The position numbers and the translations under genes were made by a program. Shown here in pieces: positions 1 to 64,000 of a stretch of 64,000 bases of DNA. This stretch comes from Polytrichum commune (taxonomy: Eukaryota; Streptophyta; Polytrichopsida; Polytrichales; Polytrichaceae). The stretch covers positions 34,412,001-34,476,000 of the forward strand of contig OX485806.1 of NCBI GenBank assembly GCA_950295325.1, in the 5' to 3' direction. The notes below the pieces were generated by a model that saw nothing but the letters and a program-made list of their open reading frames with translations, searched no databases and was not told where the DNA came from. Numbering within the stretch: the stretch's first letter is position 1; the number at the start of each line of letters is the position of its first letter.

Positions 1-9
1 TCCTTTTAC

Positions 10-340
10 TCAATGAGACTTTTCGTCTGGAGTTGGTTCCCAAAGACTTTTCATTGGTTGTTTTGCATACAGTACCAATAATTTATTTCCCCTTGTGACG
101 GTGCATGCTTGGAGATAGCGTCTGAAATTGAATGACGAGATACATATTTAGGTCAAACTCATTTTAGCACATCATGGCATGCCAAATTGAATTTGACACT
201 GAATGAACTAATACAAAATGTTCTTCATTCAAACCTGCACACTATCTCCAAGCACGCACCAAAAATTTACCAAACATGGAAGGTGTTGTATGAATTACGC
301 CCGACTCCCAACCAAAAGTCATGTTGAGTTAGAGGATAAC
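10..340. repeat. Foldback repeat, family F1, copy 1
   Basis: The left arm begins near position 10, and an inverted right arm lies at about 236-340. The word CTATCTCCAAGCA in the right arm is the reverse complement of the left-arm GCTTGGAGATAG, and the outer ends share an ACTTTTxGTxxGGAGTTGG core. Partial relatives lie at 1205-1360 and 2800-3050, so the element has multiplied around the LNK-like locus. It carries no coding capacity. The left end may be clipped by the window edge. Confidence 0.5.
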
Positions 341-1199
341 CCTAATTTAGTAATATCAGTTTCAACTTCTACTGCAATCAGCTCAGTTGCAATTAACAAA
401 AACAGACATCAGAAGTTTCATAAACATCCTTACAACAGTCTTGTTTACAAGTTTAATACCTATCTTGGCATTCTCAGTAACACACGAGCCATCATACTCC
501 ACCATTTCTAGCATTAGTACTAAAATAAGAGATTTTGGCAATAGCACCGACCTTGCCAGCAGGTAGAGTGTCCTCCCCAATGAACTGAGCCTGTAATTGG
601 TGACCAAAGTGTTGTTCTTTGGCTGGGTCCTCTATGCTTAAATCTTCGGAATCCTCCAGAGGTAGTATAGGAAGTGAATTGACAATTGGAACAAACTCCA
701 ATTTCAGGTCGAAGTCATCGATACTTTTTTTCACTGCTGTGCCTGGAGGAGATGCTGATGAATCATCCCACTCCATGACATCAGGGTGGCTGCTAGTCGC
801 AGATTCAAAATCTAGATCTGGACCAGAGCTGCAAGTAAATGTGAAACATTGCTTCAGAATTCTCTCACAATGTAATATGCAACAATGTCTTGTCAACCCT
901 TTCGTCACAAAAACTACTTCAAATTCATGCACTATGAAGAAGTATCACAGATTTGATGCACCATGAAGAAATATGCCCACACAAGGATTCATTGCCTAAT
1001 GATAGACAAACAAGCTCCTTCACCATAATTTTCAAAAATTCACTAGTCGCTTAGGACCTGCAAAGAACCATGACAGCAGAAGAGAAACCTGTCACCCCAA
1101 TTTAATATAAAAATCCTGCATACTAAGCGTAAGGATTGTTCATGTACATCCTAATAACCCATTGACCATAATGCCAAAGCTTCAAAAAACATGATAGAG

Positions 1200-1365
1200 T
1201 CATCCTCTAACTCAAAATGACTTTTGGTCAGGAGTTGGTTGTTTTGCATACAAGAGATTCCATGTTTGGTGGGTTTTCAGTGCATGCTGGATGTTATTTC
1301 AAAAACATTTCATATCGGTTCATTGAAGGTCAAGCTCGTTGCGGCATGCCATGACGTTCCACATA
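1200..1365. repeat. Foldback repeat, family F1, copy 2 (partial)
   Basis: It repeats the F1 left arm: CTCTAACTCAAAATGACTTT, then GGAGTTGGTTGTTTTGCATA, then a GCATGCCATG end. It lies in the intron between the second and third LNK-like blocks. The right arm is missing or degraded. Confidence 0.4.
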
Positions 1366-1858
1366 TTACAACAATTGTCATCGCTACAATGAGCCTCCAC
1401 TCTAAAATACAGCAAACCTCTAACATGATTATGAAGGTACAGGCTCACCTCAACAGATTGTCGACATCTTCCAAGGTCTCAAAACAATTATCCAAGTTGT
1501 AGTCTACTTTGCCATCATCAGTAACAGCACCAAAAAAGGGCAGGGTTGCAGGATCCTCGTCGACTAAAGTGAACACACAAGCAGACGTTACTAAACTTGT
1601 AACATCTCCTGAATACAAAGGATCTTCCATGTGGAGCCCCATTTAACTCTACCAGCCAAATCTCAAGACTTATGCTTTCTCGTCATCTCTCGACATATAG
1701 CTTCCCCTACCTGCGGTAGAAACCAAAATACAACCAGAATTTAGTACAAATTCAAAGTCCACTAGTGAGAGCTTGCCACTTGACTATGCTTGGCAATCGA
1801 GCATTATTCTTGGAAATTTATTCTTGAGCTAGAATAGAAGGGAGCGGTCACAGCTTGA

Positions 1859-2339
1859 GGGCCACTTTTCACTATGACCAAGGGCCGTGCCCATGAAATT
1901 GTGAGGACCCTTGAAACTCATCCAAATGATGTACATTGTAGAATTGAAATTGAAATCTGTGTGGTCATGGGCCTTTAAGTGTAGTGCAAAGACACACGTG
2001 ACCAGGCTCTCAACCAAATGCTATTCAACTACCATCCTACTAATGCGGACTCTTCCACACAATAAATATAGCAAATCAAAGGTTGGGAGAAGTGTCAGTC
2101 TCCCGGTTTTGTGTTCGACCCATCTCTTTGGGGTGGGCTTGACACAAAATCTGATAGACCACAAAACATATAACATGGAGAACTCCATACAGGTTTGTTC
2201 ATCCATTCAAACTTCCTTGGTCCCTTAGGCATCAAGCTCTAGTGCCTAGTGAAAAGGAACGGTCTCAGTATTCTCCACAATTGAGAGATTTTAGAATATC
2301 AATGGTCATGGGCCCTCAAGATCTGGTGTAAAGTGTCCC
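1859..2339. mobile_element. GGGCC-type MITE, family G1, copy A
   Basis: The left end reads GGGCCACTTTTCACTATGAC and the right end, reverse-complemented, begins GGGACACTTTACACCAGATC. Internally it shares GTGGTCATGGGCCTTTAAGT, TCTCCCGGTTTTGTGTT and TTGGTCCCT with copies at 18558-18993 and 59816-60306. At about 480 bp without an open frame, it is non-autonomous. It sits in an intron of the LNK-like locus. Confidence 0.65.
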
Positions 2340-2799
2340 TAAGAAAGTTAAGATCCTTTTTGTCAACAAGTACTTGTAGAAAAAATAAAGCTGCTAACCT
2401 GGTCAAAGTCCCCAGACCTGCTTGAGAAATTTCTTCTTACTCCTTCAATGTCAACATCGATACAAAGATAACTCTGGTTGCGAAATTCTCCCTGGTATAT
2501 GAATTTCCTTCTACTAAAACTTCTGCCGTTGGTCACATCTAGGTGACGACAAAACCTCCCCAAACTCTTGCTTGTGCTCCGGCACAACATGATTACCACT
2601 TTTCTCAAACCTTTCCCATATACCAAATCATCCAACTGCATATCACAAAAGAAAACCAAAAAAATAAATGCAAAGTTATATTGAGGAAATTGAAGATGTT
2701 GTAAACTGGGTTTCTCTGTCTCTGAACACTAGAAACTTCCAAATATTCTCTTACCAAACTCAAACTCTTAAACCTTAAAACCATAACACTCAGTGACAT

Positions 2800-3050
2800 T
2801 GAACAAAATGAGGCTTTTTGTTGGGAGTTGGTCCCCTAAGAGTTCCCATTGGTTGTTTTGCATACAAAATCAATGATCTTTTTCCGCTTGTGGTGCGTGG
2901 TTGGAGATAGTGTCTAAATTTGACTGAAGAGCAACCTATAAGGGTTCATTGAGTACCAAACTCATCTAGCATATCATGGCATGCCAAAATGTGTTGTATG
3001 CAAAACAACCAAATTTCAACCAAAATTGAGTTAACAGGATAGCCTATAAC
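2800..3050. repeat. Foldback repeat, family F1, copy 3
   Basis: The left arm carries GGAGTTGGTCCCCTAAGAGT and GGTTGTTTTGCATAC. A right arm at about 2996-3040 contains the inverted GTATGCAAAACAACC. Interior words (TTGGAGATAGTGTCT, CATATCATGGCATGCC) match copy 1. It lies just upstream of the LNK-like N-terminal block. Confidence 0.5.
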
Positions 3051-3130
3051 ACCTTAACCATCCTCACATCGAAGTGACAACTGTTCATTAAGAAGTAGAT
3101 CCTCAGACACACAATGGCTTCACTAATCTC

Positions 3131-5105
3131 GTGACCCCCCTTCCTCAACTGACGAAATTACATGCCACGTCACAAACAATGATTAACCTCAGTTGTGGTG
3201 GATGCAAACCCACTACAGCTTCAAGGAGGAGCCAAAGAAGTGGCTCTCTCACATCGAGATTTGAGCTGACGGCCTTTTTATACAAGCTATTTCATACCAG
3301 TTCATCTAACTGCATCACCAAACCATTGCAAGCTATTCGAGCTGAAACATGAGATTTGATGATGAAGTTCTAGAGATGGGTTCCTCTATCTCATTCTTAC
3401 ATACTTCCAGATCACTCTTACCACTCGAGCCCCATAACAGTGAATAAAGCAAGCAATTGAGTGAGTAAGCACAAAAGTATGCCACATTCCGTGACATAGC
3501 CTAACTTATAAAACCTCAACCCTCCTCACACCGAAGTGACAACTGTTCACTAAGAAAGCGCGTCCACAATGCCTTCACTATTTACAGACCCTCCCTCCTT
3601 GACCGACAAAATTACATGGCTTACCACATCGGACCGGAAAATCATACTATGTCTCACATATATTCCACGGTGATTCACAGAGAAACTCGTCTCACAGGGA
3701 GAACCCACAAACAAGAATCTGATAAACACCAAGAACCCACGAAATAACGAACCAACAAACAAACAAACAACCAAACACACATACATACAAGGGTTAACAT
3801 TAATTGTGCTGACCGATTTTTTGCAAACCCACAAAAAGCTTCAAGATTAAGTGGCTCTCCCACATCGTCCTTCGATGAAATTTGAACTACACATCCCCAA
3901 TCACGAAGACCCATAGAACGATTAATCCCTTCTTATTCTTTTTTACTTCTTAATCTTCTTTTCTAGGGAACAGAAGAGGAAAACCTATAACTCAAGTCTG
4001 AGTCTGATGAATGTCCCGAAAATACCAAGAACCCACAAAATAACGAACCGACAAACATACATACATACAAACAAGAGTTAACCTTAATTGTGATTTTTTG
4101 CAGACTTACAAAAATCTTCAAGGTTGAGAGGCTCTCCTACATCGTCCCTGAGACGAAATACACATCCCCAAGCACTCCTCACTCCCACAAAACAATCTTC
4201 TTAATCTTCTTCTCTACTGGAAGAGAAGAGGAGAACCTACAAATAAAATCTGAATCTCGTGAATGTCCAGAAAATTCCAAGCACCCACAACATAACGAAC
4301 GAACGAACAAATATACGAGGGCCAACCTTAGATGCGGTGATCGATTTTTTTCCAAAACCCACAAAAAAGCTATAAAACTAAGCGGCTCCCTCTCACATCG
4401 ACCCTTCCCCGAAAAGTAGGCTGACAAAGCCCACTCAAGATATTTTGAACCAGAAAACCCGAATATCGCAAATATCTGATCCTCTCTCACTCGAGTTTCT
4501 ACGGAACCAAAAAACCTCAAAACCTCTAACAGCCCAATTTTCTTCAAGCATCACATCGCAACACATCCCCAATTGCAAAGTCCCAAAGAACCAAATGATC
4601 CGGGCTTCTTGCTATTCTCCGATAGAACAAAAGAGAGATCCTACAGCTTTAAATCTGAAGGTGATGAATGTCCCGAAAATACCAACTACCCACAAAATGA
4701 CGAACGAACGAACGAACAGACATACATACATACAAGGGTCAACCTTAAATGTGGTGATCAATTTTTCCCAAAACCCACAAAAAGCTTCAAGATTGAGTGG
4801 CTCTCTCTCATCAACATCCCCGAAATTCGATCTGACAAAGCCCACCCAAGATATTTTGAACCAGAAAACCTCAAATATCTCAAATATCTCATCCTCTCAC
4901 TCTCGAGTCTCTACCGAACCAAAAACCTCAAAATCTCTAACAACCCAATTTTCTCCGAGCAACCACATCCCACTGTATCCCAACATGTCCTCAATTACAA
5001 AGTCCCAAGAAACCATTTGATCCAGGCTTCTCAATCCTCTCCGGTAGTACAAAAGAGAGAACATACGAATTAAGTCCGAAGGTCTGGAGCTGATGATAAA
5101 TGTCC
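3131..5105. repeat. Imperfect tandem array, units of about 250-430 bp
   Basis: The junction word AATGTCCCGAAAATACCAAG (or a close variant) recurs at about 4010, 4262, 4668 and 5098. Each is followed by ACCCACAAAATAACGAAC, a run of ACATACATACA, then TTTTTGCAxACxCACAAAAA, CTTCAAG and GTGGCTCTCTCACATCG. Partial units lie at 3200-3260 and 3730-3870. The longer units also share CAAAAACCTCAAAATCTCTA and AGTCCCAAGAAACCA. Short frames across it differ between units, so I see no coding. It lies 5' of the LNK-like gene, so it may replace or distend its promoter or leader. Confidence 0.65.
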
Positions 5106-5109
5106 CGAA

Positions 5110-5896
5110 TTGAACCTGGGCTCCTCCTGCCACTCCAAAACGGCTGCTGCATCACATCATTCTTCCCAGGTTTTTGAGTTGAGCAAACGGATTTCTGAGG
5201 TTTCAGACTCACAAATCGTAACTTAATAAAGCTTCTCGTCAACCATCCCCAATGGCCATGTAGCACCGCCCCTCCCATGAGCGGTAGACATGACAAGTTG
5301 GTGGCAACCCCCCATTGAGGCATTGGTATCTGTGTTTTCCAGACAGAAAATTGTGAAGAATCCTTGGAATCTTAATCTATTCCTTTGGTCCTATTGGCCG
5401 TGGCAATCAACTTGAAAGAGTGGCCCCACAGTGAACCTTCAACCGGACCGGATCTAAAGCTTGCATTTCACAGGCTACATGTTGGCCCTTCATTGGAATG
5501 ACAGTATCCCAGCTTTAAAGCCTGTGCCCCTTTGTCTACGTGTCAGTGTCTGGTTGGTTGTGGTCTCCGAGGTCTGGGCTCTAGCTAGAGGCGCCTTGGA
5601 GGTGTAGGGGTTAAGTTATTTCACACGCTAAGTTATTGTTTAGGTTTTGGACGCACTAAAGAAAAATTACGTCCATGGACATGTTACGGTTTTCTCTTTT
5701 GAGTTTTGGCGAATCTTTTGTTACAAACTTCAAGTATGTTGAAAGAAATATCAAAAGAAATTGCTACAAATATGAAACCTTCATCAATTTTTTTATCTTT
5801 CTCATGTACTAAACCGACAACGAAAATTCAAGAATTAAACTGGTTGACATTCACTCATCCATATAGTTCATTGCAAAAAGCAAGCACATAATCATA
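5110..5896. other. Intergenic, no feature recognised
   Basis: No recognisable gene. The stretch is slightly richer in GC around 5400-5600 than its surroundings. It ends at the left end of the Stowaway-type MITE. Confidence 0.5.
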
Positions 5897-6262
5897 CTCT
5901 CTCCATTTCAGAATAAAAGTTACGTTCTAGAAAATTCGTGGGTTCGCACTTTTAGCACAAAATTGCGTGGGTTGCATAGCTTTATTTGCTAGAAATCACT
6001 AGGAATGCTCGTGAATTCGTTGAAGACAACACGCCTGTTCATCGCCATTGACAATTGACACCGATTGATGGATGTCACACATAAAACCGCGTTGATGTGC
6101 GTCGATGTTGTCAAGTCCAAATACCAATTGTTAAACAAGTGTAAACTGTAATTTTGACTTGGTAGTTCATCAGCAACATTGTTTTTGGCAACATTCCATT
6201 TCATTTGGTGAAGTTTGAGAGAAATTTCACCAAACGTAACTTTTATTTTGAAACAGAGGGAG
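5897..6262. mobile_element. Stowaway/mariner-type MITE
   Basis: The left terminus is CTCTCTCCATTTCAGAATAA and the right terminus, reverse-complemented, is CTCCCTCTGTTTCAAAATAA. Both continue into AAGTTACGTT and are bordered by TA on each side. This is the classic plant Stowaway signature (CTCCCTCCGTTT, TA target duplication). The element is 366 bp and has no transposase, so it would need a mariner-type enzyme in trans. Confidence 0.85.
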
Positions 6263-6474
6263 TAAGTTGTTGGTAAAAAAAAATCACATGTGTACAAGCT
6301 TATGATCATAATATACTAGTATTGACCAAAAAAAAAACAAAGGTAGAAAAATGGTTTAACCTTTAGAAACTTACTTGTGTATTATATCACCATAACATTC
6401 AAGAGGGTTCATTTGTTGGTCCCTCGTATTTCATCACAAGCATTCTGGATTTCAAACTACACTATTATGCCTAA

Positions 6475-6662
6475 TTAGTGTGGGTTACCATTCGGAGGTT
6501 ATGAGTTGCTATAACTTTTTACTAACATTCTCAATTTTGATCAACTAAGTTATATCAGACTCTTCGGTGTGCATACTAACTACTTATGTTATTTGGGTAA
6601 AAAATGGTACTCTTGGTAAAATGTTATAGCAATGCATAACTCCAAATGGTAACCAGTACTAA
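6475..6662. mobile_element. MITE, family T1 (TTAGTGTGGGTTACC ends), copy 1
   Basis: The inverted termini read TTAGTGTGGGTTACCATTCG on the left and, reverse-complemented, TTAGTACTGGTTACCATTTG on the right. An inner pair GTTGCTATAAC / GTTATAGCAATG is also inverted. Length is 188 bp. Relatives lie at 58233-58424, 49689-49873 and in part at 61966-62100. Confidence 0.7.
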
Positions 6663-6667
6663 TTAGA

Positions 6668-9600
6668 CAAAAAAAAATGTAGCTCGTAGATGGCTCTTGA
6701 TCAAATTTCGCTTGGAGAAACCTCTCACAAATAGTGTTGTACTAAGAGGTATTGCCAGCACTCTTTGTCAAAGTTTGTGTAGGCCATGCGAGAAGGTGGG
6801 CCCGGTGGGTGTCGGGCTCTAGTAAATATGTTTTAGATTTAGCTAAGGTAAGCAAGTCTTCAAAGGACAATTTTCTCTCCAGCCCCACTTCCTTGTGGGA
6901 TATAAAACACTCAATTAGTGCAAGATAATTATTAGCAAATCCAAACCATGCTCATAGCCACTATCCCCCAAAAAAATCCGAAGTTCATGTCAATATCCTA
7001 GTCATTGTCAAGTGGAGATTGTCTAAATAGATTAAAACGTCTGTATAGGTCCCCCCCCCCAACATACACACACACACAATTCCATCGACTATTTCCTCTA
7101 GAATAGTGAATGAATTTTGAAAATGTTTGCAATCTCTTTTCAACACGTGTCTTTTGGTGTCCATTCTTAGACTCATAACCAACTAGTACACCACTTGAAA
7201 ATGAGGGATGCATGAGTTGTTTTGTTACTTTTAAAAAAGTGAGCACTTATATTTGATTGGTGTGTGGTTAAATGAGGATCAAAGAACAAGCACCAAAGAC
7301 ATGTGTGTCAAATAGATTGGACTATGTCTTCAATTCTAAACACTACTCCACAATCCATGGCAGACACTACTAGGAGAACCGATGTAGTCAGTTAAAGAAT
7401 CAACAAACATGCATTTTCTAATAACCATAGCTAAATCAAGGGAGGTTCAATTTTCAACCCAATATTTGTCGATGCTTCATATATAGTGGAATTGCCAATG
7501 TACCTGAAATTGTTTATTTTTTACCAAAAACAAGGTGTAACTCTATATGCGGAAGTCAAGAAACATGAAAAGTCAACCTAGGCTCGGAGGATTTGTGGCA
7601 ACCATGTAGGTTGAAGGTGGAACGTTGGGAACCCCAAGTAGCACCAAAGTTGTCAATCACTCCAAAAACACATCAAGATACCTAGTCAACCCTTGTTTTG
7701 GTTACTTGTCCTATTAACAAACCTATGTTTTTGAGTGTTATGTGGTTAAGTGTGCCTTTCAGAACAAATATCCAAAAGACATATGTTTAAAAGAGATTGG
7801 ACTACAAACTCAAAATGTGATAACCATTATAGGCCAATAGTCAACATAATTGGGGGAGGGGGGAGGACATGTATGACAATTCAATTTTGAGCATAAGGAT
7901 CTTTGCTGTAATAGTGGATAAGTAATTATTGAGCTGTGGAAAATTATGAGGAAAGTGACTACACCCTCCATTTGAATATGTTAACCATCATGTACTAATG
8001 GTGTGTTTCATATCATAGGGAAGTGGGCTAGTTGGAAACGAAGAAAAGAAAGTAACCATTGAAGGGATTCTCTACCCTACACTGAACATTTGATTTGGTG
8101 TGGCATTAAAAGTGGTGTGCCATGTTAAGTAAAGTGATATTTATGACGTATCGTGGAGCAACAAGTGTCGTGTGATGCCCGTATTAGTTGTCACCTAGTA
8201 AATGTAAAGCAATTTGATGTAGTTGGGTGGGTTTTTAGCGGGTTCAAAGGTCGAGGCTTAATGGCAAAGAATTCATGGCAGCCATGTAAGTTGAGGGTGA
8301 AAATGATGAGAACATTTGATTTGCTCCTTTGTATAATTGACCTCAAAAGTAGCATCAAAGACCCCAAATTTGTATCATGAGATCGATGTGGTATGAATCA
8401 AGCACAAACCTAAGAACATAGGCATGTTTTTACCGGGTTTCCAAGGCCAAGTATCAATGGCAACAATAAGAGTTGAAGATCAATACATCATGAACCTTTA
8501 ATAGTTTGCACTTTTTTTATATATATCCAACACGATCCCTTAAATTAATGACAAAGACCTTGAATTAGTGTATCAAGATTAAGTTGGGATGAATCAATCA
8601 TAAGCCTCTAGGATAAACTTTTTTACTAGAGTCTTAAACATGATTGTCCGAGAGCATACTCTTCATTGGAATATTAAATGACATGCACGGGTCCCTATGA
8701 AATCAAACCCCCTATAACAATAATTTATTTTTAAAAATGAATTTATTTAAAAAACCCAATGTATATGTACTAATGGCATGCTAGAAAATGGACTCATGTA
8801 TTTATACCAAGCTTTTCAATTTAGTGTGATAAAAGCCTCCACTATATATACAAAATCAGATTCATTAATTATACAGGCATTTATTACATATAAGATTCAC
8901 TTTCACTTTGCAATGAGAAAATCATTGAATATTCTTTCATTCATATCATGTAACTCAATGATCGCATCAAACAAAACAAAGACAAAAGCACAATATTTTA
9001 GCCACAATCCAAAGTGTAAACCTCAAGAGAGCCCATGAGCGCTCCAAGTGCGTCCAATTTATAAAAAATATAACCCATATGCAAATCATAACAAGAATGA
9101 ACATGATAGTCATTGAGGACTATTACCATATGACAACAATGGATGAAAACACGAATTGGATGGAACTACTACATCTATTGTTGAGTTTTCTCTAGACCTT
9201 AGGGCCCTTTTGTACATCTATCTTTCCTTCATTTACTTAATAGCCTTTTAAAATGTACACACCGGAGAAAAAGAACACCTCTCCTTTATGTATGCAATGT
9301 ATGATAATGCCTCAAACAATACCCCTTCTTACACTCACATTAGTTTGTTTGTGATATAAAGAGTCTGCCCCCCCCCCCCCTTGGCCATGATTGCCACAAA
9401 TCCCAAGCCATTCATGGCACCCATGTAAGTTGAAGGTGAAAACATTCAAAACCCTTATTTCGGAAACTTGGTTTTGTTTTGTTTGTTTGTTAATTTAATT
9501 TGAATAGCAAGAAACAATTGTCCAGAAGAATCCACAAACATGTACAAAGTAGTTTTTCATTGGACCCCTAACATGGGTGTGACAAATCCTAAGCCATGAC

Positions 9601-10914
9601 TGGACTTCTTGCTCTTTGAGTTGGGACCCCACCAATCTTACCCAAGGTTAATGATAGATATTTTGCAAAACATAAATTTTGATTTCTAGTTGGTTAAGAT
9701 CCAAAATTAGCATTGGAGACTCAAGTTCGTTCAACTCTAAATCGATTTTTCCAATAAGTGAGAGAGAATTGTTAGTATGTGTGGGAAATCAGTGAAGGTG
9801 ATATTAAATTTCTTTACATTATGAAATTAATACCACCAAAAAGATATAGGAAGCATTGTTCATCTCAACATTATTCATTAAAAATACTATTCATAACAAC
9901 ATTGTTCACTTGAAATGTACAATTAATGAGCATGTATTCATGAACTTAATACCACTTAATAAAAAATGCAACCCTTGCTAATTTTGAGACTTGACAAAAT
10001 AGTGTGTGTTTCAAGAATTAGGGCCACAAGTGCTTATTGGGATAATTGGTGTAGTTAAGATGAACCAACCACAAACCTATTATTACTACTACCCCTCTTC
10101 ACCTCAATTTGGAGCGATGGGGCCCATATTTTAAAAATGATATTTATCCATGGCCTTAATCTCCAAGTTGGAATCCCACATATTACACTCCACCTACTTG
10201 GTGGCATGCATGTCAAACATAGACCTATGGACAACTTGGAGTCTCCTTTAGCCAATTTGACCTCATAATTAACATCAGAGACCTCGAAGTTTGAGCACGG
10301 CTAGGGCTAGAGCTAGACACTAATCTCTTTGAGTTGGACCCCCACCAATAGTACCCAAGCTGAAAACGTATTCAAGTATATTATAACATCCGTTTTTGTT
10401 GTTTTTAGATGATCAACGTTGGAATCAACATCATGCCCCAAATTAGTATAGAATAACCCACTTAAGATGAATTTACCACAAACCTATAAGAATCCAACTC
10501 AATGAGATGGTGTCTAGCCCTAGCCCATGTCTAAGTGTGTTGCTCTTTGAGGTAAGACACTACCAATCTTATTGTCGTGAACTCATAACCCAAGGAATTT
10601 AGTTTAAACTTGCTCTCCATGGGTTTGTGGTTACATCATTCCAATTGGGTTTCAAAATACTAAGTCGGGTTTGCAATGCTAATTCATGACTTGACTCAAC
10701 TACTTGAAGTAGTTTCTATGTTAAAAAGAAAATAAGAAAGAAACGTTGGTGTTCTAGTAGCACAAACATGAATACAAGCCCATCCGCCTTATGAGTGTAT
10801 GATCAAGTATGACCATGATGTAATATACGGTTAGTATTTCCTTTGTTAAAATGCATGGTCGCATGTGTTTCCACTCGATTGTTAAAATCCATTCATTTGA
10901 AGCTATCCACAACT
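6668..10914. other. Gene-poor AT-rich stretch with dispersed repeat fragments
   Basis: No gene is recognised. Short dispersed repeats recur. A GATGAAxxAxxCACAAACCTA word appears near 8390, 10060 and 10460, with a relative near 38800. CATGGCAxCCATGTAAGTTG appears near 8275 and 9415. A GTGTxTxAAAxAGATTGGACTA word appears near 7305 and 7785, with relatives near 24380 and 42500. A CTCTTTGAGTTGGxxCCCC word appears near 9613 and 10322, with relatives at 43780, 47300 and 61590. Poly-C runs lie near 7052 and 9367. The frames present are short and show no family signature. Confidence 0.5.
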
Positions 10915-11705
10915 ATAGCTAAGGTAGAAAAACAAAAAACGATGAAAATAAGTTGATTCACCTAGAAAGAGTGGCTTGAAATTTGTGCAATATTTTTTTA
11001 GAGATGGAGTAGAGGTATTGACGAGGAATGTAAGTTGTTGCATAATTTTACTCATTGTAAATAAGTAGTCACATTTTTCCAAAGAGGCAAGTAAGTCAAA
11101 TCTCTACTCGTATACACCCTAACCTCCACAATGTAACTTCATCTCTTATATCCCAAACCCTAGAAAACGGATGTGTTTAGTTTAAATCTCCTTCCTTGTT
11201 GTCACATCTCCCTTTTATATCTCACGGGTTTTGACATGAATATAGCCCACCAAATAATTCAAATATCACATGCTCACACACACATCACGTTGTCATCATT
11301 GTCATCATTACAATGTTGACTTTGTGTTATTTCATATTGTCACATGCTACACTGATTCTCTATTATCATGCATCCAAGTTAACACAACGGACGTCATAAT
11401 ATCACCTGCACTTTGGTTGTCACATGCGTGATATTAGGGAGGTTAGAGTGCCCTAGAGTCTCCCCTAATTCGAGCATCAAAATATCATGCTTTGCATACG
11501 AATGCACACATTACTGTTAACTAAATGGCACCCAAAGTGAACATGAGTGGTGTGGAACAAGACCTATCTGACCAATCGCTACATCTGACCTATCATTACA
11601 TCCTTTGGACCACCACTTTTATAATCAACTGTTCTGGATTCACATGAGTATCATTATATTCCTTGTCTAGTGCACCAATAGCGCCCATTCACCGTTTTCT
11701 TTTCT
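10915..11705 (+). repeat. Dispersed repeat R4, copy 1, split by a MITE
   Basis: The two outer parts (10915-11113 and about 11451-11705) align with the uninterrupted copies at 24838-25283 (same strand) and at 43143-43590 and 59345-59790 (opposite strand). Shared words are AGAGATGGAGTAGAGG, GGCAAGTAAGTCAAA, GAGCATCAAAATAT and GTGCACCAATAG. The part between them is absent from the other copies, so it is a later insertion. No coding potential is seen. Confidence 0.7.
11115..11450. mobile_element. MITE inserted in R4, related to the 51.2-kb element
   Basis: The left end is CACCCTAACCTCCACAATGT and the right end, reverse-complemented, is CACTCTAACCTCCCTAATAT. These resemble the termini of the 1.85-kb element at 51199-53046 (CACCCTAACCTTGATAATGT). 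It interrupts an R4 copy next to a TA, as expected for a TA-targeting family. The exact right edge is uncertain by a few bases. Confidence 0.6.
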
Positions 11706-14700
11706 CCTACTTCTAGGGTGAACGGCAAAGACTACATACTACAATGAAACATCTAAAGCTCACATAATATAGCTCCGCAATCTTCTAAAGTTTTTAGTCT
11801 ACCAATCGCTTTGATTGCTTTGTCTCTAGATCCTCACACTCCACTGTGCACTTTATCTACGTACTTTTAGTGGGCCATGCTTACCGTAGTGCCAATGCAA
11901 TAGAAACGTAGTGAAATCGCCTATGAGGTTTGTAGGCCTTATGTGGACCCTCTTCTTGGTTGACACCTATGTTTGGGTGGTATATAGCAAGGTTCATAGT
12001 TTATTTTTGGAACACATGAGGAGCGTGACCTGCTGGCTAGTTTTTACGTCAAGTACAGAGAAGATTTCACAGCTAGGAATCACGTTGCCAAACACTCTAT
12101 TTGATTTTGGGTACCTTTCGACTATCATCCGGTAGTTTAGGGTCATCTCGGACCTGGCAAGGTTTGTAATTGAGAAAGACATGTCTCACAATGAGATTGA
12201 GATTAAGGTAGGTTGTCATGATACCATGGGGTGCCCTCTTTCCAAGTTGTAGGGAACAAATTCACAAAACAGGGTCCTAGGGTTCCCAAAGTTGCCAATG
12301 CCATGAACTTGTGAGGGAGGGGAGGTGTTGGAATTAGGTGGAGCCAATCTTCATGAAGGAAGTTTTGGAAGCACAAGCGGCATGGGAGAGGCAAATATTG
12401 AAAATACATAACACAATCTCTCTAAATATGACATGGTAAGCATGATTTCAAGGACAAGGAAAATCCTTCCTATTCCTATGTTATGATTGGTTGGCTAGAG
12501 TGTCAAATATAGGACACTTGGTGAGGGTATTTGGAGCCAAGCTCGTGTGTAATTAGTTCAGTAGGTGTCAGTTCCAAGACACATGATGAGTGCGTGAAGA
12601 TAAACTTAGATGTAATAAGTAAACAAAATATGTTTCTATGATAGGAGTCATTCAATTCTAAACCGAGATCTTTTGAAATAATATATCATAAAACACTCTA
12701 GCATGATACTTTAAAAAGTCATAACTAACTCAAAAATATTAAATTAAATTAAAAAAACTAGGACATATTTTTGTTCACTCCCTCTACATGGTAAAACAAT
12801 TCATGGCAAACACCAATGGACATAAATGGGGAAAAAAAATTGCTCAACATCTAGCCCACAACATCTACCATAAGCTGGTATTAAAGTTTTGTATTGTTGG
12901 TGTGGGATCACGGTGGAGGTAGAAGGTGATTTCAATGAAACACATGTTGGAGTTTTTTGGAGGTGTGGTGGGTGGTATCCAAGACAGAGGTGTTGGTGAC
13001 AAGTAGGATGTCATGTTTTAGCCGGGCAAGGCATTGGCACCACATGGTTCATGTGCAAGGTACAACTAGGGTGACTACGTTGTTCAGGGGAGCTCCTAAG
13101 TGAGTTTACAACATTCATTAACATAGTGTCTCATATTTTGGAGGGAGTGGAGTTTATGGATTTGTTGAACCGTTTTGTTCTGTGTTGCAATTTAGATGTT
13201 GTTTACAATGGAGTTAGTGCACATGGAGATTACAAAGAGAGGAGGTGGAGGTATGTGTTAGGGGCTTGTTGTGTGCATAAGTTACATAGGAGCAATGGAA
13301 ATTTGATGGGGCAAATGGTGCATTTCCTTTTATTGCTCATATATTGATTGATTTGTAGTTTGAGTGTTGTATAATTTGAGCATATGTGAATTTGGGTGAT
13401 GACTACAAATTGTTGGAAAAGGTCAAGTGAACAAGGGGATTGTTGAGCCATTTGGCAATGTATGGGTATTGGGGAAGGTTGGTAGTCATAAGATGGCAGG
13501 TGTAATCCTATCATATGTAGGGTTTAAGGTGTCGGATGGGTTTGGGTGTTATGTGAGTACCTTGGAATGTCGGATGGGTGTGGTATGTGGGTACCTATTA
13601 GGTATATGAGTAGTTTGGAATGCCATAAGGGGGTGGTGCGGGTTGTATGCATTATAGGGGTGATAAGTTGTGGTGATTTCTTGGCTCCAAACTTGGAAAG
13701 GTCATCTACGGTGTCGTTACTGAGGGTTCTTTGAATGTTCACATGTTTTTTTGGAGGGAATTTTCTATAATCTTTGCATCTCAACTTCGATTTGAAAAAT
13801 TGACATCACAATTTGCAGGATCCACAATTGCATAATCACTCACTGAATGACATTGTTCATAATAAAATCCAATTGTGAAAATTACATTCGGAGGTAGAAG
13901 TGTTCACAATCAAGCCATGTGTGTTATCTTAGACCATTTAGATTCCAATTGCTTGGGCAATCAACCCAATTGACATGGCAAAAGCACAAACTTGTCAATT
14001 TGTTAATGAAAGTAAGGTATGTGAACCTTGTGTGGTCACTTCTCAATATACATAACACATCTATATGAATGGTATACGGGGTGCAAGCATGGTCAAGTAT
14101 AGAAACTCCATTACCCTATATAGATTTAAGTTAAAGTGATTCTAAATTATATACTAACTTTGAATTTTGTGAAGGAAAAAATCATAAACATTTGAAAACA
14201 CATATTAATCTACAAAGCCAAGCAATTTATGTTGACAAAAAAAATCAAGAAAAATCTACATATTTTAGAAGATGGTGCAAGTAGTGTGCCAATAGATATA
14301 TTGAACACGTAATTGTCTAAAATTTGTTTAAAACATGAAATGAATTAATTAATTGATGTATTTCTACAAATTTATGTAATATTACCTTCGAGTTTATAAT
14401 AAATTCAAGGAATATGAAAAAAAAATCCAACTTCAAAATATTTAAGGTCATGAAATCCACGTCCAAAACCAAATTTAACCATTGTCTTTTGAGCAATATT
14501 TTTAATGATAAGTTTTGAAGATCTCATCTTGGTAGTCTATATTTGACTTAACACAACAATAGAGGGCACCATGGACAAAAAACCAATTTAAACAACACTT
14601 TGATGTTACTTTTAGGCATTTGACCAAAAAATGATGGTTTTAGTAAACTAGAGCACCTTTTCCAGGTACTTCCTATGTAGTCAAGAACTAACATAAAAAA

Positions 14701-15909
14701 AAAAGTGTTAACATGAATTGGGACCATTTGCTTAGAGTGTAGACATCATATCTAGGTTCAATAGTGAACATGCGTGGACCTATGTAATCAGTTGAAGATA
14801 AGAACAATCTTTACTTTGATCTCCCATAACTTTTGCATCTCAAGTCCATTTTTAAACTTCTTTTGTGATTTGCAATTGGTAACAAAACGAGACAATTGGA
14901 TTTAACAATCACATGTATATATGTGCAGTTGGAAGTGCAAACAATAAGGTCATGTACTTCACATGGAAAGAAACACCACTCGTGATGGGTTGCATCGGTG
15001 TGTGTTCCAAAGTGTATGATATTAATAGCAAGTCATAGAAAGAGTCACATCATCCTTTATATAAAAAATCTCTTGTTGCATCTCAACTTTCTATTTTTAA
15101 AACCACTCCTTAAATGATGCCCCTCTATCCGAAGACACACTACCATGATTGGAAAATGCATGTGCATTGTGAAGGTTTTGTCTCCAAAACCATTAATAAA
15201 GTCCAAAGACTTAACACAAACCAAGAAAATCTTAAATCCTTCAAAACTTGCACAAAGGCATCGATTTTTGTTCAAGAACCTCACTTCAATTACACAAAAT
15301 AGACATTGAACCCCACAAACACAATGTTTATTGTGGAGAATGGAGTGTGAAATTGATTGCAACATCAAGAATAAACTTAAACCTTATTGCTAACTCATGT
15401 ACTCAAGACATACTATAATTTGTGAAATCAATTGAGCCACATCAAACAAAGCAATACCTAGTTTACAAACAAACACAATTGCAAACCACCAAACAATGCA
15501 AGACATAGATAGACATAATCCCTAGAATCCAATAAGTAAGTACAATAGTAGTGAGATCAAACAAATCTTTACATGCTACCACAACTGCAAGTCATGGCCA
15601 AAAACCCCATACATCTTGCACACAAAGATGTTGTAATTCATGAAGAACATAAAGAACAAATGTGGAGTTGCTTGCTATTGAAATAATGTTGCTGCTGCTT
15701 TCCAACAATGATTCCCTTCTCCATGGCAAGTTGACCACCTTGCCATCTCCTCACGTTGGCACATGACCCACGTTGGCAGCTCTCCACACCAAAAGAAACC
15801 CCCCAGCCAAGGGCCAATCATGGGATTCCTTTGCAAGGATATTTCTACCATGTTGCCCTCGACTAATGCACTTGAAGACACTCTACTTATTTGAGGGGGG
15901 GGGGTGCAC
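11706..15909. other. Gene-poor stretch, one SINE fragment
   Basis: No gene is recognised. At 12026-12081 a fragment matches the SINE at 40828-40965 (TTTTTACGTCAAGTACAGAG, GATTTCACAGCTAGGAAT). From about 12900 to 13750 the plus strand is strikingly G+T-rich, with a partly duplicated GTCGGATGGGT segment near 13530-13600. The frames there look like a product of this skew rather than genes. Confidence 0.45.
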
Positions 15910-16169
15910 TTACACTAAGAGAAAATTTGTCCATTACAACCATCTGTTGCGACTGGGCCATTGTGACTCATGGCAAGAAAAAACATAAAATAAATCATTT
16001 TGGTTGGCAACCGGAGAATTTGGTTATGCATTGTCCAAAACCTATAGCCAAAAATCCCAAAAACCTTTGGTTGACATCCATAATAATGCATGTTCTCATC
16101 ATGAGTCACAATGGCCAAGTCACAACGGATGGTTGTAAATAACAATTTATCTTCTAGTGTTAGTGTAAA
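15910..16169. mobile_element. Foldback MITE, about 260 bp
   Basis: It is nearly a full-length palindrome. The left arm has TTACACTAA, ACAACCATCTGTTGCGAC and GGCCATTGTGACTCATG. The right arm carries the same words inverted (CATGAGTCACAATGGCC, GTCACAACGGATGGTTGT, TTAGTGTAA). The centre lies near 16040-16060. The frames seen on both strands across it mirror each other and are by-products of the palindrome. Confidence 0.75.
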
Positions 16170-16915
16170 TCTTGTGAAGTACATGAGAGCAAGGAAAGGA
16201 TCCACTTTACATTAAAATGTGAAAGTTCAGTTTTTTATAATGACAAGAGATCATAGAATCCCCTTATAATATTTGTAGCATGAATTTTTAAAACAAGTAG
16301 GGTATCAAGGAATGGAGGGTAGTATAGTTCTTGAATAAGAAATGATATAGGTAGGAGATAACACAACAAGTTTGGGAATAGGATCATGTTATAGGATAAA
16401 GTCAAGTATTGGAAAGTATAGTAAGTATTGGGTAGGGCTAGGGTTTCTTATGGGCTTCTACTCTTTCTTGTATGTTGGGTTGTTATGACTATACGTAGAG
16501 TCTTAGGGTTTAAGCATATCAAGCTTTGTTGCTGCTTCTTTGGGATAGGGAATTTGGAGCATGGAGGACATTGACATTGTATTTGCATGATTATGGTGGA
16601 GGTACGAGAAAGTGAAAAATGATGGAAGGAACGTTTGTGTAGTTTTTGTAGCACTTTAGGCTATTTGCATGAGGTTGGTGGTAGGTTTGTGTTTTGTTGA
16701 GTTTTCATAGCTTTTTCGGATTTGTTTGTTCTTATGGTGTTTGTAATTCTCTTGTGAAACTTGGAGGGCTTAAACAATTGTTGACATCACACTACACATG
16801 CACATTTGTTGTTGTTTTTTGGGAATGTGATAGAAATTGAAGAAAAAAATTGCACAAAATACATGGTACCGATAGAAAAAAAAACCATATATTCAACATA
16901 GAATCAACTTACCCT
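16170..16915. other. Intergenic, no feature recognised
   Basis: AT-rich sequence between two foldback elements. No gene, RNA gene or clear repeat was recognised. Confidence 0.45.
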
Positions 16916-17063
16916 CATAACATTATTCAAATTCATAACAATGTTATGTGGGACTGACAATATTCCACACATTATTTCCCACCTTCAGATTGAATACAAA
17001 AAAATATTTTGTAGAATACTGTCAGTCCCACATAACAATGTTATGGATCTGAATAATGTTATG
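16916..17063. mobile_element. Short palindromic MITE, 148 bp
   Basis: The left arm 16916-16966 (CATAACATTATTCAAATTCA, then CATAACAATGTTATGTGGGA) and the right arm 17013-17063 are inverted copies with only a few mismatches. Each arm contains the nested palindrome CATAACAATGTTATG. A loop of about 46 bp separates them. Transcribed, the whole would form one strong hairpin. Confidence 0.85.
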
Positions 17064-18309
17064 CCTGTACATATAGCTAAAATTGGAGAATACATAACAT
17101 TGAGTGGGCCTTGAAACTAATGTGACATCTGCGTGACAATGTGTGACAAATAGCACAGAGATGAGTCTCTTGTTGTCAAGAAATAGTAATGGACATGCCT
17201 ATAACCGTGCCACGAAGAGGTTGAAGAGAAGGTGACACTTCAATTGCAAATGGGTGGACCCAACTTAAGGTAACTTATTAGATGTGATCACACTTACGTG
17301 TCGGAATGTGTGGAGCAAGGGTTTGAAATCCAGGGTTCGAGATAGGTAGGTACCTCGGAGCGCAAGAATGTGTAGTATCATGGTGTAGTTTTTACATTTC
17401 TTCAACGGATTTGGCCGGAGGGTTAAGGGTTTAAGGTTTAAGGAATTTCAAGGCATCTTAATCCTCTGTCTTGTAGGTAAAGTATTGGGTTCGTGGAGCA
17501 TGGATGGGCCTGCCACTATGAAGCCATAACGGGTATGTCATCTACATTCTGATGCAAAAGTTTTTAAGGGAGTTTTTGGTAGCCTGGGAGGGGTTGAATT
17601 TGTAGAGAATAAACTTGTCCGTCATGGGTGAAATTCCAGGGTTTTTTTAGGATTCAAATTTTTGAGTATGTGCAGAGTTTTCTACTGTAGTTCTACACTC
17701 CTTCATTGAGGGTTTCAGGAAATTCAAGGTGTCATTTGGTTCCTATGTGTGGTATGGTCGCTGAGCTACGTAGGCATATGATATGTCTTGGAATCTGGAT
17801 GCCTGCTTTCATGTTGCAAACTCCTGTTAATTTCTCTTCTAGTGGCATTCGTCTTCCTAGGGTTTAGGATTTTGCATTGATCTTGTGCGGTTCTCAAGGA
17901 AGAAATACTCGATTTTCTAGTGGAGAGGGGATTGAAAATTCAAGAGCATTCACATCCTCATTGGTTGAAATTCTTGTTAATTTCTTGAGTGGCATTTGTC
18001 TTCATAGGGTTTAGGGTTTTAGGTCCGAGTGTCCAATCACTTGAAATTTGAGGGTCACGTCTTGGATTGATTAGGCTCTCAAGGGTTAAGGATTGTCGTC
18101 AGAGGTATCACACCGATAAAGGAAGCCACCAGTCTTTCTCACTCCAAAGTTCTTAACTCAATTTTTATGCATGATTTCATTGTGAAAATTTGCAAATGGA
18201 TGCTACAATGTGGAATTGAGTCTCGGTTTGCCACAATGTTCTTGATGCAGGAGATGTGGGGGAGTTGAGTGGCGCAAGAGATTGAGATTTTGGATGGAAA
18301 CGAAGAGCA
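17064..18309. other. Region upstream of the SIN2-like gene
   Basis: No open gene was recognised. A diverged duplication of about 160 bp lies at 17815-18045: CTCxTGTTAATTTCTTC, GTGGCATTxGTCTTC and AGGGTTTAGG occur twice. The stretch probably includes the promoter and leader of the gene that starts at 18310. An in-frame TGA at 18283 closes the frame just before the start codon. Confidence 0.45.
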
Positions 18310-21300
18310 ATGGCGGGAAAAGGCATATACGGATTGGCGGAGCGAGCTGGGGTGGCAGCCATCAATTGGTTTCCGGGACACATGGCCTCGGCAACGAAGG
18401 CCATTCGTGAGAGCATTAAATTGGTGGATCTTGTCTTGGAGGTTCGCGATGCACGGGTCTGTTCTAATTCACTTCTCTAAAACTTTTCATCAAATAAAGG
18501 GCTAGCTACAAGGGTTTTGGAATCTGTATTGTTATACTTTGTCCAGAGAGCTAATAAGGCCACTTTACACTATTGCCAAGGGCTGTGACCTTGAAATTGT
18601 GAGGGCCCTTGAAAGTCATTTGAGGGCTGTACCATGGAAAGTAGAAATTGAATTTTGTGTGACTATAGGCATTCAAGTGTAATGTAAATATGTATGCGAC
18701 CGGGCTCTCAACTGAATGCTATTTCATTACCATCCTATTCATGTGGGCCTAGTACACAATAAGTTATAAAAAATCATGGGTTGTGAGATTTTGAAGTACG
18801 ATGATCTTCCAGTTTTGTGTTAGACCCACCTCAAAGACGCAAATTTGGTAGACCATGAAACATCCATTGCATGCCATGTAGGACTCTATGTAGGTTAGTT
18901 CATCCTGCCAAACCTTGCTGGTCCTGGCATTTTTCGCTATGATAGATTTTAGATCCAATGGTCACGGGCCTTTAAGCTCTGCTGTAAAGTGACTTTTAGG
19001 TTTTTACAGCTTTGTGTAAGCTTTCTCCATTATGGCCATTTTGGTCTCATGAAAGATCCATTCATACTTTGATAGCTGTCTTAACTCAGTTTGTGTTTGG
19101 AGTTCCTTCTTTCAGAAAGTTTACAATACTGTTTGGTGATCTGTGTGGATTTCAGATACCATTGTCATCTGCTAATGCAGACCTCCAAGATATTTTGGAA
19201 CGCAAGAAGCGCTTAATCGTCTTCAACAAAATGGATCTTGCAAATCCAAATATGATACTTGTATGTCCAGTAGAAGTGACCTCTATCTACAAATTTATCA
19301 GACTGCACTATAGCTTGATGTCAAAGCCTAGAGACCTAGTGCAGTTATCCATGAAGACACCAGATCACACCAGAGTAGTCCAAACACTTGTTACATATAT
19401 GTGAGTAATTGTTGTAAGTATTTGTAGAAAATTAGCAATCAAGTACATGAATGATGTTAACGGTTTTTTTGCATTGCAATATCTGAACACCGGCATGTCT
19501 GAATAACCACTATTTGCAGTTTACTCCTTTGGTAGATTATAGTTTCTACACTACATACCTTGGTGGTGACAGATGTATAGAAATTTCCACAGACCTAATT
19601 GTGGATGGACCGAGGTTAGAGTGTATCTCCATATATTGCCACTTTAAGATGTTTAGTGCGCCTCATATATTAATTTGCACTGGGTTGCAGAAATGGGATT
19701 CACATTTTCAAGGCTGTAAACAGCACCATGTTTTTGTGAATGCGCATCAAAGCAAGTCCGTCAAGAAGGTTAGTCTGTCAAGACTTGTGCATCTGTTCTA
19801 CATAGAATTTATGGTTTCACGGAAACTTGATTGTTAATATTTTCTTGCAGCCTGATGTTCTGATTTTGTGTGTGAATGTACAGATGCTAGATGTTGCCCA
19901 TGAATATTTGAGGGAGAAGTTAGCAAAAGAGCCTACACTTTTGTTGATGATAGTGGGCATACCAAACGTAGGCAAGTCAGCTCTTATCAACACCTTGTTT
20001 CGGAATGCCCCCACTACAACAAAATCAGGTACAGGTTTGTTCTTCCATTCATTTGCAAGTTTGCCTTTTACAATCACAAATATTATAGGATCTGGCAACT
20101 TTCATCCTATGGTTTCCTAGTCCCTGTCGTGTGAGAATTTTCTCTGTGTGTCAAAACATTCAAAGTTGGCACTTTCACTTGTTATATGCATCCTCCTATT
20201 GTTCTTCTCTCCAAGTTGTGGGAAGAGTTAACAGTGGGCACCTTTTGTTGCAGAAAGAAAAAATTGCTATTTAAATTGAATGAATGAAGAGTGACTTATT
20301 GGCTATCAAATGAATGAGTAGTTAATCATGGCATGTGCTTGTTTTTAAAATTTCTGTGGAGATGCATGTGATCACATTTAGTAACTTTGCTGTCTATATT
20401 TTGTGATGAGAACCTAACATATTTGAATGCAGGTCTGGACTCGTATAATCTGTTCCTACCAATTTGTAGACCTGTGGGTTGTGTTTACAAGTGGATATTC
20501 ATAATGGTTGTGTCTGTTTAGAGCAGGAGCCTTTGAAGAAAGCCAAAGTTGGGCCTCTGCCAGGCGTCACACAGCACATATCTGGCTTTAAGGTGCATTT
20601 CAATATAAGCAAGCATTTCCTGTTGTTGGCTTATCTGTTGGCACATGAATCCTAGACCGCTTTTAGCACTAGATGCAAGTTATCCAATAAAAAGATTGTG
20701 TGTCTTAGAATGTGCTGCAATGTTTAGAATACTAAATAGTTCATGTTATGGTTCAAGAAAAAAAAATTGTATATGTAGAGACCTATTTATCTGTGTTGTG
20801 GTTATTGTGACAATATGTACTAGTTTATTTAACACCGGTATTAATGATGGCATCTCTCACACAGTTCAGCCTTAGCGGCAGTCCAGATTGTTTCATTTTC
20901 TTTAATGGCATTATCTATCTTCAATCTTAGTGTCTGAAGTCTCCTAAATTTCATTGGCGGAACTTGACTATTGGAAAGATTGTATCTGTGGAGGATAAAT
21001 TCTCTGGTGGGAAAAGGGATGGAAGTGATACTTTGACCCTGGAAAATTTGACAGATTGGAGAGCATCCAAGTGTCTATGTTCTTGACACTCCTGGTGTGC
21101 TTGTTCCAAATATTGATAATATTGAGACTGGTTTGAAGCTTGCATTAACAGGTAAGCCATCCACCATCTTGTTGATGATTTCTTTGATCCACCACAGCCT
21201 ATTGTTGTCAAGATGCTTTAGCATACAGGAAAAGGAAAATGAGTGCTAGTGTGGAGTCTTTTATAATTAGAGACAAACCTAACAAGAGCTATATGAAATG

Positions 21301-22374
21301 TAAATTCTGGAGTGGTAGTGATCCAGTTGATAAGATTTGGTGAGTATATATATATATATATATATTGTTACACTAATAATTGTGTCAATGTTTCCAGGAG
21401 CGGTAAAAGATTCAGTAGTAGGTGAGGATAGAGTGGCCCGTTACCTCCTGTCAGTGCTAAATGCAAGGTCAGCACACATCCGATGGACACCCAAATTGGC
21501 TGAGGTAATCCCATCTTTCCCCACAGTTTTGCATGTATTGACTCTGCATTGTGGTGTTTCACCTCAGTAAATGCATATTGTGATGGGTGCAGTTTTACCT
21601 GGTTCCTAGTGTGCAATCTCTTGGTACATAAAGTGCGTTGGCCTATTGTGGACATGTCCAACTCCTTAAGAAATTTATGACCTTTATGTTGAATTGTGAA
21701 TTGTCTCATCCTGTTAGCAATTGCAAATCACAGATTGTCATTTCAAGTTTTGAAAACAGAGATCAGATGCAAAAGTCATAGGAGGTCCAAGTGAAGACCC
21801 GCTATAAATGATCACATAGGTTCTCCCAATTGCATTAGCAATTGAACCTAGAATGGTGTCTATTTTGAGCTCATAATTTAATCTTATTGTAACACGTCTT
21901 TTTGGTGCCCATCTCAACTACAAATTTTGCTATAAACCATTGAAGTATAGGCATCCAATTAAGTGGAATGACCACTTAAGGCCCACATACCTTATATGTC
22001 TTGACTACACAATGAGGGATGTTAGCTATATGTATGTACCACGGTAGTAATGTGATCTAACTAAATGTGCTGATGCATTTCTCCAGGCTGATGATGCATC
22101 ATCACGAACTGCAAATGTGCGAGAGGTCTTAGCACAAGAGTGCCTGAAATTTGATGGAGACTTAAAAAATGTAGAAGATATGGAAAGTCTTGTGGATGCA
22201 CAAATGCATGTACTCCGGAGATTGTTTAGAGTCCCAACGGAGGTTGGAGAGGCTGGCTGGATACGTGTGTCCAAGCAGTTACTGAAGTTGTTTAGGAAAG
22301 GTGAACTTGGCCGATTTACATTAGATGATGTTCCAGTTGCCAATCAAAATGTTCAAAAGTTTGATCACAGGTGA
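18310..22374 (+). CDS. SIN2: SIN2/MTG1-like circularly permuted GTPase, 8 exons, 345 aa
   Basis: Exons: 18310-18456, 19156-19260, 19691-19768, 19884-20028, 20522-20592, 21055-21151, 21398-21504 and 22087-22374; all junctions are GT-AG and the phase closes at each. It is a YlqF/MTG1-family GTPase that assists late large-subunit ribosome assembly, in plants in mitochondria (Arabidopsis SIN2). The order of GTP motifs is permuted as in the family: WFPGHM and EVRDAR (residues 20-49), G4 NKMD (about 73-76), G5 NAHQSKS, G1 GIPNVGKS (about 135-142), G2 GPLPGVT, then G3 DTPG. The C-terminal helical domain ends in LDDVP, as in SIN2. Only 19 residues precede the core, so no clear presequence is visible and another 5' exon is possible. 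The linker after exon 7 looks shorter than in Arabidopsis SIN2, so a small exon may be missed in the last intron. Intron 1 holds a MITE. DGP2-type mitochondrial GTPases are the close alternative. Confidence 0.92.
18558..18993. mobile_element. GGGCC-type MITE, family G1, copy B, in SIN2 intron 1
   Basis: The left end is GGCCACTTTACACTATTGCC; the right end, reverse-complemented, carries GTCACTTTACAGCAGAGC. The interior matches copies A and C: GACCxTGAAATTGTGAGGGC, GACCGGGCTCTCAACTG and TTCCAGTTTTGTGTTAGACC. It lies wholly inside the first intron of the GTPase gene and is the most degraded of the three copies. Confidence 0.65.
21342..21365. repeat. (TA)n microsatellite in SIN2 intron 6
   Basis: An alternating TA run of about 24 bases lies some 30 bases upstream of the acceptor of exon 7. 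It probably varies in length between individuals. Confidence 0.8.
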
Positions 22375-24837
22375 ACCTCTCCCCAATAAATGCTCAAATA
22401 TAGATAAAGTTATTGCAAGCAAAGTGGAAGTAGCATTGTATAGCCATAAATTTCAAGTGGGTTCTGTATGCATTCAAGGCAACAGAATCTGAATTTTTTA
22501 CAGAGTCATTCGAGGACATCTTCTACTTTGTGGTGTGTGGATGTGTATGTGAAGTGTGGAACCTTGGGCTGACGGACTTTATTTTGGAAGACGGCTGAGG
22601 GCAAGAGCTCAAGTATGCATGTCTGTTTTCTTAGCCAATGGAAATGAAGGTTGGAAGTTAAAATTGATGCCCAAAGCTGACTCTTGAATGGAAATCATGA
22701 TGATTGCAAATTGCAATTTAGGGTGGGTTTGCATTAGGGTCTGGATCTAAGAAACTGGTGTGCCCAAAGACCCCTTAATGGACCTTACTTTCGAACTCGA
22801 GATTGGACCCAAACTTGAAGATTGGTTCCTTAAACTAGAAGTATTTTCCTGAGTGGATATTTGGCAGGAAAGTGATGCAACATTAGCGCCACTTCATTTT
22901 TTCATACCTTTCACCTCGATCCTAGTGTGACCCATATTTTTCATCCTTTCCATACATTTTTTCCTTGGGTCCAGAATTTCTCTCGTGACCCATAGGATCG
23001 TTGGATTTTGGAGGTTGATTGGTCTTGGACTCTTTCAAGTGGAATTTTCACACCTATGTCAACTTAAAATTACAGATATCAATCTGATTAACCATGCAAC
23101 AATTTTCTGATGGAGCAGGCTCATGAACAAGCTCCAATCAGCTGTAAAACCATTTGTTTATGTTTTCTTGTAATACTCATCATTGAACCCCAACATACAT
23201 AAGGATTTATGGCAACATCCAAGTATGAGGTGCTTCCAGAGTAGAAACCTTCCACCATATTGTGACTCACCAGCTGATACAGCAACTTTTCTTAGCTTAG
23301 GGTCAAGTTCCACTTGGAGTGAAACAGGTATCTGGTCCAAAAAACTCTTTTGGCTCCATGGGTGAAGACGTGCTCATTAAGACTCATTGAAAGTACAAAG
23401 CCTTACAATTTTCTCGAACCTCCCCCCCACCAAAATACAAAGCTCCCAAAATACGAAGCTCCCAAAATACGAAGCTCCCAAATGTGAGGTCTTTTTGGGA
23501 GCTTGGAGCATAGCTTAGAGGTGAAATGAAAAGGCGATGGACCTACCATGTGATGGGGGGAAATGACAAGTGAGTGCACATTGCACAAACTCTCACCCCC
23601 TCTCCATGGATTTGGGCGAACCAACCCATACACTCGTTCTTTGTTGAATGCCTAAACCCTTGCCTTCAAGGAACCAATGAACGGGTTGTTTTTCCCCATT
23701 TTGCGAGGGCATGAATTGGCGGGAGGGGGGGAATTTCGACCTTTAGGATCATAAACTCTGAGGGCCCTCAAAAAGTGTATGAAAGTCATCTAAAGGATCA
23801 ACGTTTGAATAATCATTTGAGTGTGTCACATGTTTTACCACATCATCACAAGCCTTTAAATTCATATACCAACACTAACTTCACATCAATTCATTTCAAT
23901 CACATCAAACTACAACATTGAATCAATGCCTACTAAACATAAGGTTGCAAGTTCAATATTTCGTTTCTATATTTCATAGTTGCAAGACTTGATAGGTTAG
24001 ATTATGAGTTGAATCAACGTTGGATGACTCTTTAGCTAAATGTCGAATTATCTTTGCAAAGAGATTGAACCTTGAAGGTAACTCGACATCTCACATTGGT
24101 AACTTGAAATCTCAATGGTACGTCTATCACAAATTATCAAGGGTATGTTGGCCTCAAAAGTTGCCATTTTTGTATGTAGAATCGTAGATCAACCTTGTCA
24201 TGCAAGACACCGAACTACACTGATATGTGCAATTAGGTTGTCCCATGCTAATTTATCGACATCCCACACTATTTATTAGGTAGGCACACCAAATTTGGTT
24301 ACTCAACTTAAAAAACACCTTTACTTGAGTGGCATGTTGGTAGCTGTGGATCTAAAAACGGACATGAAAAGGACATGTGTTTAGAAGATGTTGGACTGCC
24401 CACAAAATTTGTCGACCATTCTAACCCATTAATCAACATAATTAAGAGAACCTATACGATCATTACATAGGAAGAGAATCTTCATTTTGACAATGAACAA
24501 TGAATAAGATATTCATACAAACTCCAAATATTATGATAAAAATGGCTCCGGGCATAATTTGGATAACTCATCTCGCACTAAGTGTACTAATTGCGTCTAT
24601 CATACCCTACTAGAAGTGGGTGCAGAGCTAAAGGTGTCCGCTTAAGGTCCCCTTACTAAGGTAGTTGGAGTTGCCGTGCAAATGAATTAGTGACGCTCCT
24701 TAGGGGACAAGATACAAAATCCTGTCTCAAAGGCTGTCCCAGAAGGCAAATTAGGGGGCCAGTGGGAGACTGTTGTGGAAGCCAAGTACTGTATGTGGGC
24801 CTTTATTCTTTCTGCACCCACTCTTTGTAGGATATGC
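22375..24837. other. Downstream of SIN2-like gene, no gene recognised
   Basis: The 3'UTR of the GTPase gene should occupy the first few hundred bases. At 23435-23480 the word AAAATACGAAGCTCCC is repeated three times in tandem. A minus-strand frame at 23158-23340 is open for 60 codons but has no family I recognise. Near 24320-24450 lies another copy of the dispersed ATTGGACTA-containing repeat. Confidence 0.4.
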
Positions 24838-25283
24838 AAACACGCAATTAAGGTAGGAAAACGGTGAAAATCAGCAGATTCGGCCAGAAAGAGTGGCTTG
24901 AGAATCGGTGCAGAATTTTTAGAGATGGAGTAGAGGAAATGATGAAGAAGCAAGTTGTTTCGTAATTTGATTTTCTATAATAATCAATTACGTTTTTTCA
25001 AAGAGGAAAGTAAGTCAAACCTCCTGGTACAGTAGAGTGTCCCTACTTTGAACATCAAAATATCTTACTATGCATACAAATGCACACAAAACGGTTAACT
25101 CAACGGCATTCAAAAGTGATCTCAAGCGATGTGAAACATGACCTATCTGGCCAATAATTACATCCAACCTATCATTGCATCCTTTTTGGGCCATCACTTT
25201 TACAATTAACAATTTTGGGTCCACACAAGAATCACTTCTAGTTTAGTGCACCAATAGTGGTCATTCACCGTTTTCCATTTTTA
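24838..25283 (+). repeat. Dispersed repeat R4, copy 2
   Basis: The most compact uninterrupted plus-strand copy. It has AGGTAGGAAAACGGTGAAAA at the left and AGTGCACCAATAGTGGTCAT, then TCACCGTTTT, at the right. It serves as the reference for the empty site of the nested MITE in copy 1. It has no coding potential. Confidence 0.7.
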
Positions 25284-26793
25284 TACCTTTGGGGAGCCCT
25301 CCATCTTGGGCGGGGCAGCTCATCTTGAGTCAGAGCCCACCAAAGCCTAGGCATACCCCCGGTATAATTAGGAAGCAATCAATAAGACAACGACACCTAT
25401 TATCTGACATGGGATAAAGTAGGATATCGGAGTATCTGATATTAAAGTAATCTCTTGGCGGGCCGGAGGAGGGTCGCCATATGAACCATTTATGGCGGGG
25501 GAAGGCCTTTACTATACCCGGGCCGGTTCTAAATTATGCCGGACCGGACATTGGTGGGGCTCAATTTATGCCGGTGCCGCCACCAGAGAACCCGGGATGC
25601 CCCATTTTTGGCGTTGGCATGCCCTATGCCCGGTCTGGTGGGGACGCCCTTATGATGTATATTCTTACAGTCACTAACCCTAGAACACTCAAATACAAGT
25701 GTCCAAATATTTGCTCTGTTGGATTAGGCACCTCCACCTTAGATTGGGCACCCAGATGACACATGTGATACAACAAGATTATACTATGTTCTCATACTAT
25801 ATTAACATTTCTAGGTTCTTATGTGATCACTTCCTCAAGAGAAAGAGAATCTTTACAATGACCTCATGTAAGTTCTTACATCTCAACTCCAATTTGAAGA
25901 TTTAAAATGACAATCTGCGTGACTTGCAATTGCTAATCAGATGACACAAATTCCCTTTCGATCAAGTGATCAAAGTTGCATGTGGAGTTGGAAGCGCCCA
26001 CAATAGGGCCACAAACTTAAAGCTACAAGCTTAGAGGTGAAACACCCCCAATCCTGCAATGTAGAAACTGGAACATGATTTTTTGACTCAGAATTGGTGC
26101 GTAAGGTCTTGCAAATACAGCTTTGATCAGGCAGTGTGCTCCCTTTGTACTGTCCCCCTACATCCACATACCTCTAAATGGCTCCACATAGTAATCTCAG
26201 AATCTAAGAGACTCTCAATCCTACATGTCTAAGTCATGCTTTAGTTTTAGAATGAAGCCAAGTGAAAAACACCTACAAAGTGGATTCTTATGAGAGGTCT
26301 ACTTCTGTTTCATAATGATACTGACACCACATTTTTAGAGAAGAAAATTCAGGTTTTAGGCACAGAATTTGGGGTAGAAGTCTAGGTCCCAACAATCACA
26401 TGGGCATCATCGTCCTGGTCTGAATTTCCAAATTTAGGTCTCCTTACTGGAACTATAGATGTGTTTCGAAATTCTGTGAGGCTGAACCTGCTCTGGTCAA
26501 CAGAGATCATGGACATTGCACTAAACTATTTACAGCAAGGAGTTCCCACCTTGCCCATGGTGACATGGATCACACAGTTCTGCACTCTCCAAAACATTTA
26601 ACCCTAAGCTGCTACATACAATGCTATACATAATGCGTCATACAAGTGTTGTGAAGAAGCCAGGGATTTAGCTATATATCTGAGATCACCGTGGGAAATT
26701 CAACTCTTGCTTATTAATAGTGATAAAAAAAACGAGTTACCCTAACAACATATGTTGACATCAAGGATTACAAAAAACTTTCGTCTAGACTAA
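25284..26793. other. Intergenic, with a GC-rich island at 25440-25660
   Basis: Between about 25440 and 25660 the composition changes abruptly to GC-rich, with several GCCGG words (GGCGGGCCGG, CCCGGGCCGG, GCCGGACCGG). A 92-codon plus-strand frame covers it but resembles no family I know. From about 26300 to 26793 the sequence may include the 3'UTR of the minus-strand gene that ends at 26794. Confidence 0.4.
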
Positions 26794-28524
26794 CTACTTC
26801 ACCTTCCTTCGGCCCTCCTCCAAGCCAAGGCCAATTGATTTTCTTGCATTCTGGATTCCTTTGGGATCTGCAAATCACAATTAATTACATTTATAAGCAT
26901 CTCAAATATCCAGAAGCCATGCTTGTCAAGGTCTACTCAATCCAGTTTCACACAAAACAAGATGGGGTGGAAACTGGTTTTTCTGTAATTTAAGTGCAGT
27001 ACTGCACATGATAACTTCTTGTGCAAAGGCTGCTCTTACCAGCAACTTCACCTTACCTGTTTAGTTGCAAATAATTACCTCCAATCTCACATTGTCAAGC
27101 AAATATTCACAATCTCATTTTCATACCAGAAAGTGAAGTTATTATTCTCATGATTCATTCTTCTCTTCCCAGATACAGGAGGACACAACATAGAACACAA
27201 GTAGTTGAGGTAATTTAGCTGCTTACAATCCAGGGACATCTATAGGAAAAGAGTGGAAAGAATTACCAGGTATAAGAAAAACAATGAGCTCCTCTATCAA
27301 GCACTAAACATTGGTATTAGTTGGAGGACAAGTGATAGACTCACCAAAGAACTGTGTGAAAATACGTGTGAAAAAGCCAAGGTTGCGGGCAATGCTTTGC
27401 CCTAGTTGGGGAGGAAGAGGCTTAAGGAGGGTGTCAAGGCTGAATGCTCTTCTCACAAACTGCACAATCATTCAAGTTCATAGCGTGAGGAAAATTCTGC
27501 TGCATTTTCAGTCAAGAAACCAAAATAAAAAAGTACTGTGTCTTTCAGGTGCTTTGACCCTACTCATGACTTCACCCAAATGACATCCAAAAAACGATCT
27601 GAAACCTAAAACCTAGTATAACTTGCTCATGAAAGTGGGCATGATGAATCTACACTATTCAGTAGGTTTGTCAAGCACAGAGATTCTGAAGAAGGACTAC
27701 AAGCAAACCATCACCAATCTCATTTATAAACTTGGTATGGACCTTTTCATACATGTAATCTGCAAAGTGACAACCAAGGCCTCAACAACTCCATAAATTC
27801 ACAAAGACTTGGCACATAGAATCTTAAGGGAAACTATGTGGAAGAAGCATCCCAGTCAAAAGGTATTGAGTGTCACTGCTAGTTTTTCATTATCCCATGT
27901 TTCTACGTTGGACCAATTATAGCCAAAAACTGAAGTACCATTGGGCACCCCTCATTTCCCATAAGGAGATGACAGCCTTCATTGCAAAGAGAAAAAATTC
28001 AAGAATTCGGTGATGGATTGCTTCAACCAAAAACACACAATGGTTCTGATGTCCTCCCTCTCGACATGGGTGATAGGGACAATAGATTATTCAGATATAA
28101 AGACCTCTCCCTCCTTCTCCCAACTCATCCCAAACTAGTACTTCAAAAAACCAGCTTTTCCCTTCCCAGATACTATCTATGATACCCACGACAGAAACCT
28201 TGGAAAGTTGTACTTAGCCCACACTTAAAAGCGACTCAACATAACTCCCTAGTTCTGAAAAAGTTCGGACCCCTGACACAATAGAAGCACCTGAAAATTT
28301 CGCTGAAATGCCATCGTAAGATCCTCATCAAATTCAAACATATTTGGCTTTCCAGTTTCGAGCTGAGGCAATCCCCTCTTTTGAGCCGGAGGTGCATACA
28401 TGGTGGCATCTTTGCCCTTCTCTTTCACAGCCTTCATCTTCAGGTGCTCATACTTCTCCTTCTTGGGAGCCGGCTGCCTCCATGGTGGCACGTATGCATC
28501 TTTGCCTTTGCTGCTGCTTGCCAT
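26794..28524 (-). CDS. Conserved-looking 140-aa protein of unknown function, 3 coding exons
   Basis: Coding exons read on the minus strand: 28524-28291 (78 codons, phase 0), 27459-27345 (38 codons plus 1 base) and 26867-26794 (closing the split Asp codon, ending TAG). Donors GTGCTT and GTGAGT and acceptors GTGCAG and TTGCAG fit exactly. The product is basic. The N-terminal half is hydrophilic, with YVPPWRQPAPKKE (residues 11-23), KGKDATMYAPPAQKRG and a GKPNMFEFDED acidic patch (58-68). The C-terminal half has RRAFSLDTLLKPLPPQ and ARNLGFFTRIFTQFFDP (about 102-118), followed by a charged tail ending in KVK. I see no signal peptide or clear membrane helix. I do not recognise the family by name; the clean splicing and codon structure argue that it is real. 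A start at the Met eight codons upstream is less likely because an acceptor (GGCAG) lies three bases before the chosen ATG. Confidence 0.78.
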
Positions 28525-29404
28525 TTTCTGCCAATTAGGTAAGAGCATCGTGTAAATAACAGCTTGTGACTCGCATAGAGAATTTCACCTTATTCACACT
28601 AGAGCTTCATCTTGTTGAATTCCACATCCAAGTACAATAAACCATTCACAGAGTACACTAGAATTCCTTCCACCTCATTTCCACTTCTGGATAGGTGCTG
28701 GCCGGCTTGGCCACGCCCATTCAAGGTGAACACCTTTGAAAGAAGGCGGTACTCTTTCGGGACCCTCTAATTCTCGTGATGGTCGTTTCGATTTTACATA
28801 TAGAATCAGACCAACTCGAAGGTGAAGTAGCACTATAATTGAAGCTGGTGGCAACATCCGAGTCATCTTTCTTCATGAACGTGTAACTCAGTATTATAGA
28901 TCTCCAACTTAAACAATAACACCACTATTGTTAACTTCGACCAAAAAAAACCCTCCAACTTGCTGCGTTGAACATCTAAAACCTCTGCATCCACTTTCCA
29001 CAACTGCAGTCCATAGACATAACTATTTCGAAAGGAAGTCGCCACGGAAAGTCAGTGAATTCCAGACCTATTCCTGTAAGCTACGTCACCACACAAATTG
29101 CAGAAATGCAGTACACGATAAAGTAAAATAAAAACTGTAAAACCCTCCACCTCATAATCGACCGCAAACACAGAATCCTCCCCCAATTACAATTCTCCAT
29201 CCTAATTCAAGCTCTTCAAGATGGATCATACAATGTATCGTCCGTAGAGAATGACCTCCACACAGCCACTGGCAAATTGGAGGAACGAAGCCCTTACCAC
29301 AAATTCCACCAAAACAATTCCGAAAGAATCACCAAATCCTTCACGTTTCCTCTCGAATAACACAATCCAAGTGAGGAGAGAGGAAAACAGTACCAATAAC
29401 ATAC

Positions 29405-29480
29405 CTGTATTCAACGATTTCCCGGAGTCCTACACAGAGACGAAGGATCTCCCCTGCAGAGCTTTCGAAGTGTGAAATGG
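29405..29480 (-). other. Probable 5'UTR exon of the 140-aa gene
   Basis: On the minus strand a donor (TACAG followed by GTATGTTATT) ends at 29405. The matching acceptor TAATTGGCAG lies three bases before the start codon at 28524, so a leader intron of 877 bases (28528-29404) is likely. The upstream end of the exon is a guess. Confidence 0.45.
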
Positions 29481-29584
29481 TGGAGGAATCTGAGAAACCC
29501 TAGAGTGCCTGTTGCTAACTACAAGCGGATGATGCTACGGATGGGGTTGCGCGACATTAGGCCAAGTAGCATTAGGCTCAAAAG

Positions 29585-29670
29585 GCTAGCGGATGAAGCA
29601 AAGCGGATGAAAACGCGGATGAAAACGCGGATGAACGAAGAAAAAGAAAAGAAAAAGGATTATATAACGA
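29585..29670 (-). promoter_or_regulatory. Candidate promoter with GCGGATGA repeats and TATA-like box
   Basis: On the plus strand GCGGATGA occurs four times between about 29588 and 29636, the last three about 12 bases apart. At 29659-29667 the minus strand reads TTATATAAT. Both lie upstream of the probable 5'UTR exon of the 140-aa gene. Confidence 0.3.
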
Positions 29671-29754
29671 CAAACGAATGACACGGATGAGCCCCTGTTT
29701 TCATCCATTTCTGCAACCCGAGTACGTATGCTGCCTAGAGGGTTACCTACACCT

Positions 29755-30215
29755 AACCCCAACCCCAATATCTCAATATCGGATGACAATATAGGTTGGA
29801 GTTGGACACATTCCCACCCCAACCTCCATCCCGACTCAATAATTCAATATCTCAATATTGGATGGTTATGGGATGACATATGGTTCAAAACATTCTCACC
29901 CCAAAATTTCAATCCAATTTCAAACCTCAATATGATTGAGGTCGGCATGAATAACCTCCTCCGACTTCAATATGAAATCATCTATTCAAGCCTTTTATTC
30001 AAACCATAGTTAGCCCGGGGTTATTCAAGTCAATCTCAAAGGTCTTATTAAGGTTTTGAAGTTGGATTGAGGTTGGGTTGGGGATGACCTCAATACCGGA
30101 TGTCATCCAATACCCATCCTCTATTGAGATATTGAAGTCAGAATTGAGGTTGGGATGGGAATGAGGCACATCCCCAGCCTATATTGTCATCCAGTATTGG
30201 GGTATTGAGATTAAG
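29755..30215. mobile_element. Foldback MITE, about 460 bp
   Basis: The left arm has CCCCAATATCTCAATATCGG and ATGACAATATAGG; the right arm has CCTATATTGTCAT and CCAGTATTGGGGTATTGAG, its inverse. Further inverted pairs inside (CCCACCCCAACCTC / GAGGTTGGGATGGG and others) make it nearly self-complementary. It separates the 140-aa gene from the 3' side of the DMP-like gene. Confidence 0.75.
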
Positions 30216-30977
30216 GGTGGCAGTCGGGGAGTGGCCTTGCTCTTTTGAGGCACGGAGGATGAAGCTGAATGTTGAATTCTTTCTAAATCAGAGCACACAA
30301 CCCAAAAAGAAGGTCAGAGATCCGCATCGACATTTTAATCACGGAGACATCTGGAAATTGTTCAATTGAGAAGGCCCATTCTAACACAGCAAGTGATAAC
30401 AAGACTGATATTCTTGGAGTTTTTGCTTAATTTAAATGTCGATGTAATCTCTGGCTGTTCATCTGTTGTTCTTTGCTTTGTGATGCTTTGCAGGGATCAG
30501 CTATAATTTGTAGGTGCTGATGCAAGTTCATCACATAGTTGTTCTCTTGCTTGAAGCAATTCGTTGTTCTGTTTTGCACCTTAACGGAGCGTCTCGAAAG
30601 ACTACTCGTATTTGCCGACCCGTCAACTAAGCTTATGAGGATCTTAGCAGTCTGCGAAATCTGACCTCCTAAAGGTATGTGGCATATGATATTATTTTGC
30701 AAGTAACAGGTTCATAATCAGAGGGTGACAACTTCACTACATCAGTAAAGCCATGGTGTTTAATGCTTGTATGCAAGTGTTGACTCTTTCAGCAAAGAAC
30801 ACATGAGGTGATTACATTCAATGAGTCTTACATATTACATCTGCAGTAAGGCTGGAATTCACAAAAGTGTAAATCGCAACAAATTGGTGAGTCGGATCCA
30901 CCCAAGTAGACTACCTACTCCGCCTATGGAAAGAATTAGACTACAAAAAATTCCTGTAATTTAGCAAGACGATGATT
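30216..30977. other. 3' flank of the DMP-like gene
   Basis: No separate gene is recognised. On the minus strand this is directly downstream of the stop codon at 30978 and probably carries the 3'UTR. Confidence 0.4.
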
Positions 30978-32710
30978 TCAAAATTTTCTCTTCAGCTGCA
31001 TTTGCACGCTCAAGGGACCGGCCTTGAAATCACCTCTGCCTTCAGTCTCGGATTCACTCGTCATCTCCTCGGAGATGGAGTCAATAATCTCCTCCGAAGC
31101 GGCTCTTGAGTTTGCTCCTCTTACTGGAGATATTGTTCCCGCGACGATCTCTGACGTTGCTGTTGTTGCCAACTGAGAGGTTGACGGCACCATCGTTGAA
31201 GCTTGCGCTACAACCTCTCTTGCCGTTGGGACTTGAGACGTAGTTTCACGCAGGCGATCGATATTCTGTTGTGAGATTGAGGCTGCGGCATCTACAACCT
31301 CTTCGATGACAAGCTGGTTCCCGTTGTCTCTCCAACTCTGTGATGACTGGCCATTTAGTTGTTGCGCAGGCCTTGAGTCAATTAGCGCGTTGATCGTCAT
31401 CGAAACCGGAGGCTGGATGTTGTACAACGCAGCACCAAATTGCACGGGCGTTTGGGATGGAGGAATGGACGCTAACCGGCGGATATGATTTTCCACCACC
31501 TGTTGGGCAGTCTGCATTGGCTGCTGGAACTGAGACGATGCTAGGAGGCTGGCTACCATGTCCGCTGGATGGTAGGCATTATTAGCTTGCAGTTGAGCTC
31601 CATTCATACTTTGAGCCAGTGCTGATTGTTGCATTGGCAACTGGCTTTCTTCTAGTCCACTTAAGGTTTTCTTTCCTTGCTGGAGCAGCTGGGATGCAAC
31701 GTCCACTGCGACGGATCCCATAGGTTGAATTGCATTCTGGTATTGTTGCTGCTTCCTTGCCAATTCGTCATGCACGTGGTTCAAGCCTTGAGCCATGGCT
31801 AGATCCGCTCCTTGATGCAACTTCATGCTGACCCCTCGGGCCATGCCCCGAGCGAGAGAGTTGACAAACTGAGAGTTGACATCGTTGATGGCTTTCTGGT
31901 TCACTTCATTGTGCACTTGGTTTAATCCTTCGGAACCTTGGCGGACCAATGTGGCAACGTCTGCGGCGACCGAAGTAGCTGGCGTGGAAAACGCTCGTAG
32001 TTGACCTTGCATCTCTTGCGCCAACTCTGACTTCTGTTTGCTTAGCTCGTCTCTCACATTGATTGCGGCTTGGGATCCCTGTTTCGCAAAGGACGTGACG
32101 TCTTGTGCAAGAGAAGATGCCGGTTGCGCAAAACTGTTTATGCTTTGGGCGAGGGCTGCCTTCTGCTTTGACAACTCATCTTGCACTCCAGCCATGCCGT
32201 GATCAGCACCTTGCTGCAGGATGTTTCCAGCCTCCCGAGCAATTGACGATGTAAGGTTTGCGCTCAAAGTCCCTCGTACCACTTGATCCTGGATCTCATT
32301 CAATGTTTGAGAACCGTTCTGAATCAAGGTTGCGACACCCTGAGCAATGGATGACCCTGGGCGATATAATGTCTGCAATTGTGTAGTCAGGCCTTGTGAA
32401 AGAGCTGCCTGTCTACTCGCCAAATCATCGTGGACCTCACTCACAGACTTACCTCCTTGTTGAATAAGACTTCCCATGTCTTTTACGAGCGCAGTTGCTG
32501 AATCTTGGTTGAAGTGTGGAAAGACATGGTTTCCCATGCCAGCTTGAGTGAGTAGATTCACTGTTTGCTGGTTAAGGAAGTCGCCGGAGGGATATTGCGG
32601 TGAATTAGGAAAGCCTGGAATATTATACCCAGCTTGCATCAATGCTTGGCCTGTTGCTAGAGCCATTGCAGAGGCTTCAGATCCAGCCGAATGCAAGGTC
32701 GCGGGTACGC
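30978..32710 (-). repeat. Internal protein repeats in exon 4 of the DMP-like gene
   Basis: Exon 4 encodes about seven degenerate repeats of 40-50 residues. Typical words are LVKDMGSLIQQG / VHDDLASRQAALSQG, VATLIQNGSQTLNEIQDQV, GNILQQGADHGMAGVQDEL / SKQKAALAQS, VTSFAKQGSQAAINVRDEL / SKQKSELAQ and VATLVRQGSEGLNQVHNEV. They are rich in Ala, Gln, Ser and Leu with heptad-like hydrophobic spacing, as in amphipathic helices of LEA or apolipoprotein type. That last comparison is about composition, not homology. Confidence 0.65.
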
Positions 32711-35273
32711 CTGAGAGAGGAACGACATCAACGAAAGACAGGATCAGCGCCACCTTCACCATTTGTCATAGCATCGTGAAACTTCACTGAGAAGAACCAG
32801 TATTGATCAATTAATTTCTCACCTGAGAGTTGTTGCGACAGCTGAGCCGCATGTAAAGCTTGAGCTGCCTGCTGGTATAGCCCATTCACGTCTTTGGATG
32901 AAAGGGAGGAACCGGCAGACTGCAACATCGAATTTGCACGGGTGAGGGCCATGGACGATTGTTTTTGGAGACTTGTCATCATCGGTGCCGACGTTGCGGT
33001 TTGAATGTCTTGATGAATTTTAAGCGCAGCATCTTTGGCACCTTGAGTGTACGCATGAGCCGCGGCCGCCAATACTGGATGTGATTCATCATGACCTGCA
33101 TTCAACAATCCTTGTAGCATTGCCTCTGCTGTGGGCGACTTCGCCGCTTCTTGGAGAGTCAAAGGCACCTGAGGAAGAAATTAGGAGGAAAACTCAAATG
33201 TCTTTTATAAACTCAACCCATGGTGTCCTTCTAGAACCCTTAAAATCGCACGAATCTATAAAACTATCTTGTAGTAACAACTCTCATAGGCATAGCCTTC
33301 TCACAAGTTGCTAATTAATACCTAACTCACATCATCATCAAGTAAATTTGAAAAGAATCAAGGCCCGGCCCCTTTGATTAGTTTCTCAACATCTATTGAA
33401 ATTAGGCAGCAACCAACCTTCACGCTCCCAATACCCGCTATGGTATGGGCAGGAGTTGGTGAGAACTAACATTCCTTTATCTTTATTTCTTTCCTCACAG
33501 GGAAAAACTTAACGACAAGCTCCCATGCACGGGACTGCAGAGTTGCAATGCTGCTGGATCTACGTACCTCTTTGCTGAGTTGCGCAATAGCATTTCCAGC
33601 TCCTGGTCCCAACAGCTTATTTGCATCCTTTTCCAGCCCCCCTTCCACTTGCTGTGCCACAGTATGCGCCATCTTTGATGCCCCATGCTGAATCTGATCG
33701 GCATACTCGCCTAACAGACCAGTAGCGATACTCTTCATCCCTTCCGGATGATGTCCATTATGGCTGGCAGCAGCACCATGATTTGAGCCATTCAACAACT
33801 TCCCAAAAAAGTGAGTCACTTTATTACCGCCATCGTCGACATCGTCATGTTTCCCAGTATTTGGCTTCCCATCGTTATCTGGCGCTCCAGCTGCACCTCC
33901 ATTGTGTGTCGACGGCTTTGGGGGCAGCTGGGGGCCATGCACTACCCCCTTGGGGTCAGGCGGCTTGTAATTATCATTTTGCGATGCAACCCTGGGAGGC
34001 AACGGGTGCGCAATGCCGTTCCGAGCAGGTGGCGAGAATGCAAAAATGGCACTGATCACAAACCCCACAAGCAGGGGTAGAGTCTTCACCACCGTGCTGG
34101 AAATGTTGGGGTAGAAGCACGTGGATACTGGGCTTGTCAGGAGGGTTAGGGTTGCGAATGCCATCGCAGCTAGAATCGCGTGCAAGAAGTCTGTAAAGTT
34201 CAAGCAGTATTGCCTGCTGGCACTGGAATAGGTGGAACCCAGTATATATTGTTTTGGTTTTTCCGGCTCCACAGGCTTTAACAGGGCCGGTCGAGCTGAT
34301 TTCTTGTCGTCCTTGTATTTTCTCCGATCTTCAATATACTTTGCAAGGCTCCTCTCGTACAAACGCAAATCGGTAAATGAAGGGTCGCCCTTGAACGAAG
34401 GATTCCAGAGCCCACTCCGGGTAACGAGTCCATGGTATACCTTGCCGTTGAACTGCATCAACCCAATAGAATTAGGATTGGTTGGTGTTAATTAATTTTA
34501 GGCCACCAAGAGCCAGGAGGCCCAAGTGGGTTATCAAACCATTTCAGCATCATCTCCTCAAGCATTCCGATCATGCAGATCTAAGACTTAGATTGAGGGC
34601 GGGTAGGACGAGGGTCATGCTCTAGGAAGGTCATCTACTTCCCCAATCCTGGAACGCCACCTCTCAGGCGCCAAATGGTGATGGTTCCCTTTACGCTAGG
34701 GTTTGTAACATAGACTAATCAGTGAGAAATTTATTCGCGTACCTGGAGGGTGTCCGTAAAGCAGACCAGCATGCACGTGCTGGCCAGGATGACGAGCATG
34801 AGGCCTGTCATGATGATCTCCGTTTGTCCGCACTTGCCATCGTTCGTGGCCAACGGCGCCAGTGTCTGGAACATGAGAAATGTGTTGGCCGGCAGTAGTT
34901 TGGTGATGTTCCCCACGATATTGGTGTCCTTGGGCTCGTCTCGTACTGCGTCGTGGGGCTGGAGCCTCTTGTGGAATTTGTCCTCCTTCAGCTTCTTCTC
35001 CCTCTTCTTCTTCTCCCTCTCCTGGGCACCGGCGTCTTTAGTCCCCACCAAGCCCACACCCTCGCCCACCTTCTTGGCGGAGTCTATCATTGCGTTCCCT
35101 GCGCCCAGGAACGCACTGCTAAGGCTTTCATTTGCCTTGGAGACGGCGTTGCTGATGCCTTCACTAATCGATGGCCGCCCTCCAGTTGGTGCATGCTGAT
35201 CAGCATCCTCCTCTTGCTGCCCGCCTTTCTCAAGATCATCTTTGCTGGGTTTCTTGTGACCAGACTCACCCAT
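30978..35273 (-). CDS. DMP (DUF679) membrane protein with a long repeat tail, 4 exons, 1164 aa
   Basis: Exons: 35273-34743, 34452-33568, 33168-32823 and 32710-30978. Donors are GTACGC, GTACGT and GTGAGA; acceptors all end in CAG; every junction keeps the frame. Residues 1-120 are hydrophilic with a KEK-rich stretch. Residues about 125-320 are a DMP core with four membrane segments: LLPANTFLMFQTLAP (126-140), TGLMLVILASTCMLVCF (156-172), a span around 264-283 and a span around 301-316, with the family's NGKVYHGLVT and CFYP positions. DMP proteins are plant endomembrane or plasma-membrane proteins of about 200-250 residues, linked to membrane remodelling and, for DMP8/9, to gamete fusion. Here an extra loop of about 45 residues separates TM2 and TM3. 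After a Pro/Gly/Asp-rich linker (328-400) comes a tail with about seven repeats (658-980), each with AxxVAxLxxQG and VxDELxxxKxxLAQ words. The end is acidic, then LKRKF. Separate DMP and tail genes are possible but no second start or stop is needed. Confidence 0.8.
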
Positions 35274-35350
35274 GACGATCGATACTGCTGATGAAAGTAC
35301 TTGCTAATGGGAGTTCCAGAAAAGTGACGATCGATATCCCTAAGTATCGA
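35274..35350 (-). promoter_or_regulatory. ATCGATCGTCA repeats at the start codon of the DMP-like gene
   Basis: On the minus strand TATCGATCGTCA overlaps the ATG at 35273 and occurs again about 55 bases upstream. An inverted CGATCGATACTTA lies a few bases further. They fall in the presumed leader and could be a binding site or an RNA feature. Confidence 0.35.
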
Positions 35351-35612
35351 TCGAATGAGTAAAGGCTCAACTGTCGTCACGCCTTTAGATCGTCTGTCTC
35401 AACGGATTTATGTGACGAAGAAGATAATCTCAGTCGAAGCTGAAATAGAACTTCCAAGAAGGTTAAAGGTGCAACTTTATGACATGAAACATGAGGTCAA
35501 GTTCGTGATGGAGACATTTTAGCAGAATGCAACATTCCGCCAAATCAGTTGACCTCTTGTTATTTAATTTACAGCACCTACTTCATGAGGAACCGTGCAG
35601 AAATCACAAAAC

Positions 35613-35620
35613 TATATATA
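35613..35620 (-). promoter_or_regulatory. Candidate TATA box of the DMP-like gene
   Basis: The minus strand reads AGTATATATAGTT. A start of transcription about 30 bases downstream would give a leader of roughly 310 nucleotides before the ATG at 35273. Confidence 0.4.
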
Positions 35621-37569
35621 CTAGACTCAATTTGAGAATCACCTGAGGGAACCGTCGGTAATCCCCTGATAGCCTGGGCTTGCAATTCCTCGACTCCAGT
35701 CGTCTACAGTACCACTTGCTCTTTCAGCTATTTACTCAGATGAAGTGGGAATGAAATAAATACTGCTCCGGATTTCCACTAGCAAGTAAGTGCTCAGATT
35801 CCCACACTCCGCTGCTGTCCCTGTTATGAAATCCAGTGCTTTCGCTTTTAGTTACCCTAGATCTTTCACATTGCCGCGCGCGGCCCACAAGCTACTAAGA
35901 ACCAGACTCATTCAATCAATGCTCGCCATCTCCGAAGTTCCATGGAGCACAGACTTTACAATCGATGTACACTGTAAATTACTGACAGCTAACTCAATTC
36001 CTGCTGCAGCATTTTCAGACACTTGTCAATGGAGAACAGCACGAGCATTGGTGAACTTGTCAAGAACTACACGAACATACGAGCAATCGAGCTCTCAGAA
36101 TCGCGTATTTTCATCAACAGTCGCCACTGCAAATTCAATCCTGTGGCTTACCTCTTAGCACGCCATCTCCAAACTCAAGCTACAGGCAACCCAGATTCCA
36201 AAGCTACAAGGACTGTTGCTTCAGGTACTCATGATCACAACCTATTGACAACTAATTCCTTGATAGAAGAGTTAACAAGAGAGTTGCTCGTCGAATCGAT
36301 CCCGGCTGTACATTCCCAGAGATGATAGTACTGTTACAAGAAACTGCAATATTCATCTGCTTTCGCAGAAGACAGCTAGTACTAATCCTAAGAGATTCTT
36401 TGCACCGGTACTGCAGAATCTTCAGGAGCCGGATCATCATCCTAGAAGAGCAGCTAGCCGAGGAGCTAGTAATGCCGGCTGAAACGTCAACACTCTCTTC
36501 GGAATTGACAATATGTACGCAACGCACTGCGAGGTATAATTTATGAGCCAAGTTTTAGAATATGGTTACACACCTGCAATAATCTCGCTGTATTCTTTTG
36601 GGACTCATCGTCTTTCAGGCCACCAGACCTGCAGACTGCCGATAAGGACAAGTGTGGGATATGATTAAACTGCAGGGACTGGGATCATCGATGCAGCATT
36701 ATATGCACAGCGTGGTGATCATCAGTCCCTCATACTGTTTATCCAGAGTGAGACTTACATCGGCCAATAGACAACATTTATGAACGTGGGAAACAGTGAC
36801 GGTACTGAGCCACAGGAAACCCGCGTGGAATCTTTGCAGGGAGCAACTCAGTGAAGGGGGCCACACAGCTAGGCTGTGAAACTGCCGGGTTCTCCCACTG
36901 ACGACATCTTCCTCGCATTACGGTAGCTAAATAAAAAGTTGATCCTTCATTGAAATGGCAGCTAGAAGCAGGATTTGCCTTTTCATCAGGCTGTCGACTC
37001 TTGAAAAAATGGTTGGGAAAAAACAATCCATCCTTTTGAGAATCAATAAGAACGCAACATTGAATCTTAGATATTTAAAATTAATATTTTGATCTTTATG
37101 TAAAGTAATCATCTTTTAAATAGAGTGTGACTAAACTAATGAAAACGACAGCTCATTTCCTCATGCTTTCTGTGAAAACCTCCGGTTCTGGGCGTGTGTG
37201 GCCTCCATTTTTGAGTAGCCGCGACGCTGCGCACCTAATAAGCTACCGGCACTGCAGCCAGCGGCAAGATCGAAGCTGGTGAGGCTCCGATCGAGTCATG
37301 AGCAGGCTTAACTTGTATCAAGATTAATGGAAGGGATTAGGGAAGAAAAGGAATGTGAGCGTCAGTGGACATCATTGACTCGTGGGTGATGAGTTGGTTG
37401 GGAGGGAGCGAGGCAGGCGATATCGTGGTGCAATTTGAGACCGGACAAGGAATCCCGGCGGAGACTCAACGCCAGCTTTCGTGGAGGGACAAATCTCATG
37501 TGGGTCCCGGAATCCACGCCGTAGCCTGATGGATGTGGCTTCCAAACTTTCAAGGCTATTATAATGTGA
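35621..37569. other. Upstream region of the DMP-like gene, no gene recognised
   Basis: 35.8-36.6 kb has fairly balanced composition and several overlapping frames of 74-122 codons on the plus strand, but none matches a family or shows consistent splice continuity. It is more likely promoter-distal or untranslated sequence. 36.6-37.5 kb shows nothing I can name. Confidence 0.4.
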
Positions 37570-37938
37570 GGGCCAGTTCACATGGGGTCCTAAGTCCCAA
37601 GTCTCCCTCATGTTAGCAAGTCCCTACATGGATGGAGGCGAAGTCCCAACTTTTGAGCCTAAAGAAAACCACTGGTTAATTATCATTGAAATCGGATCTT
37701 ACTTCTTATGTTGAGAGTTGGGTCTGGCGTTTTGCTCAACCCAACTCTCAACACAAGTCCCGAGCCTCACCTCCAGAAAGTGTTGTCATGTAGGCATCCA
37801 TGTCATAGTTGGAACTTGGGACTTGGGATCCGTGTGAAGTGGTAAGTCCCAACTTTCATGCTCTCAACAACTAAGATTAAAGGGGGTGACCTCAAGTGAC
37901 TTGGGACTTAGGACTTGGGGTCCCGTGTGAACCGGACC
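37570..37938. mobile_element. GGGCC-type MITE, family G2, copy 1
   Basis: The left end is GGGCCAGTTCACATGGGGTC; the right end, reverse-complemented, is GGTCCGGTTCACACGGGACC. The word AAGTCCCAAG(T) recurs in both arms, as does TCAACCCAACTCTCAACAC. It is 369 bp with no open frame. A half copy follows at 39910-40109. Confidence 0.7.
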
Positions 37939-39249
37939 TAAGTGCAAGCCCACTCATCCTACATTTGCATTTGCTTCTTCTTTTTTTAATCTATAATGCA
38001 GATGCAAGTGCAAGATAAGCTCTTATTCATGCCGGTATATGAAGGAGACACATGAAAAGTAAGGACAACCTACTGAACCTCCCTGCATATGTGAGAGATA
38101 GGCAGGGAGAGTTATATACAAAGAGATTATAATTCTTTTAATCTCTTATCTACTTATTTTCTCTAGTATCAGTTAAAGACAATTGAGCCAGATGAGTTTG
38201 AGAAATAACCAGTTTAGGTTTCAGACTTCAAGAAAATCACTAGTTACAGATGAACCAGATAAGTTTGAGAAATAATTGTTGAGGTTTTAGACTTCATGAA
38301 AATCACCCATTACATATGAACCGGATGAAATTGAGAAATGACCGGTTGAAGTTCATGACTTCAAGAAAAATTATTGATCATGATAGAGGAAATTCAAGAG
38401 ATAGTATTAAAAACAATGCAGGATGAGGACAATTTTGCTGGGGTTTGCATTTGCATCTTGGACGGAGGCCACTTTCCGTTCTTGGATGTAGATGCGGATC
38501 CAGGAACGATTGGCCTTGCTCTTAGTAGTTTTTGAGACTCTGTAGACTGTCGCTAGCACTGCCCCCCGGGCAGAATTATTTTTCTCACTTACTCCATTAT
38601 TAGAGTAGAGCTCACAAGGTCCATGGGGTGGGGTGGGGTGAATAGGCTTTGTGCACGGTAACCCACACTACTTAGACGTCCACCTTCTTTGAGGGTGAAA
38701 ACACATGCAATTCTATAATAGTTTGTAGTTTTTGGGGGGGATAAATTGACATTGAAATAAGTATCGGAGACCCCAATTTCGTCTAAGGGACCCACTTGAG
38801 ATGATTAACCCATAAATCTATACGGGTCGTGTTTATACTAGACTTCCTTCACATTGGTAACAATGATAGGGCCCAGATCAAAGGAGTCTAGCCCTAGCCA
38901 AGACATCCAAGCCAACTCAACCACTACATAAATACACTCCAACCCTCCCTGACATCATGCATGTGGCAACCAACGTGCACATATTATTAAGGAGGTATGT
39001 AGTGTTAACATGGATGTGTGGTAATAAAGAATCAATGTAGTGTGTGATGACATTATGGAATAACACAAAGTCAACGTTGACAAATGTTACATTGATGAAA
39101 ACATGATGCATGTGAGGTTTGAATCCCTTGGTGGATCACTTTAATGTCAAAACCCATGATATATGGGAGAAAATATGACAACAAGGAAAGAGATTTAACT
39201 AATAACATCCATTCCCTAGGGTTTCAAATTAGAGATGGAGTGACATTAA
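37939..39249. other. Intergenic, diverse repeat remnants
   Basis: No gene. A block at 38170-38370 has three diverged tandem units of about 70 bases (GAxAAATxACCxGTTxAGGTT and AGACTTCAxGAAAATCACxx). At 38765-38900 lies another copy of the dispersed repeat with CCCACTTGAGATGATTxACC. Confidence 0.45.
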
Positions 39250-39427
39250 GGAGGGTACTACTCTTGAATGGTAAAGCTTGTGTACATGTAGATGAGAGAA
39301 TTCCATGAATATTGAAGAAAACAAAATTGAAATAAGAATTCACTTGCACTTTCCATGAAAATTTGAAGGTTGAGGGCTTGAGCTTGGCACTAGTAGTGCA
39401 CAATACAAGTCTTGAAGGACAAAGCTC

Positions 39428-39475
<48 letters not shown>

Positions 39476-39905
39476 GATATATTTTATGAATATTGAAAAA
39501 ACATGACTTTGTTTGCAATTTTGTGAAAACAAAAGGGTTGAGGCTTGAGCTCAGCCCTACTACTGCACAATATTAGTCTTGAGGAGCAAAGCTTGTACAT
39601 AGGTAGATGAGATATTTTCATAAATATTGGAAGAAGAGAAGAAATCCGAATTCATTGGCAAATTTTGTGAAATTTTAAGGATTAAAGGCTTGAGCTCGTC
39701 CCTAACACTACATAGTATTAGTCTTGAAGGGCGGAGCTCATATATATATATAAATATGTACATGACAAAATTTAATGAATATTGAAAAAATAAAAAATAA
39801 ACAATCATAATTCATTTGCATTTTTGTGAAAATTTGAAGGTTGAGGGCTTTGAGCTCAGCCCTAGTGTTGCACAATGTTGATCTTGAAGGATAAAGTGCA
39901 TAATG
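39250..39905. repeat. Tandem repeat, about 4 units of 150-165 bp, with a (TG)n run
   Basis: The words CTTGAAGGxxxAAGCTxxT, ATGAATATTGAAxAAA, TTTTGTGAAAATTTxAAGG and GGCTTGAGCTCAGCCCTA recur with the same order and spacing in units starting near 39250, 39410, 39575 and 39718. Unit 2 carries an alternating TA then TG microsatellite (TG part about 39439-39471). The small minus-strand frames that repeat motifs here follow from the array. Confidence 0.75.
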
Positions 39906-39909
39906 TAGA

Positions 39910-40109
39910 TGACCCAACCCTCAACACAAATCCCGAGCCTCGCCTCCAAAAACTGATGTCAGGTAAACATCCATGTCATACTTGGACCTAAGGACTCGGG
40001 CTTGGTAAAGTGGTGAGTCCCAACTTCCGTGCTCTCAACAATTGAGATTGCACGGATTGACCTCAAGTGAAATGAGACTTAGGACTTGGGACCCCATTTA
40101 ACATGGCCC
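39910..40109. mobile_element. GGGCC-type MITE, family G2, copy 2 (right half only)
   Basis: It matches 37736-37938: CCCGAGCCTCGCCTCCA, CATCCATGTCATACTTGG and GACTTAGGACTTGGGACCCC, ending in GGCCC. The left half is absent, the sequence running instead into the tandem array at 39250-39905. It is a truncated copy. Confidence 0.65.
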
Positions 40110-40827
40110 TAAACACTGGCCAACTTGCCCACTACATCTCAATCACTATAAGCAATCGGCAATGTTATTCTTTGTATTCCTACTTACCTCAAAACAAGAA
40201 TGGAACATAGTTTTGTTGAATTGTTGGTCTACTTCTTTTTGGTTTTAAATTGATAAACTAACTCATAGGAATGTAATCTAACTCATGTTTATACTATAAT
40301 ACACATATTAGGCATAAATTCTTATCTAGTGTGGATCCACATTGTCTATTTATCATCGACACGCTTAAATGATTTTACAACCATTGGGTGGCAACCAAAG
40401 AAGGTGAGCATGGAAATTATGTCATGGAGGTCATTGTAGTTAAAATGGATTATCAATATAACTCCACACTAATTTAACCACACACATAGTGTAGTTGTTG
40501 GGTACAGTTGTTCAAGTTGAAGTGGAACAATCGCTTGAATATGTCACTTGGCATCCATGAAAGGTGGTATGTATAAAGACCGGAGCGAGGAACCACTTGA
40601 ATTTCTTAGAGTAAAGTCATTGAATGGCCGAGAAATAGGTTGTGTGGAAGATTGGTTTATGTGCATGCCATTTTCCTTGGACGAGACATGATTCCACTTG
40701 GAATCCTAATGACCAAAGTAGATAATGTTTTTTGTGGTTTCTATGAGAACTATTCTTGACAATCTTTTTGCATTGGGCCTCCATAATTTTGGGAGTCTTA
40801 TCATATCTCAGACCTATCAAATTCATC
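40110..40827. other. Intergenic, no feature recognised
   Basis: AT-rich sequence with no gene or repeat that I can assign. It ends at the poly-T that marks the 3' end of the minus-strand SINE. Confidence 0.45.
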
Positions 40828-40965
40828 TTTTTTTTTTGGTGAGACAGAGTGCCGACAGGCCAACGCCAAAGCACAGGAGGCAGTTGACCACCTGACAAGT
40901 TTTCTGTCAAGTAGAGAGGAGATTTCACAGCCGGGATTCGAACCGCCAACCTCTTCCTTGACAAA
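40828..40965 (-). mobile_element. tRNA-derived SINE, minus strand, 5'-shortened
   Basis: On the minus strand it has the pol III box B GGTTCGAATCC (about 40930-40940), a TGTGAAATCTCCTCTCTACT body, and ends TCTGTCTCACC plus an A-run of about 10. No good A box is seen in front, so the 5' part is missing or degenerate. Its last 30 bases resemble the tail of the LINE at 41170-42352. A diverged fragment of the same family lies at 12026-12081. Confidence 0.6.
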
Positions 40966-41169
40966 TTCGTCTATTTGATTGATCGTGTGATTTCACATTG
41001 TTGAGTTACATAAAAATGATTAAATATGGCCATGTTGTGGGTTTTCTTGGGATTCTATGGAGACCATGCGATTGACCACTAGATCTATTTTATTTTTGGT
41101 CTTGGGCCCCGCTTTCCATGACTACGTCCTACAAAGTGGGGGATTTTTCTTCTGCTGCTTCTTTTTTCT

Positions 41170-42352
41170 TTTTCTCGTTTTTCTCTTTTTTTTTAAAAAA
41201 GATAGAAGGCCAACAAAGCCAACACCAAATGTGTTAAGAACCAAGACAACACGCCCACTTCGAGGGGAGGCAGGGCCTCTCAAACACGAAACACTGCCAC
41301 GTGAAAAGTAACATCAACCGAACTTCACCACGGACAACTCATTAGACCCACCAAGCCAAGGACTACTCCCACCCCAAGGACTACTGCCAAGGACAACCCC
41401 TAGGCCATCAATGTCCCCATCAAGGGGTTGAGCTACCTAACTACGTTGCCGTTTCCAATTCTAAACGATATGTAAAACCTTCCTCCTACATAGGACATTC
41501 CTAGCACCCCACGTTTGGTCAAAACCTTGGAGCATGGCTACGGCAGAGAAACTGTTGATTTTAATTTGCTTGATCACCCTTTCCCATGCCACCTTAGCGT
41601 AGCTGATGAGTTCATCCCAAATACGGTGTTTGACCTTGGACTCATGCCAATGTTCATGGTTGAACACTTTGTAGTTGCGTTCAAACCAAATGGTCCAAAA
41701 TGTAATACCATGTAGAAGGTGTCCAAATTTTGATCTTTTTGCCAAATTTCTTAGTAATCCTTTCCCCAAACAAAGCTTGCTTCGAGTTAAAACTATCATA
41801 GTTGCCAGTTCTAACCCCACAAAGTTCATGCATGATAAATGTGGCCCATCTCCATGCCCTCTTAGCTTGAATGCAATCCCAGGATTTGTGTTTGACCGAT
41901 TCACTTGTGTTTGGGAGGCAAAAGGTACATTGTTTGGAGATAGACGTTGGTGTAATGCGAGCCCTTCATTCATTAACTGCCATTGCTTTATGCCAAATGG
42001 ACCACATGAACGTGGCTTCTTTCCCGGACTGAAGCAGATCCCACACCTAAGACCAATAAAACTTGTAGTTTCCTGGGAGATAGCCTTGCCATTTATTCGT
42101 TGTGCGTGTGGTTCCCATGTTCATGTTGATAACATAGTCTCTACCAAATTTAGTGGTGTAGTTGAGGAAACAATATCCCTCTACCCAATGCCAACGGTCC
42201 GGATCCCAGTTCAAGGTAACCGTTTTACTATAGAAGAAGATGATTTCTTCCTTTTCACTATCCCAAACATCGTCTACGCATTGGATACCCTTGCGGTAGA
42301 GGGTTGAGGCCTTTGGAGTAGGTGAAACTTTTATTAATAAGCTCCACCCCAT
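41170..42352 (-). mobile_element. 5'-truncated LINE, C-terminal part of ORF2 plus 3'UTR
   Basis: Minus-strand frames 42352-42047 (GIQCVDDVWDSEKEEI, WHWVEG) and 41973-41461 (FGHLLHGITFWTIWFERNYK, then HESKVKHRIWDELISYAK and GARNVLCRRK) match the region after the reverse transcriptase in plant LINEs, including the zf-RVT neighbourhood. The two frames are offset, so there is at least one frameshift. A 3'UTR of about 270 bases (41460-41190) follows and ends at an A-rich tail. 5' truncation is typical of target-primed reverse transcription. It is inactive. The family assignment is from recognition of these conserved words. Confidence 0.75.
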
Positions 42353-43142
42353 TAGACCACTAAATGTTCAAGTGTAGGGGGATCCTTGAACTCAAGTGGC
42401 CCCTTGCTAAGATATGGATACCTAATGTGATCACCTATCTTAAACATACACCTATATATAAGTGTATGTAGTTAGGTGTGGATCTAAGAACATACATATT
42501 AGAAAGACATTGGATTGCATGCTCAACTTTTGTTCATTATTCTAAGTTCAATAATCACCACTATTTGGACATAATAATATTATGCTAGGTTAATACACTA
42601 GGTGGGGTCGAAAATAAGCCAACTTCTATTCAGAATTATATTATGTTTATTCTCACAATAGAGCATTGCGCTGACAAATTCAAGCTGGAAAATTCAAGTG
42701 AAGCAATGTACTAATATTATTAGATGAAACAATTAATAGCAGTTGAATAATGTCATGGAGAACCCATATTTATATGATCAATCAAGAAGAAAGAGAACCC
42801 TCACTTTGATAATAAAGTAAGACACAATAATACGAGCTTTGCAAATAATGAAGGAATGGCTATGGCCTCGATTTGGATTTTCTAATTATCTTTCAGTAGT
42901 CACATTTATTTGATCCTAGTACCATAAGCTCATTGAAAAATGGTTCCTTATAAGGCCCCCATACCTTAATGGTTTTGGTTCCGGTCTTCATGTAACTCAA
43001 GGTATGTGGGCCTACTATGAGCGCTTGCAATTCCATGTATAATTTTGGCACATGGATCAACTCAAGGTTAACCATCTACTTAGCATTTGTGAAATTCAAG
43101 TGTTAAAACAAGAGTTGAGATGCAAAAATTTGAGGTAGACAT
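42353..43142. other. Intergenic, dispersed repeat fragments
   Basis: No gene. 42470-42560 is related to the repeat at 24340-24470 (TGTGGATCTAAxAACxxACAT followed by ATTGGA). Confidence 0.45.
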
Positions 43143-43590
43143 ATCGAAAACGGTAATGACCACTATTGGTGCATTAGACTAAGGATAGAATGATTCTTGT
43201 GTGGATCCATAATGATTGATTGTAAGAGTGGTGGCCTGAAAATGATACAATTATAGGTGGGATGCAATAATTGGCGAGATGGGTGTTGGTTCACACCACT
43301 TGCAATCACTTTTGAGTGTCATTGAATTAACCATATTGTGTGCATTCAAATGCAGAGTAGGATAGTTTGATGCTCAAATTAGGGAGACTCTACTATACAA
43401 GTAGGGGGTTTGACTTACTTGCCTCTTTGGAAAATGAACTGATTATTTACATGAATTAAATTGTGAAACAACTTGCATTCCTTATCATGTCCTCTACTCC
43501 ATCTTTAAATTTTTTTTGCACAAATTTCAAGCCATTTTTCTCGACCGAATTATCTCATTTTCATTGTTTTCCATATTTCTACCTTATTAG
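43143..43590 (-). repeat. Dispersed repeat R4, copy 3 (inverted)
   Basis: Reverse-complement match to 24838-25283, from AACGGTAATGACCACTATTG at the left to TTTTCCATATTTCTACCTTA at the right. It is uninterrupted. Confidence 0.7.
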
Positions 43591-44283
43591 AGGCAAAAGT
43601 GAATACCCGCTTTTTCTTTAAGCCTGTCACATATGCCCTCCCAATTGCACATTATGAAACTACATTAAAACTTGTATCTTTTGGTCTCAATGTTTAGTAA
43701 TTCAAAATTGTGCCACACTACTCAAAAATATAGGTCTCTGACTAAAGAAGAGTGACCACAAATGGCCCAGGGCTAGGCACCCACCTCTTTGAGTTGAGCC
43801 CCCACTAACATTGTTGATGTAAAGAAGATTTAATAAGAACATGACCTCCCCCTCCCCCTCGCCTTCCCCCTAGATTTGTAGTTAATTCATCTCAAGTGGA
43901 TCCCTCTCAGGGCTACTTTAGACTACAGTGGAGAAATGCAACGATCGATCAAGAATTTTAACCCCAAGACAACATTAACTATTGAGTATTGGGATTTTCA
44001 ATAATTAAGGGGGTTGCCTAGGAAGCCAAAAAATCCAAGCACGGCAAAAAGATACGTAGGCATTGCCATGGGAGGAAACACTTTATTCCAAAACAAAAAG
44101 AGAATGTACGGTAGGAGGGTTTAGAAAGCTTCATCAACAAAGTGACTTCCAAGGGTATCCAATTTCAAACCGGTGGCGATGTCTTCTCGAAGAACCTCAT
44201 TAATTTGTCAATCATCTTCCTCATGTTGAAGTGCAATTTCTTGGGACCTAAAATACCACATGTTTGACATACCGGATACGGTA
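43591..44283. other. Intergenic, no gene recognised
   Basis: It contains a copy of the CTCTTTGAGTTGAGCCCCCA word at 43780 and a CT/C-rich patch near 43850. No coding signal. Confidence 0.45.
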
Positions 44284-45486
44284 TCAAAAAAAGACATTAG
44301 AGATGTTTTCCATCTCAATGTCATGGGAATTCATCATTAGCTTCCATATGGAAGTTGTCTTCAGGACATCCATACCCACATATCGCAATGGAATCACCCA
44401 TGTTGGATTCGATTTGCATTGGCCACTATGGCACATGTGAAAGAGGCTCCTGGCAAGAGTAAATATCCAAATACTTCTTCGTATGAAAACACTCCCATTG
44501 GTGAGGCTTTGCAAAATATTGCTATGCAAAAAGACTCACACAATTGTTTAATCTCACATTTCCAAATTTTGCATACTTCATCTTCATTTCATTCATGTCT
44601 TCGGCAAATACATTGTGGTGAACAAATTCAAAGTGTTCCTCCCCATTTTTTTTCAAGCAATATCCAAAAATACCCTTCAACCTCTTGCACGAGACAATAT
44701 GGTCCATCGGAAGACTCACATCCCATCCCAAACAAATCCTAATTTTTTTTATTGACAGCAGTAGATTATTAAAGTTTCCCTTGCATAACATTATTTAGCG
44801 CCCCCGGATTCACCTTTTCAAAAAAGCATCAAACGCTCGTTGGTTTAATACTATTTTGAGACCTAAGGTAGAATTACATTTAAATTTGTACTTAGCCTAT
44901 TTTTAAGCAATTTAGGTAGTTACTTTCACTATTTACCATTAATTATAAAATTTTCAAAGACAAAACCAATGCTAAAAGGTGAAAAGGTATTCATTTAGAC
45001 TAGGTTAACATCAAAACAAATCTATAAAATAATAAAACAACAATTTTTTTTTTAATGCAAGTCCACAAAGTGATTCCGGTATTGATCTAAGTTGGGTACT
45101 AGTCTAAATTTTCAAACTTAATTGATTGCATTTTGTGTAAGATACTAAATTTGTGCATTTCAACTTTGCTTAGCCTAGTCTTTACCTACATTAAGAAGTA
45201 TTTTTTTTCACTTTATGTACATTTACCTTGTAATCGCTTACGGACCCAAAGGGTACCCCGGTAGCATTGTTACTTCATATTATGTGACAACCATTTGAAA
45301 ATGTTCGTGAGTCAATGCTCCATCACGCTTCACGCAGCACAAACCCACCATGCACTTGTCCTCAATGAACTTCCTCAACTTCACAAGAAGGGCAATGTCA
45401 ATATTCACACCGTCTACAACAATCATGAAGGATGCCTCAAAATACTTGAGAGAAGATTGTTTTTGTGCTTGAAAGCATGCAAACAC
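44284..45486 (-). pseudogene. HUH-endonuclease (Replitron-like) transposase relic
   Basis: Three minus-strand frames in order appear to be pieces of one protein. 45486-45280 has an N-terminal block with FIEDKCMVGLCCVKRDGALT, then HEHFQMVV; HEH fits the His-x-His signature of HUH rolling-circle endonucleases. 44791-44522 has KKIRICLGWDVSLP, IFGYCLKKNGEEHFEFVHHN and EMKMKYAKFGNVRLNN; the Tyr in GYCLK is a candidate catalytic residue. 44529-44284 has HMCHSGQ, NPTWVIPLRYVGMDVLKTTS and MENISNVFF. Pieces two and three overlap in different frames, and about 490 bases of AT-rich sequence separate pieces one and two, so it is broken. The family resembles HUH transposons described in algae and other eukaryotes as Replitrons; that name is my inference from motif order. 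An unrelated repeat protein is possible. Confidence 0.45.
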
Positions 45487-47484
45487 TCAAATCCTTGGAG
45501 TTATGCCTCAAACAAATCTTCAATGCCAATTCAGATCACATGAGCATAACAACTTCAGAGCTTAACCATATTTCAAAGTCAAAACCACTACAGTAGCTTC
45601 CTTAAATCGATCCCTAGGCCCGTCTATGACGACCTTGCATATGATGAAGACCCCCACCTTCATTGCCTAGAACCACCACAATGTAGTTGGGTACTAGACC
45701 CAACCTATATCAAAGCCCAACATGGCCACCTCCATGATCCCTCCCAATTAAGTTGTAGAACCGTCCCCTTACATCATGGGTACCGACCCCTTTGTTGCCC
45801 ATAACCACACCCATATTGTCCATAACCAACCTTGCTACCCAGAAACCGAACCCCTTACTGCCCAGATTGGCCCTCTTGCTACCCAGACCAACATCCTTGA
45901 TTTTGAGGGCCTACATCTTGTGGGCTTTAACCGTCCCCCCCCCCCCCCCCCCGCGCGCGCGCGCGCGGGGGAATAGAATGGCTGAGATAGGCATTGAGGG
46001 GTTGATCCTCCTGGCCACTTATGGCACCATCCGTCAGCATATTTGGCCTTAATAATGTGGAAAGTGGTGGGCCAACATCTATTTCTCAACGTAATCCCAT
46101 AAATTTCACAGCTAGAACCGGACCAAAAAGTGTTAGCATGATTGGGGCATGATAAGCCACCCTAAACCCACCTTGGACCAACCCAAGATAGAGTGGAGCC
46201 CGTTACCTTACCAATATGGAGGTAGTGGAGGCTGGTATGTGGTGGAGCCACTAATGGCACCAAAACCCGTCAGTCCGTAGGTCCATAAGTTCTTCCTTTT
46301 CCATGGGGAACGGTCAAGGTAGAGTGTTTGGTGATTGGGAGGCATTAATCCCTTAAATGCTCAAGCAACCCGAAATGGGTTGCCACCTAATATTCCACGG
46401 GGTTTGCAACCCAGCAGGTGGTAATCTACGTATATCAAAAGGTGTCTACTGGTGTAGGGTGGTTGCCACAACCATGTGGGTCAAAATAACATATAAAAAC
46501 CTCATATTTCAAGCATGCATGTAGGAATTTTTTGTTAAGTTGGCATTGCTTGTTTTGGGAGGCGATTCCATGTGTTGCTCAAATGGAGGAGCCAAATTAG
46601 GAGCCATTATCACTCACATGTGATGCCCAATTTGGGTGGGATTTTTTTCCCTTAGGACAAGGTGATAGTTGTGCACAACTTGACCGGATGGATTCAGGGA
46701 AAACTTAGTGCACATGTTGAAAAAGGGGAAATATCCCATAAAGACCTCATGTGATCCCTCCAACTTTGAGGGTGATAGACTTCATCTAATTTTGCTCCAA
46801 AAACCTAAATTTCTAGGAGGAGCTCAATTTCCATCCAAATAACATATTATGGCAAATTTTCCAACTTTCTAAAATTTGTGGCATGACCAAAATGATCATG
46901 AAATGAAAAATTTCAAAGTTTTCTCTAGGTGCCCCCCGGATGAAGGCCATGTTCATATGTACACTGACCTAGCAATGTGGTCCGATTGACTTCAAATTTT
47001 CACATCAAGAATATATGGCGGCCTAGTTCACATTCATACAATCGGGTATGAGGGAAAAAAAATTATTTGGCTACATAACATATATTTTCACCAATGGTGC
47101 TAGAGGTGCCCAAAAATGGAATGTGAAGGCTTGAGCATTTAGGGGTTATAGGTGTTTCTTTTGTGTGGGGTGTTGATTTTAGCACCCTCTACCTTCATTT
47201 GGTGTATCTTTTGTTGATTTTGAGATATAATCTTTAAAAAAAAGTTTAATAACATGTTGTATTATACTTGATTGCGTTTCCACCTTGGGTAATGTTGGTG
47301 GGGGCCCAACTCAAAGAGGTGGATGTCTAGCTTTGGCCTGACATACCTTAAACAACTCCCGAATCTTTCTCGTAATCTCCGATTCTCCATACATGACCCT
47401 CTGCTTGGTTTTCCATCTTTGTGGCCAAGTTTCACTACAAGAGTACCAGGGGCCTCATCCATAATTTCCTACATCCATCCCACT
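45487..47484. other. Gene-poor stretch with a C/GC microsatellite
   Basis: 45935-45971 is 18 C's, then alternating GC, then five G's. Apart from this, no gene was recognised. 46440-46480 (GGTTGCCACAACCATGTGGG) and 47290-47330 (inverted GGGCCCAACTCAAAGAGGTG) are copies of dispersed repeats seen at 7.6-10.4 kb. Confidence 0.45.
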
Positions 47485-47672
47485 TAGGGTGAGTTTCTAT
47501 GTAGGTTGCTTGCCCACCATATTCTAGTGTTAATAAGGACAAACCCGCCCAAATGTAGAGCACCATAATGTGGTTGGATACCATAATGTTGTGGTTAACT
47601 ACATGCGATCACCTCCAACATACTATTTTCTAGAATCTAGTGGAAGAGCGGCCTACATGGAAACTCACCTTA
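47485..47672. mobile_element. Foldback MITE, family A1 (AGGGTGAGTTT ends), copy 1
   Basis: The left end is AGGGTGAGTTTCTATGTAGG and the right end, reverse-complemented, is AAGGTGAGTTTCCATGTAGG. Interior words AATAAGGACAAACCCGCC and AATGTGGTTGGAT match the copy at 57299-57985. It is 188 bp. Confidence 0.65.
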
Positions 47673-48729
47673 CTCATTGACCACCTATTTTCATCTCCAT
47701 AATAAATTAGGCTACTCTAAGGAATATGTCAAAATTGAGAAAACATCATGTTGGAATGTTAAAACATAAGGAAGGGTAGAATCAAGTGACATGCTCACAC
47801 CTACCTAATTAAGTAGGACATCTATATTGCAATCTCGTGTTGGCTTCGGGTTTGTGCCGTCTACATAAACTCACCTCTCGTAAATGAAAAAGGCTTTAGT
47901 AAAAACAAGTTCCCTACAAGGTCTGGGACCAATTCATTTGAACTTGTCTACACTAGTCCAATTTGGGGTTTCTAATGCTCATAACAATACACAACTCTTT
48001 GGCTGCATTTTGTAGGACCATGTATCACAGTAGCTGTAAATTATCAAAGCGTTACGATCCTAATCTTTTTATTTGGAAAGAGCCCATTGTGTAATTTCTT
48101 AGTAGTGTTATGTTATTTTGTGGAGTCAATTTTCTCTTAAAATCATTATTTACATGTTGTTAATGTGAAGGCTCCGGGATGCTCCACCCAACTAACGATG
48201 ACAATATATGCTTAGGTAGCGAAAAAACAAAAACCAAATAATACTGGTACATTTCATTAGATTTTATCATTTGTATTGCCAAATATGTATTAATATAAAA
48301 TTGGATATTGAAATTGTTCATAAGTTGTTTATTTGAAAATTGACATGTACCGTTTGGGGGGCACGTCATAGTTCATCACACATGACATAAGCCTTGTGCA
48401 AACAAGCAATTTATCTCCTCATCTTCACTTTATTCCTTTTTTTCAACCCCTACACCTCCTCCTAGTGTGCCACAACTACTACAGATGTGAAAAATATGTT
48501 CAGTTTAACCCTCATCTCGAAATTTACATTTTGAAACGTATGTGCATAGAACATACCCAAAAATAGTGGTTCAAAATATAATGTTTGAACAATTCAAAGT
48601 TCATCGCAAATGCCATAAACCATGTGTAGATGAGCAATTTATCTCCTCCTCTTCACTTTATCTCTCCTCTTTCACTCCCTACACAACTACTCAACCTAGT
48701 CCACACAACTACTCAATTTACAATATTTA
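47673..48729. other. Intergenic, short repeated segment
   Basis: No gene. CAAGCAATTTATCTCCTCxT followed by CTTCACTTTAT occurs at about 48403 and again near 48635, with the flanking CATAAxCCxTGTG, so two diverged units of about 230 bases lie in tandem. Confidence 0.4.
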
Positions 48730-49688
48730 GGGCTAGTTTACACCATGGACCATGAAGTCGATCATGGAAGATGGCATTTTTTCATGGTCCGACTTGATGG
48801 TCCAACTTCCATGGTCCGATTTCTTAAAAAATCAATTTACAAAGCCTTTGGGCCCCTCACTAGGTGTAAACCAAATGTGGACCAAGAAGGAATGATCATG
48901 GAGAAAAAAATGAATGTGCTGATTTTTTTTAATATATGCCCAAAAAGGGTATTTTTGAAAGGAAAAAAAATTGATCATTCTCTTGTCTTCTCTTGGGTCT
49001 TACTTGTCTTCACTTCTTGTTAAATTTGTCAAAGATGTGGCTTGCAAATCTTCTCACAACAATTTTTACAAAAAAAGAAAAGAAAAGAAAAGAAAGAAAA
49101 AAGAACGATTTAATTTGTACATGTGACATGTACCTTGTGTTGTACATTGAGCATTATTTGAAACCCACTTTGCCATGTGTAATCAGATTCTTGAGTTCTA
49201 GATGTCCACATTGTTTGATGAAACATGTGAGAGCAAGTTTAAAGGGTAGGGCATGGAAGAAATGGTATGTCTCATGGGCTATGATATGATCAAGGCACAT
49301 AGAGGGCGGACTTGTTTCTCAAGACTCATTACATCATATAGATGATGAAAAGTGTGCCTTGTGAGCCTTACATAGTGGGAAGAGTTGTATATAAAGCCCC
49401 CAAAAAACATTTCATTAAAAAGGTATCATAATGGCATTTCTCTACCATGGGCCCCTGCCTTTTCCTACCATACCACCTCTCTTGCCTCTCTCACCGCAAA
49501 ACTTGTTGGACCATGTTAGTGTATTAATTAGGCCTTAAAATATGTCTTTGGGGGACCTCGACCTCCATGGTCACTCTACCATTTTTTCCTTGGTGTAAAT
49601 TGAAGTGGTCCCAGGACGAGTTCATCAACCAATCAACGCTCTTACAACGCCTTGGGACAACTTCATGGCCCATGGTGTAAACCAACCC
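48730..49688. mobile_element. Harbinger-like non-autonomous element, family G3, copy 1 (959 bp)
   Basis: The left terminus is GGGCTAGTTTACACCATGGA and the right terminus, reverse-complemented, is GGGTTGGTTTACACCATGGG; both continue into CCATGAAG. TTA stands immediately outside each end (48727-48729 and 49689-49691), the 3-bp target duplication expected for PIF/Harbinger. No transposase frame is present. A related copy lies at 53109-54113. Confidence 0.75.
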
Positions 49689-49873
49689 TTAGTATCACTT
49701 ACTATTAAGAGTACGCACTACCACAACTTCTCACTATAGATGTCATTTGTTACCAATAGAGATTAAATAGTTATATGGACAATATACAACATAAATGACT
49801 TTCCCAACTATAAAGTTACATTCTTAGCAAAAAGTTATAGCATTGCATAACTCCAAATAGTAAGTGACACTAA
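49689..49873. mobile_element. MITE, family T1-like, 185 bp
   Basis: The ends are TTAGTATCACTTACTATT on the left and, reverse-complemented, TTAGTGTCACTTACTATTTG on the right, with an inner GTTATAGCATTGCATAACTC like family T1. It abuts the right end of the G3 element and shares the TTA. Confidence 0.55.
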
Positions 49874-51198
49874 ATACCATAATGGTGTGTTGCAAATGTG
49901 AAGAGTATGTTCAATTGAACACATACATGTATAGAACATGGCCAAAATCGGTGGTTGAAACTTACATAGTTGAGCACTTCATAATTCATCACAAAGGGCA
50001 TAAACCATCTCCATATATACATCGTCCATGGACTAATTTATAACGTTTTCACCCTTGTAATGGATGAATTTACGTAGATACTACAAATCTTAGTTGGGCT
50101 TCGTGTGTCTATGTCACTCTTTCATCTTGCCCTCCCCCCCTCCCATGTTTATAGTTGATTTGTCTCAAATGACTTGGACTAGACAAATTCAAGGTCTTGA
50201 AAGCTAATTCCAATGTCAATTTAATTCAAAGTAACAACCTATGGGATGCATTCTATGTCATGGTTTTCATGTGGAGGGTTGACCCCCTCAAAATTATTTG
50301 GGATCTTTGATACCATTTATAAAGTTGGAATGCCTTAAAATAGTCATTTTCAAGTCGTATAATAGTTTTTCACATTTTCACCTCCCTAAAATATGAGTTT
50401 ATATAGACACCACAATGCCTTGGTCATTATGATGTGCCACTCATAGCGAGTTTACATAGTTTAGTGTTGTGTGTGTCATTTACACTAAATTGTTTATAAA
50501 GGCAATAGAAGTTTTATGTCCATTAATGTCAACCATCTTTTTTAATGGTTTATATTGTGATGTTTATGGTGGAAGGAGTGGGAGATGAGGAAGGAGGTAA
50601 GGAGTGAGGCATCCACATGTAGGCGAGCTCTCCACTCTCTATTTAAAATACCATTTTATCAACATATTGCATTTGAATATTATTTCAAATTTATACATGT
50701 GAATCATACCAAGACGTTATGTAGAGAATAACCAAATACATTATTATTATCATTAATAGTAGTAGTAGTATGCAAAACATATATTTTTGTCAACGGTCCC
50801 ACAAATAGGACGCCAATACAAGTGAACTCACTATTCATTTGGTCCAAATTTAGTTTATGCTATGATACATGTTGAAAATAGCTTCGTACATACTTTGGTG
50901 TAATTTATACATGGGTTTTAATATAGGTTAAGTGCCCATTATTATACTAGTGTCACTAAATGCCTTGAACGAAGTACTTCATTGAACCCATGCATCTCCT
51001 CATGGCCCTTGGTCACATGTGTAAACTAACCCTAATTAGTTGCACACTTGTAGCGAGTTTGTAGGGCGGCCCGTGCGTTACATGTCCTTCTCATTGTGCG
51101 AAAAACACAAAGGAACAATCTTAAATTTGCAAATTAGTATGTGCATAAACAAGGATAAAATACCGAGGCTATTGACTGCACAAGTGACCGTGGTTGTA
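49874..51198. other. Intergenic, no gene recognised
   Basis: AT-rich sequence without a recognisable gene. A small triplet run (TAG/TAT) lies near 50740-50770. The segment at 49900-49930 repeats words of 48490-48520. Confidence 0.45.
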
Positions 51199-53046
51199 CA
51201 CCCTAACCTTGATAATGTCACACCCTCCGTTTCACCAAAAAGTGTGATATAAACAAGGTGTGACATACTTCATAATGTCACATTTTGTGCATAATGTGAT
51301 ATTATCAAAAAAATGTAGAAAATCAAAATATAATTACAATTTTTTTTTAAATAACAAATACAAGACTTCAATGTTTTTGAATGTAAAATCTAATTCAAAA
51401 TTGTGAATAACAACAAGAGCACATCATAATGTGTCATTGAGATCAGGTAAAGACCTCTCACTAGAGACAAAGAAGCTTCTAATGCATGTCACATTGTTTT
51501 GTTGATGTTAAATGTGCAACACCAATTCTAATGAGTTTGTCATGGATTTTTTCCATTTCTAACAACTCATGAGTGCTGAAAATCTGAGAACCTTGGCTAG
51601 CCATAAAATTCAAAACATCTTTAGCATATTTTTGTGCATCGCTTAGCTTCACTGCTTTAGACTCATCATCACTGCTATCAACAATCAATGGATCCACTTC
51701 CATGGAATCAAGGGAAAAGGTGAGTTTGATTAGAAGTGCACATGTGGAAGATGGCAATGCACTAATGTTTTACCTCTGTGGCGGAGAACACACGTCCACT
51801 CTCATAAAAAGGATCGTAGTTGCCGAGCTCAATCTGTCAAATTATGATACAGGAAAACACTCATTCTTAATGCTACTTCTGAGAGGGAGGAAGGTTAAAT
51901 GAGCACTGAATCAGAAACAATAAGGGAATGGTAGAGGGGTGGATCACAAGTAGGACTTCTTCAAGTCCCGGGTGGCAACTCTCCCCTTTACAATATTTGT
52001 TTCTAAATTACTCCTTGTGAACTGATGCTTCATTGGTACTACACAAAGAGGAACGTATCTTCATAGATTTTTAGTGCTACATATGCTTGGAAATAAGGCG
52101 TGGAGAGGAACCCATTGATATCATCTGTGTCTGAGATGGAGAAGCTTCAAACTTACAAATGTCAGTGTCTACAGAACCAAGATAAATCAAATTTTCTACA
52201 GCAGGGTTCACCATCTTCCAGACCCATAGGTATTCTTCACTTTTAAGAGTATCATGAAACTTCTTAGAATTTACAATCTTGAAGGTGTGTCTAATGCGAA
52301 AGCATGCAGCTCTAGCAAATTGCTTCTCGGAAATGTTTTAACAGCTCTAAATCTTCAAGGTTAAGAGGCATTTATCGACATTGGAAATGGCTACTGAAGG
52401 AATGCAAGTAAGGCGCTTACCATGTGTGTGCCATCTTCAACGGCAACCACAAAATCCTCAGGAACCACCGATTGATCAACTTCCACCTCACAATGCAATT
52501 CTCTGAAAATGCCACAGAATGAATGCCAGCAGTCTAAGTTTGAAACAGAGAAATCAATTACAAGGTCTTCAACACTGAATTGATTCAACAAGCCTCAAAG
52601 CTTCAAAAGTACCATTTAGGAAGAAACCTTGTGGATGCAGCAGTTTGTTGAGGAGAGCGGCAAGAAGATGAGGGGCAGAGCGGTGTGTGGAGCGGCGAGA
52701 GGAGAGAGCATACGATGCAGGCGGAGCTACGAGAAGTTGATCTGCGAGAGAAACCGTTGCTTCTTCGGCATATGAGATTCAAGATTCAAGAACCCAAGAT
52801 TCAAGCGGAAGCAGGTAAAGATGCCGACATCATCCATAGAATTTGTTGTCCATCCGGCCTTTTTTCATCCATGTTACTTGTTATTATCACACTTACACTA
52901 CAAATTTTGAAAAAAAAATGTGACATTATCAAGGGTGATAGTGATAATAACGAGGGAGTTTTACACTATGGAAATCGGTTTCAAACTTTTAGGTGACAAT
53001 ATCAAGGTGTTCTATTAACAAGTGTGATATTATCAAGGTTAGGGTG
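51199..53046 (-). mobile_element. TA-inserting DNA transposon, 1.85 kb, with coding remnants
   Basis: The left end is CACCCTAACCTTGATAATGT and the right end, reverse-complemented, is CACCCTAACCTTGATAATAT, both followed by CACAC or similar and bordered by TA, as in Tc1/mariner/pogo elements. Two minus-strand coding pieces are visible. 51757-51479 (MEVDPLIVDSSDDES, AQKYAKDVLNFMASQ, FSTHELLEMEKIHDKL) resembles the acidic linker and C-terminal end of Tigger/pogo transposases. 52591-52418 (LNQFSVEDLVIDFS ... QSVVPEDFVVAVEDGTHM) ends at a GTAAGC donor and could be a captured gene exon. No DDE core is seen, so it is probably non-autonomous. Both protein assignments are weak. Confidence 0.6.
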
Positions 53047-53108
53047 TAAATGAATATCTTGAACTCTAGACCCACTTCTCATGAGACATGGAACATGCAT
53101 TAGTGTGA

Positions 53109-54113
53109 GGGCCAGCTTACACCATGGACCATGAAATTAGACCATGGAAGATGGCATTTTTTATGGTCCGATTTGATGGTCCAACATTCATGGTCCGATT
53201 TCTTAAAAAAAATTGATTTACAAAGCCTTTGGGCCCCTCACTAGGTGTAAACAAGATGTGGACCAACAGGAATGACCATGCACCAAAAGTGAATGTGCTG
53301 ATTTTTTAAATACATTCCCAAAAAAGGCAGTTTTGAGAAAAAGAAAAAGAAAAGAAAAAGTTTGACCATTCTCTTGTTTTTTCTTGTCTTCGTCTTCTTT
53401 TGTCTTCATCTTCTCCAGCATTTCACTAGAAAGTTGTTGTAACATTGTTTCTTTGTCATGGGCCCTTGCCTTTTTGTACTGAGGTAGAAGGTTCTTAAAG
53501 TAACTTGGACTTAAAAGCGCTAGCTATAAGTCACCGTAAAAGCGTTTGGGGTCGGGTTTGAAACAAGCTTGGTTTACCATATTATATTTATTTGGTATAC
53601 TATATCTATACCAGAGGTTATATCCTTTGCCAACTTGTGTGGTGACAATTGAATCTCAATTTTTTAATACTTAACCCTCCCCCTCCCCCCCCCCCCCCCC
53701 ACAAGTTACAATAAGGACCGATGTTGGTCTGCACTTTGAGAATTTACACAAGATACATGTGATCTTGTTTTTTGATTTTGTTTTTGCAATATATCACAAG
53801 TACATTTGCTAACCCCATGAATTTTTATGTACTCATTATGTCTGCCTAAACGTGGAAAATGATCTGGGGGTGTTGCTTTAAGGACCTCCTACCTTAGAGC
53901 ACCTCTTTTGCCTCTCCCGCCTCAAATTCCATTGGACCTTGTCAGTGGATAATGTAGGCCTTAAAATATGTCTTTTGGGGACCTTGAACTCCATGGTCAC
54001 TCTCACATTTTTTCCTTGGTGTAAACCAAAGTGGTCTTGGGACAAGTTCAACAACCAATCACATAATTTACAGGGCCTTGAGATGACTTCATGGCCCATG
54101 GTGTAAATAACCC
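53109..54113. mobile_element. Harbinger-like non-autonomous element, family G3, copy 2 (1005 bp)
   Basis: The left end is GGGCCAGCTTACACCATGGA and the right end, reverse-complemented, is GGGTTATTTACACCATGGGC. The interior repeats copy 1: GGTCCGATTTCTTAAAAAA, CCTTTGGGCCCCTCACTAGG and CATTTTTTCCTTGGTGTAAA. The flanking 3-bp duplication is not clear. It lies 60 bases beyond the right end of the TA-inserting element. Confidence 0.7.
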
Positions 54114-54166
54114 ATGAGATGATTAGCGAATCTAAATGTGTGTTCATAATCATTTTCCTCGTAATT

Positions 54167-54169
<3 letters not shown>

Positions 54170-54245
<76 letters not shown>
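54170..54245. repeat. (CT)n microsatellite, about 75 bp
   Basis: About 37 uninterrupted CT units, followed at 54257-54282 by an (ATT)n run. The frames rich in Arg-Glu or Ser-Leu that cross it are artefacts of the repeat. Confidence 0.95.
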
Positions 54246-54248
<3 letters not shown>

Positions 54249-54455
54249 CACCCCCTATTATTATTATTATTATTATTATTATGACTATTGTGCCTCGAAC
54301 GGTTGACAATTTTTAAACATGTAGTAAACTCAAATTCTCCATTGCTCTTTGACTACCTGTCATATCTTATCGGTGTAGATATTCCAAACATGCATAGAGT
54401 TCAAGAAGAGCATGCGGGAGCGCAAGGAGACATTGGAGACACTACAAAGCCTCGG

Positions 54456-54457
<2 letters not shown>

Positions 54458-54506
<49 letters not shown>
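54458..54506. repeat. (GA)n microsatellite, about 49 bp
   Basis: About 24 GA units. It is complementary to the CT run about 210 bases upstream, so the pair could form a long hairpin. Confidence 0.95.
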
Positions 54507-54509
<3 letters not shown>

Positions 54510-55199
54510 CCCTTCTCGTGGGAACGAGGCCCAGTTTTGAGAACACAACAAGGCCATGGGAAGAAGGACTGAGAGCCCTTATTTATAAGAACATGTGATT
54601 AGATGAATTGGTGGATGGATGAGCCTTATATGAAAATCCAACCACTAAGTGAATTTCGATACCAAAAGGTATGTACTTAAGAAGAACATTTTGAATATTT
54701 TAGATTGGGAATGTTGAATTGAGCTCTTGAATTTAGGCTATAATGATATGTAGTGTTATTTTTATCCTTATTTATAAAAATATGGAAAAATACCTAGATG
54801 TCAAACACTTCACAAGAAGGCCAAGTCAAGGGCCCTAATACACCTCATTTGGTCCCGCAAATCTTACATGAGTGTCACTTTGTTACCTTGGGAATGCTAC
54901 ATTGTTACCTTGGAATTGTCACCTTGCTAACTTGGAAATTGACACATGCGGTGCATTAATATATAATTGGCACCCACGCTGCATTGATATTTAATTGGAA
55001 CTTGTGGTGCACTAACTTAGAATTGGCACCCACGGTGTATAAAGTTGGTATTGACAAAGGAGTTGGACGCATGCGCTCATGAAGGAGAAGGAGCTCACAC
55101 CCGAATTCACCTAAGATTCGAAGTCAATTAATTCAAGATCTACACAAGACTTTACTCAAGCCACGGTGAAGCAAAATCAGATAAAAATAACTATAAAAT
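54507..55199. other. Intergenic, short degenerate repeats
   Basis: Around 54890-55045 short words repeat in a loose array (TTACCTTGGAA, AATTGGCACCCACGxTG, TAATTGGAACTTG). No gene. Confidence 0.45.
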
Positions 55200-55224
55200 T
55201 GAATTAAGGAGAAATTGCACGAAA

Positions 55225-55811
55225 TTGCAACCTCACTATCCCAACACATGGTTGAACAAGGATTTAACATTGTGTAGAAATCAACAACCATGTGGAAGAC
55301 ATCATGGGGTCTATCTCATTGGGAAACCCATGACAACCCAACAACAAACAAAACAACATATGTTGATATCAAGGAGGTTTTTCTTGCTAAAGAGTGGAGC
55401 TCTTCCCATCTCTATGGAAAGAAACTATTTTATCTCCACCTCAAGGATTTTCTTAAATATGAATGTGAATTGTATTTGAAGAAGCCATGGACTTCATCAC
55501 AACACAAGATCATTTCTGCCTACCGCACCTCAAACCATAGACTTGCCATTGAAACTAGAGGATGGACGATTATCCTTATCTCTAGAGATACTAAACTATA
55601 CCATTGTTGCTCCTATAATGTAATTGAAAATGAGGCACATTTCGTGTTCAATTGTCCCCTATACAAACCCGTTAGAGATAAGTTTTCATCATTATTTGAG
55701 AACATAGTTCTAGGGAGCCTCAAGTCTTTCTTTCAATTAGACCAACAAGTTAATAATAGCCTCTATCTCCCAGAGGCTAACTTACTACACTCTACCACTC
55801 TAAATAATTAA
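55225..55811 (+). mobile_element. LINE relic, zf-RVT C-terminal part
   Basis: The plus-strand frame at 55290-55811 carries ISAYRTSNHRLAIETRGW, then CCSYNVIENEAHFVFNCPLY and VRDKFSSLF, the zinc-binding region after the reverse transcriptase of plant LINEs (C-x2-C...H-x4-C type; the first Cys pair appears as HCCS). The reverse transcriptase itself is missing, and the frame ends in TTLNN followed by a stop. It is a 5'-truncated dead copy of a different lineage from the one at 41-42 kb. Confidence 0.65.
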
Positions 55812-57298
55812 TTGGTTTGAAACCATCATGATGCACTTTCAGTCCCATCAACCTTTTTAGCTTCCTAGACTTGAAAATCAATTTCATTTCATTGCTAGCT
55901 CATTGAGATCGGTTGTCGCATGTGAAAGCATGAATCTCGTGCGAAAACAACTTAAGATCAACAATAGGAAACAATTGCATGCAAATATACCTCTCGTGCA
56001 TCGAACGGAAACGCCATTCATCGTACGAACCGTATGGTGTGCGGTCTCTAGTCAATTCAACACCGAAAGAAGCTTCAAAGACCTCAAACAAAGTTGATGG
56101 AACATATATATACGAAGATGAATCAATTACCCACGGAGCTTTAAGGGAGCAATGATGCTTTAAAACTTGGATGGATGATAAGTACAATGAATGATACCCA
56201 ACAATTCCCTCTTTCCTAGGAACGGTGCTACATGATAATTCAAACTTTTTGTCATTGTGTACATATAGGCATGTGACTCTTTAGCCAGTCGTACAAGTTT
56301 TGTCGAGTGTCCTTGATATTCTCATAAGGAACATTTGGAATTGCCGTAAACATAGAGATAGACATGCCTTTTGCAATGCCCATATATAAGCACTAGCCAT
56401 ATAGATTTGTGCGTTGATCCATAAGGAAAGACTTTGTCTTAAGAAGTTTTCTTTACCCTAGAGAGAAGAGTACATTTATCATCGAAATTGAAAATGCTCA
56501 AAATCTCATGCATTTAGGGGAGTTTAATCAATCTATGAATGTGAATCATTGCTTGAGCATACATGACATTAAAAGGTTGTAATATATTTTCTGAAACCCC
56601 ACCTCAAATTGACCAAGGTTTAAATGTTGGTAGCACAATTTGCATTGAATGAATAGTAATGTTTCTTTTATGGCATGCTAGCCTAATAATGTCAGGTGAA
56701 TGTTCACAACTCTTGCTGTGGGGGAGAGCGAGCGGGGGAGGGGAAGGTGAAAATGTTGATTACTATAGCAGGGCCTAAACTTGCTCTAAGACAAATTAAT
56801 CTCCAAATCGCAGCTCAAGGACCTCAAATCAATCTGATTATCTTAAAATGGGATGAATAAGCTTTTACTATTGCCCTTCAGTAGGTGTTAGGGAACCAAA
56901 CTGAAGAATGCCCTTCTAGATACATAAGATAGTTGAGCCTAAAAGCGGAATTTTGAGAGAGAGAAATTATACTTCAAGCAAGTTAAACATTCTAAAATTT
57001 GTGAAAATTAGCAAATATATACAAAGTATACATGTTTATTGTTAGAAAATAATATATTCAAATGCAACCTACATAAATTTGCAAAGACATTTAAGTAATG
57101 AGCCTTTTACTCCACTAAGGGGGGGGGGGGGTTGGATTGCTAGGTGAGAATCACCACAAAATCAACCTTATTGCGGGTGAGGGTCTTATATTAAGTGAAG
57201 GCATTGTCCCCCTTTCATGAATGACTTCTTACACCGCCATGTCGAGTGGATAGATTCCTTGTTAGTCACTGTGATTGGGCAAAGTTGGTGCTCTTCTT
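55812..57298. other. Intergenic, no gene recognised
   Basis: Nothing assignable. A poly-G run of about 12 lies at 57120. Short frames near 55903-56187 on both strands have no family signature. Confidence 0.45.
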
Positions 57299-57985
57299 AG
57301 GGTGAGTTTTTCATGTAGGTCACTCGCCCAACATATTATGGTGTGAATAAGGACAAACACGCCGAAATGCATAGGGAATCTAGTGGGGTAGGGTTTGTAT
57401 GTACAAGCTACACTAAATATGATATTTAATGTCATAAGGGTGTTTTACGTCTCTATGATAACTTTTCGGATGACACTTCTTATGAATATGTGAACAAATA
57501 TTGTCATGGATGATGGATGGGTTCATTCATTGGCCGAAACCCTAGCTTCTCTTGTCAACAACTTGTGATGAATATTGTCATGGATGATTGAAATTGGGAT
57601 GGAAAATCACTTGGTAAGTGACAATAATTGCAACACTATAAATCTATAATCCCCCAACAAATTTACAAAGAATGACAAATAATGTCGGGTTAACATTTAG
57701 TGTTGGTGACACTATACCGCAATTTACAATTAGAATGGGCGACACTAAATATCATATTTAGTGTAGCTACTCCCATCTCAGTCCTTCGGTGACCGGCACT
57801 TGTAGGTTAGAGATTCTTTTGTGGGTGCATGGAAGTCTAGTAGCCCGTGTCCACAACCCTCCACGTTCTAGCGGACCGCCTGAATGTGGTTGGATGGCGG
57901 CTTGTGCTTACTACATTGTGAACACCTTTGACCCCCACTAATATCTAGAAGCTAGTAGGTGAGCAACCTACATGAAAACTCACCC
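57299..57985. mobile_element. Foldback MITE, family A1, copy 2, with a nested element
   Basis: The left end is AGGGTGAGTTTTTCATGTAG and the right end, reverse-complemented, is AGGGTGAGTTTTCATGTAGG. The copy at 47485-47672 is only 188 bp; the extra length here is largely an inserted element at 57407-57767. Confidence 0.65.
57407..57767. mobile_element. MITE nested in A1 (GCTACACTAAATATGATATT ends)
   Basis: The termini are perfect inverted repeats of at least 20 bp: GCTACACTAAATATGATATT on the left and the same, reverse-complemented, on the right. It is 361 bp with no open frame. The end of the window (about 63970-64000) carries ATATCACATTTAGTG, which may be the edge of a relative. Confidence 0.75.
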
Positions 57986-58232
57986 TTGACGCTTTCTTGC
58001 ATGGCGGTGAGCCTAGGGAAGGTGTTACTTCAAGGCACTCCTACCTATATAGCTAGGCTCACCGCCATGCATGCTTTTATGACCAATAGAGTGCTTGTTG
58101 CTACACAATAAAATAAATAAAAAGGGGCATGATTACTTACTCTATAAGGTAGATGGGTCTTAAATGGTTAACTTGTCTTATCGACCTACTTGTCTCAGGA
58201 TATTCAACATGTGACTACACCAAATTGTCCTA
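57986..58232. repeat. Small inverted repeat, CATGGCGGTGAGCCTA
   Basis: GCATGGCGGTGAGCCTAG (about 57999) and its inverse CTAGGCTCACCGCCATGCAT (about 58052) flank a loop of about 36 bases. It could be a small MITE or a hairpin. Confidence 0.5.
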
Positions 58233-58424
58233 TTAGTGTGGGTTACTAGTTGGAATTACGTGTTGATATAGCCTTAGTTTTGCAGATATTGATATTTTTT
58301 AACCGAGTAAGTTATATCACGGTATTTGATGTGCATACTATTTATTTATGTTAGTTGGGCTAAAAATAACACTCTCAATAAAATTTTATAGCAATGCACA
58401 ACTCCAAATGGTAACCCACACTAA
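58233..58424. mobile_element. MITE, family T1, copy 2
   Basis: The ends are TTAGTGTGGGTTACTAGTTG on the left and, reverse-complemented, TTAGTGTGGGTTACCATTTG on the right. The interior (AAGTTATATCAC, GTGCATACTA) matches copy 1 at 6475-6662. Confidence 0.75.
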
Positions 58425-59344
58425 TTAGACAAAACATGTTGCAAAAAAAAGATGGGGAGCAAATCCACAGTGAGTCTTAGCCACTTTCCTCATACTTTTG
58501 GAGCTCATATGAATATCTTATTGATTATCAAAGTGAATACTCTCATGTTCATCAAATAGTCATTTCTCCATCCCCCCCCCAATAACAAACAACCAAATAT
58601 GTTGACTATTGGGCCTAGAATATATTATATTTTTAAGCACGCAATCCAATCTCTTTTTAGCACTATATATGTTCTTGGAGCCACACCAAACCACATATCA
58701 CTCAATTATAAGTGTCCTAATAAGAAAAATAAACAAGTCACGGTTGTCCACCTTAGCTAAAGTTGAGAGCTTGAACTTGCATTTTATGGGATTTTGATGC
58801 TTGAATTTGACAAGTTTTTCGTTTGGAGCTCTACTAACCATTGAGAGATTCACCAATACTCAAGCTCTCAACATGTAAAGCAATTACTGTACCTATCCTT
58901 TGCGTGAGATATGAAGGGAGGGAGGTAAGGTAAAAACTCCGGTCCCCTTTCGAGGCTATGAAGGGAGGGATATGGGTACTAAGCAAGGGCGATTCATGAC
59001 AAGCCACATAATGCTTGAAATTCAAAGTTATTAGGTAGGCCTATAAAATGAGATCTCAAACTCTGGATATTCTTAAGCAACTTGATTCCTATGTAATTTA
59101 AGATTTTGACATAGAGCTTGTCAAAAGTCAATCCACATGAAATTTATTAGACATCATCTAAAAAGTTGTAAGCCCAATATAAAATCAAGGCTCTCGGGTT
59201 TACTACTCTTCAAATTGAAACCTAAAGTGTGAATTGGAGTCGAGTGAACAATTGGAAGTAAGAGGCTCCCCGCCAATGAGGAGGCTACTTCTTTAAGCTC
59301 TCAACATTTTTGTTATAAGGTAGTAGTAGTAGTATTTTTTTTTT
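58425..59344. other. Intergenic, repeat fragments
   Basis: 58560-58700 is an inverted copy of the dispersed repeat at 7.3, 7.75, 24.35 and 42.5 kb (ATGTTGACTATTGG, CAATCCAATCTCTTT). There is no gene. Confidence 0.45.
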
Positions 59345-59790
59345 TAAAAAGGTGAATGATCACTATCGGTGCACTAGACCAGGAGTATAATGACTGTTGT
59401 GTGGATCCAAAATGGCCAGTTGTAAAGGCAGTGGCGTGAGAAGGTTGTAGTGATAGACCAAATGCAATGATTGGCCGGATAGGTCATGTGTTCACACCAC
59501 TTGGGTTCACTTCTGGGTGTCATTGAGATCACCGTTTTGTGTGCATTGATATGCATATAGTGTATTTTGATGCTCCAAGTAGGGAGACTCTCCTATACAA
59601 GCATGGGATTTGACTTACTTGCCTCTTTGAGAAAATGTAACTAATAATTATCTACATGGAATAAAATTACAAAACAACTTGCATTCCTCGTCATTTTCTC
59701 TGCTCTGTCTCTGAAAAATGTTGCACAAATTGTAAGCCACTCTTTCTAGCTGCATAATCTTAATTCACATTTTCCCGTTGTTCTACCTTA
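59345..59790 (-). repeat. Dispersed repeat R4, copy 4 (inverted)
   Basis: Reverse-complement match to 24838-25283, running from GGTGAATGATCACTATCGGT to CGTTGTTCTACCTTA. It is complete and uninterrupted, ending about 25 bases before the next MITE. Confidence 0.7.
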
Positions 59791-59815
59791 AAGGGGATGC
59801 ATAAGGGCCACTTCA

Positions 59816-60306
59816 CACACGAGCCAAGAGCCGTGACCATGAAATTGTGAGAGCCCAAAAGAAAGTGTCGAAAGGCCCTCCCAAGACACCTCCAAAATCA
59901 TGTAGTGTGGTCACGGGTCCTCAAGTGTAATGTGAAGCCATACGTGACCGGGGCCCTCAACCATATGCTATTTCAATGAATTTCTATTCACGTGGGTCCT
60001 CACACATGATAAAATACAATAAACCAAAGGTTGTGAACGTTCGGAGTGCTATGGTCTCCCGGTTTTGTGTGAGGCCTACCTCCAAGAGGCGTTTTTTGAA
60101 AAATAGTCCAAGTGACCATGAACCACGATCCATTCGACGCCGTGTAGGAATCCATGGAGGCTTTCCATCCATCGTGCATTCACATACTCTCTTGGTCCCT
60201 CAAGCATAGTGTGAAGTGAACTTGGACCGGCTCCGCCTTTTCCACCAATGAGAGTGCTTGAAGTGTAATGGTCACGGGATCTCAATCTCGTGTGTGAAGT
60301 CGGCCC
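59816..60306. mobile_element. GGGCC-type MITE, family G1, copy C
   Basis: The left end, starting with the GGGCC at about 59816, is GGGCCACTTCACACACGAGC; the right end, reverse-complemented, is GGGCCGACTTCACACACGAG. The interior matches copies A and B: GACCATGAAATTGTGAGAGC, CGTGACCGGGGCCCTCAAC and GTCTCCCGGTTTTGTGT. It is the best-preserved copy of the family. Confidence 0.75.
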
Positions 60307-60900
60307 AAACACTCTTGGAATGACTTCAACAACATGCACTTGAACGGTACTTAAAAAATAAAAATAAAATAAAAACTTGGGTTCTCGACTCGGGTCATGA
60401 CAACTTGCTATTATAGCCACGTTTTCCTCACACCCACATAAATACACCAAGCAAGACAAAGGGGAGGGTAGTCATGAAAGCACCCGAACTACAAAGGGCA
60501 TGAAGCCCAACTCACATGCACCATGCGATTGTTACATTATTTAACACCCATGCTTCGGTGGCACCCAACCCCCGCTTTCTTCATTTAAACAAAAAACCGG
60601 GATCTCTTCAAAACATCATGAATGATACCATACATTAACAACAAAAATAAACTAACAATCCCCGACCTTCGAGGGTCAATGGGACTAAAATTATACCATA
60701 GCCAGAGAGACTTCACTGCAGGCCCACGAAACATGTGAATAAAATCAACCACGTTGGTGAACAATTTAAACCACGTGTTGGTTTGTTTACCAAAAAACAT
60801 AACAAGGTTAGCGTACGTTATAACTCAGAATAGTAAGCGACACTAAATAGACTGATTCCCGGGGGGTTTTGTGGCCTTGATGTAGGGGTCAATTGGTTAA
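60307..60900. other. Intergenic, no gene recognised
   Basis: No coding signal. At 60815-60850 (GTTATAACTCAGAATAGTAA, GCGACACTAAAT) lies a fragment of the right end of a T1-like MITE. Confidence 0.45.
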
Positions 60901-61262
60901 CAATAGTAACATACGGGCTCTACAATAATAAGATGCCAGCATGTTCATGTTCATGTTCATGTTTCTTTCCCCCTGGTTTATCCTCCCCTTCAGTAAGTGT
61001 TGTGACCATTCAGAGTTGGGATTCGATTCGATGTAATTGTTCATGAAGATGGGACTGAATATTGTACAATGCTTCGGTGTTCAATAGTAACATATGGGCT
61101 CTATAATAATAAGATGCCAGCATGTTCATGTTCATGTTCATGTTTTTTCCCCCCTGGTTTATCCTCCCCTTTAGTAAGTGTTGTGACCATTCAGAGTTGG
61201 ATTCGATTCGATGTAATTGGTCATGAAGATGGAACTGTATATTGTATAATGCATCGGTATCT
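60901..61262. repeat. Tandem duplication, 2 x 181 bp
   Basis: 60901-61081 and 61082-61262 are near-identical direct copies. Each has a triple TTCATG run (ATGTTCATGTTCATGTTCAT) and the word TGTTGTGACCATTCAGAGTT. High identity suggests a recent event. Confidence 0.9.
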
Positions 61263-61723
61263 ATTTGACTTACTATTCATGAATTTTTACCCACCTGCAA
61301 GGGCCAAATGGCTAGATGCCTACCTCCTTAAGTTGGGCCCCACCATTGATATTTACTGAGGTAAAAGGAGTCTAGTAAAAAATTGACCTTCGTAAGCTTG
61401 TGGTTAATTCCGGCATCCAATCGGAATGTTGTGATGTAACTAACTACGTTTTTTTTTAACCTTCGATTCGATGTAACTGTTCACGAAGATGGAACTGGAT
61501 ATTGTATAATGCATCGGTATCTGTTCGACTAACTATTCATGAATTTTTACCCACCTGCAAGGGCCAAATGGCTAGATGCCCACCTCTTTAAGTTGGGCCC
61601 CATCACTATTATTTACTTCGAAGTAAAGGAGTCTAGTAAATAATTGACCTTCGTAAGCTTGTGGTTAATTACGGCGTTAAATCAAAATGTCGTGATATAC
61701 GTAACTACGTTTTTTTTACCTTG
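61204..61723. repeat. Tandem duplication, 2 x 260 bp, overlapping the previous one
   Basis: Units begin with CGATTCGATGTAA at 61204 and 61464. They share GCATCGGTATCTxTTxGACT, GGGCCAAATGGCTAGATGCC and GACCTTCGTAAGCTTGTGGT. The first 60 bases of unit 1 also belong to the second copy of the 181-bp duplication, so two duplication events overlap. Confidence 0.85.
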
Positions 61724-64000
61724 GGGTAATAGTGGCAAGGGGCCAAGCTCAAAGGTGTATTAAGCTTAATAGGTGCACTGTTTGGCATGTGAAGCACGTG
61801 CTTAATTAATTAAGAAAGTTTGGATGCCTCCGCCACCTCAGCTTCTAAGTACACATTCTGCATGAACACGTTTTCCGGAAGCAATGCATGGCGGCATGTC
61901 CATGAGGCTAAAAGGCCTTTTAAAATGGCTTACTACAATTTTATTACTTCTTTATTTTGGTATAATTAGTGTGGGTAACCATTTAGAGTTACACATTGGC
62001 ATAACATTTTCTTTGAGAGTATCATTTTTTTACCCCAAGTAACATAAGTACACTACACATGATATATTATTGTACTTCCTATTTGGAACTACGGATTGCT
62101 ATATCTATTTATTGTATATCTCATGTTTTGCCAACAAATTTGAAATTGGTAGTTTGGACATTAAAGAATATTGTAGAGCGGATTTTTTGGCTATAGTCTG
62201 AATGTAGGCTTTTTGAACCAAGTTTTTGGATAGATGGATGTTAAAATCGGACTATAGTCAGACGAAAGGACTTTTACAGTTGTTTTAGAAACCAAAAGAC
62301 CTCGGGAAGAAGTTGTAACCGCCTGAGGGAGGAAGACGATAAGAGACTATCGACCAAGAAAGAAGGCAGGCCATTATCAAAGAGTGTATTCAGGCTATAG
62401 TCTAGAGTAGTCGCTGAGAAGCGAGAAATATGTAGGAATCGGCCAAATGCCGAGTGAACAACTTTGCTTCAACTCTGTGATAGAGTGAAGTTTGGATACT
62501 GTAATCAATTTGAAAGTAATTAAGTTATGTTGCGGAGTATACAAGGGTATGAAAACAATGTCAGGATGTGCATGAAATGATTGAAGCGAGTAAGAGAGTG
62601 AGAATGTAAGCGAGAGATGGAAGTCGCAGTGTGGTTGATGGAAATTAAGTAATTGATTGTGTGAAGAGGGAAGTAATGTGATAGAGAAAGCAGGAGTGAA
62701 AGTATCTTGGAATGTGAGGAGACACATCGAGGAAGGAATATACGAGAATAACAAAAGTCTGAGGAAACAAAGCGAAGATGAAATAAGCAATGAAAGGAAG
62801 AATACGATGCTGTAAGAGCGATAGGACTATAGTCAATCAGAGCACTACAGAAGAGGCAAGGACTGAGAGTAATGCGGAGAGACGACATTAATTAGCGTTA
62901 TCGAAAACCAGGCACGATCAAAATCTATGCAGAGAGAGAGAGAGAGATAATGTCGCAGAGTTGAACCTTAGCGTGAGTGTAGAGAGCCGCGAAAGACTAT
63001 AGTCAGGACAATGAGGGTTAGCGATAAGCGAGAAAGGAAAGTGGAAGAGACAGAGAAGGAAACACGCAGGGATGCACAATGCTTTGGAAAAGTGAGGACA
63101 GACTCATCAATTAGGTTCAATGTGGGCAAGAGTGTTGTTGAATGATGAGGATGCAGATAGGTTAACCTTGATATGATAGGAATGCAGGCTGAGAGAGAAA
63201 GTGGTCATTATTACTGAGCATGTGAGATGACATTGCAATGTTAAGATAATGAGTTGAAGTAGAAGTGACTGAGATCACATAGTTGATTGGATGGAATAAT
63301 ACTTTGATACCTAAAGCTCAGAGCTAACGTGGAATATAGTCTTGTGTTGTTATTCTATCTTGGAATGTGCAGAGATTGCAAGCCAAATTGGAATGGAAAA
63401 TGGTTCATGATTGAGATAAGTTCTTAAATGAAGATTAATGCGAATAAAACAATCAACTAATTCATTGTACGGAATGAGATAATTTGAGTTTGAATTGAAG
63501 ATCTTGTGATGTTGTTTTATGGAAATCAAATGATACTAACCCCAATAGGATGAAAATCCATTGGATGACTATGGACCGGATACTCAAAGACAATAGACCA
63601 ATGTTACGAAATTCATGAGACTATAGACCAAAATTAATCACGACGGAAATAGGTCGAACCTTAGAGTGATAGTACCCACCTGAAAGATAGGACAGACAAC
63701 ACTCACTACCGAATCATCACATAAGAACTAATAAAGAAGAGAAAGGATGGGATAAATTAAGAGGAAAGAGAGTCAAGAAGGAAAATTACCCTAAAATGTT
63801 ATTGTGAACCTTAATCCAATGTGACATTAACCCTTATAGACACTAGCTCAGTCTTCCTGGAGACCTTGTTCCCCGGGTTTGTTGTTTTTAAGTCATAGCA
63901 AAAAACTTACTACAAATATTAACAACTTTACTTGGGAGAAGTTACATCGATATTAAAAAAGATCCCAAATAGTACGTGATATTGGATATCACATTTAGTG
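61724..64000. other. Purine-rich region with repeated GACTATAGTC palindromes, no gene
   Basis: From about 62300 to 63800 the plus strand is dominated by G and A, with many AGAGAGA or GAAGGA words. The long minus-strand frames at 62395-62888 reflect this skew: they are Ser/Leu/Pro/Phe-rich and match nothing. A GGxCTATAGTCxG palindrome recurs at about 62189, 62248, 62392, 62824 and 62995. A partial T1 MITE lies at 61966-62100. Confidence 0.45.

Follow-up and report, generated by a model that had tools for sequence, protein, structure and literature searches.

Does a single gene of the moss Polytrichum commune join a small membrane protein of the DMP (DUF679) family to a very long tail, and what might such a tail do? 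The question is raised by a locus within a window of 64,000 nucleotides (contig OX485806.1, positions 34,412,001 to 34,476,000), in which an earlier note had described a DMP core followed by a long helical repeat tail. Known DMP proteins are small. Arabidopsis DMP1 (AtDMP1) has 207 residues (PMC3438137), the peanut members have 188-289 (PMC12346579), and a study of 24 species gives a single DMP domain for all of its 240 DMPs, including two Physcomitrella and two Selaginella genes, and describes most DMP genes as intronless (PMC11477165). Expression of DMP1-eGFP remodels the ER and the tonoplast, and its authors, who likened the layout of DMP1 to that of reticulons, left undecided whether it distorts membranes directly or acts through partners (PMC3438137).

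As read from its sequence, the gene seems to join a small DMP membrane protein to a very long tail of helices of the lipid-binding type (Table 1). The DUF679 domain, the open spliced frame, the repeats, their periodicity and their composition are all seen directly in the DNA. The exons, of 531, 885, 346 and 1733 nucleotides, add up to 3495 nucleotides, that is 1164 codons and one terminal stop, with phases 0, 0 and 1; the four exons proposed in the earlier note, with phases that close exactly between 35273 and 30978, were thus recovered. Retention of any one of the three introns introduces an in-frame stop. Scored by their match to MAGGTRAGT, the donors of introns 1, 2 and 3 reach 7, 7 and 8 of 9, values matched by 4.5%, 4.5% and 0.8% of the window's GT sites. 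When acceptors were ranked by a simple pyrimidine score, those of introns 2 and 3 fell within the top 0.3% of AG sites, and intron 1 had an unremarkable one (25.8% of AG sites score as well).

The coding signal was assessed by period-3 analysis. Six of the seven exon segments exceed all 300 shuffles (SNR 4.5-9.6), which places the earlier gene model beyond chance; the signal is weak in the core part of exon 2 (1.86, reached by 23 of 300 shuffles) and amounts to 8.52 in the 148 codons of exon 2 that lie beyond the core. The two introns tested, introns 1 and 2, gave 0.54 and 0.49, and the highest value among four flanks was 2.52 (6 of 300 shuffles as high). About 840 residues follow the core with strong codon periodicity.

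Table 1. Features of the long DMP locus (coordinates within the window)
Feature	Coordinates	Strand	Basis
Predicted four-exon gene, 1164 aa	30978..35273	-	Spliced frame open to one terminal stop; period-3 signal
Exon 1, residues 1-177	34743..35273	-	Open spliced frame, period-3 test
Exon 2, residues 178-472	33568..34452	-	Open spliced frame, period-3 test
Exon 3, residues 473-588 (last codon split)	32823..33168	-	Open spliced frame, period-3 test
Exon 4, residues 588-1164 + stop	30978..32710	-	595-aa stop-to-stop frame; spliced frame; period-3 test
Intron 1, within DUF679 core	34453..34742	-	Gene model
Intron 2	33169..33567	-	Gene model; if retained, in-frame stop at 34th codon
Intron 3	32711..32822	-	Gene model
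N-terminal amphipathic segment, residues 35-76	35046..35171	-	98-98.5 degree peak, shuffle p 0.021; 3-11 moment 0.41, p 0.0005
DUF679 core part 1, residues 120-177	34743..34916	-	Pfam match 120-324; six-frame match to profile 3-63
DUF679 core part 2, residues 178-324, extended loop 2	34012..34452	-	Pfam and genome profile matches, paralogue alignment
Post-core amphipathic segment, residues 410-472	33568..33756	-	Peak 94-95 degrees, 0/1000 shuffles as high; 3-11 moment 0.386, p 0.003
Repeat unit A1, residues 659-706	32355..32498	-	Unit alignment
Repeat unit B1, residues 707-741	32250..32354	-	Unit alignment
Repeat unit C1, residues 742-785	32118..32249	-	Unit alignment
Repeat unit A2, residues 786-832	31977..32117	-	Unit alignment
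Repeat unit B2, residues 833-869	31866..31976	-	Unit alignment
Repeat unit C2, residues 870-918 (alternatively 875-918)	31719..31865	-	Unit alignment
Repeat unit A3, residues 919-964	31581..31718	-	Unit alignment; weakest by periodicity and moment

By profile, the predicted protein is a member of the DUF679 family with an unusual architecture. Its match to Pfam PF05078 covers profile positions 3-161 of 163 and scores 138.9 bits (E 1.9e-40) against a gathering cut-off of 25 bits, which confirms the DMP core. Three segments have hydropathy windows above 1.6, at residues 153-171, 266-287 (two overlapping windows) and 298-316. The fourth span (TM1) lies within the DUF679 match yet is only weakly hydrophobic, so that the four membrane spans previously ascribed to the core are clear for three segments and depend partly on family homology. 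After residue 316 no window passes 1.6, in agreement with the proposed long tail lacking a membrane segment.

Like other DMPs, the protein carries two loop cysteines, which sit in aligned NDGKC and STCFYP motifs common to all five DMP loci of the genome; the AtDMP1 loop cysteines C58 and C147 probably form a disulfide according to the authors (PMC5383025). The C-terminal GIGY motif, which is highly conserved and whose mutation in AtDMP1 impaired ER export (PMC5383025), reads GIAH here; GIGY does not define the family. The protein further differs from AtDMP1 and the peanut DMPs by its 1164 residues (short length being usual in the family, not defining) and by its long helical termini. The gene has three introns, whereas most DMP genes have none; intron 1 contains a dispersed repeat of about 150 bp (about 34535-34685). 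Both termini and loop 2 of AtDMP1 are cytosolic (PMC5383025), and the tail of the long DMP is therefore probably cytosolic, by homology. A role in gamete fusion belongs to Arabidopsis DMP8/9 (PMC12069490), and nothing in the present analysis links the long DMP to this process.

Recognisable repeats occupy residues 659-964 (306 residues, all in exon 4), which form seven diverged units of 35-49 residues in the order A-B-C-A-B-C-A, with boundaries set by eye and a super-repeat of about 126 residues. The "helical repeat tail" described earlier is therefore repetitive over this part and not over its whole length. The units share the consensus xSxAxDVxxLxQQGxxxLxxVxDEL and are punctuated by Pro and Gly. 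When residues 641-985 were compared with themselves, the best 25-residue scores were 64 (offset 126) and 59 (offset 47), where 100 shuffles reached at most 41. Super-repeats 1 and 2 are identical at 42 of 122 aligned residues. Their pS (0.757) is at the level of shuffled pairing (mean 0.777) and their pN (0.439) is below all 200 shuffles (minimum 0.659), the pN being lowered by construction as the alignment was built on protein; their likeness is therefore at the protein level. Four of five unit pairs have a pS of 0.847 or more, and the C1/C2 pair, with 0.544, is not synonymously saturated. A seven-unit profile was scanned against six other segments, including exons 1-3, with 500 shuffles per segment, and none stood out (the best, exon 3, reached 1.6 bits, with 52 of 500 shuffles as high). 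Repeat continuity was for this reason rejected as proof of one gene.

Averaged over the seven units, the hydrophobicity spectrum has its maximum at 98 degrees, or 3.67 residues per turn (bootstrap range 96-99 degrees), with a power of 5.65 against a shuffle maximum of 3.15 (n = 500). Control sequences, entered by hand, peaked at 98.5 degrees for apolipoprotein A-I, 103 for tropomyosin and 103.5 for GCN4; the period of the array is thus like that of apolipoprotein A-I and unlike that of coiled coils. Taken singly, all seven units peak between 95 and 99 degrees, and four are significant at p < 0.05, B1 (0.093), C2 (0.225) and A3 (0.765) failing. The 3-11 hydrophobic moment exceeds shuffles at p < 0.05 in six units, the exception being A3 (0.0655). 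With a sliding window the array peaks at 99.0 degrees, with a power of 3.32 at 103 degrees (2.72 for apolipoprotein A-I). Elsewhere in the protein, the amphipathic stretch before the core (residues 35-76) has the 11/3 period, and the peak lies at 94-95 degrees, which is not 11/3, for residues 410-472, 473-587 and 961-1060. The first of these three segments, which comes after the core, is amphipathic with about 3.8 residues per turn, so that it is the units of exon 4, and not residues 410-472, that carry the case for an 11/3 helix. C-terminal to the array no significant period was detected (residues 1060-1110, p 0.449; residues 1110-1150, p 0.268).

The tail is rich in Ala, Gln and Ser. For the array we obtained Hdr 0.387, LH 0.02, Ch 0.156 and a mean moment of 0.34. 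The published values are 0.37, 0.01, 0.23 and 0.35 for perilipin 3 (Plin3), and 0.35, 0.002, 0.15 and 0.257 for perilipin 4 (Plin4) (PMC5889406). Charge, hydrophobic fraction and hydrophobic moment of the array are close to these, the moment comparison being rough, as it sets the best 33-mer per unit against a helix average. Perilipins belong, with apolipoproteins, CCT-alpha and alpha-synuclein, to a class of long 11/3 helices, and Plin4, with 29 well-conserved 33-mers, binds lipid droplets, and bilayers poorly (PMC5889406). The array thus shares its 11/3 amphipathic periodicity and paucity of aromatic residues with perilipins 3/4 and exchangeable apolipoproteins, and its low charge with Plin4. 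It differs from Plin4 in having seven diverged units, and from the whole group in being attached to a membrane-spanning core and in yielding no perilipin or apolipoprotein match in Pfam at E ≤ 1.

The searches yielded no relative of the tail. Among the Pfam matches listed at E ≤ 1, DUF679 was accompanied solely by a sub-threshold HTH_9, with no perilipin, apolipoprotein, LEA (LEA_4) or reticulon family. A comparison of the whole protein with its own genome (E ≤ 10) yielded 21 matches, each of them either an exon of this gene or a stretch resembling the DMP core, and the array found itself and one stretch at E 9.53. NCBIfam, searched with exons 2 and 4, returned one match for exon 4 (E 5.1e-4; 19.4 bits, where the cut-off is 327) and E values of 0.033 and 0.3 for exon 2; in PHROGs, exon 4 had three listed matches with E of at least 0.08, and exon 2 had none. 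These were read as composition matches and rejected as homologues. A sequence search of the PDB gave eight sequences, of which seven were cytochrome c oxidase subunit 3, matching residues 139-194 at E 0.23-0.91, and one was Maquette-3, matching residues 710-830 at E 7.8; the repeat profile matched a single PDB sequence, the uncharacterized protein VP0806 (2r5s, E = 1). Two short peptide patterns, a probe of low sensitivity, gave 114 matches in bacterial and archaeal genome contigs and 100 in viral contigs, none of which was confirmed. Rfam at gathering scores had no match in the window.

We propose that the locus may encode a variant DMP, with cytosolic amphipathic helices that are anchored by the membrane core and serve to coat, or to sense, membranes or lipid droplets; to this reading we give about an even chance. 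The DUF679 core would lie in an endomembrane with both termini cytosolic, as in Arabidopsis DMP1, a topology taken by homology. The cytosolic face would bear the helices of residues 35-76 before the core, of residues 410-472 after it and of the seven-unit 11/3 array. The core would set the protein in the membrane, and the weakly charged helices would fold onto packing defects, either in a curved membrane or on the surface of a lipid droplet, and would coat or stabilise it. Such a mechanism would be reticulon-like in its logic and perilipin-like in its material. Several Arabidopsis reticulons have a curvature-sensing amphipathic helix after their four-span domain (PMC7973432). Plant reticulons (RTNLB13 and relatives) thus share the design, but they have one short helix in place of an array, and no reticulon family matched the long DMP in Pfam at E ≤ 1. 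The earlier note suggested, as one possible role of the tail, a coat on membranes or lipid bodies, an idea to which the 11/3 periodicity and the perilipin-like composition of the exon 4 units lend support; the lipid binding itself, like the organelle and the function, we infer.

This proposal requires that core and tail be one product, and since the unit profile is confined to exon 4 the repeats do not prove that this exon belongs with the core. The locus might instead give two products. One would be a DMP that stops within intron 2, with 505 residues should that intron be retained, and the other a tail encoded by exons 3-4, from a gene of its own or from an alternative transcript. An AATAAA at 33487 in intron 2, together with the in-frame stop of that intron, would suit such a division, as would the absence of detectable units from exons 1-3 and of any relative in the genome that would tie the tail to a DMP. 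Against it, exon 2 continues well beyond the core with a marked coding signal (8.52) and ends in an amphipathic segment, and introns 2 and 3 combine high-scoring donors and acceptors with phases that close. We regard two products as unlikely and infer that the four exons form one mRNA.

The nature of the tail could also be read in other ways. Repeats of 11 residues also occur in group 3 LEA proteins, and an Ala/Gln/Ser-rich tail with an 11/3 array might be of this desiccation type, its helices forming on drying and shielding the membrane to which they are tied by the DMP core. The repeat charge of 0.156 is, however, below that of the Lys/Glu-rich LEA_4 type, and with no LEA family among the Pfam matches listed at E ≤ 1 this reading appears very doubtful. 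Right-handed hendecad coiled coils have the same 11/3 period, so that a protein-binding spacer or coiled coil, tethering membranes or binding partners rather than lipid, has also to be weighed. It would fit the power left at 103 degrees over the array and the helices of 119 and 106 residues in an AlphaFold model of exon 4. AlphaFold draws mostly helix, with a mean pLDDT of 42.9 for exon 4 alone and of 44.4 for a portion of the array given with an offset copy of itself as second row, and because these values are low the helices give weak support. The averaged unit spectrum, by contrast, peaks at 98 degrees with a power of 2.0 at 103, where tropomyosin and GCN4 have their maxima (103 and 103.5), and Pro and Gly interrupt the units; a spacer or coiled coil seems quite improbable.

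A DMP core with a long helical tail is plausibly an undescribed architecture. In a literature search that covered subscription journals thinly, no paper connecting DUF679 with the lipid droplet was found, and no description of a long moss DMP was present among the matches listed. A stronger version, which we put forward with considerable reserve as rather unlikely, is that the moss independently evolved a long perilipin-like helix array fused to a membrane-spanning DMP, that is a self-anchored coat by which lipid droplets or highly curved membrane are linked to the membrane of the ER (or vacuole), and an undescribed plant design. If true, a natural DMP that carries helices of the membrane-binding type in a large array would make the question of direct action versus action through partners testable, and would provide a plant case of the long 11/3 helix. 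If transcripts confirm it, the gene would encode an unusual and testable membrane-coating protein.

The other DMP loci of this moss look ordinary. A DUF679 profile run over the genome (407.8 Mb) gave six matches, which correspond to two exons of the long DMP and to four further loci, in each of which the match is a single stretch. Three of these have stop-to-stop frames of 291, 293 and 230 residues, lengths that refer to the frames alone and allow for more exons, and the fourth (L002) has a premature stop, an in-frame TGA. At the GIGY position, L001, L002 and L003 read GVGY, GIGY and GIGY, and L004, according to its listed frame, reads GIGF.

DMP-like fragments are dispersed over further loci of the genome (L005-L009), in which similarity to the end of exon 1 of the long DMP gene is followed by a gap and then by similarity to the start of exon 2, the break falling at about the same residue (TLQ/FNGKVYHG). 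In-frame stops are present in several of these stretches, and no convincing match to the tail of the long DMP accompanied the fragments. The fragments resemble copies that carry an intron and have since decayed or been captured. The repeat surrounding the L006 fragment (L006:2640-3220) has at least 41 matches in the genome, itself included (40 of 52 candidates scored), among them clusters at 23.6-24.2 Mb of contig C1 and 42-44 Mb of contig C6. By our own count, 16 of the 41 begin at or before query base 108 and thus cover much of the DMP-like stretch; most of the others do not.

Coordinates of features in and around the long DMP gene and its relatives
Feature	Location	Strand	Remark
L005-L009, dispersed DMP-like fragments	C1:23.98-24.17 Mb, C2:54.68 Mb, C6:9.40 Mb		likeness to long DMP
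AATAAA	window 33482-33487	minus	within intron 2 of long DMP
Dispersed repeat, ~150 bp	window 34535-34685		within intron 1 of long DMP
L002:1065-1700	C7:13157255-13157890		canonical DMP paralogue
C-terminal KRKF	window 30981-30992		from spliced translation

Within the long DMP gene itself, the intron 1 repeat, of which dozens of copies with 72-88% identity occur genome-wide (40 of 66 candidates scored), appears SINE-like. Retention of intron 2 could possibly yield a short DMP isoform of 505 aa, the AATAAA lying shortly upstream of the stop that would close this frame.

In L002, a premature in-frame TGA directly upstream of the STCFYP-type loop 3 motif may reflect a pseudogene, recoding or an assembly error. 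The long DMP ends in KRKF, which we take to resemble, loosely, a dibasic ER-retrieval signal.
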